From positions 1-30,066 of IMG/VR virus record IMGVR_UViG_3300028840_001140: DNA of 30,066 nt. One strand, given 5' to 3'. A program made the translations under genes and the position numbers. The notes under the pieces are model-generated. The model saw only the letters and a list, made by a program, of their open reading frames with translations, did no database searches and was not told where the DNA came from. Position 1 is the stretch's first letter; the number at the start of each line of letters is the position of its first letter. Shown here in pieces: positions 1 to 30,066 of the stretch. This stretch comes from a virus.

Positions 1-120
1 TTCACCTCGCTGCTCACCGCCGTCACTGGGGCTACCTTCGCGATCTACGGGAGCACGGACGGGAACAACAAGGACTACCTGATGATCGAGGGGCAGGGGA
101 TCATGACCCGGGTCGGATGA
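1..120 (+). CDS. C-terminal end of an unidentified protein (partial)
   Basis: Frame 1 is open from the window edge to a TGA at 118-120 and gives 39 residues. The codons are GC-rich like those of the neighbours, which supports real coding. The fragment is rich in small and polar residues (Gly, Thr, Asn, Asp) and ends in GIMTRVG. It has no recognisable motif. Because it lies upstream of virion and fibre genes, it is probably the end of another structural protein, but this rests on context only. Confidence 0.6.
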   Translation, partial: FTSLLTAVTGATFAIYGSTDGNNKDYLMIEGQGIMTRVG

Positions 121-136
121 CCCAGAGGAGGCACGG

Positions 137-265
137 ATGGCCCGGGAGCGCAACTTCTACTGCTCGGGGCCGGACTGCCTCCGGACTCGGAAGCACTTCG
201 AGGTGGGCGATCACTGGATATGTCGCTACTGCCGGAAGCTGCTGTACAAGGCCCCGGCGAGGTAA
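137..265 (+). CDS. Small zinc-ribbon-like protein (42 aa)
   Basis: A short ORF begins 16 bases after the preceding stop, with AGAGGAGG (124-131) as a strong ribosome binding site. The product has a CX4C pair (CSGPDC) and a CX2C pair (CRYC) about 23 residues apart, the spacing of a four-cysteine zinc knuckle, and it is rich in Arg and Lys. Small proteins of this kind are common in phages and may bind nucleic acid or a protein partner. No specific family is recognised. The ribosome binding site, codon use and cysteine pattern make it a credible gene despite its size. Confidence 0.6.
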   Translation: MARERNFYCSGPDCLRTRKHFEVGDHWICRYCRKLLYKAPAR

Positions 266-287
266 GACGAGAAATCGACCGGACTTA

Positions 288-300
288 CGGTTATAACAGG
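288..300 (+). promoter_or_regulatory. CGGTTATAACAGG motif, copy 1 (candidate phage promoter)
   Basis: This is one of three identical 13-base motifs in the window, the others being at 18657 and 21565. It contains TATAAC, which resembles a bacterial -10 hexamer, and it lies 36 bases before the HNH start in the gap after the zinc-ribbon gene. A start point about seven bases after the hexamer would leave room for the GGAGG at 322-326. No TTGACA-like -35 box is visible at the usual distance. Confidence 0.5.
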
Positions 301-335
301 ATAGCGGCGCAGCGTCGCTACGGAGGTATTTGAGC

Positions 336-691
336 ATGAGGCGCACCACCCCTGCCCACCAGCGAGTTCTCGCCCGCACGGAGATGGCCCCTGAGACCGG
401 GTGCCTCGTCTTCACGGGCGCCCTGAGACCGGGTGCCTCGTCTTCACGGGCGCGATCCAGTCGAACGGCTACGGCAAGGCCCAGAAGGGCCGTCGGGGCG
501 ACGGGACCGACTACACGCACCGGATCGTCTGGCGCGGCCTGATGGGGGAGATCCCCGAAGGGCTCGACCTCGATCACCTCTGCCGCAACCGGGCCTGCGT
601 GAACGTGGCCCACCTGGAGCCGGTGACGCGCTCCACGAACCTGAAGCGGGGCGTCGGCGTCGGCGGCATCCGCGTGAAGAAGGAGGACTGA
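336..691 (+). pseudogene. HNH homing-type endonuclease, frameshifted by a 32-bp tandem duplication
   Basis: The ATG at 336 follows GGAGG at 322-326. The first frame encodes MRRTTPAHQRVLARTEMAP and then ETGCLVFTGA, but a 32-bp duplication shifts the frame and it stops at 540-542. The rest of the gene lies in another frame and ends at 691. It holds the core LDHLCRNRACVN followed by AHLEPVT, the HNH/zinc pattern of phage HNH endonucleases. Removing one 32-bp copy restores one continuous reading frame of about 107 codons. The restored protein closely resembles the intact HNH protein at 14283-14726 but is shorter, lacking that protein's C-terminal cysteine-rich tail. The downstream frame has a GTG at 401 but no ribosome binding site, so an active product is unlikely. 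An assembly or population artefact at the duplication is possible. Confidence 0.75.
389..452 (+). repeat. Perfect 32-bp tandem duplication inside the HNH gene
   Basis: Positions 389-420 and 421-452 are identical over all 32 bases. Because 32 is not a multiple of three, the duplication shifts the reading frame, and the peptide ETGCLVFTGA is encoded on both sides in different frames. This looks like a recent slipped-strand event, or an error in reads or assembly. Confidence 0.95.
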
Positions 692-692
692 G

Positions 693-1346
693 ATGTCCCA
701 GAAGTGGAACTGCACCGGCTACCCTCTCCCCACGTCCGCCACGCTGGTCAAGGACCGGCTGGTCAAGCACGATGAGGGCATCGAGTCGGCCATCTCCTGC
801 TACGGGGGCGACTCCAACCCCACTGGGGGCGGAACCTGGGGCACTGACCTCGTCGGGGCCTTCTGGTTCAACCGCACCGCCGAGGTAGGCGGGTCCGGCG
901 ACGACCGGGGCGGCCACCTCTACGGCTACCGCCAGACCGGCGCGAGCGGCACCTACGAGATGCGGAACCTGAGCATCCGTGGCTTCGTCGCCACCGAGCC
1001 CAACACCAGCCTCATCTCGGCCCTCACCGGCTCGGACGTGGGCTGGTCCGTCCTCGATGTCTCCGGGGCCACCACGAGCGCCTACGGGGCCGTCGCCATC
1101 CGCCTCCTCGTCGAGGTGAAGGACGCGACGCCTGGGGCCGGGGTCAAGATGGAGTTCCGGATGAAGGACACCACGACCGACGCCGTGACGCGCGCCGTCT
1201 ACCCGCAGGTCGCGAACCTCACCGGGCAGGCCATCTTCGATCTCGAACTCAACGCCAACGGCCAGTTCGAGTACAAGGTCGAGGCCAGCGGCACGACCTC
1301 CTTCAGCTACAACGTGGTCCGCCTCGGCTATTTCGAGAGGGTTTGA
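693..1346 (+). CDS. Putative virion or tail-fibre-associated protein (217 aa)
   Basis: The ATG lies one base after the HNH stop, with AAGGAGG at 679-685 upstream. The protein is rich in Gly, Thr, Ser, Asn and aromatic residues, has no membrane segment, and reads like an all-beta domain with alternating hydrophobic strands. Its C-terminal half (residues about 110-217) has strand-like stretches such as AIFDLELNANGQFEYKVEA, as in jelly-roll or immunoglobulin-like virion domains. No family is recognised. Its place at the head of a co-directional run ending in spike and fibre genes points to a structural or attachment role, which is inferred from context. Confidence 0.55.
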   Translation: MSQKWNCTGYPLPTSATLVKDRLVKHDEGIESAISCYGGDSNPTGGGTWGTDLVGAFWFNRTAEVGGSGDDRGGHLYGYRQTGASGTYEMRNLSIRGFVATEPNTSLISALTGSDVGWSVLDVSGATTSAYGAVAIRLLVEVKDATPGAGVKMEFRMKDTTTDAVTRAVYPQVANLTGQAIFDLELNANGQFEYKVEASGTTSFSYNVVRLGYFERV

Positions 1347-1348
1347 CC

Positions 1349-1816
1349 GTGCAGGACTTCTACCTCATGTGCTCTCCGGACGACGAGGATAAGGGCGGCG
1401 ACACCGTCCACGCCCTCGACGTGGTGGACTTCCGCACCGGGGTAGACTACCGCGAGGGGCGCGGGCGGTACAGCGCGGACGAGATCCGCGAGCACGTCGT
1501 GATCCGGGTCGTGGGCGTCCCTGTGACCACCGACCTCTTCGCCGTCCGCCGGTTCATGGAGGAGGAGCACGATGGGGGCCTCGGCGACATCTACCGCCGC
1601 CGCCGGGGCTTCTCGAAGGGGCTGGGCAAGGCCCACACCATCGCCCGGATCAAGGCCGTCGCTCCCACCGCCGGGGGCCGCGCCGAGAAGTACACCAAGC
1701 GGGGCGTGTGGCAGCCGCGCAACCTGACCGCGACCCTGAACTGGGAGATGTTCCTCGGGCTCCTCTGGGACGTGGTCGAGGACCGGCAGCCCACTGCTGA
1801 GGAGGTCGTGAGCTAA
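1349..1816 (+). CDS. Unknown protein of the fibre gene block (155 aa)
   Basis: The GTG at 1349 is preferred because GAGAGG (1335-1340) lies eight bases upstream. A TTG at 1343, overlapping the preceding TGA, is possible but too close to that site. The stop TAA overlaps the next ATG (TAATG). The protein mixes acidic stretches (CSPDDEDKGGD) with a basic middle (YRRRRGFSKGLGKAH) and ends in a Trp-rich amphipathic region. There is no membrane segment or catalytic motif, and I recognise no family. Overlap with the spike gene suggests translational coupling, so a small virion or spike-assembly factor is plausible. Confidence 0.6.
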   Translation: MQDFYLMCSPDDEDKGGDTVHALDVVDFRTGVDYREGRGRYSADEIREHVVIRVVGVPVTTDLFAVRRFMEEEHDGGLGDIYRRRRGFSKGLGKAHTIARIKAVAPTAGGRAEKYTKRGVWQPRNLTATLNWEMFLGLLWDVVEDRQPTAEEVVS

Positions 1817-3105
1817 TGGCGACCACCCGCTATCTCCGCAGCGCACCCGCCGCGTGGTCCGGCAGTAGCGTGTCATACGACGAGAAGGACTTCGTTGAGC
1901 ACTCCGGCACGAACTACCGCTGCCTTCAGGACCATGTCTCCAGCGCGGGCACCGAGCCCGGTACCGGGGGCGGCGCTGCGTACTGGGCGGTCGCGCTGGT
2001 CTACACGACCCTCGCCCTCTGGGAGTCGAGCTTCGGGACGCCCACCGACGACGAGATTGGGGTCTGTCCCGAGCCGGGCTACGACATCGGCCACGCCACG
2101 ATTGGGTTCGCGAACACGAACGACAAGACGGTGACGCTGACGGTCGAGGACGGGGTCCGCTACTACCAGACGGCTGGCTGGCCCATCGTGCAGGACATCA
2201 TCGGGGCCTGCGCTGGCTACATCCACCACACCGGGGACTTGGTGATCCTCCGGGGCAACGGAGTGCGGCTCTATTTCGAGTGGCTCCAGTTCACGCCCGC
2301 CAGTTCAGGTGTCCGGTGCATGAGGCAGGGCTCCACCTCTCTGAGCAAGATGCTCTCGATCAAGAACTGCATCTTCGAGGGGTCCACCGACCCGACCTGC
2401 GCGGACTCGATCAACTTCAACGCCGCCAACTACCAGAACATCGAGATCGCCGGGAACATCTTCTACAAGAGCGGCGACGACGGCATTCAGATCCTGACCA
2501 ACGCGCCCGGCACGCTCCGGATCTCGAACAACGTCGCCTATAAGTGCGGCGAGTACGGGATCAACATCCTCATCGCTCCTGGGACGTGGGAGGCGAAGAA
2601 CAACATCGCCATCGACTGTACCACGGCCAACTGGAACGTCATCACCGCCGCGCGCACGAGCGGGATGGCCTACAACGTCGGCGGCGGCACCTTCGTCAAC
2701 GGCGGGGCCGTGACCGGCTGGACGAACACGAACGTCTACGCGGTCCGGGACATCGTCGCGGATGTCTCCGGCAACGCCTACGTCTGCTACACCGGCCACA
2801 CCTCGGCTGCGGCGGACAAGCCCGGCGCGGGGGCCAACTGGCGCGACTACTGGGTGGACATGACCCGGATCACGGCGGCCAGCCTCTTCAAGGACGTGAC
2901 GGACACGGACGAAGACCTGCACCTTCTCGACTCGAACTACAACGTGGTTGTCGGCGCGGACCAGAGCGCCTACCTGACCTACGACATGGACGGCGAGACG
3001 TGGTCGAACTGGCACATCGGGGCAGACCAGCCCGTGGCCCCGACCCCGCCGACCGGCAACATTCTCCCGTACGTGATGGCGCTCAACGCCTCTTGGAGGG
3101 CATGA
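1816..3105 (+). CDS. Tail spike with beta-helix core and two carbohydrate-binding-like modules
   Basis: The 429-residue protein has three recognisable parts. Residues about 12-60 carry the pattern W...Y...D.V...G..Y.C...H.S.......P......YW, typical of small chitin-binding modules of the CBM5/12 type. The same pattern recurs at about 300-350 (WTNTNVYAVRDIV, then NAYVCYTGHTS, then WRDYWVDM). Between them, residues about 175-275 show short repeating strands with Asn and Gly turns (IKNCIFEGS, IEIAGNIFYKSGDDGIQIL, LRISNNVAYKCGEYGINIL), typical of a right-handed parallel beta-helix. Such proteins form tail spikes that bind and often cleave surface polysaccharide. No catalytic residues can be assigned by eye. 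It is translationally coupled to the gene before it and followed one base later by a long fibre protein. Confidence 0.7.
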   Translation: MATTRYLRSAPAAWSGSSVSYDEKDFVEHSGTNYRCLQDHVSSAGTEPGTGGGAAYWAVALVYTTLALWESSFGTPTDDEIGVCPEPGYDIGHATIGFANTNDKTVTLTVEDGVRYYQTAGWPIVQDIIGACAGYIHHTGDLVILRGNGVRLYFEWLQFTPASSGVRCMRQGSTSLSKMLSIKNCIFEGSTDPTCADSINFNAANYQNIEIAGNIFYKSGDDGIQILTNAPGTLRISNNVAYKCGEYGINILIAPGTWEAKNNIAIDCTTANWNVITAARTSGMAYNVGGGTFVNGGAVTGWTNTNVYAVRDIVADVSGNAYVCYTGHTSAAADKPGAGANWRDYWVDMTRITAASLFKDVTDTDEDLHLLDSNYNVVVGADQSAYLTYDMDGETWSNWHIGADQPVAPTPPTGNILPYVMALNASWRA

Positions 3106-3106
3106 C

Positions 3107-4630
3107 ATGCAGTATGTGAAGAAGAGTCTCGATCAGGCCATCACCATCGGCCCGGCCAATCAGGTCAGCGGCGAGACCGTGACCCCTGTGACCGGCCTGA
3201 CCGTCGGGCAGTTCGACTCCCTGGAGTTGATCCAGAACGGCGCGGCGGTCTCCCTGACGGCGCAGACCTTCACCGAGATCGGGAACGGCTACTACACCAT
3301 CTCCGTGCGCTCCGAGCAGGTCGGCACCGCGCGCTCCGTGAAGATCGGCGGGGCCATCGCCGGGAGCATCGTCCCCTTCTGGAACGACTTCGAGGTGATG
3401 AGCGCCAACTGGATCGACTCGGTCCGGGGCGACGAACTCGCCGTCAACGTGACCCACCTCGACGGGAACGCCGTCCAGAACACCGACGGCAGGGTCCACG
3501 CCTACGACCACGCCGGGAAGGCCGTCGCCACCGCCACCCAGGTCACCACGGGCATCGCGGCCATCACCGCCGCCATCGTCGCCCTGAACGACATCTCCGC
3601 GATCAGCGTCGAGAACGCCGTCTGGGACGCAGTCCTGACCGGGGTGAGCCACAACGACCCGACGAGCGCCGGGCGTCGGCTGCGGCAGTTGACGGACGTG
3701 ATCCTCCACGAGGGCACGGTCCCGTCCACCGCCTCGACGAACATCTCGATCAAGCTGGACGCCGCCGCCGCCACCTTCGATGGCGCGTACGACCCGGGCA
3801 TCGTCGCCATCGTCGAGGGGACCGGGGCGGGGCAGAGCCGCCAGATTTGGGAGTACGACGGCACGAACCAGATCGCCTATGTCAACAGGGACTGGAAGCG
3901 CGTCCCCGACGACACGAGCGTCTTCCAGATCGTCTCCTCGGCGGGCGACACGCACGTCAACGAGGGCAAGGCGCAGGGCGGCGGGGCGAACACGATCACC
4001 CTGAACGCGCTCGCGAGCAGCGACGACGACGCCTACGTGGGCCAGTCCTGCTTCATCTCGGCGGGCACCGGGGCGGACCAGAGCGAGATCGTCATCGCCT
4101 ACAACGGCTCCTCGAAGATCGCGACCGTCGAGAAGAACTGGGAGACCCCGCCGACCGCGAACTCGATCTACGCCATGCTGCCGGTTCACCAGCACACGCC
4201 GACCGAGTTGGTCAGCAACGTCACCGCCGGGCTCGTGAGCTACGGAGCCGCGCTCGACCTTACCGTCTCGAAGGAGGCCACAGCCGCCAAGGACGCGACC
4301 GTGGCGAAGGACGCGACGGTAGCCAAGGACGCCACCGTGGCGAAGGAAGCCACCCTCGACGCCGGGATCTCGGCCATCACCGCCCAGTTGGGTGCGCTGA
4401 ACGACATCTCCGTGGCCGACATCCTCGCCGCCTCGATGACCGAGCTTGCGGCGATCCCTGGCGCGAACCCGACGCTGGAGCAGGCGCTCATGCTGGCCTT
4501 CATGACCCTCCGGAACCGGATCGACCAGACCTCCTCGGCCTACAAGGTTCACAAGGACGACGGCTCGGCGCTCGCCACGAAGGTGACCACCGACGACAAC
4601 ACGACCTTCCGCCACGAGAAGATGTCCTGA
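3107..4630 (+). CDS. Long tail fibre / baseplate-type protein with AKDATV repeats (507 aa)
   Basis: Residues 1-110 form a beta-rich N-terminal domain. Two related modules follow at about 229-276 and 312-358, sharing GTGAxQSxxI..Y.G...IA.V...W...P...S. A repeat segment of five six-residue units (AKDATV type) lies at about 388-417, and such units are common as shafts or trimerising linkers in phage fibres. The C-terminal 70 residues (PGANPTLEQALMLAFMTLRN, then HKDDGSALATK, then DDNTTFRHEKM) match a conserved ending I know from many phage and prophage fibre/baseplate proteins. The stop overlaps the next ATG (TGATG). The role is probably receptor binding or linking of the spike. Confidence 0.7.
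   Translation: MQYVKKSLDQAITIGPANQVSGETVTPVTGLTVGQFDSLELIQNGAAVSLTAQTFTEIGNGYYTISVRSEQVGTARSVKIGGAIAGSIVPFWNDFEVMSANWIDSVRGDELAVNVTHLDGNAVQNTDGRVHAYDHAGKAVATATQVTTGIAAITAAIVALNDISAISVENAVWDAVLTGVSHNDPTSAGRRLRQLTDVILHEGTVPSTASTNISIKLDAAAATFDGAYDPGIVAIVEGTGAGQSRQIWEYDGTNQIAYVNRDWKRVPDDTSVFQIVSSAGDTHVNEGKAQGGGANTITLNALASSDDDAYVGQSCFISAGTGADQSEIVIAYNGSSKIATVEKNWETPPTANSIYAMLPVHQHTPTELVSNVTAGLVSYGAALDLTVSKEATAAKDATVAKDATVAKDATVAKEATLDAGISAITAQLGALNDISVADILAASMTELAAIPGANPTLEQALMLAFMTLRNRIDQTSSAYKVHKDDGSALATKVTTDDNTTFRHEKMS
4268..4357 (+). repeat. Five tandem 18-bp units coding for (A/S)K(D/E)AT(V/A/L)
   Basis: Five in-frame 18-base units encode SKEATA, three copies of AKDATV, and AKEATL. Third-codon positions vary between units (GCC/GCG, ACC/ACG), so the repeat is kept at the protein level and is not a fresh DNA duplication. 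It probably forms a helical or coiled spacer in the fibre. Confidence 0.9.
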
Positions 4631-4917
4631 TGGCGGTGGACACGCGCGACAAGCGGGCCTCGGCGACCTCGGTGGGGATGCCCTACCTCCCCCACCTCCC
4701 CGCGCCGGATGGCGACCCCTCCGAGCAGGGTGACCGGGCGCAGGCGGCGGGGCTCTACCGGGGCATCCTGCCGTCGCTGGCCGTGCGGCTGTACCGGCAG
4801 ATCCTCGACGTAGTCTTCCGGAACCACACGATGGAAGTCCGTGACACGGAACACGAGATGGACGTACTCGACCGGGACCACACCTTCGAGGTGCAGGTCC
4901 GTGAAGGAGAAAGTTGA
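4630..4917 (+). CDS. Small conserved virion-associated protein (95 aa)
   Basis: The start overlaps the previous stop (TGATG) and the stop overlaps the next start. The N-terminus, MAVDTRDKRASA followed by VGMPYLPHLPAPDG and later GLYRGI, matches a small protein type I know from siphovirus fibre regions, where it sits beside fibre and immunoglobulin-like genes. Its biochemical role is unknown. The C-terminal third has a repeating pattern (TMEVRDTEHEMDVLDRDHTF) with alternating charges that may form a coiled coil or amphipathic strand. It is probably a virion or fibre-attachment component. Confidence 0.65.
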   Translation: MAVDTRDKRASATSVGMPYLPHLPAPDGDPSEQGDRAQAAGLYRGILPSLAVRLYRQILDVVFRNHTMEVRDTEHEMDVLDRDHTFEVQVREGES

Positions 4918-5231
4918 TGGCAAGCTCCCCGATCATCCTCCGGAAGCCGTTTTACACGAGCGTCAACCACCGCGTGAACGTCTACTTCTTTCAGGACGGC
5001 TCGCGGAAGAAGGCCCAGGACATGACCGGAAAGACCCTGACCGCGAAGGCCAAGGACGCGGGCGGGTCCACCGTGACGTATTCCCTGACCGGCACGAACC
5101 TCACGCTGGGCCGGGCCTACTTCACGACCACCGGGGCCTCCCACACCACCGTGGGCAAGATCGAGTTTCAGGTACTGGCCGACGGTGTCCCGCGCGAGCG
5201 GTACGAAGGCACCGTCGTGGCGTCGCTGTGA
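4917..5231 (+). CDS. Baseplate/fibre immunoglobulin-like domain protein (104 aa)
   Basis: The ATG at 4917 overlaps the preceding TGA, with AAGGAGAAAG just upstream. The sequence alternates strand-like segments and turns (VNVYFFQDGS, KTLTAKAKDAGG, TVTYSLTGTN, GRAYFTTTG, GKIEFQVLADG, RYEGTVVASL). This resembles the N-terminal beta-sandwich of BppU-type baseplate proteins, which define a property over a domain and end in such a strand. Family membership is by resemblance only. It is translationally coupled to its neighbours, so it is likely made with the fibre complex. Confidence 0.55.
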   Translation: MASSPIILRKPFYTSVNHRVNVYFFQDGSRKKAQDMTGKTLTAKAKDAGGSTVTYSLTGTNLTLGRAYFTTTGASHTTVGKIEFQVLADGVPRERYEGTVVASL

Positions 5232-5470
5232 GCGCCGTGAAGTGGCTGCGCGGGTGGGGCGCTGTACTGTGCCTCGTCCCCATGATCGTCATCGGGCTCA
5301 TCGGCTACGGCGAGGTCAAGGCCGACGTGAAGGCCAACGCCGAGAGCATCCGGAGGATCGAGGAGAGCGTGAAGGACGCCCTCCGCGACTTCCGCCTGGA
5401 GAACCGTGAGGACCACAAGGCAATTCTCGACCTGATCGAGAAGCTACGCGACAAGCTGGAGGCGAAGTGA
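5228..5470 (+). CDS. Membrane-anchored coiled-coil protein, holin- or spanin-like (80 aa)
   Basis: The GTG start lies inside the previous gene's end (GTGA). Residues about 5-27 (WLRGWGAVLCLVPMIVIGLIG) form one hydrophobic segment after a short basic N-terminus. The remaining 50 residues are charged and helical (heptads such as ESIRRIEESVKDALRDFRLE). One N-terminal membrane helix followed by a coiled coil is seen in inner-membrane spanins, some holins and other small phage membrane proteins. No overlapping outer-membrane spanin gene or endolysin lies next to it, so a lysis role is a guess from its position at the end of the late block. Confidence 0.5.
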   Translation: MSAVKWLRGWGAVLCLVPMIVIGLIGYGEVKADVKANAESIRRIEESVKDALRDFRLENREDHKAILDLIEKLRDKLEAK

Positions 5471-6009
5471 TGTCGAATGAAGCTGTTTCCGCCCTGAAGG
5501 GGCTCCCCGCCCTGCTGACCGGACTGGCCCTGTCCGTCGCCGAGACCGACGCGGCCTTGAGCAAGGTGCAGATCGAGCGGCTCGTAGCCGTGGCGAAGTA
5601 CCTGCCGAAGCTGAAGGACGAACTGGACCTGAGCGCCGAGCAGGCGTTCGCGCTCGTCCAGGGGCTCCTCCACCAGACCATGAGGACCGCCACCACCGAG
5701 ATCGTGGCGCGCGGTGACGTGAGCGTCCGGACCTCCCTCGACGTGAGCGCCGACCTGACCGTCGGGTTCGCTCCCTACGTCGGCCTGACCGCCCACGGGG
5801 CGTACGGGAAGCAGACCGCCGAGTCGTGGGGCTGCGAGGTGCGGTCCGTGCTGGCCTGCACCCCCGCCGACGCGGAGATGGTCGCCCTGATCGTCGGTCG
5901 CGCCCAGGAGCGGGCCGCCAGCGACCCCGAGGCCCCGAGCTTCCTCAAGGAGATGCTCCCCGACCTCGTGGCGCTCCTCGGCAAGAAGGACGACGGAGGT
6001 GAGGCGTGA
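5470..6009 (+). CDS. Unknown protein (179 aa)
   Basis: The ATG at 5470 overlaps the preceding TGA. A GTG one codon earlier is also possible. The N-terminal 80 residues look helical and partly amphipathic (LKGLPALLTGLALSVAE, then YLPKLKDELDLSAEQAFALV). The middle, residues about 80-115, turns to beta-like alternation (GDVSVRTSLDVSADLTVGF). The C-terminus is helical and acidic. There is no clear membrane helix or enzyme motif, and I recognise no family. It sits between two small membrane proteins and overlaps both, so a role with them in the membrane or in lysis is possible. Confidence 0.55.
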   Translation: MSNEAVSALKGLPALLTGLALSVAETDAALSKVQIERLVAVAKYLPKLKDELDLSAEQAFALVQGLLHQTMRTATTEIVARGDVSVRTSLDVSADLTVGFAPYVGLTAHGAYGKQTAESWGCEVRSVLACTPADAEMVALIVGRAQERAASDPEAPSFLKEMLPDLVALLGKKDDGGEA

Positions 6010-6239
6010 GCACCGTCGAAGCCATCGTCATCCTGACCCCGGTCGTGCTGGCCGCCCTCGGGCTCGCCGCCAAGGCCCTCGGCTGGAAGAAGGCCGCTGA
6101 GACCATCGCCGTCGTGGTGGAGGAACTCGACGACCCCAGCCTGAAGGAGACCATCCGGATCATGTCCATCCGGAAGGGCACCTCGAAGCACGTCGCCGTC
6201 CTGGCGAAGAAGGCCGAGAAGATCGTGAAGCGCCTCTGA
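6006..6239 (+). CDS. Small membrane protein, possibly holin-like (77 aa)
   Basis: The GTG overlaps the previous TGA (GTGA), with GGAGGTGAGGC upstream. Residues about 5-28 (EAIVILTPVVLAALGLAAKALGW) form one hydrophobic segment. Behind it lies an amphipathic, then strongly basic tail (KKAEKIVKRL). One membrane span plus a charged tail fits small single-span holins, vaguely like the LLH holin type, but the match is not firm. It is the last gene of the late block and is followed by a strong hairpin. Confidence 0.5.
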   Translation: MSTVEAIVILTPVVLAALGLAAKALGWKKAAETIAVVVEELDDPSLKETIRIMSIRKGTSKHVAVLAKKAEKIVKRL

Positions 6240-6259
6240 CGGACATCACCCTCATAGTT

Positions 6260-6304
6260 GCCCCCGGTGGGAGCCTCCCTCGCCCAGCGCGAGCCCGCCG
6301 GGGC
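6260..6304 (+). terminator. Strong nested hairpin after the late gene block
   Basis: Positions 6260-6271 pair with 6294-6304 (11 pairs with one bulged C and one G-T pair). Inside the loop, CTCGC (6279-6283) pairs with GCGAG (6289-6293). It starts 21 bases after the last stop of the block. There is no T-run after it, so termination would have to rely on the stem or on other factors. Confidence 0.5.
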
Positions 6305-6506
6305 TTCCCTACGCCCCCTGAGCGCCCCTGGAGGCTCTCCCCCTCTCGTCACACCACGAAGACCCCCCGAAGGCCGTCAGCACCCCCTCACGGGCCTCTC
6401 ACGAGACGCTGGAGGAACCGGAAGGAACGGAGGGGCGGCTGGCGCGAGTGCTGACCCCGGCCCCGGCCCCGTAGTTGAGAACCCGGCGCAGTGCCGCCGA
6501 AGGGCA

Positions 6507-6583
6507 CGTAAGTCCTTATGTAGCAACGACCGGCCTCGAAGAATTTCGCCCACAGCGAGAAATTTGCGGTCGTAAGTCCTTAT
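6507..6583. repeat. Direct repeats CGTAAGTCCTTAT flanking a dyad
   Basis: The 13-base sequence occurs at 6507-6519 and 6571-6583, 64 bases apart. Between them lies an interrupted inverted repeat: CGACCG (6526-6531) with CGGTCG (6567-6572), and inside it AATTTC with GAAATT around 6542-6563. Paired direct repeats around a dyad suggest a protein-binding site, for example in an origin or control region. Confidence 0.6.
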
Positions 6584-6642
6584 TCCACGTCGGGACTCGC
6601 CGGGAGCCTCTCCTCCTACAGCCCTCCAGCACCCCTCTATGG

Positions 6643-7191
6643 TCTGATAACTGAGATCGTATACAATCTGGCCTCGAATTTCCTCATCGTCGCAAGCCCC
6701 GGCCCGTGTGGAGGTTAAGGTGTGTCGGCGAACTTTTCCGAGTGAATTCTCCTCTGATCTCTCAGATCGTTGCCCCTTTTAAAGACTGGGCGGGCAAGGC
6801 TCGGCCAGGATGCAAAAGCGATGTCCTCTTCTGTCTCTTCTAATCAGCCCCGTCCAGCCCCTCCGGAAAGAAGAAGAAGAAAAGGCGGGGAGGGAGGGAT
6901 TTGATGTGGTGGTTGCAAGCAGGCTGGTTCACCAGACAGAACGGAAGGGCTGGTGCGGACCGGAACGAGGCCGAAGGCCAGGGGGTTGGAAGATCACCTC
7001 ACTCCTTCATCCGGCAACCGGGGCGAGCACCGCAGTCGCGAAGCGACGAAGGCGCGGAAGGTCCGAAGTCTCTTCTTCCTCTTCTTCTTGTCGAGAAGTA
7101 TGAACATCAGGAGGGGAGGAGGGAGCTTTCGTCTCGATTTCGGAAATCAAGTCGATTTCTCACGGAATTTTGGTCTGATCTTCAGGATCAC
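6643..7191. repeat. Three related 18-bp TCTGAT...GATC motifs
   Basis: The motifs are TCTGATAACTGAGATCGT at 6643-6660, TCTGATCTCTCAGATCGT at 6753-6770 and TCTGATCTTCAGGATCAC at 7174-7191. The first two share 15 of 18 bases, and the last two contain inverted arms. They may be operator or iteron-like binding sites in the gene-free region. Confidence 0.45.
6865..7089. repeat. Inverted purine and pyrimidine tracts
   Basis: A GAA-repeat purine tract at 6865-6885 is mirrored by a CTT-repeat pyrimidine tract at 7069-7089. The two are largely complementary, so they could pair across about 180 bases or form triplex-like DNA. Simple-sequence drift in a gene-free region is the plain alternative. Confidence 0.5.
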
Positions 7192-7435
7192 ACCCCCTTT
7201 ATACCTATAGAGGGAGTGGTTCCCTCCAGGCGGGCCGATGGCATTGCGTTGTTCCCCTACTATCGGCGGCCCGCTCTTCCCCCGGCTCGTCATGAAAAGA
7301 ACACGGTTGTCGCGCGCAAAGCGACGGCGAGCCGGGGACATCACCTTGCATCCCACGGCGAGACGTAGAGCACCGGAGGGCCACACCCCCTCCCCCGGCC
7401 CCACCGGCTTCATGCCGCGTCTCGCCTGTCTATTT

Positions 7436-7620
7436 CGAGCGACATCGCTCGTAGAAACCGCTCAGTGTGACGCGGATCGTTATCAGGCTGAAGGTCTTCT
7501 GTGTAGTTCTCCTTGTTTGTTGGGCGGCTCGTAGCCGTCCTAAGTCCGGCAACGGCGGGGACTTCTGTCTCCCTGGCTGAAACCCCGCCCGCCGGGCTGC
7601 CCTTTCGGCACGCCCCGTGC
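7436..7620 (+). promoter_or_regulatory. Run of four hairpins before the next gene block (possible structured leader)
   Basis: Four stems follow one another upstream of the 7663 start: CGAGCG-ACAT-CGCTCG (7436-7451), CGGCT-CGT-AGCCG (7525-7537), GGCGGGG (7554-7560) with CCCCGCC (7583-7589), and GCACG-CCC-CGTGC (7608-7620). If transcribed they would form a structured 5' leader or a small RNA. No known riboswitch class is recognised, and the GC content makes some chance pairing likely. Confidence 0.3.
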
Positions 7621-7662
7621 TCTATGTCTGGGCGTCCGATAGTGGACAGGAGAACACAACGC

Positions 7663-8298
7663 ATGGAGCACTTCACCGACAGCTACGTCCCCACCACCGC
7701 CCCTGCCGCCGACAACGACGCGCGGAAGCGGTGGAACGGCTTCCTGGCCTTCCACCGGGCGAACCCCGCCTTCTGGGGCCTCTTCAAGCAGTACGCGCAG
7801 GAGCGGATCGACCGTGGCTTCCGGAAGTATTCGGCCACGACCATCGCGCACCTGATCCGCTGGCACACCGACGTGCCCGGCCAGAAGACCGACGAGGTCG
7901 TCACGGCTGACGGAGAGGTCATCAAGGTTTCCATCAACGACCACGTCGTCCCCATCTACAGCCGCCTCTGGATGGCCCTGCACGGCGAGCAGCACAAGGG
8001 CTTCTTCAGTATCCGCGTGCCGAACAAGGCCAACCACGACTGGACCATGCAGCAGATCGCGGGACTGATCGAGGAGGAGGCCGCGACCCCTCCCCCCGAG
8101 CAGCCCGCCCTGAACACCCTCCCCAAGGAAGGGGACGAGGTCAGCTTCATCATCCAGCCCGGCAGCCAGAGGGCTTTCGGGACCGTCGGGAAGGTCTTCT
8201 GGAGCGAGGACGCGGCCAAGCACTACGCTCGCGTCACCGACAAGCTCACGGGCGACAGCGTCCCCCGCTGGCTCTCGGACCTGAAGGTGGTGTCGTAA
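7663..8298 (+). CDS. Conserved phage protein of unknown function (211 aa)
   Basis: The ATG at 7663 is chosen because AGGAG (7648-7652) lies ten bases upstream. Upstream in-frame codons have poor coding quality. Residues about 20-130 (FLAFHRANPAFWGLFKQYAQ, later RKYSATTIAHLIRW, YSRLWMALHGE and GFFSIR) match a small domain I know from many phages of high-GC bacteria. That domain reads like FH..NP..Y..L...A......G...Y....L....RW, then SRYARL and GFFE, and its role is not known. The C-terminal 65 residues (GDEVSFIIQPGSQRAFGTVG...) look like a small beta-barrel. It heads an overlapping run of genes and is probably expressed early or mid-infection. Confidence 0.65.
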   Translation: MEHFTDSYVPTTAPAADNDARKRWNGFLAFHRANPAFWGLFKQYAQERIDRGFRKYSATTIAHLIRWHTDVPGQKTDEVVTADGEVIKVSINDHVVPIYSRLWMALHGEQHKGFFSIRVPNKANHDWTMQQIAGLIEEEAATPPPEQPALNTLPKEGDEVSFIIQPGSQRAFGTVGKVFWSEDAAKHYARVTDKLTGDSVPRWLSDLKVVS

Positions 8299-8441
8299 TG
8301 GCCCGCCCCGAGATGCCCACCGAGGACGAACTCAACCGCCTCTTCGACGAGGCGTGGACCGAGACCGAGCAGGACTTCGACGAGGTCTTCGCCATCGCCC
8401 TGGCCCACGACTGCAAGAAGGAGGGCTGCTGCGATGAGTAG
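8298..8441 (+). CDS. Small acidic protein (47 aa)
   Basis: The ATG overlaps the previous TAA (TAATG). The product is very acidic, rich in Glu and Asp (TEDELNRLFDEAW, TEQDFDEVFAIA), mostly helical in character, and ends in a cysteine cluster (HDCKKEGCCDE). No family is recognised. The tight overlaps at both ends (its last 8 bases overlap the next gene) and matching codon use support a real gene. Acidic mini-proteins in phages sometimes mimic DNA or block host proteins, but nothing here shows that directly. Confidence 0.55.
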   Translation: MARPEMPTEDELNRLFDEAWTETEQDFDEVFAIALAHDCKKEGCCDE

Positions 8442-8766
8442 CGCGACCGAGTACCCCGCGTGGGTTGTCAAGCTGGCGAAGGAGTGCGGCACCGACCCGG
8501 CCACCGTGCAGGAGCAGGCGAACAACTTCTGGACCGACGTGGTCAGGTGCATCGGCCTTGACCACGACGCCGAGGTGCTGAGGGCCGTCCGCCGGATGAC
8601 CATCCTGGCCGGGAGGGACTTCGAGGAGGAGCGGTACGACGCCGAAGAGGCGGGCGTCGAGGTGGGTGACGACTTCGCCGAGCTTTTGCGCATGGACGAG
8701 GGGGCGAAGGTCTTCAGCGACTTCCAGGCTGCTACCGGGCTCGACCTTGGGAGCCTCCCGAAATGA
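8434..8766 (+). CDS. Unknown protein, first of a paralogous pair (110 aa)
   Basis: The start lies within the end of the preceding small gene, with AAGGAGG upstream at 8418-8424. The N-terminus, MSSATEYPAWVVKLAKECGTD, closely resembles that of the next gene (MTAATEYPKWLVEKAKRCGVT). Both continue with a helical segment containing FW.D and a later E..RAV.R..M/I. The second half is acidic. No membrane segment or enzyme motif is seen. The resemblance indicates a tandem gene duplication followed by divergence. Function unknown. Confidence 0.6.
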   Translation: MSSATEYPAWVVKLAKECGTDPATVQEQANNFWTDVVRCIGLDHDAEVLRAVRRMTILAGRDFEEERYDAEEAGVEVGDDFAELLRMDEGAKVFSDFQAATGLDLGSLPK

Positions 8767-9068
8767 CCGCTGCGACCGAGTACCCCAAGTGGCTGGTCGA
8801 GAAGGCGAAGAGGTGCGGGGTCACCCCCGGTCACCTCCACGACTCCTACGGGCTCTTCTGGGACACCTTCGAGCATACCGTCTACGGGCTGCACGGCGAT
8901 CAGGTCGAGCGGGCCGTGAAGCGTCAGGCGATGGCCCACGAACTCGATCTCACCGAGGAGGAGTGCTCCGAGGCGTGGATCAAGTCGATGGAAGACTTCT
9001 GCGACATCGCCCTGGCTGGGTTCAAGGAGCACCGCGAGCGGATTGAGCGCGAGAGGCGGGGCTACTGA
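8763..9068 (+). CDS. Unknown protein, second of a paralogous pair (101 aa)
   Basis: The ATGA overlap with the previous gene shows translational coupling. It shares with that gene the N-terminal ATEYPxWxVxxAKxCG block, a following FWDTFEHTV-like helix and the VERAVKRQAMAHELD segment (VLRAVRRMTILAGRDF in the partner). It then has a longer charged C-terminal helix (FKEHRERIERERRGY). It is likely a helical, possibly oligomeric small protein. Function unknown. The next gene also starts on its stop codon. Confidence 0.6.
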   Translation: MTAATEYPKWLVEKAKRCGVTPGHLHDSYGLFWDTFEHTVYGLHGDQVERAVKRQAMAHELDLTEEECSEAWIKSMEDFCDIALAGFKEHRERIERERRGY

Positions 9069-9244
9069 TGAGCGCCACGACGAAGACCCTGCTCTGGCTC
9101 GCGCTCCCCATCTCGCTCCCAGTCCTCCACCGCCTCGGCCCCGAGTGCGAGACTATTTCGGCCATCTGCGGCGGCATTACCTGCCTCTGGGTGCTCTGGA
9201 CCGCCTTGCTCTTCCTGAAGTGGATGATCCTCGACCTGCTCTGA
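9068..9244 (+). CDS. Small protein with two membrane segments (58 aa)
   Basis: The ATG overlaps the previous stop (TGATG). Residues about 8-22 (LLWLALPISLPVLHRL) and 32-57 (AICGGITCLWVLWTALLFLKWMILDL) are hydrophobic, and a short polar turn (GPECET) lies between them. This makes a two-span hairpin. Short two-span proteins in phages include holins and membrane-acting superinfection factors, but its distance from the late block argues against a lysis role. Function unknown. Confidence 0.55.
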   Translation: MSATTKTLLWLALPISLPVLHRLGPECETISAICGGITCLWVLWTALLFLKWMILDLL

Positions 9245-9260
9245 CAGACAAGAGGTAAAG

Positions 9261-9461
9261 ATGGATTTTCAAAAGACCGATAGTCATGGTAGAATGCCTC
9301 CGGTCGCATCCGCCTGCGAGTGTCTGTTTCACTGTGGGTGTCGCGCCGAAGCGGACAAGGCGAAGATCGCGCAGCTTGAGGAAGAGCGCGACGCCCTGTA
9401 CGAACTGCTCGTGGAGAAGACGAAGGAGAACTACCAGCTATGGGTAAGCCGTCGCCGTTGA
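9261..9461 (+). CDS. Small protein with cysteine cluster and coiled coil (66 aa)
   Basis: The ATG is preceded by AGAGG (9251-9255). The N-terminal third holds CECLFHCGC, a compact Cys/His cluster that could bind metal. The rest is a charged helix (ADKAKIAQLEEERDALYELL) suited to a coiled coil. The gene overlaps the next by 22 bases. Its first codons are less GC-rich than those of its neighbours (ATGGATTTTCAAAAG), and a TGGTAGAAT extended -10-like stretch lies within it at 9287-9295. Function unknown. Confidence 0.5.
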   Translation: MDFQKTDSHGRMPPVASACECLFHCGCRAEADKAKIAQLEEERDALYELLVEKTKENYQLWVSRRR

Positions 9462-10132
9462 AGCCGCCGAGTCCCGACCATCCGGGGTTCGAGGGGAACT
9501 ACGAGGGGGCGATCATCGCGGAAATCGCGTCGAAGGTCTACGAACGGTTCCTGCGCTCGTCGTCCCCCGCCGTGCGGTGCGTCGCGGACGACTGTTACGG
9601 CGAAGCGTGCCGGGGCGTAATGGAGGAGATCGAGCGGTTCCGGAGGCAGTGCAATGGATACCTCCCGCCGCTTGAGCCGCACATGGGCATCCTCTACAGG
9701 GAGGCATACCGCCGTGCCAACCGCTTCATCGCCCGGATCGTCCGGTGGCAGCGGGACATCAAGGACGACGGCAAGCCCGTTGGGGTGCCGGATTACGAGG
9801 ACGTGCTCGACTACGACGGGCAGGTCCGCGACGACGACGACTCGCTCATCAACTTCACGACGCCGCCCCTGGTCGCGTCGGCCCGCGTGGACCCGGACGC
9901 GCCCCTCGGACTCGCGGGTGGCTCGTTCCAGAAGCTGCACGATGCCGTCCGGGACGCGGTGAGCGAGAAGGAGTACGAGGCCCTGATGGACCGCGCCGGG
10001 ATCTGGAAGGGTGCGCTCTTCGGCAAGGAGGGGGGCAAGGCCCTCCAGAAGACGGTGATGGCCGCGCGCCAGAAGATGCGGCAGAACCGCGCCGTCCTCG
10101 CCGCCGTGAAGGAAATCGACGAATGCCTGTGA
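9440..10132 (+). CDS. Unknown protein with weak sigma-factor-like organisation (230 aa)
   Basis: The ATG at 9440 follows AAGGAG (9423-9428). Residues about 25-120 resemble sigma region 2 in outline: a helix, then DDCYGEACRGVMEEIERF (compare DDL.QEG..GL..AI.RFD), then a helix rich in Tyr, Arg and Ala (ILYREAYRRANRFIARIVRW). Near the C-terminus, AVSEKEYEALMDRAGIWKG and KALQKTVMAARQKMRQ are placed like region 4, but the helix-turn-helix core is not clear. A sigma-like gene follows one gene downstream. It could be a degenerate sigma factor or an unrelated helical protein. Weakly supported. Confidence 0.5.
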   Translation: MGKPSPLKPPSPDHPGFEGNYEGAIIAEIASKVYERFLRSSSPAVRCVADDCYGEACRGVMEEIERFRRQCNGYLPPLEPHMGILYREAYRRANRFIARIVRWQRDIKDDGKPVGVPDYEDVLDYDGQVRDDDDSLINFTTPPLVASARVDPDAPLGLAGGSFQKLHDAVRDAVSEKEYEALMDRAGIWKGALFGKEGGKALQKTVMAARQKMRQNRAVLAAVKEIDECL

Positions 10133-10512
10133 CGACCGAGGAGTACCGCCTGAAGCGCGCACTGACCCATTCCAAGGTAGACATCGTCACCGGCTGCTGG
10201 CACGCCGTAGGGAGCAGCGCCCGCCCCGTGGACACTCGCCACGAGATCCGGGTGGTGCTCTTCAAGGCGTTCCGGGACACCCCGCAGGGGGACGTGAGAG
10301 CCGCCTGCGGCGACCCGACCTGCGTCTCCCCCTTCCACTGCGAGGAGTGCAGCGGGACGGAGGGGCTGGCCGTAGAGAAGGCCCTGGCGCAGGCTGACGC
10401 GCGAGGCAACGAGAAGGCCAAGCTCGACATCGCCAACGTCGCGCCACCGAAGGCCGCGCCCACCAAGCGAGACGAGAACCCCTACCCCGTGGCGAGGGAC
10501 GATGGACGGTGA
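10123..10512 (+). CDS. HNH-fold-like protein lacking the first catalytic histidine (129 aa)
   Basis: The ATG overlaps the end of the preceding gene by ten bases. Residues about 60-75 read ACGDPTCVSPFHCEEC, matching the C..xxCV.PxH part of phage HNH proteins (compare HLCRNRACVNVAHL near the start of the window). The histidine expected before the first cysteine is replaced by Ala. It also has CWH early on, another mark of this fold. The C-terminal 50 residues are Ala/Lys/Pro rich and look unstructured. A zinc-binding relic of an HNH protein, perhaps acting as a DNA-binding protein, is the likeliest reading. Confidence 0.5.
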   Translation: MPVTTEEYRLKRALTHSKVDIVTGCWHAVGSSARPVDTRHEIRVVLFKAFRDTPQGDVRAACGDPTCVSPFHCEECSGTEGLAVEKALAQADARGNEKAKLDIANVAPPKAAPTKRDENPYPVARDDGR

Positions 10513-11005
10513 GATGTCGGAGGAGATGCTCGTGATCGCCACCCGGATCAGCAAGAGCCTCGCCAAGCAGCACGCGGGCTACTACGACGCCGGGCTTGGG
10601 TTCGACGACCTGAAGCAGGTCGGCCTGATGGGGGCCATCATTGGCTTCCGGGCCTACGACCCCGCGAAGGGGGCATCACTGCCGACGGTCATCTTCACCT
10701 ACGCCCGCAACGCGATGAGGTACGAGCTTCGGCAGGTCAGCCGGGAGCGCCCCTCCTCGACCGTCCAGATGCCGGAGAAGCTCGACCCGGCCACCGAGGA
10801 GCCCGAGGGCCTCTCGCCGGACGAGGAGCGGATGCAGGACGCCGTGGAGACGCTCCCACGCGACCTGGGCGGGATCATCGATATGCTTTTCGTCGAAGGC
10901 ATCAGTCAGGCGGACGCGGCCCGGAGGCTGGGGGTCTCCGTATCGACCGTGTCCCGTCGGAAGCTGAAGGCGTTGGCATTGATTGAGGAGGCATACGAAG
11001 GATGA
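10502..11005 (+). CDS. Phage RNA polymerase sigma-like factor (167 aa)
   Basis: Residues about 10-85 fit sigma-70 region 2: GFDDLKQVGLMGAIIGFRAYDP followed by SLPTVIFTYARNAMRYELRQ, the conserved DL.QVG..G...A...YDP.....F..YA....R form. After an acidic linker, residues about 115-163 fit region 4: LPRDLGGIIDMLFVEGISQ, then the helix-turn-helix AARRLGVSVSTVSRRKLKAL. Region 1 and region 3 are missing, as in short phage and ECF-like factors. It would redirect host RNA polymerase to phage promoters. The first ATG overlaps the previous gene by 11 bases; ATG at 10514 is an alternative start. It is translationally coupled to the sugar dehydrogenase gene (ATGATG). Confidence 0.8.
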   Translation: MDGEMSEEMLVIATRISKSLAKQHAGYYDAGLGFDDLKQVGLMGAIIGFRAYDPAKGASLPTVIFTYARNAMRYELRQVSRERPSSTVQMPEKLDPATEEPEGLSPDEERMQDAVETLPRDLGGIIDMLFVEGISQADAARRLGVSVSTVSRRKLKALALIEEAYEG

Positions 11006-11877
11006 TGGAATGCAAGAGAGATGCACTGTACTGGGTAGTCGGCGCAGGCGGGTACATCGCCAGGAGCCACTTCGCCGCCATCAAGGCGACGGGGGGCCGG
11101 ATCGCTGGGATCTGCGACCTCCGCGATAGCCTCGGGCAGATCGACGCCTTCGAGAAGGACGTGCCGGTGTTCTCGGACTTCAACGAGCTTCTCCTCGACG
11201 CGGGCTTCGAGACCGGCGGGGACCGCTACGTGGTCATCTGCACCCCGAACGACCTCCACCGGGCACAGGCGATTGACGCGATGGAGGCCGGGCTCAACGT
11301 GGTACTGGAGAAGCCTGCGGCCCTCACCGCCCCTGGGGCCGAGGACATCCTCGCGGTGCAGCGTGCGACCGACCGGGAGTGCTGGCCGGTCCTTCAGATG
11401 CGGCTCCACCCGGACCTCATGGACCTGAAGCGGAAGATCGTGGACGAGAAGCTCGACAAGCTGCACGTCGGGATCGACTACGTCACCTACCGGGGTCCGT
11501 GGTATCACGCCTCGTGGAAGGGCGGCCACCGGAGGAGCGGAGGCATCGGGCTCAACCTCGGCGTCCACCTCTTCGACCTCGCCCAGTGGCTCTTCGGCTA
11601 CGACCCGGAGATGGTCGTCGGCGGGGCCAGGATCACGGACGACTCCTTCTCAGGCGTCCTCTGCCTGCCGCGCGCCACGGTGACCTTCAACATCGCCACC
11701 GGGAACGAGGGCTTCAGCCGTACGATGGACATCGCGGGCTTCGGCACCTACGACTTCACGAGCGCCGTGGACCTGCACACCGCTTTCTACGAGCATATGC
11801 TGCTTGGCAAGGTGGCCTCGCTGGAAGAGGCCATTCCCGCCATCCGTATCGTCAACTCGCTGGACAAGAGGGCCTGA
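11002..11877 (+). CDS. Gfo/Idh/MocA oxidoreductase, WlbA/WbpB-like UDP-sugar dehydrogenase
   Basis: The N-terminal Rossmann fold shows VVGAGGYIARSHF (residues 12-24), then ICTPNDLH and VVLEKPAA with the family's catalytic EKP at 104-106. The C-terminal half has YVTYRGPWYHASWKG and SGGIGLNLGVHLFDLAQWLFG, which closely follow the WlbA/WbpB type (RG.WY..SWKG...SGGI..N.GVH.FD...W.FG). Those enzymes oxidise UDP-N-acetylglucosaminuronic acid at C3, using NAD and 2-oxoglutarate, for making diacetylated mannosaminuronic acid in lipopolysaccharide. At 291 residues it is slightly short for the family. It starts on the sigma gene's stop. Substrate identity is inferred from resemblance. Together with the glycosyltransferase and sulfotransferase-like genes it suggests glycan synthesis. 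Confidence 0.85.
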   Translation: MMECKRDALYWVVGAGGYIARSHFAAIKATGGRIAGICDLRDSLGQIDAFEKDVPVFSDFNELLLDAGFETGGDRYVVICTPNDLHRAQAIDAMEAGLNVVLEKPAALTAPGAEDILAVQRATDRECWPVLQMRLHPDLMDLKRKIVDEKLDKLHVGIDYVTYRGPWYHASWKGGHRRSGGIGLNLGVHLFDLAQWLFGYDPEMVVGGARITDDSFSGVLCLPRATVTFNIATGNEGFSRTMDIAGFGTYDFTSAVDLHTAFYEHMLLGKVASLEEAIPAIRIVNSLDKRA

Positions 11878-11878
11878 C

Positions 11879-12133
11879 ATGGACATCCTTGCTATCGCTC
11901 GCTGGAACGTGGAGAAGGGCCTGACCTGCAAGGCGGGCCACGTGGACATCCCGGCGCACGATGGCGAGATCGTCACCCTCTTCGGATACCGTCTCACGGA
12001 CGAGGCTGCCGCAAGTGTCGGCATCCCAATCATTTACGCCCGTAGCTCCGACGAAGCCTGCTCGGTCTACGCGCTCATGCTCACTGCAATCGAAGCCGCA
12101 TCGGGGGAAGCGGCCCACGGAGGAAAGTCGTGA
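11879..12133 (+). CDS. Unknown protein (84 aa)
   Basis: The ATG follows the dehydrogenase stop by one base. The protein begins MDILAIARWNVEKGLTCKAGH and continues with short strand-like and helical segments, with no membrane helix. The end is Ala/Gly rich (AIEAASGEAAHGGKS) and overlaps the next gene's GTG. Codon use matches its neighbours. I recognise no family. Position alone might tie it to the dehydrogenase or the protease gene. Confidence 0.5.
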   Translation: MDILAIARWNVEKGLTCKAGHVDIPAHDGEIVTLFGYRLTDEAAASVGIPIIYARSSDEACSVYALMLTAIEAASGEAAHGGKS

Positions 12134-12936
12134 AGACCCTGTTCACTCTCATCCTGTTCGTCGCCCTGGCCGTCGGCTGCGCCACCCCGCCCCCGCCCGC
12201 TCCCCTCCCCGTACCGGAGCCGGAGCCCGAGAACCCCTACGCACACCAGACGTTCCAGCCGAAGTACCTGACCTCCACGGTGGAGATCACCACCTACTAC
12301 TCCACGCTGCCCACCAAGTTCCGGGCCTCCCACTCGATCACCCCGATGGCGGGGACTGACGAGACCGGCCAGCCCTACGTCGCTCGTGGCAGGGGCACCG
12401 GAGTGGTCCTCGGGAAGATCGGCGCAGAGAAGGTCTGGGTGCTGTCGGCCAAGCACGTCCTCGCCAACGCGGACAAGGTGACTATCTCCAACGGCGACGG
12501 GACCGAGTACGAGGCGGACATCGCCACCCGATACCTGATGAAGGACAACGACCTGGGCGTGATCGGTGTGATCTCGGCGGACCTCTTCGGCAAGGTGACG
12601 AGGGCCTCCTTCTCGGACGAGCCGATCCTCCCCGGCTACATGCTCTGGCAGATCGGGTGCGCCCTCGGCGGCGACAAGATCCCCGCGTACGGCCCGGCCC
12701 ATCTCGGCGGTCGGAAGATTTTCAGCGGCTTCTTCGCTCGCGCTGGTGTCCACACGCTGCCCGGCAACTCCGGCGGCCCGATCTTCTACAGGGGCCACTG
12801 CATCGGGATCGTCTCCGCGATCCTCGTAAACCGCAGCACCCGGCAGCTTTACAGCCACCTGACGTTCTACGTGCCGGGCGACGAGATCCTGAAGTTCGTC
12901 TTCGAGTGGTCCGAGGCCAGCGCCAAGGGGGACTGA
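12130..12936 (+). CDS. Lipoprotein serine protease, trypsin/DegP-like fold (268 aa)
   Basis: The GTG at 12130 is preceded by GGAGGAAAG. Residues 1-16 form a signal peptide with a lipobox ending LAVGC (Cys17), followed by a Pro-rich tether (PPPPAPLPVPEPEPE). The protease domain shows the three catalytic elements in chymotrypsin order: VLSAKHVL (His109), DNDLGVI (Asp141) and PGNSGGPIF (Ser214). GTGVVLG before the His is also typical. It should be exported, lipid-anchored to the membrane, and cut proteins in the periplasm or at the surface. Phage-encoded exported trypsin-like lipoproteins are unusual. Possible jobs are processing of receptors or envelope proteins, or superinfection exclusion; none can be chosen from sequence. 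No PDZ domain follows. Confidence 0.85.
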   Translation: MKTLFTLILFVALAVGCATPPPPAPLPVPEPEPENPYAHQTFQPKYLTSTVEITTYYSTLPTKFRASHSITPMAGTDETGQPYVARGRGTGVVLGKIGAEKVWVLSAKHVLANADKVTISNGDGTEYEADIATRYLMKDNDLGVIGVISADLFGKVTRASFSDEPILPGYMLWQIGCALGGDKIPAYGPAHLGGRKIFSGFFARAGVHTLPGNSGGPIFYRGHCIGIVSAILVNRSTRQLYSHLTFYVPGDEILKFVFEWSEASAKGD

Positions 12937-12937
12937 C

Positions 12938-13144
12938 ATGAAGAAGCTGTTCGAGTCCGCAGGGGATGTCCGGATGGTCCTCCTCGACCAGGGTGGCCTC
13001 CCCATCTTCGCGTTCGACTGCCCGGACTGCGGGTCGCTGGTGGGCTTTCTGCACCCCTGCACCGAAGAGGAATTCGAGGTCGAGTGCCCCGGCTGCCACG
13101 CCGAGACGACCGCCGTCACTGACACCTTCGGAAAGGAAGCCTGA
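12938..13144 (+). CDS. Small zinc-ribbon protein (68 aa)
   Basis: The ATG lies one base after the protease stop. The protein carries two CX2C pairs, CPDC at about 28-31 and CPGC at about 50-53, plus a further Cys in HPCTEEE. This is the arrangement of a zinc ribbon. The stretch MVLLDQGGLPIFAFDCPDCG is strand-rich. Zinc ribbons of this size may bind DNA, RNA or RNA polymerase. No specific family is recognised. It belongs to a run of small genes separated by one to a few bases. Confidence 0.6.
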   Translation: MKKLFESAGDVRMVLLDQGGLPIFAFDCPDCGSLVGFLHPCTEEEFEVECPGCHAETTAVTDTFGKEA

Positions 13145-13146
13145 CC

Positions 13147-13395
13147 ATGTGGGACTTCATTCTCTACCTCTGCGCCACCGTCCTCGGCCTCATGATCGTC
13201 GGGGGCCTCCTCGCCGTTGCCAACCACGTCATCACCCTGCTGGAGCGGCTGGTGGAGGCCCAGGAGCAGATCGCGGGCGTCGAGGAGAAGAACGACGAGG
13301 TCGGGTTCACCGGCCCCGAGCAGTGCTGCAAGCTGGAGCCGGGACAGCCGCACCGTGCCCACCCCGGTCGTCCCTGCCCCTCCAAGGAGGTCTGA
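13147..13395 (+). CDS. Single-span membrane protein with cysteine-containing tail (82 aa)
   Basis: Residues about 4-28 (FILYLCATVLGLMIVGGLLAVANHVI) are a strong membrane segment at the N-terminus. A helical amphipathic region follows (LLERLVEAQEQIAGVEEKN), and the tail is polar with CCKLEPGQPHRAH and a late Cys. This makes an anchored helix with a soluble, perhaps metal-binding end. No lysis family is recognised. It is one of two small membrane proteins around the coiled-coil gene that follows. Confidence 0.55.
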   Translation: MWDFILYLCATVLGLMIVGGLLAVANHVITLLERLVEAQEQIAGVEEKNDEVGFTGPEQCCKLEPGQPHRAHPGRPCPSKEV

Positions 13396-13396
13396 C

Positions 13397-13744
13397 ATGG
13401 GTCTGTTCAGTCGTGAGCCCCGCCGCTCCGATCAGTTGCGCGCCATCCTCACCGGGGCCACCGCCGGGATGAAGGTCGTCCGGGGCGTGTGGGAGGAGAA
13501 GATCGCGAAGCTGGAGGAGAAGCTCGAAGCCGCCGCCGCGCGCATCGCGGAACTGGAGGCCGAGCGGGACCGGCTGCTGGCGCAGAAGCACGGCATCTCG
13601 GTCTACGACCCCTTCGGACAGGCCGACCTCGGTGCCTGCCCCTGCCTGAGCGCCGACCACGAGAACCCTCACTGCGAGTGGTACGTCAAGCGGCAGGACG
13701 AGGGCTTCGGAGGCGACCCTGACGAATGGCCCGGAGGCTGCTGA
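13397..13744 (+). CDS. Coiled-coil protein with C-terminal Cys/His motif (115 aa)
   Basis: The ATG follows the previous stop by one base, with AAGGAGG at 13384-13390. Residues about 30-67 form a clear coiled coil (EEKIAKLEEKLEAAAARIAE and on). The C-terminal part holds ACPCLSADHENPHCEWY, a close-set group of Cys and His that could bind zinc, and the protein ends in Cys. The coiled coil suggests dimerisation. Function unknown. Confidence 0.55.
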   Translation: MGLFSREPRRSDQLRAILTGATAGMKVVRGVWEEKIAKLEEKLEAAAARIAELEAERDRLLAQKHGISVYDPFGQADLGACPCLSADHENPHCEWYVKRQDEGFGGDPDEWPGGC

Positions 13745-13745
13745 C

Positions 13746-13898
13746 ATGCCCGTCTGGCAGATGCGCGAGGAGATCGACGACCTGAAGGAGAAGCTCCACT
13801 ACGAGCGGAAGACACGGTCCCTCGCCATCTACCTCGGCTTTCTCGGGGGCGTCTTCTTCACCATGCTCGTCGAGGCCGGGATCGGGATGATCCAGTGA
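13746..13898 (+). CDS. Small coil-plus-membrane protein (50 aa)
   Basis: This short gene starts one base after the previous stop. Residues 5-24 form a charged helix (QMREEIDDLKEKLHYERKTR), and residues 27-48 (LAIYLGFLGGVFFTMLVEAGIG) form a membrane segment. The stop overlaps the next GTG (GTGA). A cytoplasmic coil with a C-terminal anchor could bind the coiled-coil protein encoded just before it; this is inferred from order only. Confidence 0.55.
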   Translation: MPVWQMREEIDDLKEKLHYERKTRSLAIYLGFLGGVFFTMLVEAGIGMIQ

Positions 13899-14290
13899 AG
13901 CTCTGGGGCTCCATCCGCAAGGTGCTGCTGAACGTCGCGTCGGACTTCGTGGAGGTCAACGAGGATCTGGAGCGCGTCACGGTCGCCACCGCCGGAGGAG
14001 CCGACCTCTACCCGCGCGGCTACAGCGTGCCCGAGGCCGAGGTCACCATCCGCGCCAGGGCCGCTCAGAAAGACGGGCGGATCTTTCTCTTCGGGCTGGG
14101 AGGCGCGGAGAGCGAGGAGGAGAGCATCGAGGTCACCGTCAAGGCGACGGTTCGCACGACCCCTCTCAACACCGAGGAGTTGACCATGATCGCCACCACG
14201 AAGGAGAAGGAGATCGAGGCCAAGCTCGCGGAACGGAACATCAAGAGGGCCAGCGATGGTAGCTGGACGCTGGAGGAGACACATGGATAG
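13895..14290 (+). CDS. Unknown protein (131 aa)
   Basis: The GTG overlaps the previous TGA. The N-terminal 30 residues are helical (KLWGSIRKVLLNVASDFVEV). Residues 40-100 look beta-like (ERVTVATAGGADLY, AEVTIRARA, GRIFLFGLGG, SIEVTVKATV). The last 30 are a charged helix (TKEKEIEAKLAERNIK). No family is recognised. It overlaps the HNH gene start by eight bases, so the HNH gene is embedded in the operon and not set apart from it. Confidence 0.5.
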   Translation: MKLWGSIRKVLLNVASDFVEVNEDLERVTVATAGGADLYPRGYSVPEAEVTIRARAAQKDGRIFLFGLGGAESEEESIEVTVKATVRTTPLNTEELTMIATTKEKEIEAKLAERNIKRASDGSWTLEETHG

Positions 14291-14726
14291 GTTCTGGGAC
14301 AAGGTCAGCGTCGGGTTCGGCACGGACGCCTGTTGGACGTGGACGGCGGCGAGGGACCGGCACGGCTACGGCCTTTTCTGGTCTGGCGGCAAGATGGGCC
14401 GCGCCCACCGCTTCGCCTACGAGGCATTCGTCGGCCCCATCCCGGAGGGTCTGGAACTCGACCATCTGTGCCGCAACCACGCCTGCGTCAACCCGGCCCA
14501 TCTGGAGCCGGTCACCCACGCGGAGAACGTGCGCCGTGGTATCGGTGGGAAGATGGGCGGCCAGCGACAGAAGGCCAAGACGCACTGCCCGCAGGGGCAC
14601 CCCTACGACGAGGCCAACACCTACGTCCGCCCGAACGGTGACCGCGAGTGCCGGACGTGCCACCGGGAGCGGAGCCGCAAGCATATGCGCAAGCGCCGCC
14701 AAACCCCCCTGAAGGAGACACGATGA
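14283..14726 (+). CDS. HNH homing-type endonuclease with C-terminal zinc-binding tail (147 aa)
   Basis: The start lies inside the previous gene, after GGAGG at 14272-14276. The central domain has WTWTAARDRHGYG, RAHRFAYEAFVGPIPEG and the HNH core LDHLCRNHACVNPAHLEPVTH. His61 follows Asp60, with Cys63, Cys68, Asn70 and His73 in place, so the nuclease should be active. Residues 98-125 carry a second Cys/His group (HCPQGHPYDE ... CRTCHRE), common as a DNA-binding extension in this family. The C-terminus is strongly basic. It is a paralogue of the broken HNH gene at 336-691. Such genes nick DNA and spread as free-standing homing elements, though some assist packaging. Confidence 0.85.
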   Translation: MDRFWDKVSVGFGTDACWTWTAARDRHGYGLFWSGGKMGRAHRFAYEAFVGPIPEGLELDHLCRNHACVNPAHLEPVTHAENVRRGIGGKMGGQRQKAKTHCPQGHPYDEANTYVRPNGDRECRTCHRERSRKHMRKRRQTPLKETR

Positions 14727-15139
14727 AGAACCCCCTGAAGAAGCTCTGGAAGGCACTGGGGCCGAAGATCAACCGCCCCGACGACGAGGAGTACACCCCG
14801 GAGGAGCCCCGCCGCCCCACCGTCAACGAGATCGAGGGACGGGAGGTCGAGATCCCCGCGCGCAGCACCGAAGAGCCTCTGAGGGTCCACTACGACCTCA
14901 GCGTGATGCCCTCCACCGGAACCTGCGGACTCGGCACCTTCGTCACCTACCTCGGCCCCAGGGAGAGGATCGTCCCCCTCTCCGACACCGAGAAGTACGA
15001 CGAGGTCTGCGTCACCGCCCGGATGACCCCTGACGGGGGCCTGATCTGCGAGGGATGCGGCATGACCGTCTACTCCCGCGTCGGCCACCCGAAGTACAAT
15101 GCCCTCGACCACGACCGGAGGTGCTCGCGTGGAGGGTAA
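14723..15139 (+). CDS. Unknown protein with C-terminal zinc-finger-like motif (138 aa)
   Basis: The ATGA overlap couples it to the HNH gene; GAAGGAGA lies upstream. The N-terminus is basic (MKNPLKKLWKALGPKINR) and a Pro/Glu-rich linker follows. The middle is strand-like. Residues about 112-134 read CEGCGMTVYSRVGH ... LDHDRRC, a C-C...H...H pattern like a zinc finger. No family is recognised. It overlaps the next gene by 11 bases. Confidence 0.5.
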   Translation: MKNPLKKLWKALGPKINRPDDEEYTPEEPRRPTVNEIEGREVEIPARSTEEPLRVHYDLSVMPSTGTCGLGTFVTYLGPRERIVPLSDTEKYDEVCVTARMTPDGGLICEGCGMTVYSRVGHPKYNALDHDRRCSRGG

Positions 15140-15377
15140 GAAGCCCACCGCAGACGAGGTGCTGGCTTACCTGACCACCCACGTGAACCCGGTGCTCAAG
15201 AGCTACTTGGTTAGCCCGATCCACGCCGGGATGACCTGGGCCGACGCCGCCTACGTGCTCGGGTGTGCCGTGCTCCATCAGGACGCCGTCCTCGACGCCT
15301 TCATCGGCGACAAGCTGAAGGAGAACGACCCCGAGGAACCACCGAAGCCGTCCGACCCGCCGCCCTCGAAGGCGTAA
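15129..15377 (+). CDS. Unknown small protein (82 aa)
   Basis: The GTG at 15129 is chosen because GGAGG (15117-15121) lies seven bases upstream; an in-frame ATG farther up (15099) is badly placed for it. Residues 5-68 look helical (TADEVLAYLTTHVNPVLKSY, then TWADAAYVLGCAVL and VLDAFIGDKL). The tail is Pro/Lys/Glu rich and probably disordered. No family is recognised. It overlaps the gene before and ends 26 bases before the sulfotransferase-like gene. Confidence 0.5.
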   Translation: MEGKKPTADEVLAYLTTHVNPVLKSYLVSPIHAGMTWADAAYVLGCAVLHQDAVLDAFIGDKLKENDPEEPPKPSDPPPSKA

Positions 15378-15403
15378 CCCCCTACGGGGAAGGGATTTAC
15401 AAG

Positions 15404-16147
15404 ATGCTGGAATGCAAGAACCCCGACGCACCCCTCGTGAAGCTCTGGGGATTGGAGCGATCTTTCACGAACTGGCTCTTCTGGTCACTGTCTGATAACA
15501 TGGACGTGACGGTGCTCTCGAACCTGGGCGGATGGAAGCACATGGTACCCCCGGTTTTCACCCCGAACGACTGCAAGTGGGGGCCGCAGACGCCGACGCC
15601 GAAGACGCACCCCAACGCGACGATCTGGCCGGTGCTTCAGGAGGCCCTCCGGGGACAGCGTCCGGTCCACCACGTCTTTTGCGTGAAGGAGCCGCTGCCG
15701 TGGGTGGCCTCGTACTGCGCCTACCGGGGAGCGGGGAAGGACCGCAAGCTGCTCGCGCAGTCGTGGAACGATGCCGTCCGCCACTACCTCGCCCGGCACA
15801 ACGCGGGGCAGGGGCTCGTGGTGAGCTACAGGAGCCTGCTGACGGCGTTCGACGCTGGGCTCGACCGGATTGCCATGCACGCCGGTCTGAAGGCCCTGAG
15901 CACCCCTTACCGCCGCCGTGAGAGGTCCATGAGCCGTGGAGGGGACGGGACCACGTCGGAGCAGGCCGAGACGAGGAAGAAGTTCCACCCGACCCGGTAC
16001 ACGCTGGACTCGGGCTGGAAGAAGTTCCTGACGCTGGACGAGCAGGCCGCATTCATGGAGCACATCGACGTGCGGCTCCTGGCCGAGTTGGAGCGGATCG
16101 ACCCGGTCCCTCCGGAGCGCGTCTTCGACAACGGATGGGGGAACTGA
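15404..16147 (+). CDS. Sulfotransferase-like protein (247 aa)
   Basis: The ATG at 15404 follows GGGGAAGGGA. Residues 13-26 (KLWGLERSFTNWLF) resemble the 5'-phosphosulfate-binding loop of sulfotransferases (RSGTNWL), and the following VLSNLGGWKH also occurs in this group. Residues about 85-105 (HHVFCVKEPLPWVASYCAYR) resemble the 3'-phosphate-binding segment (V..RDP..W..S....), and LVVSYRSLL resembles the V.YEDL strand. This suggests transfer of sulfate from PAPS to a sugar or protein. The Gly of RSGT is Phe here, which is unusual for this loop, so activity is uncertain. It lies just before the glycosyltransferase fusion, fitting a shared role in glycan decoration. Confidence 0.65.
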   Translation: MLECKNPDAPLVKLWGLERSFTNWLFWSLSDNMDVTVLSNLGGWKHMVPPVFTPNDCKWGPQTPTPKTHPNATIWPVLQEALRGQRPVHHVFCVKEPLPWVASYCAYRGAGKDRKLLAQSWNDAVRHYLARHNAGQGLVVSYRSLLTAFDAGLDRIAMHAGLKALSTPYRRRERSMSRGGDGTTSEQAETRKKFHPTRYTLDSGWKKFLTLDEQAAFMEHIDVRLLAELERIDPVPPERVFDNGWGN

Positions 16148-16148
16148 C

Positions 16149-16499
16149 ATGCTGTCCAAGCCGAACGAGGCCCTCCGGCGCATCTGGTCGGACCTGAACG
16201 AGGTTGTCACCTACGGTGACCCCTCCGACGCCGACCTCCGGGACGCTCCCCTCATCGCCATGCTGCTCCACTACTGCACCCAGGCCGACCGCGAGCGGTG
16301 CCCGGTGGACCCATGCGCCATCTGTACGGGGGCCAAGACGCGCGTGCCGCCGAGTGAGCGTGCCCGCCTCGCCACCATCCGCACACGCTACCTCGCCGAC
16401 CGGACTGCCGGGGCCGAGGCCATGTGCGACTACGTCGAGAGCAAGATGACGCCCGAGGAGCGCCGCCGGAACGACCTGCGGTTCAAGCTGGGCCTGTAG
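16149..16499 (+). CDS. Unknown helical protein (116 aa)
   Basis: The ATG lies one base after the previous stop. The protein has helices at residues 5-20 and 85-116 (RTAGAEAMCDYVESKMTPEE, then RRRNDLRFKLGL) and a central CPVDPCAIC cluster that could bind metal. No enzyme motif or membrane helix is seen, and I recognise no family. It is the last gene of the middle block; a 49-base gap with GGGACGGAGG follows before the glycosyltransferase gene. Confidence 0.55.
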   Translation: MLSKPNEALRRIWSDLNEVVTYGDPSDADLRDAPLIAMLLHYCTQADRERCPVDPCAICTGAKTRVPPSERARLATIRTRYLADRTAGAEAMCDYVESKMTPEERRRNDLRFKLGL

Positions 16500-16548
16500 C
16501 CGATTTTCACAAACCGAACCTTGGGGGAGGGACGGAGGCTGTAAACCT

Positions 16549-18615
16549 ATGAGTACCAAGCAGTTGCGCGTGGGCCTTGTCGTCGCCCCGGGGCTGGAGA
16601 GCTTCATCAAGCCCGTGGTCGAGACCGGCCCCGACGATGTCCAGTTCGTTCCCCTCACCAAGGTGCCCGACCCGACCGTGGACGTGACGTTCTGCGAGTG
16701 GGCCAACGAGACGGCCATTCAGGTCACGGGAGCGCACAAGCAGGGGCCTATCGTGGTCCGCTGCCACTCCTACGAGGTCTTCGCGAACGTCCAGCGGCAG
16801 AACCCGGGGACGGGCCAGCCCGAGACCGTGCCCATGCTCGCCGCGATCAACTGGGAGAACGTGGACACCCTGGTCTTCGTCGCGCCCCACGTCCGGGACT
16901 TCGCCATGAAGCACTACGGCCCGCAGATCATCGCCAACGGGAACGGCCCCGAGATCGTGGTCATCCCCAACGGGGTCGATCTTCAGAAGTTCGAGGTCAG
17001 CCCTTCCAAGGACTACATGGGCAAGAACGTCGCCTGGGTGGGCTCGATCAGCAACAAGAAGGGGCCGGAACTCTTCGCGCAGGCCGTGGCCGAACTCGCC
17101 GAGCACGATGACGGCGTCCGGTTCCACGTCGCGGGCGAGTACACCGACCCCCGCTACTTCGCCTACTTCTCCGACTTCTTCGAGAAGGCTGGGCTGGCGG
17201 ACCGCGTCAAGTTCTACGGGAAGGTTCCCGCCGAGGAGATGCCGAAGTGGCTGGAGGACAAGCAGTTCATCCTCTCCACCTCGCCGTGGGAGTCGTTCCA
17301 GTACGCCGTGGCCGAGGGCATCCTCTCCGGCCTCTATCCGCTCGTCCACGCATGGCCCGGCTGCCCGTGGCCCGGACAGTGGACCGACAGCTTCGGGCTG
17401 ATCGAGCAGTACGACAAGGCGCGCGAGAAGGGCTTCGCCCACTCGAAGGAGTGCATCCAGTTCGTCAAGGACAACTACGACCTCGCCGACCGTGGTGCCG
17501 ACCTGATCGACCTGCTCCGGGAGAGCGCCGCCCTCGCCCCCAAGCCGAAGGTCGGGCTCTGCATGATGGCCCGCGCCAACGACCCGCTGCTGCTCAAGGC
17601 CATCGAGAGCGCCAAGGGGCACGTAGACGGCGTCTTCCTCTGCCTCGACGCCCGGCACACCCCGTACGACCTGAAGGCCGTCACGGACCTCGTGGAGTCC
17701 TTCGACGTGCCCTTCAAGGTCGAGACCGTCGAGCCTCCCCTCTACGAGGGCGTGCTCCACTTCTCCGACTTCCGGAACATGACCCTGCGCCTCGCGCTTG
17801 AGGGGGGCATGGACTGGGCCTGGGTGCTCGACTCCGATGAGTTCATCCAGAAGGGCGCGGGGATGATCCGCGAGTCGATCTACGCGGCGGCCTACAAGCC
17901 CGAGGTCAACTCGGTCCTCTGCACGGTGGACTGCTACACCGACGACGGGGCCACCGCGACCGAGAGCGCCGTCAACATCCGGGGCCTGAAGCTGGTCGGG
18001 GACGGCATCCTCACCTACCGCTACCCGATCCACAACCAGCTTTACGGGGACAAGAAGTCCGTCGCCAACACGGACATCGTCATCAACTCCTCCTACCGGG
18101 GCACGCTGGAGGAGCACGTCAAGCGGTCCCTCCCGTCCCTCATGAAGATGTACGAGGCCGAGGCCAAGGCCGAGAAGGCTGCCCTGACCGTCGAGGACGA
18201 GGAGACCGCCGACCAGCACCGGCAGGCCCGCCTCCACTCCATGTTCTACATCGCCCGCTCGTACGTGGCCCTGAAGGACGCGGACAACCTGAAGCGGTGG
18301 GCGCGCATGTACGTGGACGCCAACGGCGAGGACGCCAGCGCGGCGGGGATCTACTTCCACCTCATCAACGCCCACCATCAGGGCAACGAGGCGGAAGAGG
18401 CGATGGACATCCTCAAGGAGGCTCTCACCATCCACCCGGAGCACCCGGACCTGAACCACCTGATGATGACGGTCAGCGCCCTGAAGTGGTGGGCGGGCTG
18501 CCGGGACCAGGGCCAGTACACCGGGCTGCCGCTGGCGACGAAGGGGCCGGAAGACGCCCTGCCGCAGGTCGCCCCGATGCTCGGGATGCCCCTCAATTTC
18601 GCGAACCTCTCGTAG
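16549..18615 (+). CDS. Glycosyltransferase fusion: GT4-type + GT2-type + TPR-like helices (688 aa)
   Basis: Residues about 1-325 form a GT-B (GT4-type) enzyme: VIPNGVD at 138-144, VAWVGSISNKKGPELFAQAV, FYGKVPAEEMPKWL, and the E..x7..E donor-binding element ESFQYAVAEG near 247-256. From residue 332 (PKVGLCMMARAND) a second, GT-A (GT2-like) domain follows, with DWAWVLDSDEFI near 421-432 giving the metal-binding DxD motif, and YPIHNQLYG later. Residues about 560-660 are helical pairs like TPR repeats (LHSMFYIARSYVALKDADNL, YFHLINAHHQGNEAEEAMDI). Two catalytic domains in one chain suggest transfer of two sugars in sequence or on one acceptor. The target could be phage DNA, virion proteins or host glycans. 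It is flanked by short gaps, so it may be its own transcription unit. Confidence 0.85.
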   Translation: MSTKQLRVGLVVAPGLESFIKPVVETGPDDVQFVPLTKVPDPTVDVTFCEWANETAIQVTGAHKQGPIVVRCHSYEVFANVQRQNPGTGQPETVPMLAAINWENVDTLVFVAPHVRDFAMKHYGPQIIANGNGPEIVVIPNGVDLQKFEVSPSKDYMGKNVAWVGSISNKKGPELFAQAVAELAEHDDGVRFHVAGEYTDPRYFAYFSDFFEKAGLADRVKFYGKVPAEEMPKWLEDKQFILSTSPWESFQYAVAEGILSGLYPLVHAWPGCPWPGQWTDSFGLIEQYDKAREKGFAHSKECIQFVKDNYDLADRGADLIDLLRESAALAPKPKVGLCMMARANDPLLLKAIESAKGHVDGVFLCLDARHTPYDLKAVTDLVESFDVPFKVETVEPPLYEGVLHFSDFRNMTLRLALEGGMDWAWVLDSDEFIQKGAGMIRESIYAAAYKPEVNSVLCTVDCYTDDGATATESAVNIRGLKLVGDGILTYRYPIHNQLYGDKKSVANTDIVINSSYRGTLEEHVKRSLPSLMKMYEAEAKAEKAALTVEDEETADQHRQARLHSMFYIARSYVALKDADNLKRWARMYVDANGEDASAAGIYFHLINAHHQGNEAEEAMDILKEALTIHPEHPDLNHLMMTVSALKWWAGCRDQGQYTGLPLATKGPEDALPQVAPMLGMPLNFANLS

Positions 18616-18656
18616 GGCTCGCGCGCCGGGCTCCGGTGGGACAGACCGCCGGGGCT

Positions 18657-18669
18657 CGGTTATAACAGG
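18657..18669 (+). promoter_or_regulatory. CGGTTATAACAGG motif, copy 2 (candidate promoter for the packaging genes)
   Basis: It is identical to the copies at 288 and 21565 and lies 18 bases before the putative small terminase start, in the 71-base gap after the glycosyltransferase. If TATAAC (18660-18665) is a -10 element, transcription would begin at about 18672, right at the AAGGAG (18672-18677) ribosome site, giving a leader of about 15 bases. This is short but workable, and it is a reason for caution. Confidence 0.5.
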
Positions 18670-18686
18670 GTAAGGAGCAAGCACTT

Positions 18687-19217
18687 ATGAGCGACGACAC
18701 CCAGAGCAACTTCGACGAGCCCAACTGCCCCGCATGGCGGGAGTGGGACCGGACCATCGTCGAGCGCCACCCCAACGCCCAGCCGCCTCCCATCGAGCGC
18801 CGGGCACGCAAGGCCCTCGTCGAGCATCTCCTCACCCACAAGAACTGGGCCGTGACCGCCGTCGCCAAGCACGTGGCCGAGCGGTTCAAGGTCTCCACCC
18901 GGGCCGTCCTGAACGACGTGGTGCAGATCGAGCGCCGCTGGCTGAAGCACGACGAGAAGTACGCGCAGAAGGCCCGCACCCGCGTCGTCCGCCGCCTGGA
19001 GGAACTCTGGGAGCGCGCGTGGAAGGACGAGAAGCTCATGCTCTGCCTTCAGATCAACAAGGAGATCGCCCGCGTCCTCGGCATCACCGACAAGGGCATC
19101 GAGGTCAACGTGGGCCGTGACCACGCCCGCCGCGAGGCCGTGCTCCGTGACCCCAACGCCCGGAAGGCCATTCAGGACGCCCTCGACGCCGACGCCGACG
19201 CGACCGAGAGCCCCTGA
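18687..19217 (+). CDS. Putative terminase small subunit (176 aa)
   Basis: The ATG follows AAGGAG with good spacing. Residues about 35-75 hold a helix-turn-helix-like segment (HKNWAVTAVAKHVAERFKVS followed by TRAVLNDVVQIERRWL). A helical region follows (ARTRVVRRLEELWERAWKDE and LQINKEIARVLGI), as in many small terminase proteins, which bind the packaging site and oligomerise through helices. The C-terminus is acidic and disordered (DALDADADATESP). The large terminase lies one gene downstream, which supports the assignment. A plain DNA-binding regulator cannot be ruled out. Its stop overlaps the methyltransferase start. Confidence 0.65.
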   Translation: MSDDTQSNFDEPNCPAWREWDRTIVERHPNAQPPPIERRARKALVEHLLTHKNWAVTAVAKHVAERFKVSTRAVLNDVVQIERRWLKHDEKYAQKARTRVVRRLEELWERAWKDEKLMLCLQINKEIARVLGITDKGIEVNVGRDHARREAVLRDPNARKAIQDALDADADATESP

Positions 19218-20050
19218 TGAACCAGAGCCTCCACACGGCAAGGGCGGCCAAGGCCGATGAGTTCTACACCCGGCTTGCGGACATCGAGAAGGAGCTTCGC
19301 CACTACAGGCGGCACTTCAAGGGGAAGCGCGTGCTCTGCAACTGCGATGACCCGGCCACCAGCAACTTCCCTCGGTACTTCGCGGAGAACTTCGACGACC
19401 TGGGCCTCCAGTCACTCGCCTCCTCCTATATCGACTTCCGTAGCCCCGAAGCCGTGGCGCTACTCAGGGAGGCGGACATCGTCGTGACGAACCCGCCCTT
19501 CAGCCTCTTCCGGGAGTACATCGCGCAGTTGATCGAGCACGGGAAGCAGTTCCTCATCATCGGGAGCCTGAACGTGGCGACCTACAAAGAGGTCTTCCCT
19601 CTCTTCAAGGAGGGGAGGCTGTGGATGGGCGTGACCGGCGGGAGCATGGCGTTCCGGGTGCCGGACAGCTACGAGCCGAGGAAGACGCGGTACTGGCAGG
19701 CCGAGGACGGGCAGAAGTGGCGCAGCCTCGGGAACTCCTATTGGTTCACGAACTTGCACCCGGACACGCTCCGGCCTCCCCTCGCCCTGACCAGGGCCTA
19801 CGACCCGGAGACCTACCCGACCTACGACAACTACGACGCGATCAACGTGGACCGTGTCGCCGACATTCCGGTGGACTACGACGGCGAGATGGGCGTGCCG
19901 ATCACGTTCCTCTTGAAGCACAACCCGAAGCAGTTCGAGATCGTCGGCATCGACCGGCAGCTAACGCTTGCGGAGAACGGGAAGACGAGCCGGTTCTTCA
20001 TCGAAGGCAGGGAGATTTACGCCCGCATCATCATCAGGAGGAAGCCCTGA
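19217..20050 (+). CDS. EcoRI-type adenine-specific DNA methyltransferase (277 aa)
   Basis: The start overlaps the small terminase stop (TGATG), and the stop overlaps the large terminase start. The N-terminus AKADEFYTRLADIEKEL followed by FKGKRVLCNCDDPATSNF is characteristic of the EcoRI methylase family. The catalytic motif NPPF is at residues 92-95 in IVVTNPPFSLF, and the C-terminus holds the family's conserved FEIVGIDR-like strand. These enzymes methylate adenine with S-adenosylmethionine. No partner nuclease is nearby, so it is an orphan, probably shielding phage DNA from host restriction or marking it at packaging. The sequence does not prove that GAATTC is the target. Confidence 0.85.
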   Translation: MNQSLHTARAAKADEFYTRLADIEKELRHYRRHFKGKRVLCNCDDPATSNFPRYFAENFDDLGLQSLASSYIDFRSPEAVALLREADIVVTNPPFSLFREYIAQLIEHGKQFLIIGSLNVATYKEVFPLFKEGRLWMGVTGGSMAFRVPDSYEPRKTRYWQAEDGQKWRSLGNSYWFTNLHPDTLRPPLALTRAYDPETYPTYDNYDAINVDRVADIPVDYDGEMGVPITFLLKHNPKQFEIVGIDRQLTLAENGKTSRFFIEGREIYARIIIRRKP

Positions 20051-21522
20051 TGGCGAAGCTGAAGCCCGAAGAGGTCGAGTGGTGGTCCCACTTCGTAAAC
20101 CCTGTCCAGTTCGCCATTTACACCGACCCCTTCCGCCCCGGCTCCGCGAAGAGGTACCGACGCTCCCCTCATCTCGACTTCATCGGTGAGAAGATCGCCG
20201 AGGCCGCCTTCGAGGGGAACCGCTTCATCATCCTCAACACCCCTCCACGCCACGGCAAGTCCCGCCTCGTCTCCCAGTCGGCCCCCGCGTGGTACCTCGA
20301 ACTCTTCCCGGACCGCGATGTCATCATGACCAGCCACTCGCAGGAGTTGGCGACGAAGTTCGGACGAGAGGTCCGGAACACCATCATCGACAACGAGGAC
20401 AAGCTGACCGTCCGCCTGAGCCCCGACAGCAAGGCCAAGCACCGCTGGAACACCCAGGAGGGCGGGGGCATGGTCAGCATCGGCGTGGAAGGGGGCATCA
20501 CCGGCTTCGGCGCGCACCTCATCCTCATCGACGACCCCTTCAAGACGCGGCTGGAGGCCGAGAGCCCCACCTACCGGCAGCGGGTATGGGATTGGTGGAC
20601 GGACACCCTCTCGTCCCGGCTGGAGCCGAACGGGAGCGTGGTCATCATCATGCAGCGGTGGCACGGGGACGACCTCGTAGGCCGCCTGATCGAGCAGATG
20701 AAGACCAACAAGGACGACCCCGACCAGATCCAGTGGGAGGTCATCAACCTGCCCGCCATCATCGAGACCCCGGAGCAGGCCGAGGCGTGCCCGCTGGGCC
20801 GGGAGATCGGCACCCCTCTCTGGCCGGAGCGGTACACCGCCGAGGCCCTGGCGAAGATCAAGGCCACCACCTCCTCCATCGGATGGGCCTCGCAGTACCA
20901 GCAGAAGCCCACCCCGGACGAGGGAGCCCTGTTCCGGCGCAAGTATTTCCGCTACTTCACCGTGAAGGAGGACGAGGGGCACCTCTTCTACGTGCTCCCC
21001 GAGAAGGACGCCGACACCCGCGTGTACGCCGTGGAGGACTGCGCGGTCTACCTCGCCGTGGACACCGCCATGAAGGCCAAGACGCAGCACGACTGGACCG
21101 CCTTCGTCGCAGTGGCCGTGACCCCCGACGGGGACTACCTCGTGATCGACGTGGTCAGGGAGAAGCTGGAGATCCCCGAGCAGTATGAGTTCGTGATGGC
21201 CCAGCGCGCCCGCCACCCCCTCAACCTCTGGATGGGCATCGAGGACAAGCAGAGCGGCACGGGCCTCATTCAGGAAGCCGAGCGGAACGGCATCCCCATC
21301 CTCTCCTTCCAGCCGGTCACCGACAAGGTGGACCGCGCCACCACCGCCGGGCTCCTCTACAAGGCCGGGAAGATCCGGCACCGCCAGGGCGCGTCGTGGC
21401 AGTACGCCTTCGAGGAGGAGCTTCTCCAGTTCCCGAGCGGGGCTCACGACGATCAGGTTGACCCTCTGAGCTATCTGGTCCGGGAGCTTGGGGGCGGCAC
21501 GCCGGGGATCTGCCTGCTGTAA
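20050..21522 (+). CDS. Terminase large subunit (490 aa)
   Basis: The ATPase domain has Walker A TPPRHGKS (residues 64-71) and Walker B ILIDDP (158-163), preceded by the VGGGITGFGAH-type segment (VEGGITGFGAHLILIDDP) and followed by the adaptor-like IIMQRWHGDDL. The nuclease domain has the acidic residues expected of an RNase H fold: VDTAMK (Asp338), IEDKQSG (about 397-403) and HDDQVD (about 467-472). This is a complete motor-nuclease that threads DNA into the prohead and cuts it. Length is normal for the family. It is coupled to the methyltransferase and followed by an 87-base gap before the portal gene. Confidence 0.95.
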   Translation: MAKLKPEEVEWWSHFVNPVQFAIYTDPFRPGSAKRYRRSPHLDFIGEKIAEAAFEGNRFIILNTPPRHGKSRLVSQSAPAWYLELFPDRDVIMTSHSQELATKFGREVRNTIIDNEDKLTVRLSPDSKAKHRWNTQEGGGMVSIGVEGGITGFGAHLILIDDPFKTRLEAESPTYRQRVWDWWTDTLSSRLEPNGSVVIIMQRWHGDDLVGRLIEQMKTNKDDPDQIQWEVINLPAIIETPEQAEACPLGREIGTPLWPERYTAEALAKIKATTSSIGWASQYQQKPTPDEGALFRRKYFRYFTVKEDEGHLFYVLPEKDADTRVYAVEDCAVYLAVDTAMKAKTQHDWTAFVAVAVTPDGDYLVIDVVREKLEIPEQYEFVMAQRARHPLNLWMGIEDKQSGTGLIQEAERNGIPILSFQPVTDKVDRATTAGLLYKAGKIRHRQGASWQYAFEEELLQFPSGAHDDQVDPLSYLVRELGGGTPGICLL

Positions 21523-21530
21523 CCCGGTAT

Positions 21531-21577
21531 TTCGCCACGACTTGCGGGAATTCGCCACGCTACTCGGTTATAACAGG
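21531..21577 (+). promoter_or_regulatory. CGGTTATAACAGG motif, copy 3, with two TTCGCCACG repeats upstream
   Basis: The 13-base motif is at 21565-21577, 33 bases before the portal start. Upstream, TTCGCCACG occurs at 21531-21539 and 21551-21559, exactly 20 bases (two helical turns) apart, as for a dimeric activator or repressor site. The spacing from the TATAAC (21569-21574) would leave a 30-base leader with its ribosome site intact. Confidence 0.5.
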
Positions 21578-21609
21578 GGTGAAGAGCTTCCCCGACGAGG
21601 AGCGAGTGA

Positions 21610-23421
21610 ATGCACATCCCCATCCTGAGCCGCATCTTCGGGCGTTCCGAGCGCGCCGCCGCTGACGACCCGACCTTCTTCCTCACCCAGCGTACGCTCG
21701 CGGCCCTCGGCGGCGCGGGAACCCTCAACGAGCAGCCCATGAGCCAGCATCCGTGGCTCTACCGGGCTATCCGGGTCATCTCCGACGCGATCCTCGAAGC
21801 GCCCATCACCGTGCAGACCGGAGAGGGGGACACCAAGCGCGTCGTCACCACCGGCCCCTGGCACAACCTCTTCGAGAACCCCAACCCCGAGTACACCACC
21901 CGCGACACCATCGCCCTCACCGTCGTCAACCTGATGCTCGACGGCGAGGTGTTCTGGGTGCTGGACGCCGGGGAGATCACCGGCTCGACCTCCGTCCCGA
22001 AGCAGATCGACGTGCGCCGGGGCCGTGAGTTCAAGCCGCTGGTATCTTCGGGAGGCACCCTCGTCGGGTGGGAGTGGACAAGCGGTCAGGGCAACTCCGT
22101 CAAGTACGCTCTGTCCGAGGTCGTCCACTTCCGCCTCCCGAACCCCTACAACCCCCGCCGGGGCCTCTCGCCGCTCTCTGCGGCCATGCAGGGCATCCGG
22201 ACGGACTACAAGGCCGCGCAGTTGAACGAGGCCATCCTCGACAACGGGGCCACCCCTGACGGCATCCTGACCACGGACAAGGCCATCGCCGACCCGCAGG
22301 TCAAGCAGATCCGCTCCCTCTGGAACGCGCGCCACCGGGGCAGCCAGAACGCGGGCAAGGTCGCCATCCTCCACTCGGGCCTGAACTTCATCAAGACGGG
22401 CCTCGACATGAAGGAGATGCAGTACCTCGAACAGCGCGAGTGGTCCCGCCAGGAAGTCGCCGCCGTCTATGGCGTGCCCCTCTTCCTGCTGACCATCCTC
22501 GGGGACGTACACCGGGAGACCAGCCGCGAGAGCCTGAAGCTCTTCTGGCAGAACACCGTCGTCCCGATCATGAAGATCCTCGAAGACTCCATCAACACCC
22601 GGCTCCTGCTCCCGCGCGGCGGTGGCAAGCAGACCGCAGCCGTAAGCCCTTCCAGCACAGCCGTTTACGTCGAGTGGGATCTGTCCGGCATCGCAGCCCT
22701 CCAGACCGAGGCCAGCGAGCGGATCGGCGTGGCGAAGGAGGAGTGGCGGATGGGCGTGCCCTTCGATGTCATCAACGCGCGCCACAACCTCGGCTACGAG
22801 CCCGTCCCTGGCGGCGACATCGGCTGGGTGGACGGGAAGCTGAAGCGCGCCGACGGCACCGACGCCATCGTGAAGGAGGAGCCCCGCGAGGCCGAGCCCA
22901 TCGAGAACGACCTCGACGTGGAGCCGACCCGCGCGCCCGTCGCTCCCCTCATCGGCGTGAAGCGCATGAGGAACAAGCTGACCGCGTGGCTCCGGGCCGT
23001 CCGGAAGGAAGTCGTGCGCTACGCCGACAGCCACACCCAGGACCAGACCGCCGCGTGGCTCAATGGCCGCTCTTCGGACTGGGCCTCGAAGCTCCTCCAG
23101 AAGACCGAGCCCGTCACCACCGCCGTCGCCACCGAGTACGTCTCCGGCGCACTCGACGAGATCCTGCTGCGGGCGGCTGTACGGGCGCAGAACGAGAAGA
23201 AGCTCAAGCTGGCCCAGAACCTCATCGACGCCCTTCGCGACGCGCTGGGCGGCCCTGAGCGGCCCTCTGACGAGATCCTCGCCGACCTGCGGCTCGTGTT
23301 CAACGCTGCGGGCAGTCGGACGCTGGTGATCGCGCAGGCAGAGGCACGGGCCATCGCCGGGGGCATTCACGCCCTCACCGAGACCTACGGCATCGACCAG
23401 CCCGAGGAGGGCACCCCATGA
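21610..23421 (+). CDS. Portal protein, HK97 family, with MuF-like C-terminal extension (603 aa)
   Basis: Residues about 1-440 follow the HK97-type portal: HPWLYRAIRVISDAILEAPI, NPNPEYTTRDTIALTVVNLM, LDGEVFWVLD, FRLPNPYNPRRGLSPLSAAM, FNEAILDNG-like LNEAILDNGATPDGIL, and VAAVYGVPLFLL near residue 290. Such proteins form the twelve-unit ring through which DNA enters. The family is usually near 400-450 residues. Here about 150 extra residues follow, helical, ending SRTLVIAQAEARAIAGGIHA, like the R...IA.TE motif of MuF minor head proteins. A portal-MuF fusion or remnant is likely. The stop overlaps the protease ATG (ATGA). Confidence 0.9.
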   Translation: MHIPILSRIFGRSERAAADDPTFFLTQRTLAALGGAGTLNEQPMSQHPWLYRAIRVISDAILEAPITVQTGEGDTKRVVTTGPWHNLFENPNPEYTTRDTIALTVVNLMLDGEVFWVLDAGEITGSTSVPKQIDVRRGREFKPLVSSGGTLVGWEWTSGQGNSVKYALSEVVHFRLPNPYNPRRGLSPLSAAMQGIRTDYKAAQLNEAILDNGATPDGILTTDKAIADPQVKQIRSLWNARHRGSQNAGKVAILHSGLNFIKTGLDMKEMQYLEQREWSRQEVAAVYGVPLFLLTILGDVHRETSRESLKLFWQNTVVPIMKILEDSINTRLLLPRGGGKQTAAVSPSSTAVYVEWDLSGIAALQTEASERIGVAKEEWRMGVPFDVINARHNLGYEPVPGGDIGWVDGKLKRADGTDAIVKEEPREAEPIENDLDVEPTRAPVAPLIGVKRMRNKLTAWLRAVRKEVVRYADSHTQDQTAAWLNGRSSDWASKLLQKTEPVTTAVATEYVSGALDEILLRAAVRAQNEKKLKLAQNLIDALRDALGGPERPSDEILADLRLVFNAAGSRTLVIAQAEARAIAGGIHALTETYGIDQPEEGTP

Positions 23422-24338
23422 AGACCGAGAACGCGCCCGACACCGAGGGCATCCTCATCCAGACCAGCGGGGTCCGCGCCGTCGAAGGCAAGGCCCGCAC
23501 CCTGAGCTTCGTCGCCTCGACCGAGCAGGTCGCCCGTGACGGGGACATCGTCCGGGTGAAGGGCTACCGGACCGAGAACTACGAGAAGAACCCCGTCTTC
23601 CTCTTCGCCCACGACCGGCACTCCCTCCCCGTAGGGAAGACCGTGGCGATCCGGAAGATCACGCGCGGCACGAAGCGGCGTCTGGAGATCGACGTGGAGT
23701 TCGCGGGCGACGAGCAGGCCCACCCGCAGGCGGAAGCTGTGTACCGCCTGTACAGGGACGGCTTCCTCAACGCCGTGTCCGTCGGCTTCCGTCGGCTGGA
23801 GCGCGAGGCCATGACCCCGGAGAAGCGCAAGGATCTCGGCCTCTCCGACTGGGGCAACGTCTGGACCCAGGTCGAACTGCTGGAGGTCTCCGGCGTTCCC
23901 GTCCCCTCCGACACCGACGCCCTGAAGCGCGAGGCCCTGGATGACCTCGTGGCCGTGCGCGGCCTGCTGGAGGACGACCTCGACGAGGAGACCACCGCCC
24001 GCTGGGACGAGGCCATCGAGCACGTCCGGGGGCTGGAGGATGACGTAACTCCCGACGAGGACGAGAATTCCGACGATGAGGAGCGGGAAGATCCGCCCTC
24101 CGACGGTTATAACAAGGATGCAGAGGTCAGTGCTCTCCGGGCTGCCATCGAGCGGCTCACCGAGGAACTGGCCGAACTGCGGGGCGAAGTGATCGCCCTG
24201 CGCGACGCCGACAAGGTCATGAACGACATCGACGAGGAGGAGAGGGCAGTGTCCGACCCGGCACCCGACGCCCTTGAGAACGACATCGACGACGACCCCT
24301 ACGACCTCTCCGGCGAGATCAACGACCGTAAGAACTGA
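23418..24338 (+). CDS. Prohead maturation protease, HK97 type (306 aa)
   Basis: Catalytic elements fit the U35/HK97 family: FLFAHDR with His65, and NAVSVGF with Ser121, after LEIDVEFAGDEQAHPQAEAV. Residues about 160-300 form a long acidic C-terminal region with a heptad segment (SALRAAIERLTEELAELRGE), which may act as a scaffold, since no separate scaffold gene is seen. The protease would remove the capsid delta domain during maturation. Codons near 24104-24117 (DGYNKD) include the rare TAT and coincide with the CGGTTATAACA motif. Confidence 0.9.
   Translation: MKTENAPDTEGILIQTSGVRAVEGKARTLSFVASTEQVARDGDIVRVKGYRTENYEKNPVFLFAHDRHSLPVGKTVAIRKITRGTKRRLEIDVEFAGDEQAHPQAEAVYRLYRDGFLNAVSVGFRRLEREAMTPEKRKDLGLSDWGNVWTQVELLEVSGVPVPSDTDALKREALDDLVAVRGLLEDDLDEETTARWDEAIEHVRGLEDDVTPDEDENSDDEEREDPPSDGYNKDAEVSALRAAIERLTEELAELRGEVIALRDADKVMNDIDEEERAVSDPAPDALENDIDDDPYDLSGEINDRKN
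24104..24117 (+). promoter_or_regulatory. Variant CGGTTATAACAAGG inside the protease gene
   Basis: The first eleven bases equal the intergenic motif; the next base is A in place of G and the GG follows. It lies about 260 bases before the capsid start and could give extra capsid transcripts. Coding for Gly-Tyr-Asn-Lys may explain it by chance, though TAT is a rare Tyr codon in this genome. Confidence 0.3.
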
Positions 24339-24374
24339 CACCGACCGCCCCCAAGGGGCAAGGACAATCGAAAC

Positions 24375-25568
24375 ATGAAGCTCTCTGAGCAGCTTCAGGC
24401 GGAACTCAACGAGCAGAAGGCCCGCAACGAGGCCCTCCGCACCGAGTTCGACGCCTTCAAGAACGACGCGGGTGCCGAGAAGGACGCACTCCGGGGCCAG
24501 ATCGAGGCCACCGAGGCGAAGATCGACGCGATGGAGAAGATCGTGGCCGAGAACGCCGAGCGCGAGCGCGACGCCGAGCAGAACCCGGTCTCCATCACCA
24601 AGATCCTCGCGGCCACCGTGGCTCGCTCCAACGGCGAGACCTACGAGGAGCAGTGGAAGGGTGCCGACCACGAGCGCCAGATCGTCGAGCGGGCGCAGGA
24701 AGCCTCCGACGACAGCCTGGGCGGCTACATCGTCCCCGTGGCGTACATGGGGAATGAGTTCATCGAGGCGCTGGAGAACGAGCTTGTCGTGAAGCAGGCA
24801 GGCGCTCGCGTTCTCTCCGGCCTCTTCGGCTCCCCGGTCGAGCTTCCCAAGCAGACGGGCGGCGCGACGGGCTACTGGGTGCCCGAGAACGACGAGATCA
24901 CCGCTTCGACCATGACCTTCGGTCAGGTCAAGCTGGAGCCCCACGCCGCAGCGGCGCTGGTCAAGATTTCGAACCGGCTCCTGAAGAACAGCACCCCCGC
25001 CATCGACGGGCTCGTGTCCGAGGACATCGCCTACCGCCTCGCGGCGATGGTGGACCTCGCGGCGCTGGAGGGCACCGGAGTCAACGGCCAGCCCCTCGGC
25101 ATCAAGAACACCACGGGCATCGGCTCGGTCACCTCGACCGCGACGAAGCGCGAGGATGTCTACAACCTCCGGCTGGAGGTCGCCAAGGACAACGCGCTGA
25201 AGAACGGCTCGCGCGCCGCGTGGGTCACCTCCGAGGTCGAGTGGGACCGCCTGACGCGCCTCACCGTCGCGGGCACCACCAGCGACATGACGCCGCTGGT
25301 CCTCGGCAACATCTCGGCGGGCCACCCGAAGATGCTCCTCGGCTACCCGGTCGTGACCACCAACGCCATCGGGAACGGCACCACGGAGCCGCTGTACTTC
25401 GGCAACTGGCGCGAGCTTCTCATCGGCATGTGGGGGAACATCGAGTTCCTCGTCAGCCAGCACCGCTTCATGGAGTTCAACCAGCACGCGATCCGGGCCG
25501 TGATGGAGGTGGACACCGCCGTCCGTCACGCCGAGAGCTTCGCTCTGGCCGCGCTCCTGGCGAGCTAA
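24375..25568 (+). CDS. Major capsid protein, HK97 fold (397 aa)
   Basis: Residues 1-70 are a charged coiled coil (EQLQAELNEQKARNEALRTE), the delta domain that guides assembly and is then cut off. The mature part begins near residue 100 with DSLGGYIVPVAYMGNEFIEA, followed by LPKQTGGATGYWVPENDEIT, FGQVKLEPHAAAALVKISNR, ALEGTGVNGQPLGIKNTTGI and YFGNWRELLIGMWGNIEFLV, all hallmarks of HK97-type capsids. The total length is typical. The start follows AAGGACAATCGAAAC 36 bases after the protease stop, and a strong hairpin follows the gene, which often allows high expression of this product. Confidence 0.95.
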   Translation: MKLSEQLQAELNEQKARNEALRTEFDAFKNDAGAEKDALRGQIEATEAKIDAMEKIVAENAERERDAEQNPVSITKILAATVARSNGETYEEQWKGADHERQIVERAQEASDDSLGGYIVPVAYMGNEFIEALENELVVKQAGARVLSGLFGSPVELPKQTGGATGYWVPENDEITASTMTFGQVKLEPHAAAALVKISNRLLKNSTPAIDGLVSEDIAYRLAAMVDLAALEGTGVNGQPLGIKNTTGIGSVTSTATKREDVYNLRLEVAKDNALKNGSRAAWVTSEVEWDRLTRLTVAGTTSDMTPLVLGNISAGHPKMLLGYPVVTTNAIGNGTTEPLYFGNWRELLIGMWGNIEFLVSQHRFMEFNQHAIRAVMEVDTAVRHAESFALAALLAS

Positions 25569-25584
25569 TCACCCTGATCCTGAA

Positions 25585-25611
25585 CGGGGGTGGGCGAGTG
25601 TCCCGCCCCCG
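25585..25611 (+). terminator. Hairpin after the capsid gene
   Basis: CGGGGGTGGG (25585-25594) pairs with CCCGCCCCCG (25602-25611) over ten pairs (one G-T) with a seven-base loop, 16 bases after the capsid stop. No T-run follows, so it may be a partial terminator or an RNA-stabilising hairpin. Confidence 0.5.
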
Positions 25612-25686
25612 AGCCTCACTGGCGCACATCCGGCCCTCCGGGGCTCCCCACGGCAGGGGTAAAACGCCGCAAGGAAACACGAAGCC

Positions 25687-26094
25687 ATGAAGTACACCGC
25701 CCATCAGTTCAACAAGGTGCTGCTCGGTCTCAAGAACGGCAGCCGGACCGCCGCCGCGACCGGGACGCCCGTCGATGTGAGGGGCTACTCTGAGGCCCTC
25801 ATCATCGTGACCGCTGGCACCTTCCTCGCCGACGCCTCTGTCGTGATCGGCGTCATCGAGGGTCCGACCCTCACCGCCTGCACCGGGGTCATCTCCGGCG
25901 CGAGCTTCGACGCCATCGTCCCGGCGAACGACAACCAGCAGCACGTCGCGCGCCTCGACCTCCGGAAGCGCGACCGCTACCTGAACATCAAGACCGCCGT
26001 GGCGAACTCCACGGGCCACGTCGCGGGTGTGGTCATCGTCCTGTCCGGCGCGAAGAACCTGCCGACCGGCCAGACCGCCGTCTTCGACATCTGA
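25687..26094 (+). CDS. Putative head decoration or small structural protein (135 aa)
   Basis: The ATG follows CAAGGAAACACGAAGCC. The protein is beta-rich, with repeating strands (GYSEALIIVTAGTF, ASVVIGVIEG, ARLDLRKRDRYLNIKTAVAN, VAGVVIVLSGAK). Small beta-rich proteins encoded directly after the capsid often decorate the head surface. I recognise this type by position and composition only. A second hairpin follows it, so capsid and this gene are each bounded by RNA structures, as expected for highly expressed virion genes. Confidence 0.55.
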   Translation: MKYTAHQFNKVLLGLKNGSRTAAATGTPVDVRGYSEALIIVTAGTFLADASVVIGVIEGPTLTACTGVISGASFDAIVPANDNQQHVARLDLRKRDRYLNIKTAVANSTGHVAGVVIVLSGAKNLPTGQTAVFDI

Positions 26095-26110
26095 TCGACC
26101 GAAGTCAAGC

Positions 26111-26138
26111 AGGGGGCCGGGTTTACGCTCGGTCCCCT
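26111..26138 (+). terminator. Hairpin between decoration-like and connector genes
   Basis: AGGGGGCCG (26111-26119) pairs with CGGTCCCCT (26130-26138) over nine pairs (one G-T), with a ten-base loop. It stands 17 bases after the stop and before the connector ribosome site. No T-run follows. Confidence 0.45.
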
Positions 26139-26155
26139 GAGACACCGGAGGCCAT

Positions 26156-26743
26156 ATGGACCTGACAACCGTCTCTCGCGTACTGGACCTGATCGAGTAT
26201 TCCGGCGACAGCCTTGTCTCGGCGTCCACCTTCATCGGCAAGATCATCACGCTCTACAGCGAGTTGGCCGAGAAGCGGATGAACCGGACGGCTCTCGCGG
26301 CCTCGACGTTCCAGTATTTCGACGTGGAGGCGGGCGAAGCGCAGGTCTTCGGCCTGACGGCCTACCCGGTGAGCGCGATCAGCGCCGTGTGGTCGGACAG
26401 TTCGAGGGAGTACGGGAGCGGCTCGCTCCTCTCCTCGGACACCTACACGCACGACCCGAGGACCGGCATCCTCACCATCGACCGCGCCGGGCTCGCCCTG
26501 GGCACCCGGTCGCTGAAGGTGGAGTACACTGGCGGCATGGCGGCGAACACCACGGCTTTCATCGCGGCTTTCCCGATGATCTCCGAGGCGCTCGACCAGC
26601 AGGTCGCCTATCACTACGGGCGTCGCGAGGAGCTTGGCTCCACGACCCTGACACTGCCCGGCGGCCAGCGGTCGTTCACGGGCACGGCGAACTGGCTCCC
26701 GCTGGTGCGGGATGTCCTCGACGCCGAGAAGAAGTGGCTCTGA
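26156..26743 (+). CDS. Head-tail connector / adaptor protein (195 aa)
   Basis: The ATG follows GGAGG (26146-26151). Features typical of phage head completion adaptors are present: a helical N-terminus with SASTFIGKIITLYSELAEKR, a beta middle (AQVFGLTAYPVSAISAVW, LKVEYTGGMA), and then a long helix (FPMISEALDQQVAYHYGRRE). Such proteins bind under the portal ring and receive the tail. It is coupled to the next gene by TGATG, which supports joint production of neck proteins. Confidence 0.65.
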   Translation: MDLTTVSRVLDLIEYSGDSLVSASTFIGKIITLYSELAEKRMNRTALAASTFQYFDVEAGEAQVFGLTAYPVSAISAVWSDSSREYGSGSLLSSDTYTHDPRTGILTIDRAGLALGTRSLKVEYTGGMAANTTAFIAAFPMISEALDQQVAYHYGRREELGSTTLTLPGGQRSFTGTANWLPLVRDVLDAEKKWL

Positions 26744-27195
26744 TGGATCACGTAGGCGAGACCATCCTCGATGACCTGAAGGACGCGCTGGAGCAGATGC
26801 GCGTCGGGGGTGGCTACAACTACGACTGGGGCGACGTACTGCGGCAGATCCCCAAGGGCTCCCCGGCCTCCTATCCGGTGTGCTACATCCGCCCCGGCGC
26901 GGAGACGCAGGAGCCCCTGGCCTACCCGCTCTACACGCGCCACTGGGAGATCACCATCGTCGGCGTCCACAAGGTACGCGACAACCGCCGGGACGAGCCC
27001 AACACGGCTGTCCAGCGGCTGCGCGCGGACATCGAGGCCGCCGTCATGCAGGACTGCACCCGAGGGGGCGTTGCGGTAGACACGCTCATCGTCTCCACGA
27101 CTCCTCGGCTCGAATTCGATGCCTACGTGGGTGTCGAAGTGAAGATCATCGTCCACTACCGGACGAGGCTGGCCGAGCCGACTGTCTCGGCGTAA
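26743..27195 (+). CDS. Tail completion / neck protein (150 aa)
   Basis: The ATG overlaps the connector stop. The protein has an N-terminal helix (ETILDDLKDALEQM), then SYPVCYIRPGAETQEP, WEITIVGVHKVRDN, a helix (AVQRLRADIEAAVMQDCT) and strands (DAYVGVEVKIIVHYRT). This order of helix, strand, helix and strand with W.I.I matches small tail completion (tail-terminator type) proteins that sit on the end of the tail tube. No sequence family is certain. It lies directly before the major tail protein, the usual place for it. Confidence 0.65.
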   Translation: MDHVGETILDDLKDALEQMRVGGGYNYDWGDVLRQIPKGSPASYPVCYIRPGAETQEPLAYPLYTRHWEITIVGVHKVRDNRRDEPNTAVQRLRADIEAAVMQDCTRGGVAVDTLIVSTTPRLEFDAYVGVEVKIIVHYRTRLAEPTVSA

Positions 27196-27212
27196 AGACG
27201 GAGGATGTAACT

Positions 27213-28394
27213 ATGGCGGGACTTCTCAACCGCAAGGCGCAGATCGCGCTGAAGATCGAGAGCGTGGAGGGCACCGAGGAAGTCCTCGCGGCTGCGGACG
27301 CCGCCATGCTCGTCTACGACCCGACCTACACGCCGGACATCGCGAAGTTCGTGCGGAACCCGGCCCGGTCGAAGCTCACCCCCCTCGGGTCCGTCTCGGG
27401 CCAGAGGAGCGCCGCCATCTCGTGGCGGACCGAACTGAAGGGCTCCGGGGCGCTCACCGCGACCTCGTACCCCTCCTGGGACTCCGCGCTCAGGGCCTGC
27501 GGGTTCACCCGCAACGCCGTCTCTGGCGCGAGCGTCTCCACCATCGTCGGCACCTTCGTTCCCGGCGAGACCATCACGGGCGGCACCTCCGGTGCGACGG
27601 CGCGCGTGGTCAGCGAGTGGTCCGGCGCGGCGGGCGAGATCCGCTTCGTGCCGACCTCCGGCGCGACCGTGTTCGTCGCCTCCGACGGTCTGGTGGGCAG
27701 CGTCTCCGGCGCGACCTGCCACATCTCCGGGCTCACGGCGGACGAGAAGGGCTTCGAGTACCGCCCGACCTCCGCGAACGTGCCCAGCGCCACCGTGGGG
27801 CTCTACATGGACGGCCTGAAGCACCCCATCAGGGGAGCGCGCGGCACCGTCGCCATCGAGGCCACCATCGGCGAGCCCGCCTTCCTGAACTTCACGTTCA
27901 GCGGCGTCTACAGCGCCGTGACCGCTGCGGCCCTCCTCTCGGGCATCAGCTACGAGGACGTGACCCCGAAGGCGTTCCTGTGCGTCGAACTGAACATCAG
28001 CGGGTTCACCCCGGTGTTCGCTTCCTGCACCCTGGACATCGCCAACTCGGTCGAGGGCCGGTCCGACGCGAACGACTGCTCCGGCTTCAAGAGCTTCATC
28101 ATCCCCGAGCGCGCCCCGACGGGCAGCCTCGACCCGGAGATGGAGCTTCCGAGCACGCACGACTTCTACGCGCTGCTCCTCGCCAACACCACGAAGCGGC
28201 TCCACTACAAGCTGGACGACCCGGACGCCACCCCGGCGGCTGGCGAGATCATCTCGGTGTCCGCTCCGAAGTTCGAGTACAACGCGGTCGGCAAGGGTGA
28301 CCGCGCGGGCGTCCAGATCGCCGAGGTCGAGATCAACCTCGTGGCGGCGGACGTGAGCGGCGGCGATGACGAGCTTGTCATCGCGATGCTCTGA
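27213..28394 (+). CDS. Major tail (tube) protein (393 aa)
   Basis: The ATG follows GGAGGATGTAACT. The protein is all-beta and Gly/Ser/Thr rich, starting LLNRKAQIALKIESVEGTEE and ending with a strand-rich stretch (GVQIAEVEINLVAADV), as in long major tail proteins of siphoviruses. Residues about 105-190 look like an insertion domain with repeated SGAT motifs (GGTSGATARVVSEWSGAAGE and later VGSVSGATCHISGL). It comes after the neck proteins and before a terminator and the tail chaperones, the standard place. At 393 residues it is longer than lambda-type tube proteins, in keeping with the insertion. Confidence 0.75.
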   Translation: MAGLLNRKAQIALKIESVEGTEEVLAAADAAMLVYDPTYTPDIAKFVRNPARSKLTPLGSVSGQRSAAISWRTELKGSGALTATSYPSWDSALRACGFTRNAVSGASVSTIVGTFVPGETITGGTSGATARVVSEWSGAAGEIRFVPTSGATVFVASDGLVGSVSGATCHISGLTADEKGFEYRPTSANVPSATVGLYMDGLKHPIRGARGTVAIEATIGEPAFLNFTFSGVYSAVTAAALLSGISYEDVTPKAFLCVELNISGFTPVFASCTLDIANSVEGRSDANDCSGFKSFIIPERAPTGSLDPEMELPSTHDFYALLLANTTKRLHYKLDDPDATPAAGEIISVSAPKFEYNAVGKGDRAGVQIAEVEINLVAADVSGGDDELVIAML

Positions 28395-28401
28395 TCGACA
28401 T

Positions 28402-28457
28402 CTACTGTGAGGTGGGGAAGGGAGTCGGGCTACTGTGAGGTGGGGAAGGGAGTCGGG
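28402..28457 (+). repeat. Perfect 28-bp tandem duplication after the major tail gene
   Basis: Positions 28402-28429 and 28430-28457 are identical. Each copy ends in GGGAGTCGGG, the left arm of the terminator stem, so the left arm is doubled. It is the second short perfect tandem duplication of the window. Confidence 0.95.
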
Positions 28458-28470
28458 TGGTCCGGCTCCC
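28448..28470 (+). terminator. Terminator hairpin after the major tail gene
   Basis: GGGAGTCGG (28448-28456) pairs with CCGGCTCCC (28462-28470), nine pairs with one G-T and a GTGGT loop, followed by the pyrimidine-rich CTCCTTCTCATT. A terminator between the tube and chaperone genes would lower expression of the downstream tail genes. Confidence 0.65.
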
Positions 28471-28510
28471 CTCCTTCTCATTGCCGTAACTGCTTGGAGG
28501 CAGTAGTCTT

Positions 28511-28870
28511 ATGAGCTTCTTCATCAACCCGAACGACGTAGTCAAGGACGCCATCGACGGGATCGACGGCGTCATCTTTCACTTCCGGATCTTCACGTCC
28601 GCCGAGATGACCAGCCTCGCCGTGGAGCAGAACCTCTTCATCGGCAAGGACGGCCTCAGCCAGGACGCCATCGGCCACTACCGCAAGGTCATCCGCATGG
28701 GCCTGCGCGGCTGGGAGGGCGAGGACGCGCCGGAGTTCAAGGTCGCCGAGGACGGCTACATGGACGAGGAGATGCTCGACAGTCTCCCCTTCAGCTACTG
28801 GACGGACCTCTACGCGGCGATCCTCAAGGTCAACATGCCGTCGGAGGAAGACGAGGGAAACTCGCCGTAA
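28511..28870 (+). CDS. Tail assembly chaperone, unshifted form (gpG-like, 119 aa)
   Basis: The ATG follows TTGGAGG (28494-28500). The product is acidic and mostly helical (NDVVKDAIDGIDGVIFHFRI, AEMTSLAVEQNLFI, RKVIRMGLRGWEGED). Its place between major tail protein and tape measure is that of lambda gpG-type chaperones, which coat the tape measure protein during tail tube growth and are absent from the finished virion. Its last codons hold the slippery heptamer that makes the longer form. Sequence identity to known chaperones cannot be claimed; position and frameshift carry the assignment. Confidence 0.85.
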   Translation: MSFFINPNDVVKDAIDGIDGVIFHFRIFTSAEMTSLAVEQNLFIGKDGLSQDAIGHYRKVIRMGLRGWEGEDAPEFKVAEDGYMDEEMLDSLPFSYWTDLYAAILKVNMPSEEDEGNSP

Positions 28871-29271
28871 CCACGGCGGTCGGCTGGGGCCATGTTGCCC
28901 CCCGCTGTGGGAATGCGCCGTGCCCGTCCGACTCTCGGGCTCGCAAGATGTTCGGATGTGACCCGGGCTCGGAAGGGAGTCCGGGTTACTCGCTGTACTG
29001 CCCGAGGTGTGTGCCGTCGGGCAAGCCGAACCCGAAGTGCCCGAGGTGCGAAGGAACTGGCAAGGTGACGATGACCCGCTGTCCGAACCGTTGCATGACG
29101 CAGGACGCGCGCCAGATGTACAGCGCCTTCGGCTGGTACCAGCAGGGCCAGTTGCCCCTGGCCGGTGGGATGCTCGATCAGGCCCACTCCTACGTCAAGG
29201 CGATGGAGATCCTGAGCGTGCTCGACGGGATGCACCAGAAGATCCAGATGGAGAAGACCCAGAATGGCTGA
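28511..29271 (+). CDS. Tail assembly chaperone, -1 frameshift form (gpGT-like, 253 aa)
   Basis: After a -1 slip on G GGA AAC (28855-28861), reading continues from 28861 through CTC GCC GTA to a TGA at 29269-29271 with no stop. The product is 117 residues of the short form plus 136 new residues. The extension has a cysteine-rich part, with CPRC at about 29000 and CPRCEGTGK followed by CPNRC, like the zinc ribbons of DnaJ-type proteins. It ends in a long helix (SYVKAMEILSVLDGMHQKIQ). The internal ATG at 28948 has no ribosome site, which argues against a separate gene. It overlaps the tape measure start by eight bases. Confidence 0.85.
28855..28910 (+). promoter_or_regulatory. Programmed -1 ribosomal frameshift signal (slippery site plus stem-loop)
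   Basis: The heptamer GGGAAAC is in the right phase: zero-frame codons are GGA (28856-28858) and AAC (28859-28861). Nine bases later CCACGGCGG (28871-28879) pairs with CCGCTGTGG (28902-28910), nine pairs with one G-T. Inside, GGGGC (28886-28890) pairs with GCCCC (28897-28901). Slippery site, spacer and stem match known frameshift sites. Confidence 0.85.
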
Positions 29272-30066
29272 CCCGACCCTCTCGCAGCTTGAAGCCCTCC
29301 TCCGGGGCATTCAGAGCGACGTGCCGCAGGAGTTGGCCTCCGACTTCGACGCGCTGTCTCGGTCCCTGACCGCGACCACCAAGTCCGGCACCCAGAACCT
29401 CGCGCAGATCAAGGCCAACATCAAGGCGTTCGAGCAGTGGGAGAAGGCCGTCAAGAAGTACCAGAAGACGGCCGATGGGTCCACGCACGCGGCGAAGGCC
29501 CAGCTTGCCCTCATCACCTCCCTCACCGCCGCCTACAGCAAGCTCTCCCTCGAAGCCACCAAGGCCGCCGCCGCCCAGTCGAAGGCCGCGCACGCCGCCA
29601 AGCTGTCCGCCGCTGCCGCCGAAAGGGCCGCCAAGAAGCAGCCGAGGTTCCCCGGGGAGAAGGGTTTCCACGAGAAGGCCGTCAAGGACATCGGCAAGGT
29701 GCTGAAGGGTGCCGCGTCGGATGTGCCCGCCGAGTTGGCCGAGGACTTCGTGAAGCTCCAGAAGGCCCTGAAGGTCGTGGCCGAGGAGGGCGTCCGCACC
29801 GAGGCGTCCCTCTCCACGCTGGTCAACGCCCTGGTGGACTGGAACAAGGCCATCACCAAGTTCGCGATGAGTGGCAAGCAGGTCTCGGTCGGCTTCCACA
29901 CCATGTCCAAGGAGATCCGGGGCCTCTCGAAGGACTTCACCAACCTCGAAGACATGGCGCGGATTGCCTTCAAGGGCATCGTCCAGAACGCCGAGAACGC
30001 GAAGAAGAAGTGGAAGCGCGGTCGCCCGCAGATCATCCCCCCGATGTGGGAGGGACATGAGGGCAG
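29264..30066 (+). CDS. Tape measure protein, N-terminal part (cut by window end)
   Basis: The ATG at 29264 overlaps the chaperone stop and the frame stays open to the window edge (267 codons). The protein is almost all helix and rich in Ala, Lys, Glu and Gln (LSQLEALLRGIQSDVPQELA, KAAAAQSKAAHAAKLSAAAA). It has an internal duplication: SDVPQELASDFDALSRSL with WEKAVKKY about 30 residues later recurs as SDVPAELAEDFVKLQKAL with WNKAITKF. Tape measure proteins set tail length and follow the G/GT chaperones. The family assignment rests on position and composition. Confidence 0.75.
   Translation, partial: MADPTLSQLEALLRGIQSDVPQELASDFDALSRSLTATTKSGTQNLAQIKANIKAFEQWEKAVKKYQKTADGSTHAAKAQLALITSLTAAYSKLSLEATKAAAAQSKAAHAAKLSAAAAERAAKKQPRFPGEKGFHEKAVKDIGKVLKGAASDVPAELAEDFVKLQKALKVVAEEGVRTEASLSTLVNALVDWNKAITKFAMSGKQVSVGFHTMSKEIRGLSKDFTNLEDMARIAFKGIVQNAENAKKKWKRGRPQIIPPMWEGHEG

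Follow-up and report, generated by a model that had tools for sequence, protein, structure and literature searches.

A predicted -1 frameshift of the G/GT type and a four-cysteine T extension in the tail region of a phage contig

Introduction

Frameshifting that produces GT tail assembly chaperones is textbook material, but few parts of tail assembly are as poorly understood as T domains. In the G/GT class, frameshifting occurs at a level of a few percent, and both G and GT are absent from the virion. Gene callers easily overlook T domains, whose reading depends on a slip. In lambda, the G portion attaches both G and GT to the tape measure protein, the T portion attaches to the tube protein, and the slip rate sets the balance (PMC5009743). 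The GT frameshift is described as conserved in long-tailed phages (Xu et al. 2004, as cited in PMC5009743). GGGAAAC has been reported as the G/GT slip site for Burkholderia phage KL1 (PMC3483164), Caulobacter phage Colossus (PMC3556154), and halovirus HCTV-1 (PMC5009743).

Here we analyze a stretch of 30,066 nucleotides, one strand, covering positions 1 to 30,066 of IMG/VR virus record IMGVR_UViG_3300028840_001140 and called the window below. A sequence-only reading had proposed that a -1 frameshift in this DNA joins two tail chaperone ORFs of the G/GT type, the second forming a cysteine-rich extension. Comparison with relatives backs that proposal and points to a T domain of an apparently uncatalogued kind.

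Results

Gene layout. All features of the locus lie on the plus strand. The major tail tube protein gene (positions 27216 to 28394) matches PHROG 290, minor tail protein, with an E value of 1e-13, and homologues of its product are labelled tail tube protein in Rhodobacter phage RcMenchie, Agrobacterium phage JP1, and Vibrio phage ZX4290. Its start is unsettled, as the frame is open further upstream of 27216. Gene G (28511 to 28870), the tail assembly chaperone of 119 amino acids made by normal decoding, has a Shine-Dalgarno sequence, GGAGG, 10 nt upstream of its ATG and ends at a TAA stop codon at 28868 to 28870. The T extension in the -1 frame (28861 to 29271) comprises 136 amino acids with 9 cysteines. 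As the sequence-only reading had it, the frame stays open for 136 residues up to the tape measure start: it is open from 28861 to 29268, with a stop at 29269 to 29271, and runs past the tape measure ATG at 29264. The tape measure protein gene (29264 to 30066), which is truncated where the window ends and matches PHROG 4704, tail length tape measure protein, with an E value of 2e-4, thus overlaps the end of T and has its own Shine-Dalgarno sequence, GGAG. The G gene therefore sits between the major tail protein and tape measure genes, as in the G/GT class. The predicted GT fusion consists of the G codons from 28511 to 28861 plus T, 253 residues in total, with ..EDEGN-LAVTTAVGWGHVAPR.. as the predicted junction peptide.

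The region between the tail tube and G genes contains an inverted repeat, GGGAGTCGG...CCGGCTCCC (28435 to 28480), without a T run; a putative terminator is annotated at the same place in the HK97 record. A perfect tandem duplication of 28 bp (28402 to 28457) lies in the same interval, and another of 32 bp (389 to 453) lies in an HNH endonuclease region. Neither is a multiple of 3 in length, and both may be real or assembly artefacts. The phage also carries genes for a Gfo/Idh/MocA oxidoreductase (11002 to 11877), a trypsin-like protease (12130 to 12936), a glycosyltransferase (16549 to 18615), and an EcoRI-type adenine methyltransferase (19217 to 20050).

Slippery heptamer and RNA signals. A slippery heptamer of the X XXY YYZ form, G GGA AAC (28855 to 28861), is found near the 3' end of G, 6 nt 5' of the 0-frame stop codon and 9 nt 5' of a stem-loop. 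It is in phase with G (GAG|GGA|AAC), in agreement with the exact phase claimed beforehand, and it is the sole instance of XXXAAAZ, with X being A, G, or C, on the plus strand of the 30-kb contig. The heptamer indeed differs from GGGAAAG of lambda, as had been pointed out; it is not unusual, as GGGAAAC is known in KL1, Colossus, and HCTV-1, as well as in three relatives described below. Since it has been reported for those three viruses, GGGAAAC is not novel as a slip site. Against the frameshift reading, AAC is weaker than AAG in the A site, a ranking that comes from E. coli (PMC5009743).

The candidate stimulatory stem-loop (28871 to 28910) has a lower stem of 9 bp (28871-28879/28902-28910) and an upper stem of 5 bp (28886-28890/28897-28901), with three extra outer pairs (28866-28868/28913-28915). 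Folding of 28862 to 28915 gave -27.5 kcal/mol with a z score of -2.2, and 4 of 200 shuffled sequences were equally stable, consistent with the two-part stem of 9 and 5 pairs and the 9-nt spacer that had been read from the letters. For the shorter segment 28862 to 28911, the z score was -1.6 and 7.7% of shuffles were as stable, and this segment ranked among the most stable 0.8 to 0.9% of 50-nt windows in the contig. A downstream stimulatory RNA structure, common but not universal in the G/GT class, is thus predicted here; its stability is just moderately above that of shuffles in a stretch that is 72% GC, and the stem structure is not conserved across relatives.

Upstream, and absent from the sequence-only reading, the sequence CGGAGGA (28842 to 28848) ends 6 nt 5' of the heptamer and would form a duplex of -9.5 kcal/mol with the 3' end of 16S rRNA, making it a candidate internal Shine-Dalgarno-like stimulator. 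Comparable elements occur in some relatives only. The E. coli dnaX gene uses a similar three-part signal, composed of an internal Shine-Dalgarno sequence, a heptamer, and a stem.

The coding signal switches frame at the heptamer. Codon statistics were trained on the other genes of the contig, and log-odds per codon were calculated by frame. The signal is +1.31 in the 0 frame within G and +0.52 in the -1 frame within T, with the switch at the heptamer, and the remaining frames are negative in both stretches. Between 28861 and 28947, the -1 frame signal is near zero, yet above that of the other frames. The window G protein matched a profile of relatives' G proteins, from which it had been left out, weakly at 11.3 bits but well above shuffled copies, which scored at most 1.8.

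An alternative is that the second ORF is a gene of its own beginning at ATG 28948, with no fusion made. A gene caller would list 28948 to 29271 as an ORF of 107 amino acids, and ATG 28948 is the sole start in the -1 frame, with no ATG, GTG, or TTG before it. Unlike G and the tape measure gene, however, this ATG has no Shine-Dalgarno sequence. The first two conserved cysteines and the conserved AV.. stretch lie upstream of it, with the first cysteine 13 to 17 residues past the slip, as in relatives, and relatives retain an in-phase heptamer at this site. The near-constant distance between slip and first cysteine indicates that the part of T that a start at 28948 would lose is conserved. We consider a separate gene very improbable and favor a GT fusion.

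Relatives found through the tail tube protein. Searches of viral contigs with G, T, the tail tube protein, and terminase found no close kin of the contig, or distant ones only. Relatives were instead reached through tail tube homology in named phages, which matched 17 phage records. Twelve were read: Alteromonas phage P24; Rhizobium phages RHph_Y1_11, TM16, I4, P11VFA, and L338C; Rhodobacter phages RcZahn and RcMenchie; Agrobacterium phage JP1; Synechococcus phages S-CBS1 and S-LBS1; and Vibrio phage ZX4290. In each of the 12, the chaperone ORF carries an in-phase heptamer close to its end, between the tail tube and tape measure genes, at the same place as in the window. The heptamer is mostly AAAAAAC, with GGGAAAC in I4, P11VFA, and L338C and AAAAAAG in RcMenchie. 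The -1 ORF could be traced to the tape measure gene in 11 of the 12; in RHph_Y1_11, T runs across the record end.

Four cysteines are present in the T domains of nine of these relatives, the exceptions being S-CBS1, S-LBS1, and ZX4290. The T domain of P24, unannotated in its record, is a direct BLAST match to the window T (43% over 53 amino acids; E of 3e-5). According to the RcZahn genome paper, the usual frameshift was not clearly evident in that phage (PMC8601537). The RcZahn genome has an in-phase AAAAAAC (L005:6046) and a -1 ORF reaching the tape measure gene, which together are evidence for one. The S-CBS1 T (L010:5038-5370), the sole cysteine-less T scanned against families, corresponds to DUF1799 (PF08809)/phrog_680. 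That family is labelled "tape measure" in PHROGs, and in S-CBS1 it is the -1 frame T extension of the chaperone gene.

Genome survey with the T profile. Profiles were built from eight and then from sixteen cysteine-type T domains and searched, with no frameshift criterion applied, against about 800 genomes. Half of these belonged to the family of a Rhodobacteraceae-like match and the other half to its phylum. The searches identified 10 loci in proteobacterial genomes (L030-L036, L044-L046). In every one, an XXXAAAZ in phase with the upstream ORF lies within that ORF near the start of the T frame, where the background rate of in-phase XXXAAAZ is 8.5e-4 per codon position, and the same tail tube family is encoded upstream (10/10). 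The weakest locus, L045, keeps the cysteine site in part. A match in a Yoonia genome (L027) was discarded as spurious, as it crosses a host gene end beside an apparent LysR-type regulator gene. The cysteine-type T extension is thus common to scattered phages and prophages.

Four of the prophage relatives (L034, L036, L044, and L046) carry long stretches of A at the slip site, and slippage during transcription could there supplement that of the ribosome. Transcriptional slippage normally requires long homopolymers. If it, rather than ribosomes, were the source of the -1 product, sites such as those of L044 and L046, with 8 to 9 consecutive A residues, would suit it; the window site is just GGGAAA, and we regard this origin as extremely improbable for the window. 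Slippage by ribosomes remains the preferred reading.

The relatives also speak to the suspicion that a single uninterrupted gene was split by a mistake in sequencing or assembly. The window comes from an IMG/VR virus record, and the contig contains the two duplications noted above (28 and 32 bp), whose lengths do not preserve frame. Independent isolates and prophages nevertheless share the frame break, always at an in-phase heptamer, which makes an error hardly credible and leaves a genuine, programmed frame change as the reading that we retain.

Cysteine pattern of the T extension. In the 16-sequence alignment, C16, C21, C33, C74, P75, G102, and Q107 (T residue numbers) are invariant, and A6, G96, and P99 are kept in at least 90% of sequences. 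The family pattern is CxxC-x5-11-C-x16-43-CP...G-x-L-P..G....Q. In the window, the four-cysteine (Cys4) site made up of C16, C21, C33, and C74 spans 28906 to 29082, and the first pair is CxxxxC instead of the family CxxC. The window T scored 44.9 bits against a profile of the 15 other T domains from which it had been left out. Among members in which the heptamer fixes the start of T, the distance from the slip to the first cysteine is 13 to 17 residues; in the window, it is 15.

A second motif, C47-PR-C50-x9-C60-PR-C63 (28999 to 29049), falls between conserved cysteines 3 and 4, where relatives have a spacing of 16 to 43 amino acids and variable inserts of their own. On this alignment, the CxxC-x9-CxxC knuckle appears as an insertion specific to the window, an assignment that depends on the alignment. 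The cysteines assigned to the family site differ between the 8- and 16-sequence alignments: the former had placed C47/C50/C60/C74 at the site, and this was replaced by C16/C21/C33/C74 from the latter. The later assignment, which we prefer, additionally agrees with the nearly fixed distance to the slip.

The knuckle contains one CxxCxGxG, and to that extent the DnaJ-like zinc ribbon seen by the sequence-only reading was weakly right. The DnaJ central domain itself (PF00684, DnaJ_CXXCXGXG) was rejected: it scored 14 bits against a Pfam cut-off of 32.7, with one CxxCxGxG, not four. At an E value of 0.01, none of the 16 aligned T members matched a Pfam, NCBIfam, or PHROGs model, and the 16-sequence T profile had no credible PDB sequence match. 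The T extensions of lambda, HK97, and KL1 contain no cysteine and do not match the Cys4 T profile. The literature searched, which was limited to papers available without subscription, yielded no mention of zinc, cysteines, or iron-sulfur in connection with GT proteins. The Cys4 T family is thus apparently uncatalogued, being absent from Pfam, PHROGs, NCBIfam, and PDB sequences. T also weakly resembled proteins annotated as terminase small subunits of F116-type phages (E of 0.02 to 0.08; PV641718, AY625898, and JX104231), a similarity that may be cysteine-driven chance. Two AlphaFold models of T had mean pLDDT values of 37.5 and 44.6, too poor for showing a metal site.

T type and tail tube lineage. 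In a 21-sequence tail tube tree, the three phages with cysteine-less T domains (S-CBS1, S-LBS1, and ZX4290) form one clade with 100/100 support, and in an 11-sequence tree a 100/99 branch parts the Cys4 and cysteine-less T types. T type thus tracks tail tube lineage, a pattern to be expected from contact between T and the tube, and binding partners can be predicted directly from this correspondence.

Discussion

Layout, conservation, and homology are established by these comparisons, and from them we infer slippage and its rate, metal binding, and the partners of T. The best explanation, which we hold to be very probable, is that the locus is the G/GT tail chaperone gene of a long-tailed phage, in which a -1 slip would give GT with a Cys4 T domain. 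Most ribosomes would halt at 28868 and produce the 119-residue G. A minority would move back by one base at G GGA AAC, with help from the stem-loop that follows and possibly from the internal Shine-Dalgarno sequence, and produce the 253-residue GT. By analogy with lambda, the G part would coat the tape measure protein, the T part would recruit tail tube subunits, and G and GT would depart before the tail is complete. For the Cys4 site of the T family, the likeliest content is a single structural zinc ion, and the inserted CxxC-x9-CxxC knuckle probably holds another in the window phage.

The identity of the metal is where an alternative carries some weight. The Cys4 site may instead hold an iron-sulfur cluster or be redox active, so that tail assembly would depend on cluster loading or redox state; this rivals only the zinc assignment. 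The lambda tail protein gpL has a four-cysteine iron-sulfur cluster (PMC10721106), and the CxxC...C...CP arrangement is compatible with such a cluster, but the second knuckle of the window, CxxC-x9-CxxC, is typical of zinc and there is no fold match. We judge a cluster or redox role unlikely and favor zinc. A broader proposal is less probable still: that an uncatalogued metal-binding domain reached by slippage, with zinc or an iron-sulfur cluster, controls tail assembly and makes tube recruitment metal or redox dependent in scattered phages of Proteobacteria.

GT genes, that of RcZahn among them, can be recognized by the constant sequence signature that the Cys4 T family provides. The site also offers a simple handle, through metal content and cysteine replacements, on how T meets the tail tube.

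Among described systems, the DnaJ central domain (PF00684) shares one CxxCxGxG with the inserted knuckle, whereas DnaJ has four such motifs. The DUF1799/phrog_680 T type (S-CBS1, with S-LBS1 and ZX4290 grouped by tail tube) has the same frameshift layout and a related tail tube but no Cys4 site, and it belongs to a separate tail tube clade. RHph_I4, P11VFA, L338C, RcZahn, and JP1 encode a Cys4 T behind GGGAAAC or AAAAAAC together with a homologous tail tube; they differ by a variable insert between cysteines 3 and 4, and their T is annotated as a hypothetical protein or, in RcZahn, as a separate "tail assembly chaperone." Alteromonas phage P24, whose G and -1 ORF lie at L002:3537-4183, is the closest database match for T, with AAAAAAC in phase, the Cys4 site, and the tape measure gene next; it differs in being without the second CxxC pair. 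The lambda G/GT gene likewise lies between the tail tube and tape measure genes, has its heptamer near the end of G, and has a -1 ORF overlapping the tape measure start. It differs in using GGGAAAG, where the window has GGGAAAC, and its T has no cysteines and no match to the Cys4 profile. Homology to lambda T is thus lacking, a feature that does not define the class, as T types vary widely among phages. Judged against these systems, the programmed -1 frameshift of the window appears to be real, conserved, and of a known kind, and what is apparently new is the Cys4 type of T and its extra knuckle.
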